A DNA stretch of 64,000 bases, from assembly GCF_003610555.1 (NCBI RefSeq), contig NZ_RAPQ01000012.1, positions 186,001 through 250,000 of the forward strand. Reading direction: 5' to 3'. The position numbers and the translations under genes were made by a program. The notes under the pieces were generated by a model. The model saw only the letters and a list, made by a program, of their open reading frames with translations, had not been told where the DNA came from and did no database searches. Of this stretch, positions 1 to 64,000 are shown one piece after another. This DNA comes from Marinifilum flexuosum (GTDB lineage: Bacteria; Bacteroidota; Bacteroidia; Bacteroidales; Marinifilaceae). Each line of letters opens with the position of its first letter. The first letter of the stretch is position 1.

Positions 1-2315
1 TCTACTACCATTTAAGAATGGCAGTTGGCTTCGAGAATTACATTCACAAGAAGTTTGTGGGACAAAAAAGATTCTCATTGGAAGGTGCAGAAACACTAAT
101 CCCTGCTTTGGATGCCATGATTGAACGTGGTGCCGAGTTAGGAGTTCAGGAGTTCATCTTTGGTATGGCTCACCGAGGCCGACTAAATGTTCTGGCCAAT
201 ATTCTTGAGAAACCTTACGAAAATATTTTCAAGGAATTCGTTGGTGAAGAATATGAAGAAGACATTGCGCTGGGCGATGTAAAATATCACCTGGGGTATG
301 GCAATACTGTAAAAACGGACGATGGCAGCGAGGTAAAATTGCATTTGGCTCCAAATCCATCTCACCTGGAAACAGTAGGTGCTGTAGTACAAGGAATTTC
401 ACGATCAAAAATTGACAATGATTACGAAGGCAACCAAGATCGATTGGTTCCTGTTGTGATACATGGTGATGCGGCAATTGCCGGCCAGGGAATTGTATAC
501 GAAATCATTCAAATGTCTCAACTGAAGGGATACAAAACAGGTGGTACCATCCATTTGGTGATTAACAACCAGGTTGGATTTACAACCAATTACCTGGATG
601 CAAGATCGAGTACATACTGTACCGATGTAGCCAAGGTAACTCGCTGTCCTGTTTTTCATGTGAATGGTGATGATGTTGAAGCATTGATTTTTACCATTAA
701 AATGGCAATGGAATACCGTCAGGAATTTAATACTGATGTCTTCATTGATATTCTATCGTACAGAAAATATGGGCATAACGAAGGTGATGAACCTCGTTTT
801 ACCCAGCCAATATTATACAAGGAGATTGCCAAGCATAAAAACCCTAGAGACATTTATGCGGATTATTTAATTCAGAAAGGTGTTTACTCTCAACCTGAAG
901 TGAAGACGATCAATTCGGATTACAACAAACTGTTGGATGATAAATTTGAACTTTCGAAAACATTCGATAAGGTTATTATTCAACCATTCCTGGATAATTA
1001 TTACAAAGGCATTCGATATTCAGTTGAATCTGATTTTGAATCTTCTCCTGAAACTGGTGTAAATAAAAAAACACTGCTATCATTAGCGGATAACTTTACT
1101 TCTCTACCTGGAGACTTAAAATTCTTCAAGAAGATTGGAAAGTTAATGGGCGATAGAAAGAAAATGGTGGAAAACGATCAGCTTGACTGGGCAATGGGTG
1201 AAATGTTGGCTTACTCAAGTTTGTTGACCGAAGGAAATTCAGTTCGAATTAGTGGTCAGGATTCTGAGCGTGGCACCTTCTCGCACCGACATGCAGCCTT
1301 GGTGATTGAGGATTCCGATAAGAAATATTTCCCACTTAAAAATCTTTCTGAAGATCAGGCTCCATTCCATGTTTACAATTCATCATTAAGCGAATATGGT
1401 GTATTGGGTTATGAATATGGATATGCTTTGGCGCATCCTTCTGGATTGACCATTTGGGAAGCGCAGTTTGGCGATTTCCACAATGTAGCGCAGGCGGTAA
1501 TCGATCAGTACATTAGTGCTGCCGAAGACAAGTGGGGAATTAAGAATGGCTTGGTGATGTATTTGCCGCATGGATACGAAGGACAGGGTGCCGAGCACTC
1601 AAGTGCAAGAATGGAACGTTTCCTAACACTTTGTGCGCACAACAACATGCAAATCTCCAACCCAACTACTCCAGCCAATTTGTTCCACATGTTGCGCCGA
1701 CAGGTAAAAAGAGATATCAGAGTACCTTTGATTTGCTTCTCTCCTAAAAGTTTGCTTCGTCACCCAGCTTGTGTTTCCAGCATGGACGAAATGGCAAAAG
1801 GTAAATTTCAGGAGGTTATTGATGACAAGAACGTAATCTCGGAAGAAGTAAGAAGAGTTGTGTTCTGTACAGGAAAAGTATACTTTGATTTATTGGCTCA
1901 GAAAGAAAAGCTAAATGCCCAGGATATTGCTTTGGTAAGAATGGAACAATTGTATCCTTTCCCACATCAGCAAGTTGATAAAGTTTTGGAAAGATATCCG
2001 AACGCTATCCTTCATTTATGGGTTCAGGAAGAACCTGAGAATATGGGAGCTTGGACATTTATGAATTATAACTTCCGCAACAAAGAGGTCAAATTGGTTC
2101 CTGTAGCTCGTCAGGCTAGTGGTAGTCCGGCAACAGGATTGGCCAAAATCCATATGCTTGGACAAAGCGAGATCATCAACAAAGTATTTAGAAAATGTGA
2201 CTGCGATAGAAAATTGAAGTATTGCGGGTTACAATGTGTTGAGGGAAGTTCGCATGAAGAAATTCTGCAGACACATGAGTACTTTGAGGAGAAGAAGAGC
2301 AAACTTCTAATGTAA
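1..2315 (+). CDS. sucA: 2-oxoglutarate dehydrogenase E1 component, 5'-truncated by window edge
   Basis: E1 decarboxylates 2-oxoglutarate with thiamine diphosphate and passes the succinyl group to the E2 lipoyl domain (TCA cycle, cytoplasm). The frame is open from base 3, and the residues before the first ATG (base 18) already match the family, so the gene starts upstream. About 770 residues are visible against roughly 930 in full-length SucA, so an N-terminal piece of about 160 residues is missing. Visible landmarks are KRFSLEGAE, the active-site stretch FGMAHRGRLN, the ThDP/Mg region HGDAAIAGQG with NNQVGF, GHNEGDEP, and the C-terminal transketolase-like pyrimidine domain with DSERGTFSHRH. 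sucB follows 82 bp downstream, indicating an operon. The lpd (E3) gene is not adjacent. Family assignment is firm; only the start is unknown. Confidence 0.96.
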   Translation, partial: YYHLRMAVGFENYIHKKFVGQKRFSLEGAETLIPALDAMIERGAELGVQEFIFGMAHRGRLNVLANILEKPYENIFKEFVGEEYEEDIALGDVKYHLGYGNTVKTDDGSEVKLHLAPNPSHLETVGAVVQGISRSKIDNDYEGNQDRLVPVVIHGDAAIAGQGIVYEIIQMSQLKGYKTGGTIHLVINNQVGFTTNYLDARSSTYCTDVAKVTRCPVFHVNGDDVEALIFTIKMAMEYRQEFNTDVFIDILSYRKYGHNEGDEPRFTQPILYKEIAKHKNPRDIYADYLIQKGVYSQPEVKTINSDYNKLLDDKFELSKTFDKVIIQPFLDNYYKGIRYSVESDFESSPETGVNKKTLLSLADNFTSLPGDLKFFKKIGKLMGDRKKMVENDQLDWAMGEMLAYSSLLTEGNSVRISGQDSERGTFSHRHAALVIEDSDKKYFPLKNLSEDQAPFHVYNSSLSEYGVLGYEYGYALAHPSGLTIWEAQFGDFHNVAQAVIDQYISAAEDKWGIKNGLVMYLPHGYEGQGAEHSSARMERFLTLCAHNNMQISNPTTPANLFHMLRRQVKRDIRVPLICFSPKSLLRHPACVSSMDEMAKGKFQEVIDDKNVISEEVRRVVFCTGKVYFDLLAQKEKLNAQDIALVRMEQLYPFPHQQVDKVLERYPNAILHLWVQEEPENMGAWTFMNYNFRNKEVKLVPVARQASGSPATGLAKIHMLGQSEIINKVFRKCDCDRKLKYCGLQCVEGSSHEEILQTHEYFEEKKSKLLM

Positions 2316-2360
2316 TAACCAAGGAAAAAGTTTGTGTAAAGAATTCCATATTTCCTCATT

Positions 2361-2392
2361 CACACAATAACAAAATCACACAATAACGAAAT
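2361..2392 (+). repeat. Two-copy 16-bp tandem repeat in the sucA-sucB spacer
   Basis: Units CACACAATAACAAAAT and CACACAATAACGAAAT lie head to tail (15 of 16 identical) and end 5 bp before the sucB ATG. No Shine-Dalgarno is present, so the repeat forms the A-rich, unstructured leader typical of translation starts in this phylum. Copy number could vary by slippage. Confidence 0.8.
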
Positions 2393-2397
2393 AACAA

Positions 2398-3639
2398 ATG
2401 ATTGAAATAAAAATACCAAGTCCTGGAGAATCCATTTCAGAAGTTGAAATAGCCAATTGGTTTGTTGCCGATGGCGATATTGTAGAAAAAGATCAAGACA
2501 TTGCTGAGATTGAATCTGACAAAGCAACGCTAACTTTAGTTGCCGACGAAGGCGGAAAAATTGAAATTCTTGCGCAAGAAGGCGATACCGTAGAAGTTGG
2601 TTCGGTGGCTTGTAAAATTGATACCAGTTTTGCAGGCGAGGCTCCAAGTCCAAAGGCCGCAGCTCCAAAAGAAGAAGTTGTTGAAGCAAAAGAACCTGCA
2701 AGTTCAGCTCCTACAGCCAATATCGAATCGGAGAATTACAAGGATGTAAAAATTTCTCCTGTGGCCAAAAAACTGATGGAAGAGAATCAGCTTTCGGTTG
2801 ATGATGTGATTGCAGGCTTGCAAAGATTATCGAAAAAGGACATTCAGGCGGTTGTTGATCATACCAACAATCAACCTGCAACAGTTGCTGCTGCTCCTAA
2901 GGAAATTTCGCGTGAAGAGAAGCGCACCAAAATGACTAATCTTCGTAAGAAATTGAGTGCTCGTTTGGTATCGGTGAAGAACGAAACTGCCATGCTAACC
3001 ACTTTTAACGAGGTTGACATGAGTGCCGTAATGGAACTGAGAAAGAAATATCAGAAAAAATTCGTTGATACTCATGATATCAAATTGGGTTTCATGTCAT
3101 TCTTTACCAAAGCAGTTACCGAAGCTTTAAAGGCTCACCCTATGGTGAACTCGATGATTGATGGCGAAGAAATTGTAACGCCTGATTTTGCCGATGTTGC
3201 CATTGCCGTGCAAACACCAAAAGGATTGATGGTTCCTGTTATCAGAAATGCAGAATCCTTAGGATTGGCTGATATCGAAAAGAAACTAATGGAACTGGCA
3301 ACCAAAGCTCGTGCAGGTAAAATTAGCCTTGATGAAATGACGGGCGGAACCTTTACCATTACCAATGGTGGTGTGTTTGGATCTCTTTTGAGTACTCCAA
3401 TTATAAACCCTCCGCAATCGGGAATTTTAGGAATGCACAATATTGTTGAGCGACCAGTTGCTGTTAACGGCAAGGTGGAAATTCGCCCGATGATGTACAT
3501 AGCCCTTTCCTACGATCACCGTGTGATTGATGGTAAGGATTCGGTAGGCTTTCTGGTTAAAATTAAAGAAATGATTGAAAACCCACACAAGATGTTGTTC
3601 GATGGAAAAGATCCGGATAGCATGCTGCTGGGATTATAG
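2398..3639 (+). CDS. sucB: Dihydrolipoyllysine-residue succinyltransferase (OGDH E2)
   Basis: E2 core of the 2-oxoglutarate dehydrogenase complex; it transfers succinyl from lipoamide to CoA. Domains in order: a lipoyl domain at residues 1-77 with the lipoylation site ESDKAT; an Ala/Pro/Glu-rich linker; a peripheral subunit-binding domain at about 115-152 ([13 protein letters not shown]...); a second linker; and the catalytic 2-oxoacid acyltransferase domain at about 180-413 with the active-site motif SYDHRVIDG near the C-terminus. At 413 aa it has the usual E2o length. It is the second gene of the sucAB operon and is followed by a strong hairpin. Nothing is missing, and the branched-chain E2 alternative is less likely given the sucA partner. 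Confidence 0.96.
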
Positions 3640-3651
3640 AAATAAAAGAAA

Positions 3652-3671
3652 AGCGATGAAATTTCATCGCT
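3652..3671. terminator. Bidirectional terminator between sucB and the M23-like gene
   Basis: A perfect 20-bp palindrome (AGCGATGAAA and its complement) with an A-rich left flank and a T-rich right flank. It lies between two convergent genes and can serve both. Confidence 0.85.
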
Positions 3672-3678
3672 CTTCTTT

Positions 3679-4605
3679 TTATAATTTACTTACATATTTC
3701 TTTTTTTCTCGTCTGCTAAATTCTTGAGTTATTAACTCATCATTGCAATCTGACGAATAGTAATTATTTGGAAGCAACAAAGATTTACCTCCTTTGTAAC
3801 AAAAAATTGGATTCACATATCCGTATTGATTGTGTTTATTTTCTTCTTTCTTAGAATCAAACAATTTTTTTGTTTTAAGGTAATACACCATTAATGTCAG
3901 CCTGCAATTTTTATTAGAGTCGAACCTTCCCACAATTCCTATTGGATCCATTGGGTTTACCATATCCCCTTCTTTTACATTTATGGTTCCTGATTTAAAT
4001 CCAGAGTATTCAGCTAAAGTGCCATCTTTATGCTCTATAAGAACTCTATTCGTAGAACTCACAAAACTGTATTTTCGCGTGGTATCAGCTATATGTTTAT
4101 CTTCAACTTGCACTACCAATCCTTTTCGTGCAGCAACAACAGGTTCCTCTTTTTCAACATTAAACACAAATGCATTAAAATCATCAGGAGAACCATTTCC
4201 AAAGGTAAGTCCCATGTATTCTGCCTTACGCACTTTTACTTTTGTGGCTGGTTTAAAAGGCAACATATAAACCATATCATCTTTAACTTTAGGGTTCACC
4301 TTTCCCCTCTGATAAATGTAAGTATAAGAAAATCCTATGCCATTAGCCGGATTTTTTGGTTTCAGAGTAAAAAAACGACCTGTACGTCCACTTACATGCG
4401 ATCCATAACTTGTTTGCATGGCATTAGTTAAATCATCAAATTTAATTAGCAAATAGTAGGTTCCATAAACCTTTTTGGAATAGGTAAAATCAACACTATT
4501 ATCACTTTTTCTTTCGTATTTCAACTCAATATCAGATTGAGCTAAAGATGTTTTACCTACCACAACAAGCAAGCAAAAACAAATACACAAGGCAATTTTA
4601 TTCAT
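3679..4605 (-). CDS. Exported M23/LytM-like protein lacking catalytic ligands
   Basis: A 308-aa protein with a signal peptide (about residues 1-22, cleavage after SLA). The C-terminal half (about 155-275) has the shape of an M23/LytM peptidase: VLIEHKDGT, a Y-x-G-F strand, then VKEGDMVNPMDPIGIVGR, which is the usual beta-hairpin. The zinc-binding signature is gone: the usual HLHFE at the end reads CRLTLMVYY, and the first His-Asp region is not recognisable. It is therefore probably a non-enzymatic LytM-fold envelope protein. The N-terminal half is not recognised. It stands alone, with its own −7 element (4636-4643), and shares a terminator with sucB. Moderate confidence in the fold, high in coding. 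Confidence 0.6.
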   Translation of the reverse strand: MNKIALCICFCLLVVVGKTSLAQSDIELKYERKSDNSVDFTYSKKVYGTYYLLIKFDDLTNAMQTSYGSHVSGRTGRFFTLKPKNPANGIGFSYTYIYQRGKVNPKVKDDMVYMLPFKPATKVKVRKAEYMGLTFGNGSPDDFNAFVFNVEKEEPVVAARKGLVVQVEDKHIADTTRKYSFVSSTNRVLIEHKDGTLAEYSGFKSGTINVKEGDMVNPMDPIGIVGRFDSNKNCRLTLMVYYLKTKKLFDSKKEENKHNQYGYVNPIFCYKGGKSLLLPNNYYSSDCNDELITQEFSRREKKKYVSKL

Positions 4606-4635
4606 ACAGGTAATATTAACTGATCATATACTTTC

Positions 4636-4643
4636 CAAATGTA
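4636..4643 (-). promoter_or_regulatory. −7 promoter element for the M23-like gene
   Basis: Minus-strand TACATTTG matches the Bacteroidota TAnnTTTG element and lies 31 bp upstream of the ATG. No well-spaced −33 TTG was found. Confidence 0.5.
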
Positions 4644-4745
4644 CATTTTATTTTTTAAAACATAAAAATACAACAAAGTAAAATGCTATCTAACAGATTA
4701 AAGTTATAACACAACACTTACAGCTAATCTAGAATAGTAGTACAA

Positions 4746-5474
4746 CTATTCCTTTTTCTTAGTTTTATTTTTTCTCCTGTTCAATTCCTTATTGTAGGCA
4801 GCAATCAACTTGTTTAAATGCTTGCATAATTCTATCACCTCATCGTTTTCAAAAAGGCAATAGGCTTCCAGTTTTTTTACAACTGTTCGGTACACCTTAA
4901 TTAACTCGGCTCTTAAATCAATCATTTTGGTTTTTGGTGCAGTTGCCTGCGCAGTTATTCGTTCCATATAAGCTGCTTCAAATGCCTTGTTCTCTTCATC
5001 CAGATGCTTTACCCAATCACTCATGGCTAAAGTTTCAAACGCCTCGGTAAATCCAGGTTTATTTTACCAAGCCAATGTTAGCGAATAAAAGGTAGCAGAT
5101 TTTACTTGATAATTTCGATACACAATCTGTTTGCCCATCGATTCGATGCTTACCCAAATAATTTCGGCAGCTTGTTTAATATCCTCATTGTAATGTTTTG
5201 TGTACCCACGAACACATTGCAGCAATCCCGTAAAAGAAGCACATCTTTTTTTGTCCAGTTCATTTACGTTTTTTGTGCAAGCACTTAGTTTTTTCTTCTT
5301 CAAAATGATATCGAATTGTTCCACCCCACTTCGAAGTAAATCCGATTCTTTTTGAAAATCAAGATCCTGATTTACTTTCATTAGAGCTTCCAAAATATGT
5401 TCTGTAAACGAGCAGAACTCTAAATTGTGTAAATGCGACAAATCAATAGATGAAATCATTATATTCTTACTCAT
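4746..5474 (-). pseudogene. DUF6261-type hypothetical gene split by one in-frame stop
   Basis: Two short reading frames (5474-5064, 136 aa; 5024-4746, 92 aa) are in the same frame, separated only by a TAA at 5066-5064 and 13 open codons. Translating through the stop gives one continuous protein of about 242 residues, the length of DUF6261-type Bacteroidota proteins, which it resembles: an IDLSHLHNLEFCSF start, a YYSLT-like middle and a W-x3-L-x3-N-x2-F segment after the break. Function of that family is unknown. The break suggests recent inactivation by a point mutation; stop-codon readthrough or a sequencing error are alternatives. The family name is from memory of its motifs and is tentative; the split is directly visible. 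Confidence 0.65.
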
Positions 5475-5590
5475 AATTAGTTCTAATTATCAATTTTAAA
5501 GTAGTTTCAAGTATCCTGTACTCTTATTAGCTATACCAAACTTGTTTTTCCCTGTCCCAAACAAAAAGCACCCATATTTGCATAGAAGCA

Positions 5591-5610
5591 AAGCTTCCCC
5601 AGCTTGGGAA
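5591..5610. repeat. Palindrome copy 1 (CTTCCCC-AGCT-TGGGAA type)
   Basis: AAGCTTCCCCAGCTTGGGAA is a nearly self-complementary sequence in otherwise AT-rich DNA. It is related to the element at 5795-5815; both share AGCTTCCCC followed by AGCT-GGG. Confidence 0.6.
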
Positions 5611-5794
5611 CATCCATTTCAAATTAGAATGGAGTGTAAATTGCTTCTTTTTTTTCTAATGTTTTATTTAGGATTAATATTATCTCACTTTTAATTAAAA
5701 TGAATTATTTTAAATTTAAGCATTTATCCTTTTTTGTTAAATTATTTATTTGAATTTAACATACGACTGGGGAATGCCTCTCTAAAATTAAAGC

Positions 5795-5815
5795 AAGCTT
5801 CCCCAAGCTGGGGAT
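5795..5815. repeat. Palindrome copy 2 (TCCCC-AAGCT-GGGGA)
   Basis: TCCCC and GGGGA arms surround AAGCT at 5800-5814. This is the second copy of the GC-rich palindrome, about 205 bp from the first and about 310 bp upstream of the regulator gene. It may be an operator, or the remains of a small inverted-repeat element. Confidence 0.6.
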
Positions 5816-6048
5816 GGAAAGAAATAATATGATTTAAACCTTCCCAAATGCCAAAGCATACAAATCTTATCAATTAAAGAATTCGCGAGTAATTTTTGTA
5901 TTGAAACAAAAAGGATTAATGATATCATTTTGTAGTGTAATCCTCCTCTAATTTACATCAATATATAATTCAAATTTAAACCAAAATATTTATCTGATTT
6001 CCACATTTTTTTAATTAAAATCCCTCATAAAATATGATCATAATTTCG

Positions 6049-6056
6049 TATCTTTG
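6049..6056 (+). promoter_or_regulatory. −7 promoter element of the AraC/TPR regulator
   Basis: TATCTTTG matches TAnnTTTG and gives a 5' leader of about 57 nt before the ATG at 6120. No −33 TTG at proper spacing was seen. Confidence 0.55.
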
Positions 6057-6119
6057 CAACTAAGGCTGATAACTAATATTTTTATAATAATTTAGTTAAG
6101 GGATGATTATCTACACAGC

Positions 6120-7997
6120 ATGAAAGACCTGTCTTCTATTGATGATCAGTTTCTTAGAAAAATCCACCAAAACATTGAAGCAAATCTTGCTGACGAGGAT
6201 TTTTCGGTAAACGAATTGGCCCAAAACGTAGGTCTTAGCAGATCTATGCTTCATAGAAAGTTGACCAAAACCTGTGGCAAATCTGCAAGCGAATTAATTA
6301 AAGAGATCAGGTTAGCACACGCTAAAACCATGCTCGAAAACAATGTAGCCACAGTTTCCGAAATAGCATACCAGGTTGGATTCCGAAATCCAAGCTATTT
6401 TAACAAAGTATTTAAATCGAGTTACAAAGTTTCACCAGGCGATATAAAAAAAGGAATTAAAGTTAGCTCCACAGGTCAATCAAAGTTCTTTTCGAGAATA
6501 AAACCAGAAAAACACAATAGGTATGGTATATTCATTTTGCCTGTTTTAATTCTATGCATCATCTTTTTTGCAGGTGCCTACATCTCTGGACTCTTTAATT
6601 CAAAAGAATCATCAATAGCAGTTCTTCCTTTACACAACCTAACTGGTAGTGTTGATAACAATTACTTTGTTGATGGCATGCACGATGCACTCATCGGCAA
6701 ACTCGGGCAATTTTCCTCCCTTCGCGTAATTTCACGAACATCAACACTAAGGTATCGTGATGATCAAAAGCTATTAAGTGATATTGCCAATGAGTTGGAC
6801 GTAAATTGCATTGTTGAAGGATCGGTAATTAATGTTGACGATAGCATCCGCATCTTAATTCAGTTAATTGATGTTTTCCCAGAGGAACGACACCTGTTAG
6901 CCAAAGAGTACAAGGATGAAATTAAAAATGTATTTGCTATTCAAACTTCAGTGATAAAAGACATTGCTGATGAAATAGAATTAGAACTATCCGATAAAGA
7001 GAAAATTAAGCTATCAAAAACTCGCAAGGTAAATCCTGAAGCTTATAAAGCCTATCTGCAAGGCATGCATTATTTAAACCAAGGAACACATAAGGCTTTC
7101 GAAAAGGGAATTCAATATTTACATGGGGCAATTAAAAATGATCCAGGAGATCCATTGGCTTATGCTGGTTTGGCTATTGGCTATGGTTTTAGAGGTCACG
7201 GAGAATTAAATTCGAAAGATGCCTTTCGTTTGGCTTTATCCTCAGCCAATAAAGCATTAAAACTAGATCCAACCATTGATGAAGCCTATAATGCTTTAGC
7301 TTTACTTTACTTGTATAAAGCCTGGAACTGGCCAAAAGCCAAAGAGACTTTTGAGAATGCGATTAGGAACAACCCTAACAATTCGGTTATTCATGCTCAC
7401 TTTGCCTGGTATCATGTCTTATTCGGCGATAAAAAAAAGGCTATTCATCATGGCCGACAAGCTACAATATTTGAGCCTTTCTCTCCTGCTTATGCCTCTT
7501 GGCTTGGATTGTTATATTATCACGACAAGCAATACGATAAGGCTGAAAAATGGGCAAATAAAGCTTTAAAATTAAAAGAGAATGTTCCTTATGGACTTGC
7601 CACCCTGGGATGGGTCTGCATACAACGAAAGGAGTATCAAAAAGCCATTGATTATTTCGAAAAACTTCCTGCTAATAATTGTCATTGGAACACCATTTTG
7701 GGCTATGCTTATGTAAAAGCAGGTCAAAAAGACAAGGCTGTGGCTTTATGGAACAAACTAAACAAAAATCCTAATGAGCAAAACCCATATCACATGGGCA
7801 TAATGGCATCTTATCTGGGTTTTATCGACAAAGCTTTTGAGCTAATTGATGAAGCTTGTGCCAATAAAATCTACCCAACAAGCTACATTGTTTTTAATCC
7901 TTGTGGAGAATATATCAGACGCGATTCTCGTTACAATGATTTATTACGAAAATTAAACCTTCCAAATAATAAAACAGTACTTTCCTCCAAGAATTAA
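6120..7997 (+). CDS. Membrane-anchored AraC-type regulator with TolB/FlgO-like and TPR domains
   Basis: A 625-aa protein. Residues about 12-112 form a complete AraC double helix-turn-helix (FSVNELAQNVGLSRSMLHRK; VSEIAYQVGFRNPSYFNKVF). A single membrane span follows at about 140-160. The outer part begins with SIAVLPLHNLTG, a TolB/FlgO-like domain also found next to signalling modules (residues about 168-300), then tetratricopeptide repeats to the end. The layout puts the DNA-binding domain inside and the TPR sensor outside the inner membrane, as in CadC-type one-component regulators; this topology is inferred. It is transcribed alone, with a TonB_C/TPR protein 210 bp downstream as a plausible target. 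The ligand is unknown. Confidence 0.82.
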   Translation: MKDLSSIDDQFLRKIHQNIEANLADEDFSVNELAQNVGLSRSMLHRKLTKTCGKSASELIKEIRLAHAKTMLENNVATVSEIAYQVGFRNPSYFNKVFKSSYKVSPGDIKKGIKVSSTGQSKFFSRIKPEKHNRYGIFILPVLILCIIFFAGAYISGLFNSKESSIAVLPLHNLTGSVDNNYFVDGMHDALIGKLGQFSSLRVISRTSTLRYRDDQKLLSDIANELDVNCIVEGSVINVDDSIRILIQLIDVFPEERHLLAKEYKDEIKNVFAIQTSVIKDIADEIELELSDKEKIKLSKTRKVNPEAYKAYLQGMHYLNQGTHKAFEKGIQYLHGAIKNDPGDPLAYAGLAIGYGFRGHGELNSKDAFRLALSSANKALKLDPTIDEAYNALALLYLYKAWNWPKAKETFENAIRNNPNNSVIHAHFAWYHVLFGDKKKAIHHGRQATIFEPFSPAYASWLGLLYYHDKQYDKAEKWANKALKLKENVPYGLATLGWVCIQRKEYQKAIDYFEKLPANNCHWNTILGYAYVKAGQKDKAVALWNKLNKNPNEQNPYHMGIMASYLGFIDKAFELIDEACANKIYPTSYIVFNPCGEYIRRDSRYNDLLRKLNLPNNKTVLSSKN

Positions 7998-8207
7998 CAC
8001 AACAATTAAAAGACACTTATAGTTGTAATAAACCACTAAATTACAAGTTTTTGTGTAGTGCAACCTCCTTGTAACAATTCAACCTGTGCACCTTTTTAAT
8101 TGCAAGAAATTGCAACCATACTGCTAAGTACCTCAGAGCATTATGTCGTTACTTTACATTATCTAAAAAAGTAAACTTTAAGTTAAAAAATCGAAAAAAT
8201 TAAAGCC

Positions 8208-8948
8208 ATGAAAACAACAGTATTTTTAGCAGTATTACTATTTCTTGGCCTTTTTACATTTGGGCAAGATCTAAGAACAAACACTTTAGAAGGTGTTAAT
8301 GTAACTCCACCAACTTTTATTGGGAGCGAAGCAGTTGAGTTAATAAAAATGAGGAACTATACTACTCTAAATGATTTTTTCACAGACAAAATAAGATATC
8401 CTGAAGAGTCAGAGAAAAGATTACGAGAAGGTACAGAAATTATTCAATTCACAGTATTACCAAACGGAAGTTTAGATGATTTTCAAGTTATTAATAGTAT
8501 ATCAGAAGAAATTGACGATGAAGTTTTACGAGTTTTAAAGAAAACTGATGGAATGTGGAAACCAGGTTATAATAATGCTATTCCTGTTGCTATGACCAAG
8601 GAAGTTGCAATTGCTTTTAGAATTGAAAATTCCGATCATTTATATGTAGCACAACGCTTGTTTAAAAGAGGCATGAAAAGTCATATCATCAAGAACAAAA
8701 ACAAAAGAGCTTTAAGATTGTTAAATCGAGCAATGGTATATAAGCCATACAGCGAACCATTAATTTTCCAAAGATCGTTGGTACATCAAAAAATGGGAAA
8801 TACCCAAGATGCTTGTAAGGATTGGAATCGTTTAAAAGCTTTGGGAAGTTCACTTTCCGATGCTTACTTGAGCAAGTTTTGCGAAGCTGAATATGCTGTT
8901 AATATTCCAGCAGACACCGAATATATCACCTTTGATATTAGAAAATAA
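8208..8948 (+). CDS. Periplasmic TonB C-terminal-domain protein with TPR-like tail
   Basis: A 246-aa protein with a clear signal peptide (residues 1-19, ending FTFG-Q). Residues about 45-145 match the TonB C-terminal fold: a RYPEESEK start, the strand EIIQFTVLPNGSLDDFQVI, and a late KPGYNNAIPVAM segment as in KPGKQNGKPVPV-type proteins. There is no N-terminal membrane anchor or Pro-rich spacer, so it is not a canonical energy transducer. The tail (about 150-215) has two TPR-like helices (LLNRAMVYKPYSEPLIFQR; HQKMGNTQDACKDWNRLKALG). Many Bacteroidota encode such orphan TonB_C proteins; their role is not established. It shares a leader motif with the regulator gene upstream, which suggests co-regulation. 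Confidence 0.7.
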   Translation: MKTTVFLAVLLFLGLFTFGQDLRTNTLEGVNVTPPTFIGSEAVELIKMRNYTTLNDFFTDKIRYPEESEKRLREGTEIIQFTVLPNGSLDDFQVINSISEEIDDEVLRVLKKTDGMWKPGYNNAIPVAMTKEVAIAFRIENSDHLYVAQRLFKRGMKSHIIKNKNKRALRLLNRAMVYKPYSEPLIFQRSLVHQKMGNTQDACKDWNRLKALGSSLSDAYLSKFCEAEYAVNIPADTEYITFDIRK

Positions 8949-8967
8949 TTGGATGCTATTAAAAACA

Positions 8968-8993
8968 AAACCTGTCAGCATGCTGACAGGTTT
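8968..8993. terminator. Bidirectional terminator between TonB_C gene and hutI
   Basis: AAACCTGTCAGCA is followed directly by its exact complement, a perfect 26-bp palindrome, then a T-rich tract on the plus side and A-runs on the left. It sits between convergent genes. Confidence 0.9.
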
Positions 8994-9015
8994 CTTTTAA
9001 TATAAAGTGTAGTTT

Positions 9016-10269
9016 TTACAATCTTTGTCCTCTCAAAATCACCGCATCAATTAAATTGCTTCCATAAGCATATGGCATAAATTCAACCGAAGGAATCTCT
9101 TTAGTGATAAAAATATTGGCAATTTTTCCTCGAGCGATACTTCCCAACTCTTCCTGAACACCCATTGCGTAAGCCGAGTTAATGGTAGTAGCATTAATGG
9201 CTTCCTGTGGCAACATTTTGTAATTGATACACGCCAAAGACATAATGAATTTCATATTTCCTGATGGCGATGAACCTGGGTTAAAGTCAGAAGCCAAAGC
9301 TACTGGTAATCCTGCATTCATCATATCGCGTACAGGTGAACAAACCATATTCAAAAAGAAAGCTGCACCTGGTAATACAGTTGGCATGGTTTCAGAATCT
9401 TTCAAACACTTGATTTCTTCCTCACCAACAAACTCAAGGTGATCAACCGATAAAGCATTGTATTTCACTCCTACCTGAATACCTCCTGAGTAATCCAACT
9501 CATTGGCATGGATTTTAGGACGCATACCATACTTCATCCCTGCGTTCAAAATACGATCAGTCTCTTCAACGGTAAAGAATCCCTCATCGCAAAACACATC
9601 AATGTAATCTGCCAATTCTTCTGCTGCAACCATAGGAATCATTTCGTTGATTACCAAATCAACATACTCTCCCTGACGACCTCTGTATTCAGCAGGCACA
9701 GCATGTGCACCCAAAAAGCTCGATTTAACGGTTAGCGGAGTTGTCTCTTTAATTCGCTTGATTACTCGAAGCATTTTCAACTCATCTTCAACTGTCAAAC
9801 CATATCCACTCTTGATTTCAACTGCACCGGTTCCCATGCTTATGATTTCGTGAATACGCTCCATTGCAGCTTCGTATAACTCATCTTCGGTAGCATCGTG
9901 CATACGTTTAGCCGAATTCAAGATTCCGCCACCACGCTTGGCAATCTCTTCGTAAGAAAGACCTTTAATCTTATCAGTATATTCAATCTCGCGACTGCCT
10001 GCATACACCAAATGTGTGTGTGAATCACAGAACGATGGAAATACCATGCGACCTGTAGCATCGATCTCCTCTACATGATCGAATCCTTCCATTTCATCGT
10101 AATTGGGCATATTCTCCATCTTGCCAAAATCAGAGATCTTTTCATCTTCAATAAGCAAATAAGCATTATCAATGCAATTCAAATTTGCCATATCAGTTCC
10201 GGCAACCCATTTACGTGGAATTTCCTCAACCTGAACAAGAGTTTTTATATTACTTATTAACAACTTCAT
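9016..10269 (-). CDS. hutI: Imidazolonepropionase
   Basis: Third enzyme of histidine degradation: hydrolyses 4-imidazolone-5-propanoate to N-formimino-L-glutamate in the cytoplasm. At 417 aa it has the family's normal length, and it carries the amidohydrolase landmarks: FCDSHTHLVYAGSRE (metal ligands HxH and substrate Arg), VEIKSGYGL, SFLGAHAVP, HANELDYSGG, SVDHLEF and ALASDFNPGSSPSGNM with the metal-binding Asp. The other hut genes (hutH, hutU, formiminotransferase) are not in the window, so the pathway is scattered. It is divergent from a YfcC-type carrier, sharing a 256-bp spacer, and ends at a bidirectional terminator. Confidence 0.95.
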   Translation of the reverse strand: MKLLISNIKTLVQVEEIPRKWVAGTDMANLNCIDNAYLLIEDEKISDFGKMENMPNYDEMEGFDHVEEIDATGRMVFPSFCDSHTHLVYAGSREIEYTDKIKGLSYEEIAKRGGGILNSAKRMHDATEDELYEAAMERIHEIISMGTGAVEIKSGYGLTVEDELKMLRVIKRIKETTPLTVKSSFLGAHAVPAEYRGRQGEYVDLVINEMIPMVAAEELADYIDVFCDEGFFTVEETDRILNAGMKYGMRPKIHANELDYSGGIQVGVKYNALSVDHLEFVGEEEIKCLKDSETMPTVLPGAAFFLNMVCSPVRDMMNAGLPVALASDFNPGSSPSGNMKFIMSLACINYKMLPQEAINATTINSAYAMGVQEELGSIARGKIANIFITKEIPSVEFMPYAYGSNLIDAVILRGQRL

Positions 10270-10525
10270 ATCTATATCGATTAATAATTAGCAATTCATA
10301 ATGAACAATTTGAAGAGAAGAATTAATACTGAAGGTTTCACAGTTTCAATTCAAATCCACTCATTCACTTTAACATGCAAATATTATCTAATTCTGAACA
10401 AATTGCAAACCTTTTCGATCTGCTCTTTAAAATTATTTTATATCGCTGATTCTGTACATATTTTTCTATTTTTACGCATTCAATTTTAAGGGGTAAAAAC
10501 CAAAACACAATCTAAATCAACCTAT

Positions 10526-12121
10526 ATGTTTAAAAAGATACCACACACTTATGTAATTGTATTTGCAATAGTTGTATTATCTGCAATATTAACCTGGATA
10601 ATTCCAGGAGGAGAGTTTGAAAGAACAACAGTAAATGTAAATGGAACTGATCGTGAAGTTATTGTTCAGGGTTCATATCATCAAATAGAAAGCCAAGGGC
10701 AAAGTTGGGAAATTTTCTCTTCTTTCTTTAAAGGATTTGTTGACAAGGCCGACATTATCATGTTTATTTTGGTAATTGGTGGTGCATTCTGGATTATGAA
10801 TGCGAGTAAATCTATTGATGTAGGAATCTATTCCTTCTTGAAATTCACTCAAAAACTCGAGAAGAATAAAACCATACGGAAAATTGGGGTCAACAATATT
10901 ATACTGACCTTAATCATGCTGGTGTTTAGTGCCTTTGGTGCCACATTTGGGATGAGTGAGGAAACCATTGCCTTTGTAATCATTTTTGTTCCGATGTCCA
11001 TTAAAATGGGATATGATTCCATTGTTGGGGTTTGTATCTGTTTTGTAGCTGCCGGACTTGGTTTTGCAGGAGCACTTCTAAATCCTTTTACCATTGGTAT
11101 TGCGCAAGGCTTATCCAACCTGCCTTTATTCTCAGGTATTGAATACAGGTTATTTTGCTGGGTAGTAATTAATGTAATTGGATTTGCGTTCATTTTAAGA
11201 TATGCTGCTAAAATTCGCAAAAACCCACAAGCATCTTTGGTTTACACCGATGATGCTTACTGGAGAAAACATACCGATACAGATATGGAAGAGTTGGAAT
11301 TCTATACTCCAAAATCAGCATGGGTAACCTATTTCATTCTCTTAATTACCATGGTGGTATTCTCTTTCCATTATCCTATGAGTACTTTGAAAGTTGGTAA
11401 TTCGGAAATGACTACCTATGTACTTCCAATTGTGACAGGTTTATTTGCAATTCTAGGTCTTATATCTCTTCGTAAATCGGTACATTTCTACATTCTAAAC
11501 CTTTTACTTTTCACAATCATTTACCTAATTGTTGGTGTAATGGGATATGGATGGTATATCATGGAGATTGCTACCTTATTCTTTGCCATGGGTATTTTCT
11601 CGGGTATAGCATTCAACAACACTGCCAACGAAATCACAAACTTATTCCTTGAAGGATCGAGAGATATTCTTTCTGCTGCAATGATTGTAGGTTTAGCGGG
11701 TGGTATTCTAATTGTACTGGAAGAAGGAAACGTAATCGATTCTATCCTTTATTACATTTCACAATCGATGAACGATTTTGGGAAGATGGCTTCTGTTTCA
11801 ATCATGTACCTGATCCAAAATATTATTAATGTAATTATCCCATCAGGATCTGCGAAAGCAGCCTTAACCATGCCTATGATGTCTCAGTTCTCCGATTTAA
11901 TTGGAGTATCGCGCCAGGCAACAGTAATGGCATTCCAGTTTGGTGATGGTTTTACCAACATGATTACTCCAACTTCGGGCGTATTAATCGGCGTTCTTGG
12001 CGTTGCAAAAATTCCATACGACAAATGGGTAAAATGGATTGGCGGATTTATGGCAATCTTGCTCTTGTTAGGACTTTTATTGCTAATTCCAACTGTAACC
12101 ATGGAATTGAATGGATTCTAA
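10526..12121 (+). CDS. YfcC/DcuC-family (C4-dicarboxylate or amino-acid) membrane carrier
   Basis: A 531-aa polytopic inner-membrane protein with about a dozen hydrophobic segments. The start (IPHTYVIVFAIVVLSAILTWIIPGGEFER) is the hallmark of the YfcC branch of the DcuC superfamily, and the conserved loops FSAFGATFGMSEET and IIPSGSAKAALTMPMM, plus FQFGDGFTNMITPTSG near the end, fit the ion-transporter superfamily substrate site. Known relatives move C4-dicarboxylates or amino acids/peptide products under anaerobic conditions; the substrate here cannot be read from sequence. Being divergent from hutI makes histidine or its product glutamate one possibility (inference). A strong terminator follows. 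Confidence 0.8.
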   Translation: MFKKIPHTYVIVFAIVVLSAILTWIIPGGEFERTTVNVNGTDREVIVQGSYHQIESQGQSWEIFSSFFKGFVDKADIIMFILVIGGAFWIMNASKSIDVGIYSFLKFTQKLEKNKTIRKIGVNNIILTLIMLVFSAFGATFGMSEETIAFVIIFVPMSIKMGYDSIVGVCICFVAAGLGFAGALLNPFTIGIAQGLSNLPLFSGIEYRLFCWVVINVIGFAFILRYAAKIRKNPQASLVYTDDAYWRKHTDTDMEELEFYTPKSAWVTYFILLITMVVFSFHYPMSTLKVGNSEMTTYVLPIVTGLFAILGLISLRKSVHFYILNLLLFTIIYLIVGVMGYGWYIMEIATLFFAMGIFSGIAFNNTANEITNLFLEGSRDILSAAMIVGLAGGILIVLEEGNVIDSILYYISQSMNDFGKMASVSIMYLIQNIINVIIPSGSAKAALTMPMMSQFSDLIGVSRQATVMAFQFGDGFTNMITPTSGVLIGVLGVAKIPYDKWVKWIGGFMAILLLLGLLLLIPTVTMELNGF

Positions 12122-12132
12122 ATATAAAATGA

Positions 12133-12155
12133 GGGGCTCGCTTGAGCCCCTTTTT
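12133..12155 (+). terminator. Rho-independent terminator of the YfcC-type carrier gene
   Basis: GGGGCTC, GCTT loop, GAGCCCC, then five T residues. Confidence 0.9.
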
Positions 12156-12162
12156 ATTTCGA

Positions 12163-13086
12163 TTAATATCCTGAATTTTGGGTAAAAAGAGGACAAGCCA
12201 GCTCGTGTTCTTAGCATATTGATATCATCCAGGGGAGCAGCTCCCGTTGATGATCCTGCTCTAAAGTTTGCTTCTACCCTTGTCAGATACATTTCAGTAA
12301 TTCTTATTACCGGGGCATTATCGGCATTGGTAATACCATCAACGTACTTTGTAGTAAAGAATGATATGGTATTTTGGGCATCGGCCCCTTGCTCGGTAAG
12401 TGTCGTAAAACGAAGATCGTTATCCATATCGAATGTACTGATTAAATAATCTGAGAATGGAGCATCTCCACGTCCTTCAGGAGAAGGATTAAACAAACCT
12501 GAAAATCCTTCACCACTATATTGTCCATCAGCGGCAGTATTCACCAATGTAAATATATGCTCCTTTGATCCTTCATTTTGGAAAAAGGAGTAATCTGCTA
12601 CCAGCTGAAAATTAGAATCTCCGATCACCGAATTTGCCAAAGAAGCTGCTTCAGACCATTCTCCTCTGTATAGATGTAATCGCGCCTTAAGGGCTTGTGC
12701 AGCTCCTTTTGTGGCCATGGTACGATCCGTTCCACTCAAATTAGCAATTGCAAAGTCTAAATCTGCTGCAATAAACGAATGAACTTCACTCAAACTTGAC
12801 CTTAGAATTTCAAATTCCATTGTGCTCCGGTAAAAATAAAATCTACAATTGGAAGACAGTCTTTTGATCCTTTTCCTTGCTGAATTGGTGCCGAAAACCA
12901 GTCGTCCATATTAAAGTAGATCAATGCCCTCATGAATCGAGCCTCAGCAATCAGAGAATTTTTTTCTGCATCTTCGAATCCTGCTTCTTCCAAGGCAAGA
13001 ACACCATCGATAACAAAGTTTACTGCCATTACAACTTCAAAGCAATCTCTCCAGACTTCCATAATTAAAGTATTGTTTGCAAGACT
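12163..13086 (-). pseudogene. Decayed SusD-family gene fragment
   Basis: Pieces of a SusD/RagB glycan-binding lipoprotein are readable in order but broken. The segment 13086-12802 begins mid-protein (EVWRDCFEVVMAVNFVIDG, IAEARFMRALIYF), preceded immediately by a stop, so the signal peptide and first helices are gone. Near 12810 the frame shifts into 12820-12083, which continues with RSSLSEVHSFIAADLDFA and runs to INMLRTRAGLSS. There the frame shifts again into the normal family ending FTQNSGY plus stop (12183-12163); the 70 or so residues usually between these points, including the LRRW region, are absent. So at least two frameshifts, an N-terminal truncation and a C-terminal deletion are visible. 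It lies downstream of an intact susC-susD pair and may be a dead second pair or duplicate. Confidence 0.85.
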
Positions 13087-13156
13087 TTAAAGCTACAGCC
13101 AATTCATAAGAATTCATTCTTCAATCGGCATTTTCATGATACCATATTCGAAAGCA

Positions 13157-13188
13157 AAAAAAAGGCTGTCTCAATTCATGAGACAGCC
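13157..13188 (-). terminator. Terminator of the susC-susD operon
   Basis: Ten-bp perfect arms GGCTGTCTCA/TGAGACAGCC around a 5-nt loop, followed on the minus strand by seven T residues. It separates the intact susD from the decayed fragment. Confidence 0.9.
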
Positions 13189-13209
13189 AATTCATTTTAT
13201 AGATGTATA

Positions 13210-14670
13210 TTAATAACCAGAGTTCTGCACAAGGTTGTCGTTAACCTCTAACTCTCTTTCTGGTACAGGTAGAACCAAGCGATCTGCATCATAAGCAATT
13301 GATTCAGTATCGTCATCTGGATTATAAACGTTCACTTTCCAACGTCTTAAATCGTGTAAACGGAAACCTTCCCAACACAACTCAAAATATCTTTCCTGTC
13401 TGATACTGTTTTGATCAACAGTTGTATATGCAGATGCATTTGAACGTGCTCTCACTCTATTGATATCGTTTAGTGGTGTATCACCTAAAGAAGTTCCTTC
13501 TTCGAAGTTACCTTCTGCTCGAATTAGATACATCTCTGCAAAACGGATCAGTGGAGTATTCTTCTTACCATCGCCATATTTGGCAGTGTTAATACCACCA
13601 TTATTTGAAGATTGTCCAACACCAATATAGTACATGGTACTCACGTCTGTAATTAAAGCTGAGCCAGCTAGATCTGTAGTCAATCCACCTCTTAAATCAC
13701 CTACTTCAAATAAATCAAGAAAATCAGAAGTCATTTCCATGTCGCCACGACCATTACCAGCTAAACTTGCATAGTGTGTTGTTAAACCAGCATTTGACTC
13801 ACCAGCATTACTTAATGCAGTTTGTTGCAATGCAAAAATATCTTCTGGAGTGTAACTTGAATTATTGAATGCTTTTAAAGGTGCATCAACTAAACCATAC
13901 GAACCACTCTGGATAACATCATTAGCTTTGATGGTAGCATTTGCATAGTCACCCATTTGCAAGTAAACTCTTGCCAAAACTGCCTTCACTACATTTGCGT
14001 TAAGATAAGTCATTCGACTGTCACCTGTTGCTGTGTGGTAAGTAGTAAATAATGTTTCTGCTCCTGTTAAATCAGACAATACTCTGGAATAAACATCTCC
14101 AACAGAACTTCTGCCAGGGTAAGTAACATCACTTTCACCTTCTACAGGATCCAATAAGATTGGCACTGCCAATTGTGAATTACTTCCTGCACTTTCGTAT
14201 TGTTTTCCCCACAATCTGGCCAATTCAAAATAAATCCATCCTCGAGTAGCCAACATCTCTGCTTCAACTCTGTTTCTATCATCTGCGTCATCAATGATAT
14301 CCAATTTGCTTAAAACAATATTACAGATATTAATGGTATAGTAGGCTTCGATCCAAACATCACGAACATCGGCATTGTTAATCAAAAGAAGCTTACGCCC
14401 CATTTCTCTTTTCGTATTAAAGGTACCTACCCAACTTACATCAGATGATCTTCCTATTAGCTCACTGAAATAGTTCATGTTCGCACCAAAAAGGTCAGCA
14501 TTCTGCATACGTTCATAAACAGAATTTGCAGTTAGCATTACTTTCTCCGATGTATTTGTTAATTCTGCATCTATGCTTTGATATGGATCTAATTCTAATT
14601 TATCCTCACAAGCGGATAAGCCTAGAAAAGTCATAAATGCAATTACATATATTAATTTATATTTTCTCAT
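13210..14670 (-). CDS. SusD/RagB-family nutrient-binding outer-membrane lipoprotein
   Basis: A 486-aa surface lipoprotein. The signal peptide ends in the lipobox LSAC (Cys at about residue 21), so it is lipidated and exported to the outer membrane. It carries the SusD TPR-like helices (VWIEAYYTINICNIVLSKL; AEMLATRGWIYFELARLWG) and the conserved C-terminal block RQERYFELCWEGFRLHDLRRW, then LPVPERELEVNDNLVQNSGY. It caps the SusC porin encoded 35 bp upstream. No glycoside hydrolase, sulfatase, regulator or protease is linked, so the substrate cannot be predicted; it could be glycan or peptide. Confidence 0.92.
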   Translation of the reverse strand: MRKYKLIYVIAFMTFLGLSACEDKLELDPYQSIDAELTNTSEKVMLTANSVYERMQNADLFGANMNYFSELIGRSSDVSWVGTFNTKREMGRKLLLINNADVRDVWIEAYYTINICNIVLSKLDIIDDADDRNRVEAEMLATRGWIYFELARLWGKQYESAGSNSQLAVPILLDPVEGESDVTYPGRSSVGDVYSRVLSDLTGAETLFTTYHTATGDSRMTYLNANVVKAVLARVYLQMGDYANATIKANDVIQSGSYGLVDAPLKAFNNSSYTPEDIFALQQTALSNAGESNAGLTTHYASLAGNGRGDMEMTSDFLDLFEVGDLRGGLTTDLAGSALITDVSTMYYIGVGQSSNNGGINTAKYGDGKKNTPLIRFAEMYLIRAEGNFEEGTSLGDTPLNDINRVRARSNASAYTTVDQNSIRQERYFELCWEGFRLHDLRRWKVNVYNPDDDTESIAYDADRLVLPVPERELEVNDNLVQNSGY

Positions 14671-14705
14671 AATTTTTCTATTTATATAAACTTAACTTCA
14701 GCAAA

Positions 14706-17700
14706 TTATAATCCTATATTAACACCAAAACTGATTGTTCTTGCCTGTGGTGCAGTATAGAAATCTCTACCTTGAATCACATTTGTGTTGGTTTGATCAA
14801 GTCCAACACCTGCAAAGTTCACCTCAGGGTCCCAACCTTTATAATCGGTAAATGTATATAGGTTTACAGCTGTTACATAAACTCGAAGATTAGACAGTTT
14901 CAAAGTATTTAGAACGCTTTGTGGGAAATTATAACCTAAAGTCACGTTCTTAATACGTAAGTAAGAAGCATCAGACAAGTATCTTGATGATGGATCTGTA
15001 CCTGAATACTGATTTCCACCTAACCATGCCTGTGGTACGTCTGTAATATCACCTGGCTGTTGCCATCTGTTCAACTGATCTCTGGTTTGATTGTCTTTCC
15101 AGCTTGAAGCCTGGTTCGACTGGTATTGTCCACCACCGTTGTATACATCATTTCCATAAACGAATGCCATAACAACATCTAAATCAAACCCTTTATATGA
15201 GAAGCTATTTGTAATACCTCCAACGAAATCAGGGTTTGGATCACCAACAACCATATTAGCTGCAGCATTGTAATCATCAGTTGTTTCGCTACTTCCTTCT
15301 TCTACGTAATATAGTGCATGACCATTATCAGGATTAACACCAGCATATTTACGAGTATAGAAAACACCAATTGACTCACCTTGCATTACTCTGTTTACAC
15401 CAGCAACAATATCACCGCCAGGTAACTTGGTAATTTCATTCTTATTGAATGAAATATTAAATGAAGTATTCCACTTAAACTCGCCAATTAAGTTGTTTGT
15501 ATTGATCGAAAATTCAATCCCTTTGTTTTCAAGCTCTCCAACATTCTTTGTAATAGATGTAAAACCAGAAGTCGCTGGCAATCGCTGATTCAATAATAAA
15601 TCTTTGGTCTTTTTGTAGTAAACATCAAATTCACCATTAATTCTATTATTAAAGAAACCAAAGTCCACACCAATATCCAATTGAGAAGTTGTTTCCCATT
15701 TCAAATCTGGATTTGGCAATTGAGTTGGTCTGATACCAGTGTAAGTTGTGTAATAAGAACCTTGGTACAATCCGCGAGAAGCGAAGTTTGAAATACCTGC
15801 ATTACCCACAACACCATAACTACCTCTTAGTTTCAGGAAGCTTAACCAATCCTTATCTGCCAAGAATGATTCTCTGGAAACAATCCAACCTAGGGAACCT
15901 GCAAAAAAGTTACCAAAACGCTTGTCTTCACCGAATCGGGAAGAACCATCGCGACGGAAACTACCATTAACCAGGTATCTGTCTTTAAATTTGTAGTTTG
16001 AACGAATAAAGTATGATAAGAAGCTAAACTCTGTTTTAACACCACCAAAAGAACTTGTTTCAGCACCACTATTTAGAGTTTGGAAGTCATCAGAAGGAAA
16101 CCCAATAGCTGTAACTGTACTGTTGTCATCTTTTGTTTCTTCATAAGTCATACCCATAGTAACCTCCATGGTGTGATCTTGGTTAAACTCCTTATTAAAG
16201 GTAAAATAGTTGTTGAACACCTGGTTTACAGATCTAACATTTCTTACACTTGCATTCCCCGATGGAGCACCATCATTGGTTTCTCTACCCTGGAAGCTGG
16301 TTTCTAACTGACTATAGTTATCTAAACCATATTCTGTTCTGAAGTTCAATTCAGGTAGAATTTTGTATTGAGCATACATATTCCCAATGGTTCTGGTAAC
16401 CTCTTGTTTCACAAAGTTATCTCTTGCCGAAATCAAACCATTATAATAAATGGTACGCGTATTCAACTCTCCTGTTTCAGGATCGTGAGTAGGGTTCACT
16501 GGAGCTAAAGCTACCATCTGCATTGGTGTTGAGAAAGCATTATCATTTGCTACACGATCCAACTCTGTTTTAACAAGACTACCACTAACACCAATTTTCA
16601 ATTTCTCGTTCACAGTATGATCTAAGTTCAATCTACCCCCAGTACGGGTAAAATCATTCTTGATAATAATCCCCTTGTTGTAGTTTCTTGAGAAGGAAGC
16701 GTAAAACTGTGTATTCTTACTACCACCTGAAGCTGACAAATCAAGGTTTTCAACACTTCCTGTTCTGAATACCTCATCTTGCCAATCAACATCAACACCT
16801 TCGCCACCATCACGTAACCATCCTGGGAACCATGATCCATCAGCAAAAGCATCTTCATTTGAAGCAAAGTAACCTGCATTTACAGCGGCTTCACCGTATA
16901 ATTCACGATATTCTGCCGCATTCAAAAAGTCAACTTTGTTAGCTGCTTTACTAAAACCTTTTGAGTAGCTAAGGTTAATTTTTGTTTTCCCTTCTTTACC
17001 CTTCTTACTTGTTAAAATTACAACACCATTTGCCGCTCTGGAACCATAAATTGCAGCAGCTGATGCATCCTTTAAAATCTGAATCGATTCAATTTCACTA
17101 AAATTGATCGTATTCAATGGGTTTGTTGGTGAGTTATTCCCAATACCCTGATCCTGTGAAATAATTGGAATTCCGTCAAGTACATATAATGGTTGGTTAT
17201 CAGCTGAAATTGATGATGACCCACGAACTCTCATTTTAATGGCTTCCCCTAGTTTACCACTTGCCTTCTCGATAAAAACCCCTGCGGTTTTACCATGAAG
17301 TGCAGATTCGAAACTTGGTACTGGTACGTCTTGCAGTTTTTCTGCGCTAACTTTTGTAATTGCACCCGTCATTTCTGACTTAATTTGCTTACCATATCCA
17401 ACAACCACGACTTCATCCATCCCTATACTTTCCGGACTTAATGTAACATCTATAACAGTTTGATCACCAACAAGAATTTCCTGTGTAACCATTCCCACAA
17501 AACTATATACGATATAATCGGTTGGTTCTGCGGAGATTGTGTACTCTCCATCTATATTGGTACTTGTACCTGAAGTAGTGCCTTTAATCACTACAGATAC
17601 TCCTGGCATTCCCATGCCATCATCTGAACTTTTTACTGTACCTGAAATCAGTTTTGTTTGTGCATTTATTAGTTGTAATGACATAATAAATATGCAAACA

Positions 17701-17720
17701 GTAAATATCAGTCTTTTCAT
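14706..17720 (-). CDS. SusC/RagA-family TonB-dependent outer-membrane transporter
   Basis: A 1004-aa outer-membrane beta-barrel importer. Order: signal peptide (residues 1-20); a carboxypeptidase-regulatory-like domain at about 24-100 (SGTVKSSDDGMGMPGVSVVIKGT); a TonB box-like MDEVVVVGYG; a plug domain at about 115-235 (LYVLDGIPI, ILKDASAAAIYGSRAANGVV); then the barrel to a terminal aromatic-containing strand. There is no STN domain, so it is not expected to signal to an anti-sigma factor. First gene of a two-gene operon with susD; the pair forms the usual hinged-lid uptake complex. The promoter lies in a 550-bp spacer upstream that contains an inverted repeat (17822-17849). Confidence 0.94.
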   Translation of the reverse strand: MKRLIFTVCIFIMSLQLINAQTKLISGTVKSSDDGMGMPGVSVVIKGTTSGTSTNIDGEYTISAEPTDYIVYSFVGMVTQEILVGDQTVIDVTLSPESIGMDEVVVVGYGKQIKSEMTGAITKVSAEKLQDVPVPSFESALHGKTAGVFIEKASGKLGEAIKMRVRGSSSISADNQPLYVLDGIPIISQDQGIGNNSPTNPLNTINFSEIESIQILKDASAAAIYGSRAANGVVILTSKKGKEGKTKINLSYSKGFSKAANKVDFLNAAEYRELYGEAAVNAGYFASNEDAFADGSWFPGWLRDGGEGVDVDWQDEVFRTGSVENLDLSASGGSKNTQFYASFSRNYNKGIIIKNDFTRTGGRLNLDHTVNEKLKIGVSGSLVKTELDRVANDNAFSTPMQMVALAPVNPTHDPETGELNTRTIYYNGLISARDNFVKQEVTRTIGNMYAQYKILPELNFRTEYGLDNYSQLETSFQGRETNDGAPSGNASVRNVRSVNQVFNNYFTFNKEFNQDHTMEVTMGMTYEETKDDNSTVTAIGFPSDDFQTLNSGAETSSFGGVKTEFSFLSYFIRSNYKFKDRYLVNGSFRRDGSSRFGEDKRFGNFFAGSLGWIVSRESFLADKDWLSFLKLRGSYGVVGNAGISNFASRGLYQGSYYTTYTGIRPTQLPNPDLKWETTSQLDIGVDFGFFNNRINGEFDVYYKKTKDLLLNQRLPATSGFTSITKNVGELENKGIEFSINTNNLIGEFKWNTSFNISFNKNEITKLPGGDIVAGVNRVMQGESIGVFYTRKYAGVNPDNGHALYYVEEGSSETTDDYNAAANMVVGDPNPDFVGGITNSFSYKGFDLDVVMAFVYGNDVYNGGGQYQSNQASSWKDNQTRDQLNRWQQPGDITDVPQAWLGGNQYSGTDPSSRYLSDASYLRIKNVTLGYNFPQSVLNTLKLSNLRVYVTAVNLYTFTDYKGWDPEVNFAGVGLDQTNTNVIQGRDFYTAPQARTISFGVNIGL

Positions 17721-18272
17721 ACAATTAAATTTTTAATAAGTTTCATCATAAAATCTTGAGATACATCAACTCAAGACACATAGTAAAGCTTTTACATTGG
17801 CCTTAGAATTCATAACTAAACTTTTAGGTGATTTATTTCACACCTAAAACAGTCTCTATATTTGTGCGAATTATAATCGGTGATTCTATATTATATATAC
17901 AAATCGAGCCGAAAATATATTTCTACACTCCGATAAATTATTGGTGATTTTGGGTTTTGAGCTTGAAGAGATAATAATAACAATCGTTACTGTCCATAAC
18001 AGTCGACATGAGATGAATAGTATAACGATACTTAAATTACAAAGAAATGTAATCTACATGTTTTTTTTAGTTAAATCCTTTTAGGATGCTTCGAGTAGTA
18101 ATTCCATATTAAAAGTTTTTAGGTTAGTAAAATTGTTTTTGGCACTCCAAATATATTCTATAGAAATTGGCATGATTTAACATCATAATAAAGAGCCCTA
18201 TATTTATTAGATGATTTACAAACATTTTACCCTATCTAATTTATCTCTTTTTTTTTAATATTAAAAAAAAAA
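17721..18272. other. Gene-free spacer upstream of susC with inverted repeat and −7-like elements
   Basis: AT-rich with no credible ORF. It holds a 9-bp inverted repeat, TTTTAGGTG and CACCTAAAA with a 10-nt spacer, at 17822-17849, about 100 bp upstream of the susC start. TATATTTG elements occur on the plus strand at 17857-17864 and on the minus strand at 18148-18155. The minus-strand one could start a long susC leader; neither has a clear −33 element. Confidence 0.5.
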
Positions 18273-18296
18273 AGAGAAATCTTTTCAGATTTCTCT
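18273..18296 (-). terminator. Terminator of the ferredoxin gene
   Basis: AGAGAAATC and GATTTCTCT arms with a 6-nt loop; on the minus strand the hairpin runs into eleven or more T residues. Confidence 0.85.
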
Positions 18297-18320
18297 CAAA
18301 TATTCAATGATTTAACGAAA

Positions 18321-18491
18321 TCAATCAGCTTCTGAAATAGCCTCTACAGGGCATACTTCTGCACAAGCAGCACAGTCAATACAAGCATCTGGATCGATAA
18401 CATAAATATCCCCCTCTGATATTGCATCAACCGGACATTCATTAATACATGAACCACAAGCGGTACATTCATCTGATATAAGGTAAGCCAT
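18321..18491 (-). CDS. 2[4Fe-4S] bacterial-type ferredoxin (56 aa)
   Basis: A 56-residue protein whose sequence is almost entirely two clustered CxxCxxCxxxCP motifs: CTACGSCINECP at residues 9-20 and CIDCAACAEVCP at 37-48. It is rich in Asp/Glu and has no His or Trp. This is the clostridial 8Fe ferredoxin layout: a soluble, low-potential, two-electron carrier. It is monocistronic, with its own terminator. It is a natural partner for the 2-oxoacid:ferredoxin oxidoreductase (29.8-32.5 kb) and for an electron-bifurcating hydrogenase (50.1-54.7 kb); that pairing is inferred. Confidence 0.93.
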   Translation of the reverse strand: MAYLISDECTACGSCINECPVDAISEGDIYVIDPDACIDCAACAEVCPVEAISEAD

Positions 18492-18564
18492 AACAATTCG
18501 TTTTTAATTGATAAATTACTTATAATGAACTGAATTAAAATTACGACTTGGTTTCAATCAAAAC

Positions 18565-18580
18565 AAGATGTTAACATCTT
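18565..18580. promoter_or_regulatory. Perfect 16-bp palindrome between ferredoxin and zupT
   Basis: AAGATGTTAACATCTT is exactly self-complementary and lies in the divergent promoter region of the ferredoxin and zupT genes, 33 bp upstream of a −7-like TATATTTA (18614-18621). A second, weaker dyad, ATTCT-TATTT-AGAAT, follows at 18583-18597. It has the form of an operator for a dimeric repressor, such as a metal-responsive one; the regulator is unknown. Confidence 0.5.
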
Positions 18581-18660
18581 AAATTCTTATTTAGAATTAT
18601 TCCAATTAATGATTATATTTACTCCAACAAAAAAAATTAAACAGACTAAAAAAACAATAC

Positions 18661-19485
18661 ATGGAATTTGAATATTCTACCACAACGGTATTAGTAGCTT
18701 TTGGCTTGACCTTATTTGCTGGTCTATCTACAGGAATAGGAAGTGCCATAGCCTTTTTTGCTAAACGAACCAACACCAAATTTTTATCTCTATCTCTGGG
18801 ATTTTCAGCAGGTGTAATGATTTATGTATCTCTTGTTGAGATTTTTCAGAAGGCAAAAGATGCTTTGATTACTGACCATGGCGAAGTTGCAGGAACTTGG
18901 TATACGGTAATTTCATTCTTCTGTGGTATTTTATTTATTGCAGTAATTGATAAATTAATTCCTTCTTTTGAAAACCCACATGAGGTTAAAAAGATTGAAG
19001 ACATTGACGAGGCCAATATCAAAAACAAGAAGTTGATGAGAATGGGCATATTTTCAGCACTAGCTATTGCAATTCATAACTTCCCAGAAGGCCTGGCAAC
19101 ATTTGCCGCAGCTCTTGCCGACCCAACAATTGCAATTCCAATTGCTGTGGCTATTGCAATTCACAATGTTCCGGAAGGAATTGCAGTTTCGGTACCAATT
19201 TATTATGCTACTGGTAGTAAGAAAAAAGCATTCCTATTATCATTTCTGTCTGGTTTGGCCGAACCTGTTGGAGCTTTAATCGGTTTTATTCTTATCTATT
19301 CTGTGTTAGGTTTAAGCAATACAATTTTTGGAGTATTATTTGGAGGTGTTGCAGGTATTATGGTATTCATTTCATTGGATGAACTATTACCAACTGCAGA
19401 AGAATATGGAGAACATCACAATGCTATTTATGGATTGATTGCCGGAATGGCGGTAATGGCTGTGAGCCTTTTGTTATTCTTGTAA
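18661..19485 (+). CDS. zupT: ZIP-family divalent metal transporter (ZupT-like)
   Basis: A 274-aa inner-membrane importer for Zn2+ and other divalent metals (Fe2+, Mn2+) with eight predicted spans. Signature metal-site motifs are [10 protein letters not shown] (TM4) and [12 protein letters not shown] (TM5), each giving the His/Asn/Pro/Glu ligands of the ZupT/ZIP pathway. A charged cytoplasmic loop (about residues 100-120) separates TM3 and TM4. It is divergent from the ferredoxin, with a palindromic operator-like site between, which fits metal-dependent control (inference). A hairpin follows the stop. Confidence 0.93.
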
Positions 19486-19516
19486 AATATTGGGATTAAA
19501 AATCCTTTACTCTATA

Positions 19517-19539
19517 AGCCCTGATTACAAATCAGGGCT
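19517..19539. terminator. Hairpin between convergent zupT and nth
   Basis: Ten-bp perfect arms AGCCCTGATT/AATCAGGGCT with a 3-nt loop. The T-tracts are weak, but the position between convergent stops supports a bidirectional terminator. Confidence 0.7.
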
Positions 19540-19550
19540 AGCTAAACTTT

Positions 19551-20210
19551 CTATTTTGCCTTAGCATTTTTCTTTTCTTCTCTTTGGAAGTATCTACAAT
19601 ACTCTTTCAATCCGCATGCTTTACATTTGGGTTTGCGAGCCAAACAAACATATCTTCCATGAAGAATTATCCAATGATGAGCGGTAGCAATCAATTCTTC
19701 TGGAATATAACTCACCAAAACCTTTTCTGTTTCCAATGGAGTTTTTGACTTGGTTGTTAAACCTAGTCTTTCAGAAACTCTAAAAACATGAGTATCCACG
19801 GCCATTGCAGGTTTATCGTAAACAACTGATGCAATTACATTCGCCGTTTTCCTACCAACTCCAGGAAGCATTTGTAGTTCTTTTACATCATCAGGAACCA
19901 CTTCCTTAAAATCCTTAACCAGCATCTTTGCCATTCCCAACAAGTGCTTTGCCTTATTATTTGGGTATGAACATGATCTGATCAAATCGAAAATATCATC
20001 CTGACTTGCATGAGACAAATCGAATGCTGTTGGATACTTATCAAATAATGGAGGTGTAATCTGGTTAACCCTTTTATCGGTGCATTGCGCCGATAAAATT
20101 ACGGCAACCAATAACTCGTAAGGATTAGTATAGTTTAATTCTGTTTCAGCAATTGGCATGTTCTCCTGAAACCAAGCTATTATTTTTTCAAACCTTTCTT
20201 TTTTACGCAT
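19551..20210 (-). CDS. nth: Endonuclease III
   Basis: DNA glycosylase/AP lyase that removes oxidised pyrimidines in base excision repair. At 219 aa it has normal length. The helix-hairpin-helix LPGVGRKTAN contains the catalytic Lys, VDTHVFRVSERLGL carries the catalytic Asp, and the C-terminal [4Fe-4S] ligands follow the C-x6-C-x2-C-x5-C pattern (CLARKPKCKACGLKEYC). The tail is Lys-rich. It is divergent from the ABC-F gene with 132 bp between them. Confidence 0.96.
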   Translation of the reverse strand: MRKKERFEKIIAWFQENMPIAETELNYTNPYELLVAVILSAQCTDKRVNQITPPLFDKYPTAFDLSHASQDDIFDLIRSCSYPNNKAKHLLGMAKMLVKDFKEVVPDDVKELQMLPGVGRKTANVIASVVYDKPAMAVDTHVFRVSERLGLTTKSKTPLETEKVLVSYIPEELIATAHHWIILHGRYVCLARKPKCKACGLKEYCRYFQREEKKNAKAK

Positions 20211-20309
20211 AGTTAGTTTTGTTTTACAATTGCGAGCTAACGAAATTAATAAACTCTTACGAAAAACCTTATTTGCTTACAGAAAAGTAAGTATTGAGAT
20301 ACTTATTCT

Positions 20310-20317
20310 TAAATTTG
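20310..20317 (+). promoter_or_regulatory. −7 promoter element of the ABC-F gene
   Basis: TAAATTTG fits TAnnTTTG, 25 bp before the ATG. The nearest TTG (20294-20296) is too close to act as a standard −33. Confidence 0.5.
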
Positions 20318-20342
20318 CATCACAATTTTAGAGAATAACACA

Positions 20343-22208
20343 ATGATATCATATTTACAGGTTGAAAACCTAAGCAAAAGTTACGGAGATCTAACACTAT
20401 TTGAAGGCATTAGTTTTGGAGTTGGCCAAGGTCAAAAAATTGCATTGATCGCAAAAAATGGTACCGGAAAAACTTCCCTTCTAAATATTATTGCAGGAAT
20501 CGACTCTCAAGATTTTGGAGATGTAATTTTTCGTAATGATATCAAAGTTGCTTACTTACAGCAAAATCCCAATCTAGAAAACAGCAACACAGTTCTTAAT
20601 GAAGTTTTTAACTCCGACGATCCTGTACTTTCTGTAATCAGGGAATACGAAAAAGTAATTAGCTCGAATGATCAGGAAAAAATGACTGAGATTCTTGAGA
20701 AAATGGATCAATACAAAGCCTGGGATTACGAGAATAAAGTCAAACAAATTCTGTCTAAACTTAAAATTACCAATTTCGATCAGGTAATAGGACAACTTTC
20801 GGGTGGACAAAAAAAGAGAGTTGGATTGGCAAAAGTATTAATTACAGATCCTGACTTTTTGATTCTGGATGAGCCAACCAATCATTTGGACTTGGAGATG
20901 ATTGAATGGTTGGAGGAATATTTGAACAAGTCGAAAGGAACCTTGCTAATGGTTACTCACGATCGTTATTTCTTAGATCGAGTTTGTAATGAAATCATTG
21001 AAATGGATGCGAACTCCATTTATACTTATAAAGGCAATTATTCCTATTATCTTGAAAAAAGAGCCGAAAGAATTGAAAATATAAATGCTGAAGTTGGCAA
21101 AGCTCAAAAGCTCTTAAAAACTGAACAAGAGTGGATGAGAAGAATGCCTCAGGCACGCGGAACAAAAGCAAAGTACCGCATTGATGCTTTTTACGAACTG
21201 AAGAAAAAAGCAGCAGCGGGTTTTAAGGAAGACGGTATGGAGTTGGATATCAAATCAGCTCGACTGGGAAAGAAAATTCTGGAACTGGAAGGTTTATACA
21301 AAAGTTTTGGTGACCTAAAAATTCTTGAAGATTTCAGTTATAAATTTCAGCGTGGCGAGAAAATTGGAATTGTGGGTAAAAATGGAACCGGAAAATCTAC
21401 TTTCCTAAACATCATTACCCGCAATCTTGAACCGGATTCAGGATCAATTGAAATTGGAGAAACAGTTGTTTACGGTTATTACAAGCAGGATGGAATTACA
21501 ATTAATGAAAATGAGAGAATTATTGATGTAATTAAAGATATTGCTGAGTCAATTGATCTAGGTAATGGCAAGGTGATGTCGGCATCTCAGTTTTTGGAGT
21601 ATTTTCTATTTCCACCAAAAACACAATATAACTATGTATCAAAATTAAGTGGTGGAGAAAAACGTCGCTTGTATTTGATGACGGTTTTAATGAAAAATCC
21701 AAACTTCCTAATTTTGGATGAGCCTACAAATGATTTGGATATCATGACTCTGAATGTTTTAGAAGAATATCTAATGAACTTTAAAGGTTGTTTAATCATT
21801 GTTTCTCACGACCGTTACTTTATGGATAAAGTGGTTGACCAGATGTTTGCTTTCGAAGGAATGGGAAAAATCAGAAACTTCCCTGGCAACTACACAATAT
21901 ACCGTGATACAATTGCTGAAGAGGAAAAGGAGCTTAAGAAAATTGAAAAGCCTGTAAAACCAAAAAAAGAAAAACCAAAATCAAACAACTCGGTTAAAAA
22001 GCTTTCTTTTAACGAGAAGCGCGAATTTGAGCAATTAGAAGTTGACCTGGAAGCATTAAATACCGAAAAAGAAGAGTTGGAAACTACAATGAGCTCTGGT
22101 ACATTAGCTAACGATGAGTTGATGCAAAAAGCAAGCAGAATTGAAGAAGTAATCAACCTGATTGATGAGAAAGAGTTACGTTGGCTGGAATTAAGTGAAC
22201 GAGCTTAA
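20343..22208 (+). CDS. ABC-F family ATPase (Uup-like)
   Basis: A 621-aa cytoplasmic protein with two ABC domains and no membrane spans. Domain 1: Walker A KNGTGKTS, signature LSGGQKKRV, Walker B LILDEPTNHLDL. An inter-domain linker at about 235-300 contains the RRMPQARGTKAKYRID arm. Domain 2: KNGTGKST, LSGGEKRRL, LILDEPTNDLDI. The Lys/Glu-rich C-terminal coiled coil (about 535-621) is what marks the Uup branch, which binds branched DNA or ribosomes. The role is therefore ribosome- or nucleic-acid-associated rather than transport. It may be co-transcribed with the MATE gene 81 bp downstream. Confidence 0.88.
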   Translation: MISYLQVENLSKSYGDLTLFEGISFGVGQGQKIALIAKNGTGKTSLLNIIAGIDSQDFGDVIFRNDIKVAYLQQNPNLENSNTVLNEVFNSDDPVLSVIREYEKVISSNDQEKMTEILEKMDQYKAWDYENKVKQILSKLKITNFDQVIGQLSGGQKKRVGLAKVLITDPDFLILDEPTNHLDLEMIEWLEEYLNKSKGTLLMVTHDRYFLDRVCNEIIEMDANSIYTYKGNYSYYLEKRAERIENINAEVGKAQKLLKTEQEWMRRMPQARGTKAKYRIDAFYELKKKAAAGFKEDGMELDIKSARLGKKILELEGLYKSFGDLKILEDFSYKFQRGEKIGIVGKNGTGKSTFLNIITRNLEPDSGSIEIGETVVYGYYKQDGITINENERIIDVIKDIAESIDLGNGKVMSASQFLEYFLFPPKTQYNYVSKLSGGEKRRLYLMTVLMKNPNFLILDEPTNDLDIMTLNVLEEYLMNFKGCLIIVSHDRYFMDKVVDQMFAFEGMGKIRNFPGNYTIYRDTIAEEEKELKKIEKPVKPKKEKPKSNNSVKKLSFNEKREFEQLEVDLEALNTEKEELETTMSSGTLANDELMQKASRIEEVINLIDEKELRWLELSERA

Positions 22209-22289
22209 TTGTTACTACTGTGAAACATTTCTGTTTTTTTTGAGAATGATGATAAAATTAAGAGCTTTGTATTTCTACAAAAAAGCTGA

Positions 22290-23630
22290 ATGAAAGATTT
22301 TACAAGCGGAAACGTAAGCAAACTAATTTTTAATTTTACACTACCAATGCTATTGGGAAATGTATTTCAACAACTTTACAATGTTGTTGATAGCATTATC
22401 GTTGGTAAAGTTTTAGGTAAAGAGGCCTTAGCTTCTGTAGGTGCCTCATTTCCGATTATTTTTACACTTATTGCACTGCTTATTGGAATTGGTTCCGGTT
22501 TCTCTATTGTTATATCGCAATTTTATGGCGCAAAGGATATTAACAGCGTAAAAAAATCCATCGATACAATGTATATATTCCTGTTTGTAGCAGGTTTGTT
22601 TGCATCAATATTTGGCATTTATTATAGCGAAGAACTTTTTCTTCTTTTGCAATTGCCTTTGGAGTTAATTCCTCAGGCAACTACTTATCTAAACATTTAT
22701 ATGGCAGGAATGATCCTGTTCTTTGGATTTAATGGTACAAGTTCGGTTCTACGAGGTTTAGGAGATTCTAAAACTCCTCTCTATTTTTTAATTCTTGCAT
22801 CTCTTTTTAATATCCTATTTGATGTTCTTTTTGTAATGGTATTTAAATGGGGAATTGCAGGCGCAGCCTGGGCAACGGTAATCGCTCAAGGAGGAGCATT
22901 TGTAACCGGAATCTTATACCTTAATCGCACTCATAAAATCATGAAATTTTCATTATCGAAACTCAGTTTTGATAAAGCTCTTTTCATCAAGAGTTTAAAG
23001 ATTGGTTTGCCTTCTGGAATTCAGCACACTTTTGTTGCCATTGGAATGATGGCTTTGCTGGGAATTGTAAATACTTTTGGTACTGATGTTATTGCGGCCT
23101 ATACTGCCGCTGGTAGAATAGATTCTCTAGCCATGATGCCTGCAATGAACTTTTCTCAGGCCGTAGCTGCATTCGTAGGGCAAAACCTGGGAGCCAATAA
23201 AATAGAAAGGGTACGAAAAGGATTTAAGGCAACATTTTTAATGTCGAACCTGTTCTGCATTTTAATGACTGCCATAATTGTGATATTCGGAAGTCAACTC
23301 ATGAAAATGTTTACCACTGATCCCAACGTAATTGCGATTGGCGAAAAGTACTTAATCATTGTAAGTTCCTTTTACCTGTTGTTTTCAACTCTATTTACAA
23401 CAAATGGTGTACTACGCGGAGCTGGAGATACTTTAATCCCAATGTTTATCACCCTATTCTCTTTATGGATTATTAGAATTCCTGGAGCATATTTTCTTTC
23501 CTCTCAAATTGGAGAAACAGGAATTTGGTGGTCTATTCCAATTGGATGGTCAATGGGAGCACTTCTGTCCTATTTGTACTATTTAACAGGAAAATGGAAA
23601 AGCAAATCGGTAGTTCCTCACAAAGCTTGA
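22290..23630 (+). CDS. MATE-family efflux transporter
   Basis: A 446-aa polytopic protein with twelve hydrophobic segments in two pseudo-repeats. The N-terminal MATE signature is clear (LPMLLGNVFQQLYNVVDSIIVGK) and the second half repeats it (KIGLPSGIQHTFVAIG, then NFSQAVAAFVGQNLGAN). Such proteins export cationic drugs or metabolites using Na+ or H+. The substrate is not predictable. The following yicC gene has its own consensus promoter. Confidence 0.92.
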   Translation: MKDFTSGNVSKLIFNFTLPMLLGNVFQQLYNVVDSIIVGKVLGKEALASVGASFPIIFTLIALLIGIGSGFSIVISQFYGAKDINSVKKSIDTMYIFLFVAGLFASIFGIYYSEELFLLLQLPLELIPQATTYLNIYMAGMILFFGFNGTSSVLRGLGDSKTPLYFLILASLFNILFDVLFVMVFKWGIAGAAWATVIAQGGAFVTGILYLNRTHKIMKFSLSKLSFDKALFIKSLKIGLPSGIQHTFVAIGMMALLGIVNTFGTDVIAAYTAAGRIDSLAMMPAMNFSQAVAAFVGQNLGANKIERVRKGFKATFLMSNLFCILMTAIIVIFGSQLMKMFTTDPNVIAIGEKYLIIVSSFYLLFSTLFTTNGVLRGAGDTLIPMFITLFSLWIIRIPGAYFLSSQIGETGIWWSIPIGWSMGALLSYLYYLTGKWKSKSVVPHKA

Positions 23631-23648
23631 TTCCTACAATCCAATTAG

Positions 23649-23679
23649 TTTGTAATTCCACTTCAATCTCTTACCTTTG
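23649..23679 (+). promoter_or_regulatory. Consensus Bacteroidota promoter of yicC
   Basis: TTTG at 23649-23652, a 19-nt spacer, then TACCTTTG at 23672-23679, 20 bp before the ATG. Both −33 and −7 elements match the phylum consensus. Confidence 0.8.
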
Positions 23680-23699
23680 CGGAAATAAATATTTCGTAT

Positions 23700-24578
23700 A
23701 TGTTAATATCGATGACCGGCTTTGGTAAAGCCACTCTAGAATTGGAAAACAAAAAGGTTTCCATCGAAATTAAGTCTCTAAACAGCAAGCAGCTGGATAT
23801 AAATACCAGAATACCGAACCTATATAAAGAAAAGGATTTGGTTCTTAGGAACGAAATCAAGAATCAACTTGAACGTGGTAAAGTTGAACTGTCTGTATTT
23901 ATAGAGAGTGTTGGTACCGATAAAGAAACTAAAATAAACAAACCAATTGTTGAAGCTTACTATCAACAGCTTTCCGAACTTTCTTCAGAATTAGGTATTC
24001 CTATGGATAAAGAGCCTATTCTTCAAACCATCGTTAAGCTTCCGGATGCCCTAAAAACAGAGCACCAAGAGCTGGACGAAGAAGAATGGAATCAAATTTT
24101 TGCAGGATTTAAATCGGCTGTTGCCGACTTAAATTCATTTAGAAAGCAAGAAGGTGAAGCTTTACAAGTGGATATATTCGAGCGTATTGCAAACATTGAA
24201 AAACTATTGAAAGAGGTTCCTCAGTACGAAGCAAAACGTATCGAAACTGTTAAAACAAGAATTAACGATAACCTTAAGGATTTTGTTGAAAAACAAAATG
24301 TAGATAAAAACAGATTCGAGCAGGAAATTATCTATTATCTTGAAAAGTTAGATATTACCGAGGAAAAGGTTCGTTTAGAAAACCACTGCAAATACTTTAT
24401 CGAAACGGCAAACAATGGCAAGTCAATCGGTAAAAAATTAGGTTTTATCGCTCAAGAAATTGGTAGAGAGATAAACACATTAGGATCGAAAGCAAACGAT
24501 TCTGATATTCAAAAAATAGTGATTCAGATGAAAGACGAGCTGGAAAAGATAAAAGAGCAGCTCTTAAATGTCTTGTAA
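23700..24578 (+). CDS. yicC: YicC-family endoribonuclease
   Basis: A 292-aa protein with the YicC-like N-terminal domain (MTGFGKA; VEIKSLNSKQLDI-type strand at residues 26-38) and the C-terminal DUF1732 block ENHCKYF-x14-GFIAQEIGREINTLGSKAND, which is the family's most conserved region. E. coli YicC is reported to be an endoribonuclease acting on small RNA. It sits upstream of gmk, a neighbourhood conserved across bacteria, but here a terminator (24601-24630) separates the two. Confidence 0.92.
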   Translation: MLISMTGFGKATLELENKKVSIEIKSLNSKQLDINTRIPNLYKEKDLVLRNEIKNQLERGKVELSVFIESVGTDKETKINKPIVEAYYQQLSELSSELGIPMDKEPILQTIVKLPDALKTEHQELDEEEWNQIFAGFKSAVADLNSFRKQEGEALQVDIFERIANIEKLLKEVPQYEAKRIETVKTRINDNLKDFVEKQNVDKNRFEQEIIYYLEKLDITEEKVRLENHCKYFIETANNGKSIGKKLGFIAQEIGREINTLGSKANDSDIQKIVIQMKDELEKIKEQLLNVL

Positions 24579-24600
24579 AATATAAAACGAAATTCAACAG

Positions 24601-24630
24601 AAGCGTAGGGTCAAAACTCTGCGCTTTTTT
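24601..24630 (+). terminator. Terminator between yicC and gmk
   Basis: AAGCGTAGGGT pairs with ACTCTGCGCTT (11 bp including two G-U pairs) around a 4-nt loop and runs into six T residues. Confidence 0.8.
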
Positions 24631-24659
24631 ATAATTTTAAAACTACATACAAATTAAAT

Positions 24660-25226
24660 ATGTCAGGAAAATTATTCATTTTTTCAGCTCCAAGTGGTTC
24701 AGGTAAAACAACTATTGTTCGTCATTTACTTGGACAGGATTTTAAACTTGAATTTTCTGTTTCAGCAACCAGTCGTGCCAGCAGAGGAAAAGAAGTACAT
24801 GGAAAAGATTATTACTTCTTAAGCACAGAGGAATTCAAACAAAAAATTGAAAATGATGAGTTTTTGGAGTGGGAAGAAGTGTACGAAGGATGTTTTTACG
24901 GCACTCTAAAAAGTGAGATTGATCGTATTAGAAATAAAGGCAACAATGTTATTTTTGATGTTGATGTTGTTGGTGGTGTAAACATCAAAAAATACTATAA
25001 AGATGATGCTTTGGCTGTTTTTATTCAACCACCTTCAATTGAAGAGTTAGAAAAAAGATTAAGAGGAAGAAATACCGATAGTGAAGAAGTGATTGCTGAA
25101 AGAATGAAAAAATTCCAGTTTGAATTGGGATTTGCAGATCAGTTTGATAAGGTGATTATTAACGACAAGCTTGAGGATGCTTTTCAAGAAGCTGAAAACA
25201 CTTTAAGCGAATTCATTAAAAAATAA
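24660..25226 (+). CDS. gmk: Guanylate kinase
   Basis: Phosphorylates GMP to GDP with ATP. At 188 aa it has normal length: P-loop APSGSGKTT (residues 9-17), GMP-binding SATSRASRGKEVHGKDYYF, then EWEEVYEGCFYGTL, VIFDVDVVGG and the LID RLRGRNTDSEEVIAERM. The stop and the start of nadD are 1 bp apart, so the two are translated from one message. Confidence 0.97.
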   Translation: MSGKLFIFSAPSGSGKTTIVRHLLGQDFKLEFSVSATSRASRGKEVHGKDYYFLSTEEFKQKIENDEFLEWEEVYEGCFYGTLKSEIDRIRNKGNNVIFDVDVVGGVNIKKYYKDDALAVFIQPPSIEELEKRLRGRNTDSEEVIAERMKKFQFELGFADQFDKVIINDKLEDAFQEAENTLSEFIKK

Positions 25227-25227
25227 T

Positions 25228-25809
25228 ATGAAGCTTAAAATTGGATTATATTTTGGATCATTCAATCCAATTCATATTGGACATTTGGCCATTGCAAATT
25301 ATATGGCTGAATACTCCGATTTGGATCAAATTTGGTTTGTAGTAAGTCCACAAAACCCATTTAAGCAAAAATCAAGCTTACTTAGCGATTATCACAGGTT
25401 AGAGTTGGTAAATCGATCAATTGAAGCATACTCTAAATTAAAAGCCTCGAATATTGAGTTTGGTTTACCTAAACCTTCCTATACAATTGATACCCTAACT
25501 TATTTAAAAGAGAAATATTCCGAATATGAGTTTTCTTTAATTATGGGTTCAGATAATCTGAAAAATTTCGAAAAGTGGAAAAACTACGAATTAATTCTGC
25601 AGAAGCATGATTTGTATGTTTACCCAAGACCGGGCTTTAAGGATAAAGAAGTTGAGCTGAATGGTACTGTTCATTTGGTAAATGCACCACTTATGGAAAT
25701 ATCATCGAGCTTTATTAGGGAGGCAATTAAAGAAAAGAAAGACATTCCCTATTTCATACCAGAGGCGGCTTACAACTACATAAAAGAGATGCACTTCTAC
25801 GAAAAGTAA
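25228..25809 (+). CDS. nadD: Nicotinate-nucleotide adenylyltransferase
   Basis: Converts nicotinate mononucleotide and ATP to deamido-NAD in NAD synthesis. 193 aa, with the nucleotidyltransferase motif GSFNPIHIGH (residues 10-19), the substrate loop VSPQNPFK, the central LIMGSDNLKNFEKWKNY, and the terminal MEISSSFIREAIKE carrying the ISSTxIR-type signature. It forms an operon with gmk and ends at the hairpin shared with the small RNA on the other strand. Confidence 0.97.
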   Translation: MKLKIGLYFGSFNPIHIGHLAIANYMAEYSDLDQIWFVVSPQNPFKQKSSLLSDYHRLELVNRSIEAYSKLKASNIEFGLPKPSYTIDTLTYLKEKYSEYEFSLIMGSDNLKNFEKWKNYELILQKHDLYVYPRPGFKDKEVELNGTVHLVNAPLMEISSSFIREAIKEKKDIPYFIPEAAYNYIKEMHFYEK

Positions 25810-25820
25810 TAAAAACAAAA

Positions 25821-25840
25821 AGGCAGGTCCCCACCTGCCT
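25821..25840. terminator. Shared terminator of nadD (+) and the small RNA (−)
   Basis: AGGCAGGT, CCCC loop, ACCTGCCT. T-runs exist on both sides: TTTTT to the right, and plus-strand AAAAA on the left, which is T5 for the minus strand. Confidence 0.9.
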
Positions 25841-25951
25841 TTTTCTAACCCAAAATGATTTCCAATACGAAACTTTAACCCTAAAACCTTATACAATTCA
25901 TATTGAAATGTTGATTCGTTCAACGTGCCTAACCACTACACTCCCGAATCG
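25821..25951 (-). ncRNA. Candidate structured small RNA of about 130 nt, family unknown
   Basis: A minus-strand transcription unit with no plausible ORF. It begins 5-7 nt after a full consensus promoter and ends at a strong hairpin-T terminator, giving about 130 nt. Inside, bases 25858-25871 pair with 25897-25909 (about 13 bp, one bulge, one G-U pair), making a long stem with an internal 25-nt loop, and 25907-25922 contains a short GTTGA/TCAAC hairpin nearby. The overall form (promoter, long stem, terminator, no ORF) suggests a housekeeping or trans-acting sRNA. A 6S-type RNA such as the 6S-Flavo group is one candidate; I cannot confirm any Rfam family. The 5' end and strand are well supported, the function is not. 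Confidence 0.6.
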
Positions 25952-25956
25952 GAGTG

Positions 25957-25986
25957 CAAAGGTAGATATTATTTTTAATCTACAAA
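25957..25986 (-). promoter_or_regulatory. Consensus promoter driving the small RNA
   Basis: On the minus strand TTTG (25986-25983), an 18-nt spacer, then TACCTTTG (25964-25957). No gene starts on this strand for 100 bp or more, so the transcript is non-coding. A CACTCC/GGAGTG dyad (25939-25956) overlaps the start point. Confidence 0.8.
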
Positions 25987-26074
25987 GGAAATTTAAATTA
26001 TTTTCCTAAAATTTGATTCTAAATAAATTTCACATCACCTTAAACCCTTATTCCAAAAGTCTTTAAACAAAAAA

Positions 26075-26096
26075 AGAGGCTACAATTGTAGCCTCT
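26075..26096 (-). terminator. Terminator of the M16 peptidase operon
   Basis: A perfect 22-bp palindrome AGAGGCTACAA and its complement, followed on the minus strand by seven T residues. Confidence 0.9.
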
Positions 26097-26118
26097 CTTC
26101 ATATATTTTCTAATTCTA

Positions 26119-28188
26119 TTAGTTAAAAATTGCATCATCTACACCTTTGTTTACAAGCAATTCTTTAATGGTTAGAGGCATTTCCTGTGGTCCCATTTTG
26201 GTAATGGTTTGGAATGGATATTTCACACCATCAACTTCTTTGTAATCCTTGTATAACATGATCATGCTCATACCTTGTTGCTGAGCAACGGTCTTAACTT
26301 TTAATCCTGTATTTGCATTAAAGAAATCAAATCTTGAATTTCCTTGCGGATCTTTAATTTCAACCTTATAAGCTTTTTTACCATCAACTTTTTCAGTACC
26401 AACTAGCTTCATCTCATAACCTAGCTTTTCCATAGAAAGTTCAGGGCACATTTGTGCTTGTTGTTTAAATCCTGCCAATTGTGCTTCATTTGCTACCATT
26501 TCCTGTCCTTGTGCAACTACTCTACCAGCAGTTCCATTGTAATACATTGCCTGCATTACCTGTCCATTCATGGTCATTTTCATACAGAATTTCTTATTAT
26601 TTTTCTGTGCTGTCTCAACATTAATGCTCATTGGGCCCATTTTCATTTCACCTTTAATGCTGATATCTTTTACAGCTTCCCATTTATCACGACCTCCAAT
26701 TGCAGCAACATAATTATCAATTACTGATTTGCATGTTAAACCTTCTGGAATTGCATTAAGATCTTCTTTTACAATATCACCTTTGTAGTCAAATTCTTCA
26801 ACTTCACCATCAGAATCTAATTTTGCCAATTGCTTTTTGTATTTCTTATCACCAACAACCAAGTAAACCGCATGATTAGGATCTACATACTTTTTAGCCA
26901 TTGCCTGAATATCTTCCAAACTAACTTTATCCAATTTTTCAAGGTAAGTTGCATAATAATCGGATGGCAAGTTATAACGTTCTATAGCCATTGCAAATCT
27001 GGCAATAGTACCTGGATCTTCAAGAGATCTTGCAAAGTCACCAGCCATAGTTGCTTTGGTCATGTTTAAATGATCTTGTGTCAACTTCGTATCTCGGATT
27101 CGATTCATCTCAACAACCATTTCCATTAATGCACTATCAGTTACTTCAGCTTTAACTTCTGAGCTAGTGTAAAAACCACCAACCAATTTATCTGAATATA
27201 ATCTAGAGCCTGCACCATAAGTATATGCTTTATCTTCACGCAAATTTTTGGTTAATAATCCAGAAAAACCACGACCTAACATTGCATTCATAACTGATGC
27301 TGGAATTACATCAGGATTACCTTTCTTCAATTCAAATGTGTTGTAGATTCTCACCAAAGACTGAGGAGCAGCATCTTTATTCGCCAATACTACACGCTTA
27401 CTTTCAATTTTTGCAGGCATTTCATAAGAATGATTTGGAACAACAGCAGCTTCCCACTCTCCAAAATACTTTTTAACCAACTTTTTAGCCTCTTTGGTAG
27501 TAATATCACCAACAATTGCCATTAATGCCTTATTTGGCTTAAAATAGGCTTCATAGTACTTCTTACAATCTTCTATGGTAATACTCTTAACAGTTTCTTC
27601 AGTTACAACATCTCCGTAAGGATGATTTGCAGGATACAATACTTTGCTTCTCATATTACCTGCCATTGACTTAGGATCTGTTTTATTTGCTTCCAAACCT
27701 GATAAAGTTTGCTTTACAATTTTATCAAATTCTTCTTGTGGGAAAGTTGGATTCAACAACACATCGGCCATCAGTTCAAGAATTTGTTCCTTATATCTTG
27801 ACAAACCTCCAGCATCAATTCCTGATGAAGAAACACCCAATTCAGCACCGATAAAATCGATTTCATCAGCAATTTGCTTTGAAGATCTTGTTGCTGTACC
27901 ACGATCAAGTAATTGTCCCATAATCGACAAATAACCAGCTTTGTCGCCTTCAACAATAGGATCATTTAACAAAGAGATTGCAAAACCAACTTGAGGTAAC
28001 TTATGGTTTTCAACCACTAAAACCTTCATTCCATTTTTAAGGGTAAAACTCTCGTAATCACCTAACTGTACTTTTGGAGCCGGACCAGCTTTAGGAGCTT
28101 TTGTTCGATCAACCTGAGCACTAGCTGTAAATACGAAACAAACAACAACAGCAAGTGCAAAAAATCTATATAAGTTTTTCATTTTCAT
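26119..28188 (-). CDS. M16-family inactive peptidase subunit with C-terminal LolA-like domain
   Basis: A 689-aa protein with a signal peptide (residues 1-24). Residues about 40-460 are two M16 (insulinase-like) domains, but the zinc signature HxxEH is absent: the expected position reads GQLLDRGT, so it cannot be catalytic. The usual R/Y substrate-binding pair region (DKAYTYGAGSRLYS) is retained. Residues about 485-689 form an extra domain (VIDNYVAAIGGRDKWEAVKDISIKGEM...), like the outer-membrane lipoprotein-sorting/LolA-type domains that bind lipid or peptide. The upstream gene encodes the active subunit, so the two probably make a heterodimeric periplasmic protease. An operon with a 40-bp gap. 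Confidence 0.85.
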   Translation of the reverse strand: MKMKNLYRFFALAVVVCFVFTASAQVDRTKAPKAGPAPKVQLGDYESFTLKNGMKVLVVENHKLPQVGFAISLLNDPIVEGDKAGYLSIMGQLLDRGTATRSSKQIADEIDFIGAELGVSSSGIDAGGLSRYKEQILELMADVLLNPTFPQEEFDKIVKQTLSGLEANKTDPKSMAGNMRSKVLYPANHPYGDVVTEETVKSITIEDCKKYYEAYFKPNKALMAIVGDITTKEAKKLVKKYFGEWEAAVVPNHSYEMPAKIESKRVVLANKDAAPQSLVRIYNTFELKKGNPDVIPASVMNAMLGRGFSGLLTKNLREDKAYTYGAGSRLYSDKLVGGFYTSSEVKAEVTDSALMEMVVEMNRIRDTKLTQDHLNMTKATMAGDFARSLEDPGTIARFAMAIERYNLPSDYYATYLEKLDKVSLEDIQAMAKKYVDPNHAVYLVVGDKKYKKQLAKLDSDGEVEEFDYKGDIVKEDLNAIPEGLTCKSVIDNYVAAIGGRDKWEAVKDISIKGEMKMGPMSINVETAQKNNKKFCMKMTMNGQVMQAMYYNGTAGRVVAQGQEMVANEAQLAGFKQQAQMCPELSMEKLGYEMKLVGTEKVDGKKAYKVEIKDPQGNSRFDFFNANTGLKVKTVAQQQGMSMIMLYKDYKEVDGVKYPFQTITKMGPQEMPLTIKELLVNKGVDDAIFN

Positions 28189-28228
28189 ATATTTTCTATT
28201 CTGGAAATTTCAATTAAGAACTTCAATA

Positions 28229-29554
28229 TTATTTCTGCTTTGGTAAGTAATACAAAACAACTCTGTTCTCTGGAACGAAATACTTTTGGGCAACATTTCT
28301 AATATCTTCTTTTGTTACAGCAAAGTATTTTTCAAGCTCCTTATTTACTCTTTCAGTATCTTTAAAGTAAGTATAAGCAGTAGCAAGGTTTTCTGCACGA
28401 TCAGCAATCGTTGCGTTCGAACTTACAAGCTCGTTCTCAATTTTATTTCTTAGTTTCTGAAATTCTCTATCAGAAATCAATTCGTCTCTTACCACAGAAA
28501 ACTGTTTGTCCATTTCATCCTCTAAAGCTTTAGGATCTACACCCATGTTTGGAATACCAAAAGCAAGAGTCAAACCTGGATCTTCATAAGGCATTGGGAA
28601 AGCCATCAACTGAATTGCTTTTTGTTGGTTATCAACCAATTCTTTGTAAAGACGAGAACTTTTTCCATCAGTCATCAATTTGGATAACATATCAACAGCA
28701 TAAAAATCAGGAGTTCCTACAGCTGGAATATGATAAGCTTGAATAACTGCTGGCAATTGAATATTATCAAATACTGTATCTCTAACCTCAGTTGTCTTTT
28801 TAGGCTCCAGAATATTTGGACGATAAATCTCTTTAGTTCCTTTTGGGATTTCAGCGAAATAATCGTTTATTAATTTTTTCGCTTCCGCTTTGTCAAAATC
28901 ACCACAGATAGTCAATACAGCATTATTCGGCACATAAAATTCTTTGTAAAAATTCATAAAATCCTCATCCTTTGCATTACGGATATGTTCTTCATCTCCA
29001 ATTGGAGTCCAACGATATGGATGCTTTTCATAAGCATGAGCCATTGTTTGAGGCAGGATTGTACCATAAGGAGGATTATCGTATCGCTGCTTCTTCTCCT
29101 GAATTACAACTCCTTTTTGAGTTTTAATGCCAATTTCTTCAACTTTTGCATGTAACATTCTTTCCGACTCTAACCATAAGCCTAATGCCAATTGGTTTGA
29201 TGGAAGCATTTCAAAGTAATAAGTTCTGTCTGTAGAAGTATTTGCATTCAACTCACCACCTGCTCTTGACACATACTTGTCATATTGGTGACGAGGAATG
29301 TTCTTGGTTCCTTCAAACATTAGATGTTCAAAGAAGTGTGCAAAACCAGTAAGTTCAGGACTCTCATTCTTAGAACCAACATGGTACATTACAGAAACTA
29401 CAATGTTTGGTGTAGTATGATCTTGCTGCAAAATAACATGCAAGCCATTGTTTAAATCATACTCTTCGAACTCAATTTTTCCATTTTGGGAAAAGCCACT
29501 TGCCAGTCCGAATACAACTAGCAATGAAAGTAGTAGAAGCTTTTTCATCATCAT
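28229..29554 (-). CDS. M16-family zinc peptidase, catalytic subunit
   Basis: A 441-aa exported peptidase. HFFEHLMFEGTKN carries the inverted zinc site HxxEH, with the third ligand Glu in the VVIQEKKQRYDNPPYG region about 75 residues on. The signal peptide starts MMMKKLLLLSLLVVFGL, so I place the start at the first of three tandem ATGs (29554); the reading frame is open 19 codons further (29611), but that extension is hydrophilic and would bury the signal peptide. It pairs with the inactive M16 protein encoded directly downstream, as in many Bacteroidota and in mitochondrial processing peptidase-like pairs. Likely role: peptide degradation in the periplasm. Confidence 0.92.
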   Translation of the reverse strand: MMMKKLLLLSLLVVFGLASGFSQNGKIEFEEYDLNNGLHVILQQDHTTPNIVVSVMYHVGSKNESPELTGFAHFFEHLMFEGTKNIPRHQYDKYVSRAGGELNANTSTDRTYYFEMLPSNQLALGLWLESERMLHAKVEEIGIKTQKGVVIQEKKQRYDNPPYGTILPQTMAHAYEKHPYRWTPIGDEEHIRNAKDEDFMNFYKEFYVPNNAVLTICGDFDKAEAKKLINDYFAEIPKGTKEIYRPNILEPKKTTEVRDTVFDNIQLPAVIQAYHIPAVGTPDFYAVDMLSKLMTDGKSSRLYKELVDNQQKAIQLMAFPMPYEDPGLTLAFGIPNMGVDPKALEDEMDKQFSVVRDELISDREFQKLRNKIENELVSSNATIADRAENLATAYTYFKDTERVNKELEKYFAVTKEDIRNVAQKYFVPENRVVLYYLPKQK

Positions 29555-29744
29555 TTTATATTGTTTTACATTATTAATTGGATTCAATTCGAATCTAAAA
29601 CTGCTAAACAATATTAGATGATTATATCGCCAATTTCAATTTTTTTGGATAAACTCAAATTTAACTCGATAAAACGATGTATTAAACTGTTAAACCTCTC
29701 TGACTGAACAAAACAGTTAAAACTTGTTAATTATACCGTATAAA

Positions 29745-29772
29745 AAAGAGGAGCTCCAATGAACTCCTCTTT
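29745..29772 (-). terminator. Terminator of the kor operon
   Basis: AAAGAGGAG/CTCCTCTTT arms around a 10-nt loop; the minus strand runs into T residues. Confidence 0.85.
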
Positions 29773-29803
29773 ACTTATTGTATGTATGTTATGTCTGTTG
29801 TGA

Positions 29804-30355
29804 TTACAGCACTTGAACATTTTCAACACTATCAATTCCTTTCTGAATTGCTTCAATATTTAATGGAATTAATTTATGGTGACGTTCTGGTAAAGATTTT
29901 TCCAAACCTTTCTTAACATTTTCAACTTTAACGATAGGTTTCACATTTAAGAAACCTCCTAAAATAATCATGTTAAAAGTTTTAGGATTACCCATTTCAG
30001 CAGCCAAAGCAGCTCCAGGAATCTTAAAAATATTAATGTCTTTTCTCTCTGGATGACGAGTAATACCGTTTGGATCATATAGTAAAGTTCCTCCTGGTTT
30101 AATATCAGCTTCGAACTTATCCATCGATTGTTGATTAAGAATGATCGCAGTATCAAACTTCTTCAAAACAGGTGAACTAATTCTGTCATCACTTAAGATT
30201 ACTGTCACGTTAGCAGTACCTCCACGCATCTCAGGACCATATGATGGCATCCATGATACTTCCTGATCTTGCATAATACCTGAGTAAGCTAAGATTTTAC
30301 CCATTGAAAGTACACCTTGACCACCAAATCCTGCAATGATAATTTCTTCTGTCAT
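29804..30355 (-). CDS. korC: 2-oxoacid:ferredoxin oxidoreductase gamma subunit
   Basis: A 183-aa gamma domain of a CoA-acylating 2-oxoacid:ferredoxin oxidoreductase, the part that closes over CoA. Family motifs are AGFGGQGVLSMGKILA at residues 8-23 and WMPSYGPEMRGGTANVTVILSD at about 36-57, then PGGTLLYD. It is last in the four-gene operon (delta, alpha, beta, gamma) and is followed by a terminator. Kor (2-oxoglutarate) and Vor (branched-chain) enzymes are not separable by eye; the symbol is provisional. Confidence 0.9.
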   Translation of the reverse strand: MTEEIIIAGFGGQGVLSMGKILAYSGIMQDQEVSWMPSYGPEMRGGTANVTVILSDDRISSPVLKKFDTAIILNQQSMDKFEADIKPGGTLLYDPNGITRHPERKDINIFKIPGAALAAEMGNPKTFNMIILGGFLNVKPIVKVENVKKGLEKSLPERHHKLIPLNIEAIQKGIDSVENVQVL

Positions 30356-30390
30356 TTTTTTTACAGTTTTTATTGATTTAAAATGGAGTT

Positions 30391-31164
30391 CTATTCATCT
30401 TTTAATGTACCCAATGGATAATAAGGGAACATATTTTCTTTCATCCACTCATTAGATTGAGTTGGAGATAATTTCCAACCTGAAGAACAAGTTCCTACAA
30501 TTTCGATGAAAGAAAGACCTTTTTTCTCTCTAGTATTTTCAAACCCTTTGCGAATAGCTTTTTTCAACTTTCTTACTGCACCTGCAGTTTCAGCTGATTG
30601 ACGAGTTACAAAGCGTGTACCTGGTAACAAGCTAACCATTTCACTCATTTTCATTGGAAATCCTGTTGTTGCACAATCACGTCCGTAAGGAGATGTTGCA
30701 GTTACCTGACCTTCCAAAGTTGTTGGTGCCATTTGACCACCTGTCATACCGTAAATAGCATTATTTACGAATACAACTACAATATTTTCTCCACGGTTAC
30801 AAGCATGCATGATCTCAGCACATCCAATAGATGCCAAATCACCATCTCCTTGATAAGTGAATACATATTTATCTGGCATTAAACGAGATGTAGCTGTAGC
30901 TAGTGCAGGAGCACGACCGTGAGCTGCTTGTTGCCAGTCAATATCTAAATAATTATAGGCTAATACAGAACAACCTACTGGTGAAACACCAATTGTCTTA
31001 TCCTGAATATCCATTTCTTCGATAACCTCAGCAATTACCTTGTGAATTACACCATGTGTACAGCCAGGGCAATAGTGCATTTCGTTATCTAAAAGAACAT
31101 CGGTTTTCTTGTAAACCAAGTTCTCTTTGCTAATAATATTATTGATTTCAGTTGTTGCTGTCAT
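30391..31164 (-). CDS. korB: 2-oxoacid:ferredoxin oxidoreductase beta (ThDP-binding) subunit
   Basis: A 257-aa subunit holding thiamine diphosphate. CPGCTHGVIHKV supplies proximal residues, and the ThDP/Mg motif is GDGDLASIGCAEIMHA followed by NNAIYGMTGGQMAPTT. The single-[4Fe-4S]-type cysteines CPGC and the later CSSGW are present. The length is typical of the four-subunit Kor/Vor class. It starts 3 bp after korA ends (ATG at 31164), so translation is coupled. It produces acyl-CoA, CO2 and reduced ferredoxin. Confidence 0.93.
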   Translation of the reverse strand: MTATTEINNIISKENLVYKKTDVLLDNEMHYCPGCTHGVIHKVIAEVIEEMDIQDKTIGVSPVGCSVLAYNYLDIDWQQAAHGRAPALATATSRLMPDKYVFTYQGDGDLASIGCAEIMHACNRGENIVVVFVNNAIYGMTGGQMAPTTLEGQVTATSPYGRDCATTGFPMKMSEMVSLLPGTRFVTRQSAETAGAVRKLKKAIRKGFENTREKKGLSFIEIVGTCSSGWKLSPTQSNEWMKENMFPYYPLGTLKDE

Positions 31165-31167
31165 AAC

Positions 31168-32253
31168 TTATTTTCCTAAAATTTTTTCTTCCAATGCTTC
31201 CACAACTTCTTCTGGTGTTGGAATAATTCCACCATAGCGTCCGAAGTGTTCTACAGGAACTTTACCTTCAACTGCTAGTCTAACATCTTCAACCATTTGA
31301 CCAGCACTCATTTCTACAGATAGGATACCCTTAACCTGTCCCAACATTTCTTGAATTTGTTTTGTTGGATAAGGGAATAGAGTTATTGGACGTAACAAAC
31401 CAACTTTAATACCTTTTTCTCTTGCAAGCTCAACTGATTTCTGGCAAATTCTTGCACTTGAACCATAAGCTACGAATAAGTAATCTGCATCGTCACAAGC
31501 AATTTTTTCGAAACGAACATCGTTCTCTTCCATTGCTCTGTATTTAGCTTGAAGTTTGTGATTGAACACTTCTTGCTTTGCAGAATCCAAATCCAAAGAA
31601 GTTGAAATATTACGTTCGCTACCAGCTTTCTTACCGTTAGTTGCCCATGATCCTGAAATCTTTTCAATTTCCTCATCAGTCCAACGTGGTTTGTAATCAG
31701 ATAATTCTACCTTTTCCATCATCTGACCGATAACACCATCAGATAGAATCATTGCTGGATTTAAGTATTTAAATGAAAGCTCAAACCCTAGGTCAACAAA
31801 ATCGTTCATTTCCTGAACTGATGCTGGTGCCAAAACGATTAATTTATAATCACCATGACCACCACCTTTTACAGCTTGGAAATAATCAGACTGCGCAGGC
31901 TGAATGGTTCCCAAACCTGGGCCTCCTCGTACAATATTTACAATTAATGCAGGAAGTTCAGCTCCCGCTAAATAAGTAATACCTTCAGCTTTCAAGCTAA
32001 TCCCTGGACTAGATGAAGAAGTCATTACTTTCTTACCGCAAGAAGCACCACCATAAACCATATTAATAGCAGCAACCTCACTCTCAGCTTGTAGAACCAC
32101 CATGCCAGTTTCATTCTCTGGTCTGCGGATCATTAGGGTCTCCATAATTTCGGATTGAGGAGTAATTGGATATCCGAAATATCCATCGCAACCACAGCGA
32201 ATCGCTGCTTCCGCAATTACCTCATTTCCTTTCATTAAACGAACGTCTCCCAT
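31168..32253 (-). CDS. korA: 2-oxoacid:ferredoxin oxidoreductase alpha subunit
   Basis: A 361-aa subunit with the pyruvate:ferredoxin oxidoreductase N-terminal fold: LMKGNEVIAEAAIRCGCDGYFGYPITPQSEI-type start (about residues 6-35), SSSPGISLKAEGI, and a C-terminal transketolase-like domain (VGLLRPITLFPYP). The close match in layout to proteins annotated VorB in Bacteroides means the substrate may be 2-oxoisovalerate or 2-oxoglutarate. The window also encodes a 2-oxoglutarate dehydrogenase, so Kor would give an alternative, ferredoxin-linked route. Confidence 0.92.
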   Translation of the reverse strand: MGDVRLMKGNEVIAEAAIRCGCDGYFGYPITPQSEIMETLMIRRPENETGMVVLQAESEVAAINMVYGGASCGKKVMTSSSSPGISLKAEGITYLAGAELPALIVNIVRGGPGLGTIQPAQSDYFQAVKGGGHGDYKLIVLAPASVQEMNDFVDLGFELSFKYLNPAMILSDGVIGQMMEKVELSDYKPRWTDEEIEKISGSWATNGKKAGSERNISTSLDLDSAKQEVFNHKLQAKYRAMEENDVRFEKIACDDADYLFVAYGSSARICQKSVELAREKGIKVGLLRPITLFPYPTKQIQEMLGQVKGILSVEMSAGQMVEDVRLAVEGKVPVEHFGRYGGIIPTPEEVVEALEEKILGK

Positions 32254-32305
32254 TACGAATATTTTTTATAAATTTTTCAGATTTTAGTAATAAGTACTTA
32301 TTGTA

Positions 32306-32533
32306 CTAGCTAGCCTTGGCTCTGTAAACTGTAATTACAGTATCAGGACAAACCAAGCCACAGCTTGAACAACCAATACAAGCATCTGGATTGGCCATAT
32401 GAGCATAATGATAACCTTTACCATTTACTCCTCTTGCCAGTTCGATAACCGCTGTAGGACAAGACACTACACAAAGTCCACATCCTTTACATTTTTCGGT
32501 ATCAACTACAATAGCACCTTTAAATTTTGCCAT
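32306..32533 (-). CDS. korD: Ferredoxin-type delta subunit of 2-oxoacid:ferredoxin oxidoreductase
   Basis: A 75-aa 2[4Fe-4S] protein with CKGCGLCVVSCP (residues 14-25) and CIGCSSCGLVCP (about 51-62), both CxxCxxCxxxCP. It leads the kor operon, 52 bp upstream of korA, and carries electrons from the ThDP subunit to external ferredoxin. It differs from the free ferredoxin at 18.4 kb in its long insertion between the two motifs. Confidence 0.92.
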   Translation of the reverse strand: MAKFKGAIVVDTEKCKGCGLCVVSCPTAVIELARGVNGKGYHYAHMANPDACIGCSSCGLVCPDTVITVYRAKAS

Positions 32534-32723
32534 AGCATTTATAATTAAAAATTAAATGTTTTTACACTCTAAAGGTAACAAATTAAAAGCAATCTTAACG
32601 ATTCAGCTTTCAATTTATCATCTCATTAAATCAACTGAATTTCAATTCCTTACACCTAAACACCAGAATTTACAATCAGTCTAAATAATATAATCCACTA
32701 AGGATTAAAACATTATATCTTTT

Positions 32724-34055
32724 TTAGCTTAATTTACTTTCTAATTGATGATGTTTTTCAAACTCTTTTAATCTGAATTCAAGATCCTTGAATTGATCAC
32801 GAGAAATTTGAGAAACACATGCTCTTAGTCCTTCTTTCAAGCTACCAGTTTCATTCAAACAAATTGCTGAAATTCCATAATACAATAACTCTTTATTTAG
32901 CTCAGCACCTGTCATTCCAGGATATGAAACCGTAAAATAGAATCCGTCAGCAAGTGGTACATTCACATCAGTATCATAAACCAACTCGAAACCATTTTCT
33001 AGGAACATCTTTTTCATGATTTGAGCTCTTTTGCCATACTCTTTCACATCATTGATAAAATCAAAACTTCCTTCATTTGCAGCCTTCAACATCGCACACA
33101 ATGCATATTGTGCCGAGTGAGAAGTTCCAGATGATAAAGTATAAATAATTCTATAGATGATTGTATATCCCAATTCACCAGTTCCACCAAATCTTTTCTC
33201 AAGATTTTCGAACTTACGGCTATATAGTTTATCTGAAATACAAAGCAAACCAATACGCTGCCCAGCATAACTAAACGCTTTTGAGCTCGAAATCATCAAC
33301 ACATAGTTATCGGTATAATTTGCAACACTTGGCTGATAAGGAGCCACACCTGGCTTACCTAAATCCGAACGGAAATCCATGGCAAAATATGCCAAGTCTT
33401 CCATCACGATCGTATCGTATTTATTGGCTAGCTCACCAATAATTTTAAGTTCTTCTTCATTAAAGCAAATCCATGCCGGATTGTTAGGATTTGAATAAAT
33501 CATTCCAGCGATATTGCCTTTCGAAAGAAATTCTTCTAATTTTTCTCTTATCTTTTCTCCTCTGTAATTGTAAACATCGAATGATTCATATTTCTGTCCC
33601 ATTACCTCCAACTGTGTTTTCTGTACTGGAAAACCTGGATCGATAAACAATATTGTATCTTTTTTAGGATCACAATTTCCTATAGCCATAAAAGCTGCAT
33701 ATCCACCCTGCATTGAACCAACAGTTGGAACAATACCATCAGCTTTGACATCGATGTTCATGAAATTCTTTACGAAATGAGAACCTTCTTCTTTTAAAGC
33801 TTTAACACCTTCTAACATTGGATATGCCGAAGCAGCTCCTTCCTCTAAAGCTTTTTTCTCTGCTTCAATCCCCACTTTTGCAGGTTTTAATCCAGGAACT
33901 CCCATCTCCATTCTAATGAACTTCTCTCCACTTTCCTCCTGAATTAAATTTACAACACGAACAATATCACGAATTGTTGCATCAGCCATATCACTAATTC
34001 CGCAATACGCTAATTGTTTATCAACAACTTCTTTATTTATGGGGGTGTTTTTCAT
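32724..34055 (-). CDS. PLP-dependent class I/II aminotransferase
   Basis: A 443-aa fold-type I aminotransferase. It has YPMLEGVKALKEE near the entrance, the PLP-contacting SNPNNPAW (canonical SNPxNPTG), EDLAYFAMDF with the PLP-pyridine Asp, and the Schiff-base lysine in SSSKAFSYAGQRIG. The C-terminal Arg that binds the carboxylate is in LRACVSQI. The amino-acid substrate is not decided by these motifs. It lies 190 bp upstream of korD on the same strand, so making 2-oxoacids for the Kor enzyme is a reasonable inference. Normal length and no visible defect. Confidence 0.88.
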   Translation of the reverse strand: MKNTPINKEVVDKQLAYCGISDMADATIRDIVRVVNLIQEESGEKFIRMEMGVPGLKPAKVGIEAEKKALEEGAASAYPMLEGVKALKEEGSHFVKNFMNIDVKADGIVPTVGSMQGGYAAFMAIGNCDPKKDTILFIDPGFPVQKTQLEVMGQKYESFDVYNYRGEKIREKLEEFLSKGNIAGMIYSNPNNPAWICFNEEELKIIGELANKYDTIVMEDLAYFAMDFRSDLGKPGVAPYQPSVANYTDNYVLMISSSKAFSYAGQRIGLLCISDKLYSRKFENLEKRFGGTGELGYTIIYRIIYTLSSGTSHSAQYALCAMLKAANEGSFDFINDVKEYGKRAQIMKKMFLENGFELVYDTDVNVPLADGFYFTVSYPGMTGAELNKELLYYGISAICLNETGSLKEGLRACVSQISRDQFKDLEFRLKEFEKHHQLESKLS

Positions 34056-34286
34056 CTCACTTTATTTTTGTGGTAAAGGTTAATAGCTGGTGAGATTTTT
34101 CGCTTATCCATCTCAAAATCTTTCAATGCTTAAGCATCACTATTACTCACCTTACTAATTTTATGCAATTTTACGAATTTTAATAACAAATTAAAACATC
34201 AAACTCTTATTTGATTGCAATCTAAACAAAGTAATCGTTTTAAATGTTTCAATTCGTCACATTAAAGCTTCGTTATCTTACAAATT

Positions 34287-34321
34287 AAAAGAGGCTGATC
34301 GGAATACCGTCAGCCTCTTTT
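34287..34321 (-). terminator. Terminator of the flavodoxin gene
   Basis: AAAAGAGGCTGA/TCAGCCTCTTTT, 12-bp perfect arms with an 11-nt loop; A-rich on the left, hence T-rich on the minus strand. Confidence 0.88.
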
Positions 34322-34343
34322 ATTTTTTATACTCGATAAAATA

Positions 34344-34865
34344 TTATTCAAATTCAGGAAGAATAACTTCTAACCATTTCTCTACCCTTTCTTCGGTAAG
34401 GTCTGACTCAAAGTCTTCATCCAATGGCAGGCCAACAAATTTGCCATCAACAAATGCTCTCGACTCGTTAAACTCATAGCCTTCATTACTAACCTGACCA
34501 ATCATTTCGGCTCCTGTAGGTTTAATTGCCTCTGCCAAATCTCCCATTGAATCAACAAAGAAATCTGCGTAAGCAATATGATCTCCTAAACCAAAAAGAG
34601 CAATTTTTTTACCTTTTAGATCTAAACCATTCAGCTTTGGCAAAAAATCGTCCCAATCATTTCCAGAATTATCAGATGACCATGTATGTTTTCCAAGTGT
34701 TGAAATTCCCATGATAATATTTGAATACTCCGTCAATTTTTCAGCGTCGGTTTCTTTAACCAAATGAACTTCAACTTTTTTAGTAGTTATCTTCTCAGCT
34801 ACAATTTTAGCGACCTTATCCACATTTCCGCCTTCAGGTCCGTAAAACAATCCAATTTTACTCAT
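34344..34865 (-). CDS. Long-chain flavodoxin with atypical FMN phosphate loop
   Basis: A 173-aa FMN electron carrier. The second FMN loop (GISTLGKHTWSSDNSGNDWDDF) and the third (FGLGDHIAYADFFVDSMGDL) are canonical, and the 20-residue insertion in the last strand marks the long-chain type. The phosphate-binding loop is unusual: FYGPEGGNVDKVA instead of FYGSTTGNTEKVA, so Ser/Thr residues that normally hydrogen-bond the phosphate are replaced by Pro, Glu and Val. It has its own consensus promoter inside the end of the preceding gene. It probably substitutes for ferredoxin under iron limitation, or serves the Kor/hydrogenase system. Confidence 0.9.
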   Translation of the reverse strand: MSKIGLFYGPEGGNVDKVAKIVAEKITTKKVEVHLVKETDAEKLTEYSNIIMGISTLGKHTWSSDNSGNDWDDFLPKLNGLDLKGKKIALFGLGDHIAYADFFVDSMGDLAEAIKPTGAEMIGQVSNEGYEFNESRAFVDGKFVGLPLDEDFESDLTEERVEKWLEVILPEFE

Positions 34866-34905
34866 AGGACAATATTTTATGTTAGTGTGTTTCTTGTTTC
34901 TTCTA

Positions 34906-34935
34906 CAAAGTTAAAACTATTTGGCACTTTTCAAA
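34906..34935 (-). promoter_or_regulatory. Consensus promoter of the flavodoxin gene
   Basis: On the minus strand TTTG (34935-34932), an 18-nt spacer, then TAACTTTG (34913-34906), giving a leader of about 35 nt. The −33 element lies inside the end of the upstream membrane-protein gene. Confidence 0.7.
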
Positions 34936-35609
34936 CTCGCAATAGCAAGCAATACGCCTAGTACAATACCTAAAACCGCCGCAAATAATACTTGAAAATC
35001 TGGTGGCAATAAAAAGGTAATTGTATGGGCTGGAATCCAAAAAAATGGAATTGTCTTTTTAAATACAAAGTTCCACTGAACATCCCAGTTTAAACTCACG
35101 AAAATATTTGAAAACTTTATTGGACGAAGTAAACCAACTACAGTACCTCCATTATCAACAATGTGAGTATCGGTAATCTTATGTAGGGTCATCATTACAG
35201 GCGCATAAATCAAATTCATAAATGCACTAATACTGAATGCTACCAACAATTTAGTTCCTGAAAATGGTTGATTCATCGCTTCCACGGCCCCCTCTACTCC
35301 CAAGTATGATAAGAAAATTGGAGTACCAGTTGCAAAAATTACAAATGCAAGCTTAATGGTTAAGCCTAAAAATCCCCATACGATTGCTCTTGGAATTACA
35401 CCAAAACCTTTCTGATAATAATTTCCTGTTCGAATACGTAAACCGATTACTTCACCAATTGTTGCCAAAATTGCAAACTTAATGAAACTGGTTATCATAC
35501 CATGTTCCTTATTAAAATCGATATAAAAATCGAAAACAGTTTGAGATACAAAAAATGGCAAGAACAACAGTACGAATCCTAGCCAAAAGATAATATCCTG
35601 CTTTTTCAT
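34917..35609 (-). CDS. Six-span inner-membrane protein, possibly Mpv17/PMP22-like
   Basis: A 230-aa integral membrane protein with hydrophobic segments at about residues 5-25, 38-56, 73-97, 115-138, 178-196 and 205-227. The C-terminal stretch WNFVFKKTIPFFWIPAHTITFLLP resembles the end of bacterial proteins labelled Mpv17/PMP22 family; I am not certain of that. It lies in a gene order of acyl-CoA synthetase, 49-aa membrane protein, this gene, flavodoxin, all on the minus strand, so it may be co-transcribed with the synthetase. Function unknown. Confidence 0.6.
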   Translation of the reverse strand: MKKQDIIFWLGFVLLFLPFFVSQTVFDFYIDFNKEHGMITSFIKFAILATIGEVIGLRIRTGNYYQKGFGVIPRAIVWGFLGLTIKLAFVIFATGTPIFLSYLGVEGAVEAMNQPFSGTKLLVAFSISAFMNLIYAPVMMTLHKITDTHIVDNGGTVVGLLRPIKFSNIFVSLNWDVQWNFVFKKTIPFFWIPAHTITFLLPPDFQVLFAAVLGIVLGVLLAIASLKSAK

Positions 35610-35639
35610 TGTCTAATAGTTATTTGTTTATTGAACACA

Positions 35640-35667
35640 AATAGCATGAGAATACTCCCATGCTATT
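35640..35667. terminator. Hairpin between the 49-aa protein gene and the six-span protein gene
   Basis: AATAGCATG and CATGCTATT, 9-bp perfect arms with a 10-nt loop. No T-tract follows on the minus strand, so it may be an attenuator or mRNA-stabilising stem rather than a full terminator. Confidence 0.5.
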
Positions 35668-35671
35668 GTAT

Positions 35672-35821
35672 TTACTTTTCTGATTGCTCTGTATAGTTGT
35701 CCAGACCTTGAAAGAATCCAGTTTTTACTTCTTTCCATTTTATCGCTATCCCAATTAAAAGGATAATCACAAAACTGATCAACATTTTTTCATTCTTATT
35801 CAGATCTTTCCACTTTCTCAT
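35672..35821 (-). CDS. Small single-span membrane protein (49 aa)
   Basis: ATG at 35821 to TAA at 35672 encodes 49 residues: a basic start (MRKWKDLNKNEK), a hydrophobic helix MLISFVIILLIGIAI at about 13-27, then a charged tail. It fits exactly between the acyl-CoA synthetase stop (11 bp away) and the six-span protein gene, filling the gap on the same strand. Not recognised. Coding is supported by context, by the clean N-in topology (positive-inside) and by the lack of any other gene in the gap; short length keeps confidence moderate. Confidence 0.6.
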   Translation of the reverse strand: MRKWKDLNKNEKMLISFVIILLIGIAIKWKEVKTGFFQGLDNYTEQSEK

Positions 35822-35832
35822 CGCAAATCGTT

Positions 35833-37893
35833 TTATTCTTTTTCTATTCTGATACGAGCATCAACAGCTGTAACCGCATCCTTATTACCCAATAGTGGAT
35901 TCAAGTCCATTTCAAAGATTTCTGGAGCAACTTTCATTAATGCTGCTACACGAGTTACCGCTTCAGCAAAACGTTTTTCATTTACTGGTTCCTGGCCTCT
36001 TACACCTTTGATAATTCCGTAAGAATTCAATCCTTGAATCATTTCATGAGCTTCCTCAGTTGAAATTGGAGCAAGAGATGCTTTTACATCTTTTAATACC
36101 TCGATAAAGATACCTCCCAAACCACACAATACCATGTGACCAAATTTTTCTTCACGCTTCGCACCAATGAATACCTCAGTACCGCTAAGCATTTGAGCCA
36201 ACATTACAGCATATGTATCTTTAATCTGCATCATTCTCTTGAATTCAGAACGAACAGTTTCTTCATCTTTCACATTCAAGGTTACACCACCCACATCTGA
36301 TTTGTGAACTGGCCCAACAACTTTCATCACCAATGGGAAGCCTATTTTCTTAGCCAAAGCAACGATTTCTTCTTCAGTATCAGCAACACCTTCTTGTGCA
36401 CGTGCAATTCCAGCAGCGTCTAACAAGTTGTGAATTTGTTCCGGGCTTAAATATCCGTTATCAGCCTCGTCAACAATCTTACGAATTCCTGCTACATCAA
36501 CATCTGGTAGAGCAATCTCTTCTGGTTGTGGTTTTGGTGTATTGTACACCTTAGCCAATGCGTTACCAAATACAACCTCATCAGGGAAGTTAATTCTACC
36601 TTTAGCCAGGAAGTGCTCAATCTCATCTTTCACATTAATTACCGATGGAAGAATTGGATAGATTGGCTTCTTACACTCTTTCATTTTCTCGTGTAAAAGA
36701 TCGTATACATCGTATACTGGGAATAATCCAGGGCTACCGAAAATCACAGCCATTGCATCGATGTTATCAAAATCATTTTCACAAGCATCAATGATATCAC
36801 CCAATTGTTGAGCAGTACCAGTTGCCAAGAAATCAATTGGATTTGCAACAGAAGAACCTGGATATAGTTTCTCTAATAAAGCATCAGCCTTAGGACCTTC
36901 GATATGAGGAACATCCAAACCATTATTTGAAAGGGAATCAGTCAACATTACTGCAGGGCCACCAGCGTGAGTGATTACAGCAACATTCTTGCCTTGCAAT
37001 TCAGGATGCATAAAAATTGATGCAACAGTTGCCAACTCTTCACGACCGCTACAACGAACGATACCAGCTTTTTTGAACAATGCATCAACAGCAACATCAG
37101 AACTAGCCAAAGCACCCGTGTGCGATGAAGCAGCACGGCTACCAGCTTCTGAACTACCCGATTTAATAGCAGCAATCTTACATCCTTTACGGATCAAAGA
37201 TGAAGCATGCTTCAATAGCATTTCAGGCTTATCAATATTTTCGATGTATAAAAGCTTTACCTTCGAACTTGTTTCTGGATCGAAGCTTTCATCCATGTAT
37301 TTCAAAATTTCTTCAACACCCATTTGTGCCGAGTTTCCTACCGAATAAACGCTAGAGAATGACAATCCCTTAGGAACACCAGACTCCATAATGAATACCG
37401 CAGTTGCACCAGATCCTGAAATAAAATCACAACCTTTAGGATCTAGAGATGGAATTGGAGTGGTGAAAACACCATTGTAGTTTGAGTTTAATACACCAAC
37501 ACAGTTAGGGCCAATTAATGAACCACCAACAGAATTTACTGTATCAACAATTTCTTGTTCTAGTTTAGCTCCCTCCTCATTTTCTTCGCTAAAACCAGCC
37601 GATAAAATAATAAATGCACGTGTATTTCTTTCTTCTGCTAAAAATTTAATGGTAGAAGGACAGAATTTAGCTGCAATTGCCAAAATCGCAAGATCTACAT
37701 TAGGCAGATCCTTAGGATCTTTAAATGATTTAACACCTTGTACTTCATCTAATTTAGGATTAGCTACGTACAAGTCTCCTTTAAAATCTCCATCAATAAG
37801 ATTCTTTAAAACCTTTCCTCCAGGCTTTTGCACATCGTCGGAACCACCAACTACAACTATACTTTGGGGGTTAAGTAATTGTTCGTTTATCAT
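35833..37893 (-). CDS. Acyl-CoA synthetase (ADP/NDP-forming), fused alpha-beta
   Basis: Converts acyl-CoA + ADP + Pi to acid + ATP, the energy-conserving step used by many archaea and some anaerobic bacteria. Order: CoA-binding Rossmann domain (NPQSIVVVGGSDDVQKPGGKV, start of protein), succinyl-CoA ligase-like domain with phospho-His region SGSGATAVFIMES and SHTGALASSD, then an ATP-grasp domain in the last 230 residues (GFPLVMKVVGPVHKSDVGGV). The longest frame begins at 37968, but a −7 element at 37927-37934 would lie downstream of that start; MINEQLLNPQ at 37893 matches the family N-terminus (686 aa). The acyl substrate (acetate, isovalerate, succinate, others) is not decided. Confidence 0.92.
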   Translation of the reverse strand: MINEQLLNPQSIVVVGGSDDVQKPGGKVLKNLIDGDFKGDLYVANPKLDEVQGVKSFKDPKDLPNVDLAILAIAAKFCPSTIKFLAEERNTRAFIILSAGFSEENEEGAKLEQEIVDTVNSVGGSLIGPNCVGVLNSNYNGVFTTPIPSLDPKGCDFISGSGATAVFIMESGVPKGLSFSSVYSVGNSAQMGVEEILKYMDESFDPETSSKVKLLYIENIDKPEMLLKHASSLIRKGCKIAAIKSGSSEAGSRAASSHTGALASSDVAVDALFKKAGIVRCSGREELATVASIFMHPELQGKNVAVITHAGGPAVMLTDSLSNNGLDVPHIEGPKADALLEKLYPGSSVANPIDFLATGTAQQLGDIIDACENDFDNIDAMAVIFGSPGLFPVYDVYDLLHEKMKECKKPIYPILPSVINVKDEIEHFLAKGRINFPDEVVFGNALAKVYNTPKPQPEEIALPDVDVAGIRKIVDEADNGYLSPEQIHNLLDAAGIARAQEGVADTEEEIVALAKKIGFPLVMKVVGPVHKSDVGGVTLNVKDEETVRSEFKRMMQIKDTYAVMLAQMLSGTEVFIGAKREEKFGHMVLCGLGGIFIEVLKDVKASLAPISTEEAHEMIQGLNSYGIIKGVRGQEPVNEKRFAEAVTRVAALMKVAPEIFEMDLNPLLGNKDAVTAVDARIRIEKE

Positions 37894-37926
37894 TTTTTCG
37901 TTGTTTATAATTTTGCGATTTTCCGA

Positions 37927-37934
37927 CAAATATA
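37927..37934 (-). promoter_or_regulatory. −7 promoter element of the acyl-CoA synthetase gene
   Basis: Minus-strand TATATTTG, 33 bp before the chosen ATG at 37893; it argues against the upstream in-frame ATG at 37968. Confidence 0.6.
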
Positions 37935-38131
37935 GTAATAATCTGCTCCTATTGAGCTGATTTATCAAACAATCCGTAAGTAAAATTCAGTTTTTCGCTT
38001 ATCAATATTGTTATTTAGAAGCATAGCTATCTTATTTCCACTCAAACGTTTTCGAACAACATCATATTCAGATTTAAGAGTATTTTATTCCAAATTGCAT
38101 CCAATGGTACAAAAAGCTAGAATTTTATAAG

Positions 38132-38139
38132 TATTTTTG
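38132..38139 (+). promoter_or_regulatory. −7 promoter element of hydE
   Basis: TATTTTTG fits TAnnTTTG and lies 27 bp before the ATG at 38167. It overlaps the in-frame TTG (38137), which is therefore unlikely to be a start codon. Confidence 0.6.
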
Positions 38140-38166
38140 TCGGAGAAACAACAGATACAAAATCAA

Positions 38167-39258
38167 ATGTCAAAAAGTATTCAACAGATCCTGGAGCAAG
38201 ACTCATTAACAAAAGAAAATATAATCCAATTATTAAAATCTACCGGAGAAGATGAGAAGGCATTGTTTGCCAAATCATCTGAAGTTAAGCTTAATTACAT
38301 TGGAAAAAATGTTCATTTCAGAGGATTGGTTGAATTCTCAAACATCTGTAAAAAGGATTGTTTGTACTGTGGCATTAGAGCAGGAAACAAAAATGTTGAC
38401 CGATACGACATTGCTGACGAAGAGATACTAAAAGCTGCAAAATTTGCTTACGATAACAACTATGGCTCGGTGGTTCTTCAGTCTGGTGAAAGATCGGACA
38501 AGGAATTTGTTGACAGAATTGAAAATCTGCTAAAGGAAATTAAAAAACTTAGCAACAACGAGCTTGGCATTACCATCTCGTTAGGTGAACAAAGCAAAGA
38601 AACCTACCAACGTTGGTATGATGCAGGAGCTCACCGATACTTACTAAGAATTGAATCGAGCAATCGTGAATTGTATGAGAAAATTCATCCCAAGAATGAC
38701 AATCATGCTCATGCAACAAGATTAAGTTGTCTGAAAGCTTTACAAAACATCGGCTATCAGACAGGTACTGGTGTAATGATTGGCATTCCATTTCAGACTT
38801 ATGAAGATTTGGCCAATGACTTGTTGTTCATGAAAGAATTTGACATCGATATGGTAGGAATGGGACCATTCATCGAGCATGATGAAACGCCATTGTATGA
38901 ATATCGCGATCAGTTAATGAGTTTGAATGATAGATTCAGATTAACTCTTAGAATGATTGCCGTTTTGCGCATTTTAATGAAAGACATCAACATTGCATCG
39001 GCAACAGCTCTGCAAGCAATTGATCCATTAGGGAGAGAAAAGGCCCTAAGAATTGGTGCCAACATAATCATGCCAAATATTACTCCAACCAACGAAAGAG
39101 CCAACTATTTGCTTTATCAGAACAAGCCTTGTATTGATGAAGGTGCGGATGACTGTACAAACTGCATGGAAGCCAGAATCAACATGGCCGATGGAGAAAT
39201 TGGCTACGGAGAATGGGGAGATTCAAGACACTATGCAAACAGAAGGAAGAATGTTTAG
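38167..39258 (+). CDS. hydE: [FeFe]-hydrogenase maturase HydE (radical SAM)
   Basis: Radical SAM enzyme needed for the azadithiolate/diiron part of the H-cluster. The cluster motif is CKKDCLYCGIR (CxxxCxxC); RYDIADEEIL and LQSGERSD follow, then ELGITISLGEQ, RIESSNRELYEKIHP, TGTGVMIGIPFQTYEDL and GMGPFIEHDETPL, all typical of HydE. A C-terminal auxiliary cluster appears possible from CIDEGADDCTNCMEARI. I start at the ATG 38167 (363 aa, family-sized) rather than the TTG at 38137, which lies in the promoter. It stands alone on the plus strand; hydG and the TM1266 homologue lie 5 kb on, and hydF is not in the window. Confidence 0.95.
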   Translation: MSKSIQQILEQDSLTKENIIQLLKSTGEDEKALFAKSSEVKLNYIGKNVHFRGLVEFSNICKKDCLYCGIRAGNKNVDRYDIADEEILKAAKFAYDNNYGSVVLQSGERSDKEFVDRIENLLKEIKKLSNNELGITISLGEQSKETYQRWYDAGAHRYLLRIESSNRELYEKIHPKNDNHAHATRLSCLKALQNIGYQTGTGVMIGIPFQTYEDLANDLLFMKEFDIDMVGMGPFIEHDETPLYEYRDQLMSLNDRFRLTLRMIAVLRILMKDINIASATALQAIDPLGREKALRIGANIIMPNITPTNERANYLLYQNKPCIDEGADDCTNCMEARINMADGEIGYGEWGDSRHYANRRKNV

Positions 39259-39289
39259 CTAATAAGAATTCCAATTCCAGAAATTCTAT

Positions 39290-39740
39290 ACACATTGATT
39301 GCCGTTCAATACACCCATAGAAATTTCCCTGGCACATTGCACGAGTGGCAATGTTGATTTTGAATTTAAAAAGCTGCGTTGATCGAGTGGAAAAACGCCT
39401 TTTTAAATTTACAGGGGCGTTGCCAGTTGAAAAAAATGAATTTTGAACTTAAAAACTGCATTTACAGTAAGGTAAAGCTACTTTTTAATTCCAAAACTAC
39501 GTTGCCGTTGAGAAAAAATACGATTTTGAATTCCAAATCCACGTTTCCATTTGAGAAATGTGGATTTTTAAATTCAAAAGGCCTCTTTCCACTCGATTAA
39601 TGCCTCTAAAAATTTCCAAATGGACGTTGCCACTCGATTAATGTATGATTTTGTCTTCAAAATTGGCATTACCACTCAAGCAATGTATCTAAAAAATTAC
39701 CAGGACCATTTTCATGCGACAATGAGTGAAATCATTACTT
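39290..39740. repeat. Degenerate 41-42 bp tandem repeat array, about 11 units
   Basis: This fills most of the 642-bp gap after hydE. Anchoring on a GTTGCC-like core, units begin near 39298, 39336, 39378, 39419, 39460, 39501, 39543, 39585, 39626, 39668 and 39709; after the first step (38) every step is 41 or 42. A rough consensus is GTTGCCACTYGAGWAATG, a variable stretch of 3-5 bases, then TTTTKAATTYCAAAA. Units differ strongly from each other, the core being best kept in those at 39419, 39501, 39626 and 39585. Mixed 41 and 42 steps break any reading frame, so it is not a coding repeat, and there are no unique spacers, so it is not CRISPR. The mean step of 41.4 bp is close to four helical turns. 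Confidence 0.75.
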
Positions 39741-39900
39741 TCTAATTCATATGGCAAAATATTAGCCAAATCTGAATAAAAACCTTAACAGATAAATAAC
39801 AAAAAACCAGGCTGTAGCACTGTATTAACACTTTCAATTCCTTCAAAAAAATTGTACCTTAAATGGCATTAGCAGATTTAGTTACATTTAAAGGAGTATT

Positions 39901-42900
39901 ATGAGATATTTTGTGGTGTTTTGCATGGTTCTTTGTTTGATTTTACTCCCCAATCATCATTCCAAAGCGCAACAGTATAGCTTCCAAAACTATTCCCTCG
40001 AGGAGGGATTACCTCAATCGGAAGTTTTTAGTTTAATTCAAGATAAAAAAGGCAATTTATGGCTGGGTACCAATGGTGGCGGCATTTCTCGCTTCAATGG
40101 TAAGGAGTTCATTTCTTACGATCGCCGTCATGGCTTGGCAGATAATAACATCAGGGCATTACATCAAGATTCCAAAGAAAACCTTTGGATAGGCACAAGT
40201 ATTGGCATCAGTAGTTTTAATGGTGTATCGTTTAAAAACTATGGGATAAATGATAATGTTCCCAATGCGGTTTATTTTGCCATTTTTGAAGATAAAAAAG
40301 GTCGAATTTGGGCCATGGGAAATGATCAGAACAACAGACAACTCATTTACCGGGAAAAAGGCCAGTTTAAAGATTTTATAAAGGAGCACAAAGATGTTTT
40401 AAACAGAACACAGATAAGAACCATTCTCATGGATAATGAAGGAACCATTTATATCATTACCATTGATGGTTTATTCGAATTTAAAGATGAAGTCCTTTCT
40501 AGATCGCCACTTAATGATCTTCCTGAATTTGAAGGGCAAGTTGTAGTTCCTGCATTAATGGATGACAAGAATCAATTGTGGTTTTCAAATTTCATTCCGA
40601 ATTATGGCTTTGTTTTCTATAAAATGCTTGATGGGAAACCACAAAAAATTGATCTTCCAAACAATGTTACGCCTCAAAATATTGGCTCAGTAACACTGGA
40701 TTCCAATAATCGTTTGTGGATTAGTGTTTTTGGAACTGGAGTTTTGCTTATTGATGAAAAGTACAGCAAAATAATTGATGCAAGTCGTGGTTTGATTAAT
40801 CCATTTATCAACAACATTGTTGAAGACAGGGAAGGAAATATATGGATGACCACAAGTGGGAATGGTTTGATTAAGTATGGCAATAATAAATTCCTATCCA
40901 TCGATTTCACCAATGATGTTGGAGGCAATATTGTTCGAGCAATTATGCAAGATTCTAAAAACAATTATTGGTTCAGCATATCAGGAAAAGGAATCGTTCA
41001 GTACAAACGAAACGAACGAAAATCCTATACTCCCACTGACCATGCTGGTCTTTTAAACATTCGCGATTTTCACGAGCTACCCAATGGTAATATTTTAATG
41101 GCTGGCTTCAATGGTTTAATCGAATTTAATGGCTCAAGATTTCGAGAAGTATCGCAACGCTATGGATTGCCAGTTGGAACAGGCATTATAGATATTCTCG
41201 AAAAAGATGGAGAAATGTGGTTCACGACCCAAGGTTTTGGTGTGATACACTATAATAAAGCTGGCCTTAGAACTCAAATCACAACAGAAAGTCATGGTTT
41301 AAAAACCGATCAAATCACCAATGTTTTCGTAGATTCAAAAGGTCGTGCATGGTTCTCTCACTTCCAAGGATTAAGCATGTTCGATAAAGATACCGTAATC
41401 AACTTTGATGAAACCAATGGTTTAAATTACAAGTGGGTGATGCAAGTTACTGAAGATACCAATGGTAACATTTGGGCGGCTACTTTTAGCGGTGGAATTA
41501 ACAAATGGGATGGAAACAAATGGAGCTACATCACCGCTGAGGACGGTTTGAGTTCTGACATTACATACTCCATCCTTACCGATAGAAATGGAACCATTTG
41601 GGTTGGTGCACAAAGTGGTGTCGATAAAATAAACTACAATGATACCAGTGCAGTAGAAAACATCAGGCACTACAACAAATTTGACGGTTTTGTAGGAGTT
41701 GAGAACAATGGTTCTTGTAACTATATCGACAAAAAGGGAAATCTTTGGTTTGGAACGATTAATGGCGCCATGATGTTTAGCCCAACCAAAGATGTTATTA
41801 ACCCAAATCCGCCAATTATTCAATTAACTGACATTAAATTATTCTTCCGGAAAGTAAATTGGAGAGATGAAAAGTACAGCAAATGCATGTGTGGTGTTAA
41901 CCCTTGGTTCCCGTTGCCACAGGATCTCAACCTAACACATGATATGCATCATCTCACCTTTAAATTTGAGGCATTAAGCTATAAAGCACCCGAGAAAGTA
42001 AAATACAAATGGAAATTGGAAGGCCTGGATCAGGAATGGTCACCAATAAGTGATAAAAGTGAAGCCATCTACTCCAGAATTCCGCCCGGAGAATACACTT
42101 TTAAAATAATGGCTTCAAATAGTGATGGAAAATGGACTTCATCTCCTTATGAATATCATTTTAAAATTAGACCTCCATGGTATCAGACATGGTGGGCAAT
42201 TACTCTTGAGATTTTAGTTTTAGCTCTTGTAGTTTACCTGATTATGAGAGCACGAATTCGGAATATTCAACAGAAAAGAATCGAGCTTGAAAAATTAGTT
42301 ACTGAAAAAACAAAAGAAGTTCGTGAGCAAAAGTTCGAAATCGAGGCTCAAAACAAAGTTCTCGCAGAACAGAAAGATGAAATTAGTGAACAAGCTCAAA
42401 ACCTTCAGAAATCCTATATTAACCTGATTCATTTAAATGATATTGGCAAGGTAATTACCGCCAATTTATCTGTTGAAAGTATCATTGATACGGTATACGA
42501 ATCGGTAAATGAATTAATGGATGCAGCCATTTTTGGAATTGGAATCTATCAGAAAGAAAGTAATAGTTTGGTGTTCCCAAGAATTAAAGAAGATGGAACA
42601 AATCTGGACTCGGTTGAATTCGCAATGGAAGACGATACCAGGTTGGCAATTTACTGCTATAAAGAACAAAAAGATGTATTCATTAAAGATTTACAGAAAG
42701 AGTATCGCAAATACATCACCAAAATTATTCCTATTGAGAAATCCGGAACTCCAAAATCTGTAATTTACCTTCCGCTTAAGGTGAAAAATAAAACAATTGG
42801 GGTAATTACAGTACAAAGCTTCAAGACCAATGCTTACCAAAACTATCATTTGTCTTTATTACAAAACATTGCAGTGTATGCAAGTATAGCAGTGGAAAAT

Positions 42901-43698
42901 GCACAATCGTATCGAAAGATTGAAGCTCAAAGTAAAACATTACAAAAGGCCAACAAGGATATCAGAAGACAAAAAGAAGAAATACAAATTAAGAATGCGG
43001 AACTAACAGAATTGAACCATGAAAAGAACCATCTTATTGGGATCATTGCTCATGATTTAAAGAATCCTCTGACTTCAACAATATCAATCACCGAATACTT
43101 TAAGGATAAGATGGCTTCTGAGAATAACTCAGAGGATCTTGAAAATGTTTCATTCATGCTAAAAGCGCTGCAAAGAATGAATCAAATGATTTCAAAGATT
43201 CTGGACATAGGCGTAATTGAGTCAAAATCAATCAATCTTCAACTCGAAAAAACCAATTTAAAGAAGTTGATTGAAATGGTGAATTTGAATTTTAAAGATC
43301 ATTTGCTACAAAAACAATTAAATCTGCAGCTTGATGTGAATGACACATATGCAATGGTAGATCCTAATTACATGACGCAAGTTTATGAAAATTTGGTTTC
43401 CAATGCCATTAAGTTTTCACCAAACAACAAGAACATTCACATTAAAATTTGGGAAGAAGGCGATAAAATCAGATCCTTGGTTAGCGACGAAGGTCCAGGT
43501 ATTTCAGCCGAAGATCAAGGCAAATTATTTGGTAAGTTTCAAGTATTAAGCTCAAGACCTACTGGAGGAGAAAAATCAACCGGATTAGGTTTATCCATTG
43601 TAAAGAAATATGTGGAAGCAATGAAAGGAAAAGTTTGGTGCGAAAGTGAACCTGGAAAAGGAGCGAACTTTTATATTGATTTGGAAAAAGCCATCTAA
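39901..43698 (+). CDS. Periplasmic beta-propeller sensor histidine kinase with GAF domain
   Basis: A 1265-aa one-span kinase. Order: signal peptide (1-24); a two-component-regulator-type propeller (about 30-640) with many LWLGTNGGGISRFNG-like repeats; a Y_Y_Y domain (about 690-765, ending in KIRPPWYQTWWA); a membrane helix at about 768-790; a coiled coil; a GAF domain (about 855-1005); a second coiled coil; and HisKA with H in IIAHDLKNPLT. The HATPase domain has NLVSNAIKFS, DEGPGIS and GLGLSIVKKY. Unlike hybrid two-component systems of this type it has no receiver and no AraC domain, so it must signal to a separate response regulator not found here. Its C-terminus and stop are part of a 46-bp palindrome. 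Confidence 0.93.
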   Translation: MRYFVVFCMVLCLILLPNHHSKAQQYSFQNYSLEEGLPQSEVFSLIQDKKGNLWLGTNGGGISRFNGKEFISYDRRHGLADNNIRALHQDSKENLWIGTSIGISSFNGVSFKNYGINDNVPNAVYFAIFEDKKGRIWAMGNDQNNRQLIYREKGQFKDFIKEHKDVLNRTQIRTILMDNEGTIYIITIDGLFEFKDEVLSRSPLNDLPEFEGQVVVPALMDDKNQLWFSNFIPNYGFVFYKMLDGKPQKIDLPNNVTPQNIGSVTLDSNNRLWISVFGTGVLLIDEKYSKIIDASRGLINPFINNIVEDREGNIWMTTSGNGLIKYGNNKFLSIDFTNDVGGNIVRAIMQDSKNNYWFSISGKGIVQYKRNERKSYTPTDHAGLLNIRDFHELPNGNILMAGFNGLIEFNGSRFREVSQRYGLPVGTGIIDILEKDGEMWFTTQGFGVIHYNKAGLRTQITTESHGLKTDQITNVFVDSKGRAWFSHFQGLSMFDKDTVINFDETNGLNYKWVMQVTEDTNGNIWAATFSGGINKWDGNKWSYITAEDGLSSDITYSILTDRNGTIWVGAQSGVDKINYNDTSAVENIRHYNKFDGFVGVENNGSCNYIDKKGNLWFGTINGAMMFSPTKDVINPNPPIIQLTDIKLFFRKVNWRDEKYSKCMCGVNPWFPLPQDLNLTHDMHHLTFKFEALSYKAPEKVKYKWKLEGLDQEWSPISDKSEAIYSRIPPGEYTFKIMASNSDGKWTSSPYEYHFKIRPPWYQTWWAITLEILVLALVVYLIMRARIRNIQQKRIELEKLVTEKTKEVREQKFEIEAQNKVLAEQKDEISEQAQNLQKSYINLIHLNDIGKVITANLSVESIIDTVYESVNELMDAAIFGIGIYQKESNSLVFPRIKEDGTNLDSVEFAMEDDTRLAIYCYKEQKDVFIKDLQKEYRKYITKIIPIEKSGTPKSVIYLPLKVKNKTIGVITVQSFKTNAYQNYHLSLLQNIAVYASIAVENAQSYRKIEAQSKTLQKANKDIRRQKEEIQIKNAELTELNHEKNHLIGIIAHDLKNPLTSTISITEYFKDKMASENNSEDLENVSFMLKALQRMNQMISKILDIGVIESKSINLQLEKTNLKKLIEMVNLNFKDHLLQKQLNLQLDVNDTYAMVDPNYMTQVYENLVSNAIKFSPNNKNIHIKIWEEGDKIRSLVSDEGPGISAEDQGKLFGKFQVLSSRPTGGEKSTGLGLSIVKKYVEAMKGKVWCESEPGKGANFYIDLEKAI

Positions 43699-43738
43699 AA
43701 GAAAATGTCCGACAATTGTCGGACATTTTCTTTTAGAT
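43693..43738. terminator. 46-bp perfect palindromic bidirectional terminator
   Basis: Twenty-three-bp perfect arms centred between 43715 and 43716, with arms read as ATCTAAAAGAAAATGTCCGA and onward. It includes the TAA of the sensor kinase on one side and reaches the first base of the opposite gene's stop codon on the other; T-rich ends occur on both strands. Confidence 0.95.
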
Positions 43739-44001
43739 TAAGGTTCAAAAAACATGTGTTGAATCTCAACACCTTCAATTGCGTAAATTTCTTTTTCGAA
43801 CCGATCCATATCTTTTTCTGAGCCAATTACCTGAATTAAGATCAGACCATAAGGGTGACTTTCTGCATGCTCAACCTCATAAATACCTAACCTGGTTTTT
43901 ATCGAGTTAACATATCGAGCCAGAATTTCTTGAACACAACCTTCTTCTTTATCCTTATCCCGGATAAGAATCCCAAAAATTCGAATTGTTGATTTAATCA
44001 T
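43738..44001 (-). CDS. TM1266-type iron-only hydrogenase system regulator
   Basis: An 87-aa ACT/ferredoxin-like fold protein: a first strand (STIRIFGILIRDKD), a helix (VQEILARYVNSIKTRLGI), then GLILIQVIGSEKDMDRFEKEIYAIEGVEIQHMFF. This matches the family called putative iron-only hydrogenase system regulator, found near hyd maturation genes. It lacks a DNA-binding motif, so its mode of action is unclear. It follows hydG by 86 bp on the same strand, which supports co-transcription and a role in [FeFe]-hydrogenase expression or assembly. Confidence 0.85.
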   Translation of the reverse strand: MIKSTIRIFGILIRDKDKEEGCVQEILARYVNSIKTRLGIYEVEHAESHPYGLILIQVIGSEKDMDRFEKEIYAIEGVEIQHMFFEP

Positions 44002-44087
44002 CGTTACTGAATTTTGAATTAGAGAATAGTGCCTTAATAAGTTACGAAAAAAGCACTAGTTTATAAACTCAAAACCCAATGAAACAA

Positions 44088-45521
44088 TTAGAAATAAAGG
44101 TCACGCTCCCCTTTTTTAACAAGTTCGAGACGCTCCTCAAGCTGCTCAACTTTTTGGGTATCTTTTAGCTCTTTCTTCTTTAGTTCGATTAACTTATATC
44201 CTTTTTCTTTCATTTCAGGAGTACCGTAATCTTCCAGATATTCAGCAAGAGTAAGAATTGCATTCTGAGTACAATATCTCTTGATAAAGCCAGGAACAGA
44301 AAATTCCATAAAATGTTCACCTGTTCTTCCCTTACGATAACAAGCCGTACAGAATGATGGCAAGTATTGCTTGTCTAAAAGCTCATCAATTACTTCTCCA
44401 AGACTTCTGGTATCACCAATCTCGAATTGTTCATGATCTAACTTCTGCTCTTCTCTGGATTCCTCGCTATACCCTCCCAATTGGATATTGGTACCTGCAT
44501 CAATTTGCGATACTCCTAGTCGGATTACTTCTTCACGAATCTCTTGAGTTTCACGAGCTGTTAAAATTAATCCTGTGTATGGGACCGCCAGCCTTAAAAT
44601 TGCAACCAAACGAATGAAATCTCCATCACTTACTTCAAATTTTGGATCAATCGTAGAATCCGAAGCTGCTTTAATTCTAGGAAATGAAATAGTATGTGGA
44701 CCAACATTGTAACACGCCTCGAAGTGATTTACATGGCGAACCAAGCCCATCACATCAAATTTCCAATCGAAAAGTCCAAACAAGGCACCAATTCCGACAT
44801 CATCAATTAATGCCTCTTGTGCACGATCCAAACCTGTAAGTCTCCAATCAAAATCTGCCTTCTTACCACTGATATGGTAACGCGAATAAGCCTCTCTGTT
44901 ATATGTTTCCTGGAATATCTGATAAGTCCCAATTCCAGCTTCTTTCACTTTCTTATATCCTTCTATATCCAAAGGAGCAGCATTAATATTCACACGACGA
45001 ATTTCACCGTTGCCAGATTTCACCTTATAAACCGTTTTCACGGAATCCGCAATAAAATCCGCATCATACATTGGATGTTCACCATACACCAATATCAAAC
45101 GCTTCTGCCCATTATCTTCCAATGCCTTTACATCGCTAATAATCTGGTCATGTGAAAGAGTAGTTCTTTTTTGCTTTTTATTAGATGCTCTAAACCCACA
45201 ATAAGTACAATTATTGGTACACTTATTTCCAATGTACAAAGGAGCAAAAATTACTATTCTATCACCATAAACTCTCTCCTTTAAGGTACGAGCACCTTCT
45301 TTAATTTCCTCAATTAATTCAGGATCTTCAGTTTTCAAAAGAGCCGCAGTCTCCTGTAAACTCAGTCGATTCTTATCAAGTGACTTTTTAATAATTCGAC
45401 GAACATTTTCCTTAGATGCGTCAGCTTCTTCAAGCATTTCCCAAATTTCAGATTCATCGATAAAAGGTTTCATCCTCTCATCTTTAATCCGATACTCTTG
45501 AGGTTTGTAGATCATTTTCAT
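44088..45521 (-). CDS. hydG: [FeFe]-hydrogenase maturase HydG (tyrosine lyase, radical SAM)
   Basis: Cleaves tyrosine to p-cresol and supplies Fe(CO)2(CN) units for the H-cluster. 477 aa, normal size. The radical SAM motif is CTNNCTYCGFR (CxxxCxxC) with VYGEHPMYD and RVNINAAPLDIEGY following, then the strongly conserved TYQIFQETYNREAYSRYHISG. The C-terminal auxiliary-cluster region begins CTACYRKGRTGEHFM, with the third Cys in YCTQNA. It is the first gene of a hydG-TM1266-homologue pair. Upstream is a TAATTTTG −7 element and an inverted repeat in the leader. Confidence 0.97.
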   Translation of the reverse strand: MKMIYKPQEYRIKDERMKPFIDESEIWEMLEEADASKENVRRIIKKSLDKNRLSLQETAALLKTEDPELIEEIKEGARTLKERVYGDRIVIFAPLYIGNKCTNNCTYCGFRASNKKQKRTTLSHDQIISDVKALEDNGQKRLILVYGEHPMYDADFIADSVKTVYKVKSGNGEIRRVNINAAPLDIEGYKKVKEAGIGTYQIFQETYNREAYSRYHISGKKADFDWRLTGLDRAQEALIDDVGIGALFGLFDWKFDVMGLVRHVNHFEACYNVGPHTISFPRIKAASDSTIDPKFEVSDGDFIRLVAILRLAVPYTGLILTARETQEIREEVIRLGVSQIDAGTNIQLGGYSEESREEQKLDHEQFEIGDTRSLGEVIDELLDKQYLPSFCTACYRKGRTGEHFMEFSVPGFIKRYCTQNAILTLAEYLEDYGTPEMKEKGYKLIELKKKELKDTQKVEQLEERLELVKKGERDLYF

Positions 45522-45540
45522 GTTATTCGCTGTATATCTT

Positions 45541-45603
45541 CAACTCAAGTGCTAAACAACATTTGAGTTGTATAGTATTTTGTTAGTTTTCAGCACAAAA
45601 TTA
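45541..45603 (-). promoter_or_regulatory. hydG promoter region with leader inverted repeat
   Basis: The minus strand has TAATTTTG at 45603-45596 (TAnnTTTG). Between it and the ATG lies an 8-bp inverted repeat, CAACTCAA (45541-45548) and TTGAGTTG (45563-45570), with a 14-nt spacer. In the mRNA it would form a leader stem; as DNA it could be an operator. Confidence 0.5.
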
Positions 45604-45677
45604 ATCATTATTATTTTGAAATGATTACAAATTGGAGTTTGAGGTCCAAATTTTCTATTTAAAATTCAAACACAAAA

Positions 45678-45704
45678 AAAACCCTTGGCTTCTCCAAGGG
45701 TTTT
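45678..45704 (-). terminator. Terminator of the barrel-protein gene
   Basis: AAAACCCTTGG/CCAAGGGTTTT, 11-bp perfect arms with a 5-nt loop; T-rich on the minus strand beyond the arm. Confidence 0.9.
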
Positions 45705-45725
45705 ATTTTTATATCTGATATGTTA

Positions 45726-46988
45726 TTAATGATATTTTCTCTTTATAAACCAATTTTCGAACAAGTTCAATTCAATATTAATTCGTCCATAATCTTCTCT
45801 CACCAGATTATTGGCAGTTAAGCCCATTTGTCCAAATTCAAATGACATATTAATCATTCCTTTTCCTCTTGCCAATGGCATACCTACACCAAAACTAAAT
45901 CCTTTTGTTTTGATTCGTTCATCTCGCACTCTCATGTAGCCAGTATCATAAAATGCACCGAAACGATAGGTTAACTTCTTGAAGAACTTGGTTGCATAAC
46001 CATCATTTGCTTTATATATGGTTGCAAGTGAAAACTTATTACGATCAACCAATTGATTCTCCTTCTCGAATTTTTTAGTTTCGCTCCATTTTTCTAGCAG
46101 ATAATCGGCTCCCACCCAAAGTTGTTTACCTTTTTTCATCCCTAAAGATACACTATAAACCTCAGGAACATCATATCTTCCACGATCAGTATCATTGTAT
46201 TTTATTACACCCAAATTCACCACTTCAACTTCTCTTTTAGCTCTAACCCCTACCTTAGGTTGATATTTCATTCCCAAAATAATAGAGTTATCCACAAAAT
46301 TGAATTGATATTGTGCACCAACATTAAAATTCAATCCAGTTGATATTAATTTTGAGCTATTTAAGTAAGTTGAAGCACCACCTCCTCTAGGAATGATTGA
46401 CTCATCTCGACTATTATTTCCAAATATATAAATCCCATTTACGCCTAAAGACAAGTTCTTCGTAATTCTAAAACCATTTGACAATACTAATTGATTTAGG
46501 CCTCCGGTTCCTTTTAAGGAACGAATTATATAGTCTGATCCTCCTTCTACATATTCTATATTAGTAATATCATAACCTAAACTTGTATATGGAACTAATG
46601 AAACTGCTACACCATAACCAGGTGCCGCCCTAAAACCAAATGCTAATTTCGAAAAATTTAAGTCATTAAAAGTATCATCATCATTCCCCTGCTTTAGCTT
46701 ACTAAATTTAGCAGTCATTCCAAATTGAAATATAAACTTCAAACTATCTAACTGAGAAAGTGCAGCTGGATTATTTATATTTAGAACACCTCCATCACTA
46801 TATGATAGACTTGCTAACCCTGCAGGGTTAATAATATCTTGAGTCATCAATTCTCCATAGCCATAATAAGAATACGGAGAACTTGTGTTATTTTGTGCTG
46901 ACAGATCAGAGGACACATAGATCAATCCAATTACTATCAAAAAGCAGATTTTACCAACAGATTTTAAGCTTTTCATCAATCTAGCCAT
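45726..46988 (-). CDS. Outer-membrane beta-barrel protein (FadL-like layout)
   Basis: A 420-aa exported protein (signal peptide to about residue 31, SDLSA-Q). The mature start, SPYSYYGYGEL, then NPAALSQLDSLKF and alternating hydrophobic strands (FGFRAAPGYGVAVSLVPYTS; SKLISTGLNFNVGAQYQFN; ILGMKYQPKVGVRAKREVEV) give a 14-16-strand barrel resembling FadL/OmpP1 relatives. MARL precedes a second possible start (MKSLK). It begins 35 bp after the DUF4270 gene on the same strand, and this pairing probably forms an operon. Substrate unknown. Confidence 0.72.
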   Translation of the reverse strand: MARLMKSLKSVGKICFLIVIGLIYVSSDLSAQNNTSSPYSYYGYGELMTQDIINPAGLASLSYSDGGVLNINNPAALSQLDSLKFIFQFGMTAKFSKLKQGNDDDTFNDLNFSKLAFGFRAAPGYGVAVSLVPYTSLGYDITNIEYVEGGSDYIIRSLKGTGGLNQLVLSNGFRITKNLSLGVNGIYIFGNNSRDESIIPRGGGASTYLNSSKLISTGLNFNVGAQYQFNFVDNSIILGMKYQPKVGVRAKREVEVVNLGVIKYNDTDRGRYDVPEVYSVSLGMKKGKQLWVGADYLLEKWSETKKFEKENQLVDRNKFSLATIYKANDGYATKFFKKLTYRFGAFYDTGYMRVRDERIKTKGFSFGVGMPLARGKGMINMSFEFGQMGLTANNLVREDYGRINIELNLFENWFIKRKYH

Positions 46989-47023
46989 ATATATTTTGTA
47001 AATATTTTTCTTAACTCTTTTAT

Positions 47024-48508
47024 TTATCGTTGAATTACGTATGTAACCTTCAATCTAATTCTAAAATCCGAACTTGGATCATCTTCAATAATTAAACGAT
47101 CATAAGTATTACCAACACTCTCCAATGGAAATCCAATCAAAATAGCATCTTCATATTCTTTACCGTTTACGAGAATATTATTCACATAAGAAGTTAAATC
47201 AGCCGTATAATATGTCTCGTTCTTATTTTGATAATTCTTCATAAGAACAAAACTCAAAGGCGTATTATTCGATCCTGGTAAAGTTGATTTGAACTCATTA
47301 TCTTCATTTGTATTGTATAACAACAAGTTCGTTTGACCATCTATTGCAGGCGGCAAAGGAAATAATTCATCATCAAAGCTATTATTCTTCGGATACATTC
47401 TCAACTCTGCCCTTAAAACTCCTCCCGTTATACCAAGTGTTTTTAGATTTTCTATGTAAGGAATATTAATTTTAGTATACAGCCCCACACCACCTTGTAT
47501 AAAGGTTAAATTATCTGTTTCATCAGATTCTAAATCATTTTTTTGCTCTTCCAATTTATCCAATTGCTGTGGAGTAGACGACCTATCGGATAAATAGTTT
47601 GTAAAAGTCCAACTTTCATCTGTTCCAGCTAGTACAATAGGAAAGTCATGAAACTTTTGCCTACCAGCCTCTTCATAGTCCGTTTCACTATAATATAATC
47701 TTAATCGCACTTTATTATCTCCAATTGGAACTTTCCACATTACACTATTATTATCCCCTGAACGAATAACCAACCCCTTAATGTATTTGTGCCAATGTTT
47801 TGGCTCTACAACTGTATCACTTTCTGCATTTACTAATTCTACAATTTCCTCCCCCAATGAAATTGCTTCTTCGTCATCCATTTTTATATAAATTCCTTTA
47901 CCATAATATTCTCCATAATAATCGATCTCTTGATTTTTACCGTGAGAATCTATCACATCATCAAAATCAGATTGCTTGACTGGATTGAGGAAGAATTCTG
48001 TATCCAATAAAGGTGTTTCATTATAATCGAATTTAGAATGAGCATAAAAGAAGTTCTCATTATCTGGCAACTTGATATTTTCGGTTAATCTATTAATTAT
48101 CAAACGCTGTACCTTTAATGTATCGCCAAAATATTCCTTATTAGGATATGCCATAAAAACCAATGAGTCAAATCTTATAGGAACCTTTACAGATACATTA
48201 TCCACTTTTTTAACAGGCTTGGGAAACCCTCCTTTAAAGTCCAGCACGCCGTAATACTCCGATTTTACATCACCAAGAAATTCATCTTGATATCTCCCAA
48301 GGATAGCATTACTGAATCTTGATGTAATCACAGAATCCAAGATTACAGTTGAACTTTTTATCGTAAGACTATCAATAAGAACAACTTCTGAACTTTCATC
48401 AATAAGGTTATCACCTATCTGATGTTCTTCAAAGTTGTTAGAGTTACAACCAACAAAAAAACTTAATGTTAACAGCAATAAAAATACTTGGTTTGTTCTC
48501 ATTCTCAT
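47024..48508 (-). CDS. DUF4270-family lipoprotein
   Basis: A 494-aa lipoprotein with the signal peptide ending in lipobox FVGC (Cys about residue 21). The start of the mature domain, GDNLIDESSEVVLIDSLTIKSSTVILDSVITS, followed by ILGRYQDEFLGDVKSEYYGVL, is characteristic of DUF4270, a Bacteroidota family of unknown role. Several beta-rich segments and the closing DYRLIIEDDPSSDFRIRLKVTYV-type end fit a surface beta-sandwich. It is upstream of the barrel gene, so a lipoprotein-barrel complex at the outer membrane is possible. Divergent from the Kelch lipoprotein. Confidence 0.85.
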   Translation of the reverse strand: MRMRTNQVFLLLLTLSFFVGCNSNNFEEHQIGDNLIDESSEVVLIDSLTIKSSTVILDSVITSRFSNAILGRYQDEFLGDVKSEYYGVLDFKGGFPKPVKKVDNVSVKVPIRFDSLVFMAYPNKEYFGDTLKVQRLIINRLTENIKLPDNENFFYAHSKFDYNETPLLDTEFFLNPVKQSDFDDVIDSHGKNQEIDYYGEYYGKGIYIKMDDEEAISLGEEIVELVNAESDTVVEPKHWHKYIKGLVIRSGDNNSVMWKVPIGDNKVRLRLYYSETDYEEAGRQKFHDFPIVLAGTDESWTFTNYLSDRSSTPQQLDKLEEQKNDLESDETDNLTFIQGGVGLYTKINIPYIENLKTLGITGGVLRAELRMYPKNNSFDDELFPLPPAIDGQTNLLLYNTNEDNEFKSTLPGSNNTPLSFVLMKNYQNKNETYYTADLTSYVNNILVNGKEYEDAILIGFPLESVGNTYDRLIIEDDPSSDFRIRLKVTYVIQR

Positions 48509-48594
48509 AATTTAAAATATTAATCATATAACTTAAGGAGTGAATTGCAACTTATGATTAATTATCAACCTTTGTCATATTTTTGGATAACGCA

Positions 48595-48602
48595 CAAATA
48601 TA
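48595..48602 (-). promoter_or_regulatory. −7 promoter element of the DUF4270 gene
   Basis: Minus-strand TATATTTG, 87 bp upstream of the ATG at 48508. Confidence 0.5.
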
Positions 48603-48702
48603 AATAAAATATTGAGACTATCGAATTTATTCTTTAATTGGTAAAATTTGTTAAATACCGCTTATTTTTACTATCTGAAAATGAACTTATGGATTTTTAT
48701 TT

Positions 48703-48710
48703 TATATTTG
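48703..48710 (+). promoter_or_regulatory. −7 promoter element of the Kelch lipoprotein gene
   Basis: Plus-strand TATATTTG, 71 bp upstream of the ATG at 48781. With the minus-strand copy at 48595-48602 it forms a symmetrical divergent promoter pair. Confidence 0.55.
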
Positions 48711-48780
48711 TCGTCTACATAATTTAGGATGTTTTAAACACTAGTAAGAAATTAAAAATTAATTGATAAAATCATAACAA

Positions 48781-49797
48781 ATGAAACAACGACTATTAAT
48801 AGTATTATTTGCATTATCTCTGTTTTTTACCAGCTGTGGTAGCGATAATGATTTAGTGGGTAACTGGATTAAAAGTTCTTCATTTGAAGGACGTGCTAGA
48901 AGCGGTGCAGTAAGCTTCGTAATTGGTGATTACGCTTACGTTGGTACAGGTTATGATGGAAAAGACGCATTAAAGACGTTTTACAAGTACAGCCTTCAAG
49001 ATGGATGGAGTAAAGTTCAGAGTGATTTCCCTGGAGCAGCAAGAAGAGAAGCTGTAGCTTTCGAAGCTAACGGAAAAGTATATGTTGGTCTTGGAGTAGA
49101 TGATGATGATGAAAGGCTAGGTGATTTTTACGAATTTGACCCATCTACAGACACATGGAATTCCACTGCTGTTGATATGACTGGTGGACCATCAGCAAGA
49201 CAAGGTGCTATTGCTTTTACAATTAATGGTATTGGATATGTTGGTACTGGTTACGGATTTCAAGAAGGTGAAGATCGAACAAACTTAAAAGACTTCTATA
49301 AATTTGATGGAAGTTGGACTAAAATTGCATATGATGGAGAAAAAGCTAAAAACTCCACTGCATTTGTTATCGATGACAAAGCATATATCGTTTCAGGAGA
49401 AAACAGCATGAAATATGTTTGGGAATACGATCCTGCAAAAGTTACCAACACATTTAATGGATGGACCAGAAAAGAAGATCTTGATGATGACAACCGTTGG
49501 GAAGATGTACAACGTTCACAAGCTGTTTCATTTGTAATCAATGGCAAAGGTTATATTGCAACTGGTAGAAATTCTGGCTTATCAAGAGAAGTATGGGAGT
49601 ATAACCCAACTAGAGATGAGTGGGATGAAAAAACAGCACTTGAAAGCCCTGAAGTGTATTCAAGAGAGGATGCTGTTGCATTTACATTAAACAATAGAGG
49701 TTTTATTACTACTGGTACAGTTGTTGGTACTGGAACTTACTATGATGACATGTGGGAATTCAATCCTACAATGGATGAAGACGATAAGGATAACTAG
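48781..49797 (+). CDS. Kelch-repeat lipoprotein
   Basis: A 338-aa lipoprotein (lipobox FTSC, Cys about residue 19). Residues 33-330 contain about six Kelch-like blades with the pattern FVIGDYAYVGTGYD... FYKYSLQDGWSKV and repeats AFEANGKVYVGLGVDDD... FYEFDPSTDTWN; AFTINGIGYVGTGYG; SFVINGKGYIATGRN... WEYNPTRDEWD; AFTLNNRGFITTGT... WEFNPTMDE. It should fold as one six-bladed propeller. Such propellers bind ligands or proteins; no catalytic site is apparent. Very acidic. It has its own terminator and is divergent from the DUF4270 lipoprotein. Confidence 0.88.
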   Translation: MKQRLLIVLFALSLFFTSCGSDNDLVGNWIKSSSFEGRARSGAVSFVIGDYAYVGTGYDGKDALKTFYKYSLQDGWSKVQSDFPGAARREAVAFEANGKVYVGLGVDDDDERLGDFYEFDPSTDTWNSTAVDMTGGPSARQGAIAFTINGIGYVGTGYGFQEGEDRTNLKDFYKFDGSWTKIAYDGEKAKNSTAFVIDDKAYIVSGENSMKYVWEYDPAKVTNTFNGWTRKEDLDDDNRWEDVQRSQAVSFVINGKGYIATGRNSGLSREVWEYNPTRDEWDEKTALESPEVYSREDAVAFTLNNRGFITTGTVVGTGTYYDDMWEFNPTMDEDDKDN

Positions 49798-49816
49798 AAA
49801 TTAATCTTATAATCTC

Positions 49817-49846
49817 AAAAGCCGTTTCGAATTTGAAACGGCTTTT
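49817..49846 (+). terminator. Terminator of the Kelch lipoprotein gene
   Basis: AAAAGCCGTTTC/GAAACGGCTTTT, 12-bp perfect arms and a 6-nt loop, then more T residues. Confidence 0.92.
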
Positions 49847-50071
49847 TTTTTATAACTTAATATGAAGAAACTTGAGATTACTGAGCAAATACAAGTTTGT
49901 CATAAAACTTCTATCATTTAAAAGCATTTAAGTAACTTTATAGTAGACCTAATTACAATAAAGTTTAGCTGCTTAAAACAAGAATAGCACAGAAAAAATC
50001 TAATATATTGATGTTAATTTATAATTTATTTAACAAGTTTTAACTTTTACTTGTTAATAAACGTTAACAAA
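49847..50071. other. Spacer with nothing recognised
   Basis: AT-rich DNA between two convergent terminators. I see no ORF, RNA structure or repeat here. Confidence 0.6.
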
Positions 50072-50101
50072 AAACCCTCCGGCAAAACTACCGGAGGGTT
50101 T
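50072..50101 (-). terminator. Terminator of the hydrogenase operon
   Basis: AAACCCTCCGG/CCGGAGGGTTT, 11-bp perfect arms with an 8-nt loop and a T-tract on the minus strand. Confidence 0.92.
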
Positions 50102-50123
50102 AATTTTATATCAAATCAGATAT

Positions 50124-50603
50124 TTACGATTGATACTCTTTGATGATATCTGCTACATCACCAGCAGCAACACGTCCATAAACACGCTCGCCGATAGTAA
50201 CAACTGGCGCTAAACCACAAGCTCCTACACAACGCAAGCAACTAATAGAGAATTTACCATCCTCTGTGGTTTCTCCCACTGGCACATCAAGCTGACGCTT
50301 GAATTCTTCCAATACTTTTTCGGCACCTCTTACATAACAAGCAGTTCCCATACAGATTGAGATTGGGAATTCTCCTTTAGGTACCATTGAAAAGAATGAG
50401 TAGAATGTTACAACACCATAAACGTGAGCAACAGCTACATTCAATTCACGAGCAATGATTTCCTGAACTTCTGCAGGCAGGTAACCAAAAGTCTCCTGAG
50501 CCTTATGAAGCACATTAATCAACTCGCTTCCTTCATTATTAAATGATTTGCAAATCTCCACAAGCTTATCCACTTTGGATTTTGCTAATTTAATTTTTGC
50601 CAT
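50124..50603 (-). CDS. hndA: NuoE/HndA-like [2Fe-2S] subunit of [FeFe] hydrogenase
   Basis: A 159-aa thioredoxin-fold protein of the complex I 24-kDa type, with the [2Fe-2S] ligands CMGTACYVRGAE and CLRCVGACGLAP. The N-terminal helical part (LVEICKSFNNEGSELINVLHKAQETFGYLP) is also typical. It passes electrons between the flavoprotein HndC and the catalytic subunit. It is unusual in being the last gene of the operon, after hndD, whereas Desulfovibrio hnd runs A-B-C-D. An AAGGAG sequence 9 nt before the ATG is a Shine-Dalgarno, rare in this window. Confidence 0.93.
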   Translation of the reverse strand: MAKIKLAKSKVDKLVEICKSFNNEGSELINVLHKAQETFGYLPAEVQEIIARELNVAVAHVYGVVTFYSFFSMVPKGEFPISICMGTACYVRGAEKVLEEFKRQLDVPVGETTEDGKFSISCLRCVGACGLAPVVTIGERVYGRVAAGDVADIIKEYQS

Positions 50604-50655
50604 AATATAAACTCCTTATATTGTTGGATTTCAAATCCTGATGGTTCAAAATAAT

Positions 50656-52428
50656 TTATTCAATCTCGATTTCATTACTCTTATCGAAGTAATGAGTATG
50701 TAACAACTTATGAGATAATTCACTACATGGTTTACCCAAGAATTCTTCATACAATTTAATAATGTATGGATTCTCGTGTGACTTACGGATTGCTTTTCCT
50801 TCATCTTCGCGATAAAGAGCAGCTGCACGTTTCTTCAAAATTGAAGAATCGCCATGGTGTAATGGCTGACCACCACCACCAATACAACCACCAGGACAAG
50901 CCATAATTTCAATTGCATGATATTGTGATTTACCATCTCTGATATCTTCAAGAAGTTTACGTGCATTACCTAAACCATGAGCAATACCAATGTTAATTGG
51001 AAGACCATCGAAATCTACAGTTGCGCTACGGATACCTTCCATACCACGCAATGCATCGAAATCAACCTTTTCAAGAGTTTTTCCTGTATAAACTTCGTAA
51101 GCAGTACGAGCAGCAGCTTCGATTACACCACCTGTAGCACCGAAGATTACACCAGCACCAGTTGATTCACCAAGTGGATTATCAAAATCTTCTTCTGGAA
51201 GAGTTGTTAAATCCATATTAGCTTGCTTAATCAAATTCGCTAACTCACGAGTAGAAATTGAATAGTTTACATCAGGATCACCATCTACTTTAAACTCGTC
51301 ACGCTGACACTCATACTTTTTAGCCAAACAAGGCATAATTGATACAACAATCATATCCTCACGCTTCACACCCATCTTATCTGCAAGATAAGTTTTAGCA
51401 ATAGGGCCAAACATTTGCTGTGGAGAACGAGCTGTTGAAGGAATATCCTTCATATCTGGGAAGTGGTGCTCGAAAAAGTTCACCCAACCTGGACAACATG
51501 AAGTTAAGATAGGAAGTTTAACATCCTTATCTCCATCAAGGTGTTTCTGCAAGCGCTCAAGCAACTCAGTACCTTCCTCCATAATTGTAAGATCGGCAGC
51601 AAAATCAGTATCGAATACGCTATTGAAACCTAATCTGCGTAATGCAGAAACCATTTTACCGGTAACCAAAGTACCAGCTTCCATTCCAAACTCTTCACCC
51701 AAAGCAGCACGTACAGCAGGAGCTGTTTGTACAACAACAGTTTTCTTAGGATCAGCAAGATCTCTAATCAATTGATTCGTGTGATCTTTCTCAGTTAATG
51801 CACCTGTAGGACATACAGCTACACACTGACCGCAATAAGTACAAGTTGATTTCTCTAAATCCATTTCGAAAGCTGGAGCTACAACAGATTCAAAACCTCT
51901 GTTTACTGCAGAAAGAGCTCCTACAGTTTGTACATCATTACACATTGTTTCACAACGACGACACATGATACACTTATCCATATCACGGATAATAGATGGA
52001 GAGTAATCTACTTTATAAGTTGACTGTTCACCTTTGTAGTGTAATTCGCGTACGCCAAACTGGTGCGCCATGGTTTGCAAATCACAATTTCCTGATTTTG
52101 CACAAACCAAACAATCAAATGGGTGATCAGAAAGCATCAACTCCATTACAGTTTTACGAGCATTTAACACTCTCATGTTGTGAGTATGAATAACCATTCC
52201 TTCCTCACATTTTGAGTTACAAGAAGGTGCCAAGTTACGACGTCCTTCTACCTCAACAACACAAATTCGACATCCGCCAGGCTTGTGTTCAATGCCCATA
52301 TCACCCAAGTGCATATAACAAAGCGTTGGAATTTCAATTCCTAACTCCTTTGCTGCTTCATAAATAGTAGTTCCCTGAGGTACTTCTATTTGTTTATTAT
52401 CAATGGTTAATTTGATCATTTTTTCCAT
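50656..52428 (-). CDS. hndD: NAD(P)-linked [FeFe] hydrogenase catalytic subunit (HndD/HydA type)
   Basis: A 590-aa catalytic subunit. Order: plant-type [2Fe-2S] domain (residues 1-80, CRICVVEVEG), His-ligated [4Fe-4S] (HPFDCLVCAKSGNC), two [4Fe-4S] motifs (CIMCRRCETMC; CTYCGQCVAVCP), then the H-cluster domain with L1 TSCCPGWVNF, L2 MPCLAKKYECQR and L3 EIMACPGGCIGGGGQP, all ligand cysteines intact. There is no extra C-terminal [2Fe-2S] domain, as in HndD. The open frame reaches back to 52605 inside hndC, but MEKMIKLTID at 52428, behind a strong Shine-Dalgarno, is the start. It makes or uses H2. Confidence 0.96.
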   Translation of the reverse strand: MEKMIKLTIDNKQIEVPQGTTIYEAAKELGIEIPTLCYMHLGDMGIEHKPGGCRICVVEVEGRRNLAPSCNSKCEEGMVIHTHNMRVLNARKTVMELMLSDHPFDCLVCAKSGNCDLQTMAHQFGVRELHYKGEQSTYKVDYSPSIIRDMDKCIMCRRCETMCNDVQTVGALSAVNRGFESVVAPAFEMDLEKSTCTYCGQCVAVCPTGALTEKDHTNQLIRDLADPKKTVVVQTAPAVRAALGEEFGMEAGTLVTGKMVSALRRLGFNSVFDTDFAADLTIMEEGTELLERLQKHLDGDKDVKLPILTSCCPGWVNFFEHHFPDMKDIPSTARSPQQMFGPIAKTYLADKMGVKREDMIVVSIMPCLAKKYECQRDEFKVDGDPDVNYSISTRELANLIKQANMDLTTLPEEDFDNPLGESTGAGVIFGATGGVIEAAARTAYEVYTGKTLEKVDFDALRGMEGIRSATVDFDGLPINIGIAHGLGNARKLLEDIRDGKSQYHAIEIMACPGGCIGGGGQPLHHGDSSILKKRAAALYREDEGKAIRKSHENPYIIKLYEEFLGKPCSELSHKLLHTHYFDKSNEIEIE

Positions 52429-52436
52429 TTTAAGAT

Positions 52437-52443
52437 CCTCCTT
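52437..52443 (-). promoter_or_regulatory. Strong Shine-Dalgarno overlapping the hndC stop codon
   Basis: TAAGGAGG on the minus strand merges the hndC stop (TAA, 52444-52442) with a full AAGGAGG, 8 nt before the hndD ATG. It fixes the start and implies translational coupling. Confidence 0.8.
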
Positions 52444-54235
52444 ACTGAATGCTAATCGCATTAAACTTACATTTCTCCATACAAGCACCACACTTGATAC
52501 ACTTAGCTGTATCGATAATGTGAGCTTCCTTACGATCTCCGGCAATACAATCAACCGGACAGTTGCGAGCACAAAGAGTACATCCAACACAAAGTTCAGG
52601 ATCAATTACATATTGCATTAATGCCTTACACTGACCTGATGGACACTTATGTTCCTCAACGTGAGCAATGTATTCATCGTAGAAGTTTTCAATTGTAGAA
52701 AGAACAGGATTTGGTGATGTCTGTCCTAAACCACAAAGAGAAGTATCTTTAATTACAGTACTTAAGTTTCTCAATAAATCAAGATCTTCCTTGGTACCTT
52801 TACCTTCGGTAATTTTATCCAATAATTCGTATAAACGCTTGTTACCTACACGACATGGAGTACACTTACCACATGATTCTTCAACAGTAAAGTCAAGGTA
52901 GAATTTTGCAACAGAAACCATACAGTCATCTTCGTCCATTACAATCATACCACCTGATCCCATCATAGAACCAACAGCAAGAAGGTTATCAAAATCAATT
53001 GGTGTATCCAAGTGTTTTTCAGTCAGACATCCACCTGATGGACCACCTGTTTGAACAGCCTTGAATTTCTTACCATCTTTGATACCACCACCAATTTCGT
53101 AAATTACTTCACGAAGAGTAGTTCCCATTGGCACCTCGATCAAACCTACGTTATTAATCTTACCTGCCAAAGCAAATACTTTAGTACCAGTTGATTTTTC
53201 TGTACCAATTTTGTTGAACCAACCAGCACCCTTATTAATAATAACAGGAATGTTAGCAAAAGTTTCAACGTTGTTTACGTTTGTAGGCTTTCCATTATAA
53301 CCAGATTCCGCTGGGAATGGAGGCTTAACAGTAGGCTCACCACGAAGACCTTCCATAGAGTGAATCAATGCAGTCTCCTCACCACATACGAAAGCTCCAG
53401 CTCCATAACGCATTTCAACATCAAAGTTGAAACCAGAACCAAGAATATCATTACCTAACAAACCATATTCTCTAGCTTGAGCGATAGCCACTTTCAAACG
53501 TTCAATTGCCAGTGGATACTCAGCACGGATATAGATCACACCTTTATCAGCACCCATTGTGTAACCACAAATAGCCATTGCCTCTAGTACTGAGTGTGGA
53601 TCTCCCTCAAGGATAGAACGGTCCATAAATGCTCCTGGATCTCCCTCATCAGCATTACAAACTACATATTTCTGATCAGCATCGTTTTTAGAAGCAAATT
53701 CCCACTTCAAACCTGTTGGGAAACCTCCACCTCCTCGTCCGCGAAGTCCAGAGTCCTTAATTTCATTGATTACTGACTGTGGAGTCATCTCAGTTAAACA
53801 CTTTCCAAGAGCTGCGTATCCTTCAGTAGCAATATATTCATCGATATTTTCAGGATTAATAAAACCACAGTTACGCAATGCAATACGAATCTGCTTTTTA
53901 TAGAATCCCATATGCTTAGAGTCACTAACAACTTCCTTCTTTTCAGGATCGGTATAAAGTAAACGCATTACTTTACGTCCTTTAATAATATGCTCTTCGA
54001 TAATTTCTTCTGCATCTTCAGGCTTCACTTCAATATAGAAGGTATTATCAGGAAGAATTTTTACAATCGGTCCTTTTTCACAAAATCCAAAGCAACCTGT
54101 CATTACTACCTGAACTTCTTCTTCAAGCCCTTTAGCTTTTAGAGCATCCTGTAGATTATTTTGAATAGCCTCACTTGCAGATGCACGACATCCTGTACCT
54201 CCACAAATAAGAATATGCATTTTATACTTTTCCAT
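52442..54235 (-). CDS. hndC: NuoF-like FMN/NAD(P)-binding flavoprotein subunit of [FeFe] hydrogenase
   Basis: A 597-aa diaphorase subunit. Residues 1-90: thioredoxin-like [2Fe-2S] (CGGTGCRASAS; MTGCFGFCEKGP). Residues about 150-430: complex I 51-kDa core with GRGGGGFPTGLKW (NAD) and CNADEGDPGAFMDRS (FMN), then SLBB. Then NADH 4Fe-4S ligands ESCGKCTPCRVG and SLCGLGQ, and a C-terminal 2[4Fe-4S] ferredoxin domain (CVGCTLCARNCP; CIKCGACMEKCK). Subunits of this layout occur in electron-bifurcating hydrogenases that couple NADH and ferredoxin, and this one has the right clusters; whether it bifurcates is inferred. It lies 17 bp after hndB. Confidence 0.95.
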   Translation of the reverse strand: MEKYKMHILICGGTGCRASASEAIQNNLQDALKAKGLEEEVQVVMTGCFGFCEKGPIVKILPDNTFYIEVKPEDAEEIIEEHIIKGRKVMRLLYTDPEKKEVVSDSKHMGFYKKQIRIALRNCGFINPENIDEYIATEGYAALGKCLTEMTPQSVINEIKDSGLRGRGGGGFPTGLKWEFASKNDADQKYVVCNADEGDPGAFMDRSILEGDPHSVLEAMAICGYTMGADKGVIYIRAEYPLAIERLKVAIAQAREYGLLGNDILGSGFNFDVEMRYGAGAFVCGEETALIHSMEGLRGEPTVKPPFPAESGYNGKPTNVNNVETFANIPVIINKGAGWFNKIGTEKSTGTKVFALAGKINNVGLIEVPMGTTLREVIYEIGGGIKDGKKFKAVQTGGPSGGCLTEKHLDTPIDFDNLLAVGSMMGSGGMIVMDEDDCMVSVAKFYLDFTVEESCGKCTPCRVGNKRLYELLDKITEGKGTKEDLDLLRNLSTVIKDTSLCGLGQTSPNPVLSTIENFYDEYIAHVEEHKCPSGQCKALMQYVIDPELCVGCTLCARNCPVDCIAGDRKEAHIIDTAKCIKCGACMEKCKFNAISIQ

Positions 54236-54252
54236 AATTGCGTTTTCTTTTG

Positions 54253-54651
54253 TTAGTTGTTGTCAATAGTTTTGTAGTTAACAGGAATAATGCCGTCTAC
54301 TAATTCACCCTGCTTGATGTACTTTTCAATAACTTCATCAGCTTTCTTAAGATCAACATCTCCAAAAACAACAGGTTCTTTACCTGGCATTGTTACTTCA
54401 ATTGTTGGTTCTGCATAGCAGTATCCCATACAACCTGTCTGCGTAACAATAGAATTAATACCTCTTTTGGCTGTAGCTTCAATTAGAAACTCCATTACCT
54501 CTTTTGCTCCTGATGCAATTCCACAAGTTGCCATACCAACTTTAATTTGCACCTGAGCTTCCGGATCGTTGCTCTTCTCCCTAAGATCCATCTTTGCATG
54601 CAGCTCTTCTTTTATCTTCTTCAGATCTGCAAGGGATTTAACTTTTGCCAT
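54253..54651 (-). CDS. hndB: HndB-like thioredoxin-fold [2Fe-2S] protein
   Basis: A 132-aa protein. Residues 1-30 are a charged helix (SLADLKKIKEELHAKM) and the rest a [2Fe-2S] thioredoxin-like domain: MATCGIASGAKEV and TQTGCMGYCYAEPTIEV, matching the C-terminal domain of HndB. It begins the structural half of the operon. It is probably an electron-carrying accessory subunit beside HndC. Gaps to neighbours are 30 bp upstream and 17 bp downstream. Confidence 0.9.
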   Translation of the reverse strand: MAKVKSLADLKKIKEELHAKMDLREKSNDPEAQVQIKVGMATCGIASGAKEVMEFLIEATAKRGINSIVTQTGCMGYCYAEPTIEVTMPGKEPVVFGDVDLKKADEVIEKYIKQGELVDGIIPVNYKTIDNN

Positions 54652-54681
54652 AATCTCAAATTATTAAAGGTTAGAATTTAA

Positions 54682-55227
54682 TTATCTATATAATATTGTG
54701 TTTAGGTTCTCTTTAATCATTTCCTTTAAGTATTGCATGATATTCGGATCTGAAACCGGCATATCGTCCAAAACTTCCTTTACTTCTTTCGTATCAAAAA
54801 TATATTCACCCTCATCGGTAATATGCGTATAAATAAAATCCATTTCCGGATTCGCTCCTACCAACAAAACCATTGTTCCCGCTATATCTCCTAATGTAGG
54901 ACGATCAAGGTGTTTGTGAGAAAAAGTTGCTTCCAATTCAGTCCCAACACCTTCTTTCGAACTGATTTCCATCCTTCCTCCTGTCATTTCCGCATTTTGC
55001 TTTAGCAAAGGCAGGCCCAACCCAACCTTTCGTGTGGTTCTGGTTGTAAAAAATGGATCAATCGCCTTTGCCAGCATCTCTTCAGACATTCCAAAGCCAT
55101 TGTCTTTAATTGAGATTGAAAACAAGTCTTCTTTCATACTTTCTGTAATTTTCAATTCAACCAAAGATGCTTCAGCTCTCACTGAATTCTGGATGATATC
55201 CATAATATGCATCGACAAATCTTTCAT
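54682..55227 (-). CDS. Stand-alone histidine-kinase-type ATPase (no phosphoacceptor domain)
   Basis: A 181-aa protein whose first 115 residues are a complete GHKL ATPase: N-box IIQNSVRAEA, G1 DNGFGM, F-box PFFTTRTT and G2 GLGLPLLKQN, then GTELEATF. There is no HisKA domain, no membrane span and no sensor. The C-terminal 65 residues (VLLVGANPEMDFIYTHITDEGEYIFDT) are not recognised. The start overlaps the PHP gene stop by 4 bp (ATGA), so the two are coupled. Proteins like this occur in hydrogenase operons of Clostridia; whether it is a kinase, an anti-sigma-like switch or an ATP-sensor is unknown. Confidence 0.85.
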   Translation of the reverse strand: MKDLSMHIMDIIQNSVRAEASLVELKITESMKEDLFSISIKDNGFGMSEEMLAKAIDPFFTTRTTRKVGLGLPLLKQNAEMTGGRMEISSKEGVGTELEATFSHKHLDRPTLGDIAGTMVLLVGANPEMDFIYTHITDEGEYIFDTKEVKEVLDDMPVSDPNIMQYLKEMIKENLNTILYR

Positions 55228-55967
55228 TTTTCAATCTCTACTTTTCGGCCTTTTTCTGATCTCAACGCTTTCCTTACTTCACAAAAACTTAATTCTTCCA
55301 TAAAAAAATTAGTCCACGTATTGCCTATATTTTCAATATAATGAGCATCCGAACTTGTAATAAAGTTGTATTTGCTCAAATACTTATTCTTTTTTAAGAA
55401 CTCTTCTTTTGTTATATGATGAGAGAGTTCCAATGCATCAACGTTCAAATCGGCAGGTAAAAACCCTAATTGACTTATGATACTGTTCATCATTTTATTG
55501 ATATGAGCAGGAATAAATAATCCTTCTAAATCATGAACTTTTCTTTCAATTTCTTCAATACTCTGACTCAACCCTGAAATCAAGAGACATTCTACCTCAT
55601 CAACAATTTCTTCTTTCTCATTTACTACCACCTGATATCCAAATTTATTTTCATCATTAGGTATTTTTGGTAAGTGCTGATCTAAGTATTTCTGAAATTC
55701 AGAAAGTTTTACCTCATCCTCAAAAAAGCACAAACAATGTACCTCTTCCTTGGTGGTTACCTCTGCTCCCATCAAGACCATAATTCCTTCCTTTGCAGCC
55801 AATTCTTTAATTAGCGGTGCATGCAAGGTCGAATTGTGGTCCGTTATTCCCAATATGTCAATTCCACGTTCACTGGCTTTTTGAACAATATTAACCGGGC
55901 TCATCTCCAAGTCTCCACAGGGAGATAAAACAGTATGCGTATGCAAATCTGCCCGGTACTTTCTCAT
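55224..55967 (-). CDS. PHP-domain metal-dependent phosphoesterase
   Basis: A 247-aa PHP protein. Metal-site residues are in RADLHTHTVLSPCGD (HxH plus Asp), GITDHN (D-H) and LMGAEVTTKEEVHCLCFF (Glu), with SSDAH near the C-terminus as the last ligand pair. PHP enzymes hydrolyse phosphate esters, phospho-histidinol or exonuclease substrates; none is indicated. In this operon, between a DRTGG protein and an ATPase, it could remove a phosphate placed by the ATPases (speculation). 4-bp overlap downstream, 1-bp gap upstream. Confidence 0.88.
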   Translation of the reverse strand: MRKYRADLHTHTVLSPCGDLEMSPVNIVQKASERGIDILGITDHNSTLHAPLIKELAAKEGIMVLMGAEVTTKEEVHCLCFFEDEVKLSEFQKYLDQHLPKIPNDENKFGYQVVVNEKEEIVDEVECLLISGLSQSIEEIERKVHDLEGLFIPAHINKMMNSIISQLGFLPADLNVDALELSHHITKEEFLKKNKYLSKYNFITSSDAHYIENIGNTWTNFFMEELSFCEVRKALRSEKGRKVEIEK

Positions 55968-55968
55968 T

Positions 55969-56310
55969 CTATTTTGCCTGATTTATGATTTCATATAGTT
56001 TTCCTGTTAGCTCAAAAGCTTCCTCCTCTGAAGAAAGAATTGGAATTCCTTCCTCATTACTTTGTTCTGCAGCATCTGCTTCTGGTTCATAACCTTTTAC
56101 CAAAACAATGGCTGCCAATTCTTTTAAAGAAGCAATTGCCATGATATTCTTGTGAGTTTGCAATGTCACCCAAACATGGTTTTCATCTGCATTTCCCATA
56201 ACATCGCTTAACAAATCCGAAGTGTAACCTCCTTCTATTTCACGATTCAATCCATTTGCTCCTGAACAAACTTTCAGTCCTAACTTTTCAACTATATCTT
56301 GTACTATCAT
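55969..56310 (-). CDS. DRTGG-domain protein 1
   Basis: A 113-aa stand-alone DRTGG-type domain, the fold found N-terminal to HPr kinases and in phosphotransacetylases. The pattern VEKLGLKVCSGANGLNREIEGGYTSDLLSDVMGNA, then VWVTLQTHKNIMAIASLKELAAIVLVKG and the closing LTGKLYEI is shared with its paralogue 1.8 kb upstream. Not an enzyme by itself. The ligand is unknown. It lies between the PHP gene (1 bp) and the sensory hydrogenase gene (4 bp). Confidence 0.85.
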   Translation of the reverse strand: MIVQDIVEKLGLKVCSGANGLNREIEGGYTSDLLSDVMGNADENHVWVTLQTHKNIMAIASLKELAAIVLVKGYEPEADAAEQSNEEGIPILSSEEEAFELTGKLYEIINQAK

Positions 56311-56314
56311 GGTA

Positions 56315-57682
56315 TTAATGATCGTTTAAATTCTTTTTTTCAAACCTGCTTTTCCCCCAAGTGTCTTCTGAAATATCAAATGATTCCTGAGGAGATATTA
56401 AACCTTCTTTGGTTAACATCTTTTGAAGAAAAACACATTGTGTCATCTTAGCCTTTCCCTGAACCACATCTTTCGCCAAAGCCTGACAGCGTGGTGCCCC
56501 ACAAGCTCCACAATCGATTCCGGGAAGAACTTTCATAATACGATTGATTTTCTTCATCTTCTTCATGGCAACCATCATATCCGAATCTAAACTTAAAATC
56601 GATCGTGGTTCCACTTTATTTATTCCAATATTCTCCTGAAGGTATGTTTTATACAAATCAATTTCTCTTTCCGGCATAATCATAGGCTTGTTTCTATGAT
56701 ACCAAGCAGCACGTTTTCTCAAGCGTTCAATTGCAAGAAAACGATTCTCGGCAGCTAGTACTCCTCCTGCACAAGAGTGATCACATGCTCGAAGTTCCAA
56801 AAAGTCCACATCGGTTATTTCTTCGTTCTCCAACTTTTCCAAAACCTCAATTACATTATGTATCTCATCAATAGCCAAACACCTTCCTGAATACCTTGAT
56901 GCCTCACCCGCTGTTAGCGTCCAACCAATGCTTCTTCGAGACATATGTATATTTTCCGGGTATTTTTTTGTTTCCTTCTTACTATTCTTAATACTAAGCA
57001 GAACCTTATTGTAGATGAAATCCATATTAATAACTCCATCTATTAAAGATTTCTCCTCTCCTACAGGACTTTTTACCGCTGCAATTTTTGCAGCACAAGG
57101 AGTCACGTAAAAAATCCCTATTTCTTTCTGGGCATATCCTTTATCTTGTAGTTTCTTGCGATAAAACTGAGCTGAAATATCAATTACAGGTTTTAACTGA
57201 ATGATATTATCCACAAGAGCTGGAAATTTAACCTGTATCAATCTAACAATTGCTGGACAAAAGCTAGATATAAAAGGTCTCTCCTGATGATGCTTGTGCA
57301 TAAATTTTTTAGTAGAATCAATCAATACATCAACAGCACCATCCACCTCATAAACATGCGTAAATCCAAGGTCTTTGATTTCATTGTAGATTTGAACCTC
57401 AGAAACGTCATCTGGAAATTGCCCCAATAAAACAGTAGGCAAAAGAGCTACTCTCTGTTTGTAGTTGAATATTTGAGTAAAGTCATCCTGCTCCACAATA
57501 ATCGCATTAACAGGACAAGCTTTCAAACATTCACCACAATCAACACAAGCATTTTTATTAATATCAGCAGTACCATTTTTTACACGAATAGCAGCAGTTG
57601 GGCATACGTTCATACAGTGTGTACATCCCATACACACTTCATCAACTACTTTTAATGCGTGATAAAAATGAATCTGCTCCAT
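56315..57682 (-). CDS. Sensory/regulatory-type [FeFe] hydrogenase homologue
   Basis: A 455-aa protein. N-terminal 2[4Fe-4S] (CMGCTHCMNVCP; CVDCGECLKACP), an H-cluster-like domain, and a C-terminal four-Cys Fe-S domain (IDCGACGAPRC-x17-CVF), with no PAS domain. Candidate H-cluster cysteines remain but the loops are altered: L1 is SSFCPAIVR instead of TSCCPGW, L2 is VTPCAAK instead of MPCxxK, and L3 is LRACDHSCAGG instead of MACPGGCIGGGGQ. The second Cys of L1, which is the proton-transfer residue's neighbourhood in active enzymes, is Phe-Cys here. This fits the HydS/group C-D class thought to sense H2 or redox state rather than catalyse. Central gene of the regulatory half of the operon. Confidence 0.85.
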   Translation of the reverse strand: MEQIHFYHALKVVDEVCMGCTHCMNVCPTAAIRVKNGTADINKNACVDCGECLKACPVNAIIVEQDDFTQIFNYKQRVALLPTVLLGQFPDDVSEVQIYNEIKDLGFTHVYEVDGAVDVLIDSTKKFMHKHHQERPFISSFCPAIVRLIQVKFPALVDNIIQLKPVIDISAQFYRKKLQDKGYAQKEIGIFYVTPCAAKIAAVKSPVGEEKSLIDGVINMDFIYNKVLLSIKNSKKETKKYPENIHMSRRSIGWTLTAGEASRYSGRCLAIDEIHNVIEVLEKLENEEITDVDFLELRACDHSCAGGVLAAENRFLAIERLRKRAAWYHRNKPMIMPEREIDLYKTYLQENIGINKVEPRSILSLDSDMMVAMKKMKKINRIMKVLPGIDCGACGAPRCQALAKDVVQGKAKMTQCVFLQKMLTKEGLISPQESFDISEDTWGKSRFEKKNLNDH

Positions 57683-57686
57683 TATT

Positions 57687-58100
57687 CTATCCGAAATAAT
57701 TTATGATTTCAAGCTCTGTACCAACATCAACCTTGCTAGTAATATTCATTTGATCAGAATTACGTTTGATGTTTGGCAATCCCATTCCGGCACCGAACCC
57801 CATTTCTCTTACCTGTGGAGAAGCTGTAGAATATCCTTCTTGCATGGCCTGATCAATATCTGGAATTCCTGGACCTTTATCTTCAATCTTTACGACAATC
57901 TTGTCAGTGTCGATATCCACGTTCATATTGCCTTCAAATGCATGAGCTACAACATTAACTTCCGCCTCATACAATGAAACAACTGTTCTCTTTATAATCT
58001 TAGGATTTACATTTAGCTGTTTAAGGATTTTTTTCACTTCACTTGAAGCTGATCCTGCTTTAGAAAAATTACCACCCTCTATTGCAAACTTAAATTCCAT
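57687..58100 (-). CDS. RsbW-like anti-sigma-type ATPase
   Basis: A 137-aa GHKL ATPase of the anti-sigma/serine kinase branch (SpoIIAB/RsbW): N-box SLYEAEVNVVAHAF, G1 IEDKGPGIPD, G2 MGFGAGMGLPNIKRN, then TELEIINYF. It is cytoplasmic. No anti-anti-sigma factor or sigma factor is encoded nearby, so its target is not evident; the DRTGG protein before it (9 bp) or the hydrogenase homologue after it (4 bp) are the obvious partners. Confidence 0.87.
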   Translation of the reverse strand: MEFKFAIEGGNFSKAGSASSEVKKILKQLNVNPKIIKRTVVSLYEAEVNVVAHAFEGNMNVDIDTDKIVVKIEDKGPGIPDIDQAMQEGYSTASPQVREMGFGAGMGLPNIKRNSDQMNITSKVDVGTELEIINYFG

Positions 58101-58109
58101 TCCCGTCTA

Positions 58110-58457
58110 TTAATATACAGGTTGTAAACCTATCTCATTTAAAATTGAACAAGCTCTGAACATTGAATGTCCACATTCGATTAAAGTAATCTCATTCTCA
58201 CATGCCAATTCTTTCATTTCCTCTGTCGCTTTCTTATCTCTTACAAATAAAATGAAAGATATATCAGACATTTCAGATGTACGAATGGTCTGCAGATTAT
58301 TTAAACCCGTTATTAAAAGAAGATTTTCTGTATCTAATGTTAGTACGTCACTCATTAAATCCGAAGCAAATCCAAATTGAATTTCTTGATCCATATCACT
58401 GCTTCCACAAATAACACGTGCATTAAGTCTATCAACCATATCTGCCACTTTCACCAT
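58110..58457 (-). CDS. DRTGG-domain protein 2
   Basis: A 115-aa paralogue of the protein at 55969-56310: VDRLNARVICGSSDMDQEIQFGFASDLMSDVLTLD, then LLLITGLNNLQTIRTSEMSDISFILFV. The two share the EI-x-G-x-x-SDL-SDV core. It is the first gene of the ten-gene hydrogenase operon. Function as for paralogue 1 is unknown; a ligand- or phosphate-binding switch is plausible. Confidence 0.82.
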   Translation of the reverse strand: MVKVADMVDRLNARVICGSSDMDQEIQFGFASDLMSDVLTLDTENLLLITGLNNLQTIRTSEMSDISFILFVRDKKATEEMKELACENEITLIECGHSMFRACSILNEIGLQPVY

Positions 58458-58774
58458 TACTGCAGTATTAAGTTATGTTTATCTTTTCAATCTTTCTTAA
58501 TGGCACTAAGATAAGAATTTGAGGTATATTAATAAATGATATTTAAAGGAATAGATTTATTTTAATCAAATACATAATTAGTCTAAATAATACCCTATAA
58601 ACTATCAATTCTAAATAAAAATACGATCGTGTTTTTAAGTCTTAATTTTCAAAACATATTTAGAAATTAAGATTAAACTGTTAGCTTGTTATTATTAAGA
58701 AGGAGTTTTTTTTAAGTATATTCGTCAGATATCAGAAAACATTTGGCTTAATTAGCAAATTATTTCTTTAATTA
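58458..58774. other. Divergent spacer upstream of the hydrogenase operon
   Basis: 317 bp between the operon (minus) and the Usp-like gene (plus), without an ORF. It holds an inverted repeat TCTTAATTT (58640-58648) and AAATTAAGA (58664-58672) with a 15-nt spacer, and a −7-like TATATTCG before the Usp-like gene. I found no good −7 element for the operon itself. Confidence 0.5.
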
Positions 58775-59581
58775 ATGGGAAGAAAAACACAACATATATT
58801 GGTCTTAATTCAAGATCAAAATTATATCAGAAAAGCCATAGTGCATGCATTTAAGCTAGCATCCATATTTAAAACAGAGATAGCATTTACCCAAATTTCT
58901 AAAAACACTTCCGATAAAAAGCTACCAATAAGTTTAATCGATGAACTGAATACGGAAAACATAGCTTACAAAGAAATATCATTAGGAAACTTGGCGCTTG
59001 AACCTAATAACACAATAAAACAACTGGAAGCTATTTTTATAGTTACTGAGTTTGCAAAAGGTAAACTTTCAACTTTTAAAAGGAATGAAGTTTTCAAATA
59101 TCTATACAAGGCTAAAATCCCAAGCATACTACTAGGAGAAAAAAGCGAGGTAAAGTGTAATTACCAAAATATAACTGTACCAGTTGATTTTAAAAGAGAA
59201 ACAAAAGAAAAAATGATTTGGGCAAGTTATTTTGGACGCTTTAATCAAGCAGTAATTCATTTATTTGTTGCCAATCACAAGGCTGAATCAGCTCAACGAA
59301 AAATTAAAGCTACACTAATTTTCACAAAGAGAATGTATGAGCAATTCAAGTTTGATTATAAAATTGTTAAATCAGAGAGAAGTAGTAACTGGTTGAGGCA
59401 AGACGCCTATTCATTTTCAGAACAGTTCCATTCTGATTTAATGGTTCTCCTATCTCAAAAAAATGATGGATTACTAAATAAATATTTTGGCCCCAACGAG
59501 ATCAAAACATTCCTGCGCAAAAAAAGAAACCCAATTCTTTTTATTAATCCATTAAAGGATTACTATCTACCATGCAATTAG
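58775..59581 (+). CDS. Diverged universal-stress-protein-like protein
   Basis: A 268-aa cytoplasmic protein without signal peptide or membrane span. Two Usp-like halves can be made out: HILVLIQDQNYIRKAIVHAFKLASIFKTEIAF near the start, and ITVPVDFKRETKEKMIWASYFGR at about 130-155 followed by an ending NPILFINP typical of tandem Usp proteins. The G-x2-G-x9-G(S/T) ATP motif is not obvious, so nucleotide binding is doubtful. It is alone on the plus strand, divergent from the hydrogenase operon. Assignment is tentative. Confidence 0.5.
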   Translation: MGRKTQHILVLIQDQNYIRKAIVHAFKLASIFKTEIAFTQISKNTSDKKLPISLIDELNTENIAYKEISLGNLALEPNNTIKQLEAIFIVTEFAKGKLSTFKRNEVFKYLYKAKIPSILLGEKSEVKCNYQNITVPVDFKRETKEKMIWASYFGRFNQAVIHLFVANHKAESAQRKIKATLIFTKRMYEQFKFDYKIVKSERSSNWLRQDAYSFSEQFHSDLMVLLSQKNDGLLNKYFGPNEIKTFLRKKRNPILFINPLKDYYLPCN

Positions 59582-59744
59582 TTAGAAAATAAGTGAGAAG
59601 AAGATAAAATTTACCAACCAATAATCTATAAACAAGATTCGTAATTTCTAAAATAGAATATTAACTTTATAGTTAATTATTACAAACAGACAAACAACAT
59701 CAACTTTAGTTTTCTTTTCATGTCTGTTTAATTATCAAACAAAA

Positions 59745-59776
59745 AAAAAGGAATTACTCAATCGGTAATTCCTTTT
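59745..59776. terminator. Bidirectional terminator between the Usp-like gene and the DPP11 gene
   Basis: GGAATTAC/GTAATTCC arms with a 7-nt loop, flanked by A5 or more on the left and T6 on the right. Confidence 0.85.
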
Positions 59777-59795
59777 TTACACTTAAAATCTTGCT

Positions 59796-61976
59796 TTATT
59801 TTACAATGTTCATTTCATCAAGCAAATAACCTGCTCCCGCAAATTTATCTACAATAAACAGAACATATCTAATATCAAGAGATACATTTCTACAAATCTC
59901 AGGATCGTACATTAAATCAGACATCACACCTTCCCATGCGCGGTCGAAATTCAATCCGATCAACTCTCCATTTGCATTCAGAACCGGACTACCTGAGTTA
60001 CCTCCTGTAGTGTGATTGGTAGCTGCAAAACAAACAGGCATTTCACCTTTGGCATTCGCATAATCACCAAAATCTTTTGAATCATAAAGATCTATTAATT
60101 TCTGAGGTACATCGTAATCAAAAATTTCAGGATTATCTTTCTCGATGATTCCTTCCAAAGTTGTGTAGTGAGAATAGCTTACGGCATTTCTTGGTTTGTA
60201 ACCAGAAACTTTACCATAGTGAACTCTGAAAGTTGAATTGGCATCAGCGTAGAATACCTTTTCAGGTTGCATTTTCATTAAACCAGCCATATAAGTACGC
60301 TGTAGCTTATCAATCTGATCCATGATTTTATTGTAATCAGGTGCTATTTTAGAGCCATAGAAAAACGAGATGCTATTTGATAACACAAACAATGGATCCT
60401 TGCTTAATTTTTTAGCTTGAGAAACTTTATAATTCTCAATAAACTGATCCAATTTAGGTTGACTGGCGAATATCGATTTTGCGAAAGCCTTTTCTGCATA
60501 AGCCTTAAAATCTCCTTTGTATTTTTTCTTGATATTCTTTATCTCCTCAGGTAAAAACTCATCGGATAAATTGTCGCTATACATCTTTAAAGTTGCTGCC
60601 AATAATTTCTTCTCCGTTGGAAGGTTAAAGTTCTTAAAGAATTTTGCGCTTTCCTTTTTCAGTTTTTCTAATTCAGGTTGAGCTTTAGCAGCATCTTCTT
60701 TCTTAAGAGTTGATAATGTTTTGAATTTACCAGCTAAACCAACAGTTTCAGCTCCTCTTAATCCTGCTTCAATTGCATAATCCCTAGCCAAACTAAGTGG
60801 AGTTACTTCGTTGTAATAAGCTTTCATTTTAGCCAGAATACCTGCATATCTCTTCTTAAATTCAGGAGTAGAGTTTGCCCACTCTTCAAATTTCTTCTCA
60901 AGAATCTCTTTCTTCTCAATTGCATTCAATCGCTTTAATCCTTTAATCTCGCCTTGCCATCTTTTCCAAGAATTTGCAACACCAGCATATTTAGCCGAAT
61001 ATTGAATTCTAACCATTGGCGAAGCATCCATATCCGCGCGCATCAAATCCAATTTCTTGGTTCTGATTTTAATTTTATGAGGATTATCAACCTCTGTCAT
61101 CATTTTTAAGGCATAAGATGTCAGGTATTCTGTCGTTGTTCCCGGGTATCCAAAAACCATAGTAAAATCATCCTGATTCACTCCTTTTAATGAAATTTTG
61201 AATGACTGCTTAGGTTGTAAAGGCACATTATCTTTCGAAAATGAAGCAGGCTTATTGTCTTTTCCTGCATAGATTCTGAACATTGAAAAGTCACCAGTAT
61301 GACGAGGCCACATCCAGTTGTCAGTATCACCACCAAACTTACCAATTGCTGAAGGAGGAGCTCCTACCAAACGTACATCTTTAAAGATTTCGTATACTGC
61401 CATAAAATACTGATTACCGTTGAAATAAGCTTTCACACTTGCTCTGTAGTGAGTATCTTTTTCAGCCTTTTCCACAATAGTTTTAATGTGTTTTTCAATT
61501 AGCTTTTGACGATCAGATTCTTTCATGCTATCAGTTACACCATCCAATACCTTTGCTGTAACATCAGCCATGCGAATTAAAAACGAAGCTGTAATTCCTT
61601 CATTAGCCAATTCCTCTTCACGACTCATGGCCCAGAAACCATCTTTCAAATAGTCATGCTCAAGAGTTGAGTGCGATTGGATTGCACCATATCCACAGTG
61701 GTGGTTGGTGATCATCAAACCTTGGTCTGAAACCAATTCACCAGTACAGAAGTGACGGAAAGGTCTTCCCTCTCTCCCAAGGCCAACCACAGCATCTTTT
61801 AAACAAGCCTGGTTAATGTCATAAATATCTTCAGCAGTTAGCTTGAAACCAGCTTTCTGCATATCTTCAATATTATACTTCTTTAAAAGCATAGGAATCC
61901 ACATTCCCTCATCTGCTTTCACAGTGCTTCCAATAAGCAATAATGCTGATAATAGAAGCAAACTAATTTTCCTCAT
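59796..61976 (-). CDS. S46-family dipeptidyl-peptidase, DPP11-type
   Basis: A 726-aa periplasmic serine exopeptidase that releases dipeptides. Signal peptide 1-21. Catalytic triad: His in SDQGLMITNHHCGYGA (about residue 92), Asp in GGDTDNWMWPRHTGDFSMFR (about 235), and Ser in TGGNSGSPVLN (about 660). The residue 18 places after the catalytic Ser is Arg (GLNFDRAWEG), where Porphyromonas DPP11 has Arg673 for Asp/Glu specificity and DPP7 has Gly; so I call Asp/Glu-directed DPP11. It supports the peptide-based metabolism suggested by the kor block. Third gene of the likely ubiA-maf-dpp operon. Confidence 0.92.
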   Translation of the reverse strand: MRKISLLLLSALLLIGSTVKADEGMWIPMLLKKYNIEDMQKAGFKLTAEDIYDINQACLKDAVVGLGREGRPFRHFCTGELVSDQGLMITNHHCGYGAIQSHSTLEHDYLKDGFWAMSREEELANEGITASFLIRMADVTAKVLDGVTDSMKESDRQKLIEKHIKTIVEKAEKDTHYRASVKAYFNGNQYFMAVYEIFKDVRLVGAPPSAIGKFGGDTDNWMWPRHTGDFSMFRIYAGKDNKPASFSKDNVPLQPKQSFKISLKGVNQDDFTMVFGYPGTTTEYLTSYALKMMTEVDNPHKIKIRTKKLDLMRADMDASPMVRIQYSAKYAGVANSWKRWQGEIKGLKRLNAIEKKEILEKKFEEWANSTPEFKKRYAGILAKMKAYYNEVTPLSLARDYAIEAGLRGAETVGLAGKFKTLSTLKKEDAAKAQPELEKLKKESAKFFKNFNLPTEKKLLAATLKMYSDNLSDEFLPEEIKNIKKKYKGDFKAYAEKAFAKSIFASQPKLDQFIENYKVSQAKKLSKDPLFVLSNSISFFYGSKIAPDYNKIMDQIDKLQRTYMAGLMKMQPEKVFYADANSTFRVHYGKVSGYKPRNAVSYSHYTTLEGIIEKDNPEIFDYDVPQKLIDLYDSKDFGDYANAKGEMPVCFAATNHTTGGNSGSPVLNANGELIGLNFDRAWEGVMSDLMYDPEICRNVSLDIRYVLFIVDKFAGAGYLLDEMNIVK

Positions 61977-62002
61977 AATGGTCTATGTTTTAGTATAGTT
62001 GT

Positions 62003-62581
62003 TTAAAATTTTGATAACTCTTCATACAATCGTTGAATTGGCAAACCAACAACATTAAAATAGGATCCTTCGATCCCATCAATGCCAATAAAACCAATCC
62101 ATTCCTGAATGCCATAGGCTCCAGCTTTATCGAAAGGTTTATAATTATCGATGTAATAATCTATTTCTTGTATTGACAACTCTTTAAAGTGAACATTGGA
62201 AGTAGTGGCAAAACTCACTTTTTTCTCTTTACTTTTTAAGCAAACTCCACTAATCACCTGATGTGATCTTCCTGATAATGCACTCAACATCTTAAATGCA
62301 TCTTCTCTATCTTTAGGTTTTCCCAGAATCCAATCATCAATACATACAATGGTGTCTGCCGTAATTACCAATTCATTGTTTGTAAAATCAGATTCGAATG
62401 CGGAGGCCTTTAATTCAGCCAAGTAAACAGGAATTTCTTCAGGAGACAATGCTTCAGGATACACCTCATCAACATCTTTTGTCCTGATTTCAAATTCTAA
62501 TCCCAACTCCTTTAACATTTGATGTCTACGCGGAGATTGAGATGCAAGTATTAAATGATAATCTTTAAGATTATTCAACAT
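62003..62581 (-). CDS. maf: Maf-family nucleoside triphosphate pyrophosphatase
   Basis: A 192-aa house-cleaning enzyme that hydrolyses non-canonical or excess NTPs. It carries LILASQSPRRHQMLKELGL at the start, ITADTIVCIDDWILGKPKDREDAF in the middle, then SGRSHQVISGVCL, the QEIDYYIDNYKPFDKAGAYGIQ stretch and GSYFNVVGLP near the end. It lies 26 bp upstream of the DPP11 gene and 58 bp downstream of the UbiA gene, so the three probably share a transcript. Confidence 0.95.
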   Translation of the reverse strand: MLNNLKDYHLILASQSPRRHQMLKELGLEFEIRTKDVDEVYPEALSPEEIPVYLAELKASAFESDFTNNELVITADTIVCIDDWILGKPKDREDAFKMLSALSGRSHQVISGVCLKSKEKKVSFATTSNVHFKELSIQEIDYYIDNYKPFDKAGAYGIQEWIGFIGIDGIEGSYFNVVGLPIQRLYEELSKF

Positions 62582-62639
62582 GGTTCTAATAATTATGAGT
62601 TATAAGTGATGAATTATGAATTGATTCCATAACTAATCA

Positions 62640-63593
62640 TTATAATTTTTCAACAATATAATTGACAACAAAGGCATAAGATATCCCTGCCAGAAATGCG
62701 AATCGAAGTAAAAATTTACCTAGTTTAAAAAGTTCTCCTTCTTTAAATTTAGCTACTCGATATGCTAATAAAATCAGTGGTAAAATGATCAGTATCCCAA
62801 AATACCATGGTGTAATTTTATCCACAGGAGCATTTAAGAATTGATACCAAACACCAAAAACTGATACTGATAAGAATAATATCAATGCTACAATAATCAC
62901 TTTTGTCCATTTTAAACCAATTACTGCAGGCAAACTTTTTCTTTTTATTTCCCGATCTCCTTTTAAGGAAAGCATATCTCGGATAAATTGACCAATCAAC
63001 ACTCCAAAAAAGGCAAAAAATGAAAATGCTCCAACCCAATACATCAAGTAATTAAAGTTGGTTTTAGAAGCCAGCAAAACATCAGCATAAGTTTTATTCA
63101 AAGGTGGTATTTCATAAATTACAACCAGTAAGGGTACCGTTGCAACAACCATTGCCATAAGGATACTTCCCAACAAAAAGTAATACTTGTACGAAGTTGA
63201 ATAAAACCAAAGCAAACCCCCAGCCATAAAAAATATGAACACGAACTGCCAATGTCCTACACTGTAAGATACATATCCGCCAAGCAAAATTGAAATGCCA
63301 GTTAATACCTGATGCATTGCCAAAGCAATTCTTCTGGTAATCTTTCTTCCTACGATTACATCTTTCTTGTTAAAACGATCAGCCTTTGTATCAAAATAAT
63401 CGTTAATAATATAACCGGCCGCCGCCATAGTAACAGTTGCCAAAACCAAAATGGCAAAATCAACATCGGAAAACTGTAGCTTAATTCTATTAATCCCCAA
63501 AATTGGTTCTATAATAAAATAGCGCATTACATACTGAACCAATGCTATAATTAGCAGATTTGGAAAACGAATTAGTTTCAAAAAATTACTCAT
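62640..63593 (-). CDS. UbiA-family prenyltransferase (GGGP synthase-like)
   Basis: A 317-aa membrane prenyltransferase with about nine hydrophobic spans. The two Mg-diphosphate motifs are NDYFDTKADRFNKKD (NDxxDxxxD) at about residues 63-77 and DMLSLKGDREIKRKSLP near 210. Bacteroidota members are often labelled geranylgeranylglycerol-phosphate geranylgeranyltransferase, but the acceptor is not proven; menaquinone or lipid prenylation are alternatives. kdsC lies 95 bp upstream on the same strand. Confidence 0.85.
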   Translation of the reverse strand: MSNFLKLIRFPNLLIIALVQYVMRYFIIEPILGINRIKLQFSDVDFAILVLATVTMAAAGYIINDYFDTKADRFNKKDVIVGRKITRRIALAMHQVLTGISILLGGYVSYSVGHWQFVFIFFMAGGLLWFYSTSYKYYFLLGSILMAMVVATVPLLVVIYEIPPLNKTYADVLLASKTNFNYLMYWVGAFSFFAFFGVLIGQFIRDMLSLKGDREIKRKSLPAVIGLKWTKVIIVALILFLSVSVFGVWYQFLNAPVDKITPWYFGILIILPLILLAYRVAKFKEGELFKLGKFLLRFAFLAGISYAFVVNYIVEKL

Positions 63594-63688
63594 GATTTTA
63601 GCTATTTACCGAATCAATATCTCATTTGTAACTATCCATTATTATACTCAAGGTATTATTCATTGATAATTACTAATTCTTAATTGTT

Positions 63689-64000
63689 TTAGATGCTTTG
63701 TATATTTGTATCAGATTCGTACCACTTTGAGTGAGCTCTTAACACCTGCTCAATTACATCGCGCACACATCCATATCCTCCATCTTTATCTGAAATGTAA
63801 TTTGATATTGCTTTAATTTGCTCAACTGCATTTGCAGGACAAGTAGGAACCCCAATTCTCTTCATCACCTCAAAATCAGGCAAGTCATCGCCCATATACA
63901 TGATATGGTCCGGATCTAAATCATGTTTTGAAATGAAATCTTCGAAATCTTTCATTTTGTTCTTTGAAGCCATATAAATATCGGTCATTCCCAAACCTTG
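63689..64000 (-). CDS. kdsC: KDO-8-phosphate phosphatase (KdsC-like HAD), 5'-truncated by window edge
   Basis: The C-terminal half of a HAD-IIIC phosphatase for Kdo-8-phosphate in LPS synthesis. The frame is open through base 64000, so the first half, including the DVDG nucleophile, is outside. Visible are GMTDIYMASKNK (KdsC LGITDVYQGVKDK), MYMGDDLPDFEVMKRIGVPTCPANAVEQIKAI with the catalytic DD, and SDKDGGYGCVRDVIEQVL, the conserved G-G-x-G-x-VRE-like end. About 104 of some 170 residues are present. It sits first in a probable run with the UbiA and maf genes. Confidence 0.93.
   Translation of the reverse strand, partial: QGLGMTDIYMASKNKMKDFEDFISKHDLDPDHIMYMGDDLPDFEVMKRIGVPTCPANAVEQIKAISNYISDKDGGYGCVRDVIEQVLRAHSKWYESDTNIQSI

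Follow-up and report, generated by a model that had tools for sequence, protein, structure and literature searches.

[FeFe] hydrogenases of groups C and D have been termed sensors on indirect grounds. The group D enzyme TamHydS of Thermoanaerobacter mathranii has low catalytic rates (PMC8163306) and undergoes a secondary-structure change induced by H2 (PMC13104023), and the available text of a 2026 study counts the proteins with which group D HydS interacts among the things still to be found (PMC13104023). In the accessible parts of two accounts of TamHydS the neighbours named are an HK-like ATPase and an AraC-type gene, and DRTGG, PHP or RsbW-like genes are not named (PMC8163306, PMC3608648). 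The HK-like ATPase is reported to be part of neither the A. woodii enzyme (PMC3315566) nor the A. mobile NiFe-Bfu enzyme (PMC9304861); the latter paper shows hisK beside one Bfu family member, and its accessible text has 0 occurrences of DRTGG and PHP and leaves the DRTGG/RsbW/HydS/PHP set unmentioned. The group C HydS gene adjoins a SpoIIE-family/serine phosphatase gene in Ruminococcus albus and in the Thermoanaerobacterium hfs operon (PMC11837493). A 2014 paper lists Halsa_1862-1871 of Halanaerobium hydrogeniformans, ten genes in one putative operon, labelled hydrogenase, NADH dehydrogenase, ferredoxin-like, histidine kinase, NuoE, PHP, two Fe-S/hydrogenase-labelled proteins, anti-sigma kinase and an unidentified ORF (PMC4237134); we read them as the ten genes described here, and judged by order, Halsa_1868, 1869 and 1871 would be DRTGG2, HydS and DRTGG1. 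Already published are group D HydS, the ATPase gene near it and one plain list of gene annotations; we found no account of the whole six-gene module in the literature.

The window, a 64,000-nucleotide stretch of Marinifilum (Bacteroidales) DNA, contains a tight minus-strand cluster of ten ORFs at 50124-58457. An earlier note on this DNA had described ten minus-strand genes with gaps of -4 to 52 bp and no HisKA, sigma factor or receiver. The ORF list agrees, with intergenic gaps in gene order of 9, 4, 4, 1, -4, 30, 17, 13 and 52 bp, and in Pfam, too, the ten genes give no match to a sigma factor, STAS, HisKA or receiver family. The 13 bp gap is measured to the first ATG of HydA, at 52428; a longer TTG-start ORF is also listed, and HydA domain scans started two codons upstream of this ATG. 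The features are as follows.

58458..58774, minus strand: region upstream of DRTGG1; conservation across 9 loci
58110..58457, minus strand: DRTGG1, gene 1, 115 aa; motif DLMSDVL with Ser36; PF07085 sub-threshold
57687..58100, minus strand: SpoIIAB/RsbW-like GHKL protein, predicted Ser/Thr kinase, 137 aa (Pfam, NCBIfam, Foldseek)
56315..57682, minus strand: HydS, group D (M2e)-type sensory [FeFe] hydrogenase, 455 aa (Pfam, NCBIfam, cysteines)
55969..56310, minus strand: DRTGG2, 113 aa; motif SDLLSDVMG with Ser35; PF07085 over cut-off
55224..55967, minus strand: PHP-domain phosphoesterase, 247 aa; PF02811; His/Asp/Glu set complete and conserved
54682..55227, minus strand: GHKL/GHL-like ATPase with C-terminal domain, without HisKA, 181 aa (Pfam, AlphaFold, Foldseek)
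54253..54651, minus strand: HndB-like protein, 132 aa; resembles 2Fe-2S ferredoxin models below cut-off
52442..54235, minus strand: HndC/HydB/BfuB, NuoF-type NAD- and FMN-binding subunit, 597 aa (domain profiles)
50656..52428, minus strand: HndD/HydA, group A6 NADH-dependent [FeFe] hydrogenase, 590 aa from first ATG (NF040763)
50124..50603, minus strand: HndA/HydC/BfuC, NuoE-type 2Fe-2S subunit, 159 aa (domain profiles)
44088..45521, minus strand: hydG, H-cluster maturase, outside the operon (TIGR03955, 503 bits, over cut-off)

The approximately 130 bp adjoining the DRTGG1 start are strongly conserved in Marinifilum and Labilibaculum (9 loci). HydA belongs to group A6 (NF040763, 905 bits compared to a cut-off of 765), and together with the NuoF and NuoE subunits it makes HndABCD an enzyme of the HydABC/Bfu type, for which electron bifurcation is predicted.

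The first three genes form what we call the sensor triad. DRTGG1 scores 23.8 bits against PF07085, below the gathering cut-off of 25.2, and its counterparts in two natural DRTGG1-RsbW fusions (279 and 272 aa; loci L130 and L131) score 31.4 (over) and 24.2 bits (below). In a model of the L131 fusion, Foldseek matches the DRTGG fold to AF1212 (2ioj, TMt 0.79, rmsd 2.1) and finds SpoIIAB (1til, TMt 0.87) to be the closest fold to the RsbW part. AlphaFold folds both domains of the natural fusion (pLDDT 85), but their mutual placement is not fixed (pTM 0.60), leaving DRTGG1 unplaced on RsbW. Mean-field coevolution gave no usable pair signal and was underpowered (142 loci, effective number 92). Ser36 of DRTGG1 is present in 164/167 rows (150/152 distinct sequences) and Asp33 in every row; the three exceptions carry Gly in place of Ser36 (L038, L072 and L083; 2 distinct sequences, one small clade) and keep the RsbW catalytic residues. 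The RsbW-like protein matches HATPase_c_2 in Pfam (39.3 bits), and its top NCBIfam match is SpoIIAB, at 56 bits against a cut-off of 135. Its residues E45, N49 and D74 and the glycine boxes are found in 168/168 rows, with E45 and N49, which we take to be equivalent to SpoIIAB E46 and N50, in 152/152 distinct sequences.

HydS contains Fe_hyd_lg_C (84 bits), the C-terminal FeS domain PF04060 and 4Fe-4S domains, and no PAS domain appears in Pfam or among the best 25 of 75 NCBIfam matches. Its H-cluster cysteines are almost invariant (C142 and C196 in 170/170 rows, C300 and C304 in 169/170 with one gap), as is the C-terminal Cx2Cx4Cx16C motif (C391, C394, C399 and C416; 169/170). With the Cys299/Met353 criterion of PMC8163306, whose positions we matched via the motif, the residue preceding C142, at the place of proton-path Cys299, is F in 160, S in 5 and Y in 5 of 170 rows, and position 194, at the place of Met353, is T in 165, S in 3 and A in 2. 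HydS therefore combines the features of group D (M2e), namely H-cluster cysteines, loss of Cys299, Ser/Thr for Met353, the C-terminal motif and no PAS; a Petrimonas gene at the matching place is given as HydDB class C1 in the available text of PMC7768429.

In the second triad, DRTGG2 reaches 26.4 bits against PF07085, above the same cut-off, and Ser35 is present in all 161 rows and all 146 distinct sequences. The PHP protein (PF02811, 40.3 bits) retains H9, H11, D43, H44, E69, H77, H155, D207 and H209, nine positions which we take to be metal ligands, in 158-159 of 159 rows. The ATPase matches HATPase_c only in Pfam (56.8 bits), with no HisKA/phospho-acceptor domain, and D10 and N14 are present in 143/144 rows. 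Its AlphaFold model (pLDDT 90.6, pTM 0.84) gives Foldseek matches to MutL/PMS2 and topoisomerase VI-B as well, which span the greater part of the protein, and GHL-like ATPase is therefore a better name than histidine kinase, a correction to the earlier label 'HK-type'. Across RsbW, ATPase, PHP and HydS the catalytic residues are invariant or nearly so, both over the rows and over distinct sequences.

HydS is present in 78/247 Bacteroidales genomes and DRTGG1 in every one of these 78. RsbW adjoins HydS in 77/77 loci (77 of the 78 genomes read), and DRTGG1 and RsbW are adjacent in 74 and fused in 2 of the 76 loci having DRTGG1. Among the 80 top-ranking loci from named genomes, adjacency is complete for DRTGG1-RsbW (78/78 testable), RsbW-HydS (78/78), HydS-DRTGG2 (79/79 not cut by a contig end) and DRTGG2-PHP (79/79). 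The earlier note had named as its refuting condition a lack of conserved co-occurrence between the six accessory genes and hydrogenases; the counts support co-occurrence, with an A6 hydrogenase in 75/78 genomes with HydS compared to 83/169 without (Fisher p = 5e-15, uncorrected for shared ancestry), and contig cuts explain two of the three genomes with HydS that appear to lack A6. One genome counted as HydS-negative (G192) in fact carries a HydS fragment at a contig end, apart from RsbW, and its locus L135 has DRTGG1-RsbW with another gene adjoining. The gene set also occurs in a Clostridia record, split and divergent. The six genes are inherited together, next to electron-bifurcating hydrogenases.

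This unit nevertheless has internal joints. The triads {DRTGG1, RsbW, HydS} and {DRTGG2, PHP, ATPase} part independently and as units (L137-L142, L146, L196 and L197), and the duplication that gave rise to DRTGG1 and DRTGG2 is old, which upholds the earlier description of a duplicated half. The fusions of DRTGG1 with RsbW (two loci) and of PHP with ATPase (one, 427 aa, L174) suggest that these may be direct partners. The idea of a self-contained [FeFe] module is not supported in that form: in four genomes DRTGG1 occurs and HydS was not found (G064, G117, G166 and G169), and the module also neighbours enzymes that resemble formate dehydrogenase, [NiFe]-Hdr or NuoG. FdhA stands in place of HydA at L133, where HydS is lost, and the [NiFe]-Hdr BfuA at L213 and L214, where HydS is retained. 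The order DRTGG1-RsbW-DRTGG2-PHP-ATPase is kept without HydS at L132, L133, L134 and L136; since L134 and L136 lie adjacent to an A6 hydrogenase, use of H2 by the enzyme does not always go with retention of HydS. Genome G081 keeps the module in an operon without HydA, and has no HydG or HydF over cut-off. At nine loci the six genes stand without hnd genes in the stretch read (L032, L148, L157, L175, L182, L189, L208, L215 and L128), and at L179 the only hydrogenase near is upstream. The module tracks the NuoEF-type bifurcating core of the Bfu family across differing catalytic subunits.

We propose, at a probability of roughly 0.45, that these genes encode a signalling module of two triads, an H2-gated relay of kinase, DRTGG proteins and phosphoesterase that tunes Bfu enzymes. 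HydS would sense H2 or redox state at its H-cluster and set the activity of the SpoIIAB/RsbW-like kinase, for which DRTGG1 would be partner or substrate, probably at Ser36 at a helix start, in parallel to the action of SpoIIAB on the STAS protein SpoIIAA. DRTGG2 may pair in a parallel way with the GHL-like ATPase, and the PHP phosphoesterase may take off the phosphate or degrade a phospho-signal. The DRTGG2-PHP-ATPase triad would then act on the HndB/NuoE/NuoF core, so that hydrogenase or other Bfu activity fits H2 and energy state. Such an output would be post-translational rather than transcriptional. No DNA- or RNA-binding output was identified. Gene association and order, the two-triad split, the fusions, the intact catalytic residues and the exchange of partner enzymes are observed, while the H2 signal, Ser phosphorylation of DRTGG, the pairings beyond the fused ones and the direction of regulation are inferred. 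The unfixed DRTGG1-RsbW placement, the absent coevolution signal, the clade without Ser36, the A6 loci without HydS, the states of G192 and G081 and the loci lacking hnd genes count against this reading. With its unbroken link between HydS and DRTGG1, its triads and its natural fusions, the module names candidate partners for group D HydS. If the module controls Bfu enzymes generally, anaerobes may have a common means of matching electron bifurcation to H2 pressure. It is more doubtful whether this amounts to a new signalling class, in which an [FeFe]-type H2 sensor acts through a SpoIIAB-like kinase on DRTGG rather than STAS, with a mirrored DRTGG-ATPase-PHP output giving general post-translational control of Bfu enzymes whatever their third substrate.

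A rather unlikely alternative is that the gene products serve the BfuBC core in assembly, insertion or repair, with the GHKL ATPases chaperone-like, DRTGG and PHP proteins as adaptors or quality control, and HydS as Fe-S carrier or quality sensor. The A. woodii authors offered 'assembly or signalling' (PMC3315566), the ATPase fold is like that of GHL ATPases such as MutL, varied catalytic subunits accompany the module, and the ATPase gene lies beside HndB in 68/71 named-genome loci having it, while in the remaining 3 the contig breaks off (in an order sample of 63 it was adjacent in 50, near in 2 and not beside in 11). However a complete H-cluster site in HydS is unexpected for an assembly factor, and because 75/247 genomes carry an A6 hydrogenase but give no DRTGG1/2 match, assembly does not depend on DRTGG in every genome. 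Less probable again is nucleotide signalling, in which DRTGG proteins and ATPases respond to adenine nucleotides, as energy charge or as an alarmone, PHP is a nucleotide phosphoesterase and HydS adds an H2 input. In its favour, solved relatives of DRTGG in sequence and fold include the one in the nucleotide-regulated CBS-pyrophosphatase (PMC10742508), and the NCBIfam models matched by PHP include those for TrlF and for 3',5'-nucleoside bisphosphate phosphatase, all far below cut-offs. Against it, AMP and ADP are described as binding the CBS domains of CBS-pyrophosphatases (PMC10742508), the cluster has no nucleotide-making enzyme, and fusions and triads indicate protein partners.

We consider classical partner switching improbable: an RsbW-like anti-sigma factor, released by H2 with a shift in operon transcription, would suit the SpoIIAB match and fold and the expression control usually proposed for group C enzymes (PMC10055695, PMC11837493), but sigma and STAS genes are absent from the ten genes and the SpoIIAB score falls well short of its cut-off. 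That HydS is chiefly an extra catalytic hydrogenase amid incidental cotranscribed genes is very improbable, for while TamHydS is catalytically active (PMC8163306) and the H-cluster cysteines are intact here, DRTGG1 accompanies HydS without exception, the triads are separable, fusions occur, and the five-gene order survives HydS loss.

The proposed relay shares with SpoIIAB-SpoIIAA and RsbW-RsbV a GHKL Ser/Thr-kinase fold and the N-box Glu/Asn, and its small candidate partner domain, like SpoIIAA, has a conserved Ser close to where a helix begins. It differs in that the proposed partner is DRTGG rather than STAS, no sigma factor lies in the cluster and matches fall under NCBIfam cut-offs. Group C HydS is also a sensory-type [FeFe] hydrogenase, its gene lying next to a SpoIIE-family or serine phosphatase gene; group C has PAS and a phosphatase gene, whereas here there are a SpoIIAB-like kinase, a PHP phosphoesterase and DRTGG proteins, and no PAS. 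HndABCD is of HydABC type, and the swapped BfuA subunits fit the concept of the Bfu family (PMC9304861). The Halanaerobium operon has a partly different order and, in the accessible text, is an annotation list only, with no DRTGG identification or function given (PMC4237134). HydS shares its domain plan with TamHydS, of group D/M2e: two N-terminal 4Fe-4S sites, an H-domain without the proton-path Cys, a hydroxyl residue at the Met353 position, Cx2Cx4Cx16C at the C-terminus and no PAS. The TamHydS gene, too, lies upstream of a bifurcating hydABC, and an HK-like ATPase gene is close by (PMC8163306, PMC3608648); unlike in those accounts, the full partner set is defined here, in Bacteroidota.

The ten-gene minus-strand cluster described in the earlier note was borne out by ORF calls, with intergenic gaps of −4 to 52 bp, and domain scans give its gene order as DRTGG1, an RsbW-like (SpoIIAB-like GHKL) protein, the sensory-type hydrogenase HydS, DRTGG2, a PHP phosphoesterase and a GHKL ATPase (together the six-gene module), then HndB-like, NuoF (HndC), HydA (HndD) and NuoE (HndA). 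HydA belongs to group A6 (NF040763, 905 bits against a cut-off of 765). The overall best explanation, to which we assign a probability of about 0.45, is that the six genes form an H2-gated signalling module in which kinase, DRTGG and phosphoesterase proteins relay the signal to bifurcating enzymes of the NuoEF type (Bfu). In line with the earlier note, Pfam reported no HisKA, receiver or sigma factor domain among the ten genes; nor was any STAS family found among them by Pfam. The features in the window are:

50124-58457, minus strand: the ten-gene operon
50051-50070: perfect palindrome TTGTTAA-N6-TTAACAA (0 mismatches), where the NuoE gene and a kelch-like gene converge, between their 3′ ends
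~58458-58600: conserved block upstream of DRTGG1 whose core is a TTTAGACTAA palindrome, found in Marinifilum/Labilibaculum loci and varied in some
44088-45521, minus strand: hydG (TIGR03955, 503 bits)
38137-39258, plus strand: radical-SAM gene resembling hydE (by translation and a weak match to the HydG model)

The palindrome at 50051-50070 may be either a terminator or a Rex-like site. A Rex-like pattern allowing up to three mismatches had no match upstream of DRTGG1 and 12 across the window, which is not above chance, and scans of the 64-kb window for Rfam families (gathering cut-offs) and tRNAs gave no match. The hydF gene lies outside the window (G000:C1:782343), and the genome (G000) encodes six [FeFe]-hydrogenase-domain proteins, two of them A6. 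The host genome is close to Marinifilum, its HydS in the window being 98% identical to that of M. breve.

Conserved co-occurrence of the accessory genes with hydrogenases, as anticipated earlier, was upheld by gene neighbourhoods and by a genome survey. In the named-genome scan (the best 80 of 555 relatives, whose titles all name Bacteroidota or its families, and a biased sample because these are the closest relatives) DRTGG1-RsbW and RsbW-HydS were each adjacent in 78/78 loci where the contig allows, HydS-DRTGG2 in 79/79 (one cut) and DRTGG2-PHP in 79/79, while PHP and ATPase were direct neighbours in 62 and more widely spaced in 9, with the ATPase absent in 4, cut in 4 and untestable in 1. 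The second sample, an even draw of 247 genomes across the order Bacteroidales, contained HydS in 78 (E ≤ 1e-90), DRTGG1/2-type matches in 86 (E ≤ 1e-8) and A6 hydrogenase in 158 (E ≤ 1e-200). None of the 78 HydS-positive genomes lacked DRTGG1, and A6 was present in 75 of these compared to 83 of the 169 HydS-negative genomes (Fisher p = 5e-15, uncorrected for shared ancestry, and counting genome G192 as negative though it holds a HydS fragment). G192 had been considered a fifth HydS-less genome, which was withdrawn once this fragment was found at the end of another contig (53% identity, residues 5–189, open frame of 191 aa).

The three HydS-positive genomes without A6 are G250, in which the hydrogenase is cut at a contig end, G033, in which NuoF is cut at a contig end, and G081, which has the operon (L192) but no HydA gene where it would be expected, between NuoF and NuoE. 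The idea that HydS is the sole maturase client in G033, where it appeared to be the only PF02906 protein with HydG and HydF kept, was withdrawn, since NuoF ends at the contig edge and the hydrogenase is thus probably missing from the assembly. Synteny was counted in 77 of the 78 HydS-positive genomes (in 9 of the 77 loci the HydS is identical to that of one of the 80 named loci); the other, G270 (L215), has all six module genes in order. RsbW-HydS was adjacent in 77/77; DRTGG1 and RsbW were neighbours in 74 and formed a fusion in 2 (G122 has DRTGG1 on another contig), and HydS-DRTGG2 was adjacent in 64. In 14 of the 77 loci a second HydA gene, oriented like DRTGG1, ends 200–328 bp upstream of it. 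No copy of the module was found in viral contigs (28 pattern matches, 0 relatives).

Where the module breaks, it does so mostly between {DRTGG1, RsbW, HydS} and {DRTGG2, PHP, ATPase}. The first triad stands without an adjoining DRTGG2 in six loci (L031, L138, L140, L141, L149, L187), the second stands with the hnd genes in L142, and the order of the two is swapped in L146, L196 and L197. Other arrangements occur: several loci of Odoribacteraceae type have the ATPase with the hnd genes and keep the other five module genes together, G122 has RsbW-HydS, DRTGG1 and DRTGG2-PHP on three contigs, and G192 has DRTGG1-RsbW separated from its HydS fragment. Natural fusions of DRTGG1 with RsbW (L130, 279 aa; L131, 272 aa) and of PHP with ATPase (L174, 427 aa) support these proteins as partners. 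In a tree of 44 hand-picked rows (aligned sequences) a single branch (support 100/99) separates the DRTGG1 from the DRTGG2 sequences, and each group includes a Clostridia row (L127), which indicates that the duplication preceded the spread of the module; the Clostridia DRTGG2 row is a long branch of unsure placement. The two separable triads and two DRTGG groups together bear out the duplicated signalling half proposed earlier. In L031 (140-1024), from a small genome, an ArsP_2 heavy-metal exporter-like gene lies directly 3′ of HydS.

Residue conservation was counted over 167 rows for DRTGG1 (152 distinct), 168 for RsbW (152), 170 for HydS (156), 161 for DRTGG2 (146), 159 for PHP (145) and 144 for the ATPase (130); these include the same genome under two loci and leave out L127, L128, L213 and L214. 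E45, N49, D74 and the glycine boxes of RsbW are kept in 168/168 rows, D10 and N14 of the ATPase in 143/144 and its glycines in 144/144, and nine His/Asp/Glu residues of PHP in 158–159/159, and thus all three look active. Only Asp33, Ser36 and Thr50 are invariant in 19 DRTGG1 and DRTGG2 rows from two phyla; the conserved Ser is present in 164/167 DRTGG1 rows (150/152 distinct) and 161/161 DRTGG2 rows, exceptions being Gly. An AlphaFold model of a natural DRTGG1-RsbW fusion (pLDDT 85, pTM 0.60, 33-row alignment), in which relative domain placement is not fixed, puts this Ser at a helix start after a strand, and Foldseek matched its RsbW part to SpoIIAB (1til, TMt 0.87) and its DRTGG part to AF1212 (2ioj, TMt 0.79). 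DRTGG-profile matches in the PDB to designed 'Pizza' propellers were set aside as repeat artefacts.

The last module gene had been called a histidine-kinase-type ATPase. Its model (pLDDT 90.6, pTM 0.84) does match histidine-kinase ATPase domains in Foldseek over ~100 columns, but the match to MutL, PMS2 and topoisomerase VI-B is longer (165–223 columns, gaps included, TMq up to 0.61) and there is no phospho-acceptor domain, so GHL-like ATPase is the better name. Mean-field coevolution of all 15 pairs of the six proteins was underpowered: scores tended to be higher for longer alignments, and a small number of columns kept reappearing. Alignment A5 comprised 31 of 44 possible in-frame pairs, and A7 comprised 59 rows, most from 132 collected ATPase proteins.

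HydS comprises two N-terminal 4Fe-4S sites, an H-domain and a C-terminal FeS domain, with no PAS domain found by Pfam or among the NCBIfam matches listed. The four H-cluster cysteines and a C-terminal Cx2Cx4Cx16C motif are kept in 169–170/170 rows; the proton-path cysteine position is F, S or Y in 170/170, and the Met353 position is T in 165, S in 3 and A in 2. These features fit group D/M2e enzymes as described in PMC8163306. In Petrimonas mucosa the gene in the corresponding position, whose locus number precedes hndABCD by four, is called C1 by HydDB (PMC7768429), so group labels differ between sources. In the distant loci L130, L131, L213 and L214 the first 4Fe-4S motif is C-x5-C-x3-C, one Cys fewer than in the window HydS (first residues only for L131).

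Most module partners are A6 hydrogenases. L133 (genome G117) reads DRTGG1-RsbW-DRTGG2-PHP-ATPase-HndB-NuoF-FdhA-NuoE, with a formate dehydrogenase alpha subunit (TIGR01591, 901.5 bits against a cut-off of 666) in place of the hydrogenase subunit; no HydS was found in this genome, which has A6 hydrogenases elsewhere. A draw across the phylum found HydS in 3 of 296 genomes, one being our own and two lying outside its class (L213, L214). In the latter two the six module genes are followed by NuoE-HndB-NuoF and by a BfuA that also carries an HdrA2-like part (NF040770, with sub-threshold scores of 429 and 430 bits against a cut-off of 1100), and L213 has FlpD/VhuD-, VhuG- and VhuA-like [NiFe] subunits downstream and HdrA-, HdrB- and HdrC-like genes upstream (flanking genes of L214 were judged by eye from first residues). 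The loss of HydS with FdhA and its retention with a [NiFe] hydrogenase fit an H2 sensor. HydS is also missing beside A6 in L134 and L136, however, and the rule that it follows H2 use is therefore a tendency based on few cases; L132 is cut after the ATPase gene. The partner in L130 and L131 is a NuoE/NuoF/NuoG-like molybdopterin enzyme, followed in L131 by NfnAB-like genes.

Several loci carry further signalling-type genes. Two such genes lie beside the module or its Bfu operon in L133 (17008-18999) and L192 (458-3502): one is long and resembles a sensory-type hydrogenase (619 aa in L192; in L133 the locus ends within it), the other encodes a 394-aa protein resembling a SpoIIE-type phosphatase (by eye apart from PF02906 matches). 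In L134 (685-9277), where HydS is absent and a [NiFe]-hydrogenase-like set diverges (by eye), the module has a Cache-HisKA sensor kinase and a receiver-HisKA protein close by, and two kinases of similar length lie near DRTGG1-RsbW in L135 (3647-6631), with HydS on another contig. The kinases in L134 and L135 are a possible replacement input.

We consider it probable that the six genes serve specifically to regulate Bfu enzymes, HydS providing the input. HydS would read H2 via its H-cluster and then change shape; in TamHydS, the group D HydS of Thermoanaerobacter mathranii, H2 is reported to induce a secondary-structure change while leaving the C-terminal cluster unreduced (PMC13104023). By analogy with the action of SpoIIAB on its STAS protein, the SpoIIAB-like kinase may then act on DRTGG1, and the parallel pair of DRTGG2 and the ATPase might, together with the PHP phosphoesterase, pass or reset the signal at the HndB/NuoEF core. 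The phospho-relay itself is doubtful.

Beyond Bacteroidota, L127, an unannotated, plasmid-labelled record named Subdoligranulum variabile (Clostridia), carries the genes in two divergent arms, NuoE-ATPase-HndB-NuoF-HydA and DRTGG1-RsbW-HydS-DRTGG2-PHP. The Halanaerobium hydrogeniformans operon Halsa_1862-1871, listed in 2014, is annotated as hydrogenase, NADH dehydrogenase, ferredoxin-like, histidine kinase, NuoE, PHP, two Fe-S/hydrogenase-labelled proteins, anti-sigma kinase and one unidentified ORF (PMC4237134), which we read as the same ten genes. The Parabacteroides distasonis record L128 has the six module genes with no hnd genes beside them.

Within the open-licence text covered we found no link of DRTGG to hydrogenases, and no description of the module beyond that 2014 gene list, most subscription journals being outside the search. 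Calusinska et al. are cited for a histidine kinase and group D arrangement (PMC3608648), a histidine-kinase-like ATPase is known beside HydABC (A. woodii HydE, 'assembly or signalling', PMC3315566) and hisK is known in NiFe-Bfu (PMC9304861). The known kind is a sensory hydrogenase beside its target, of which the operon in the window is a variant with its own partner set, and this partner set opens the question of HydS signalling to experiment.
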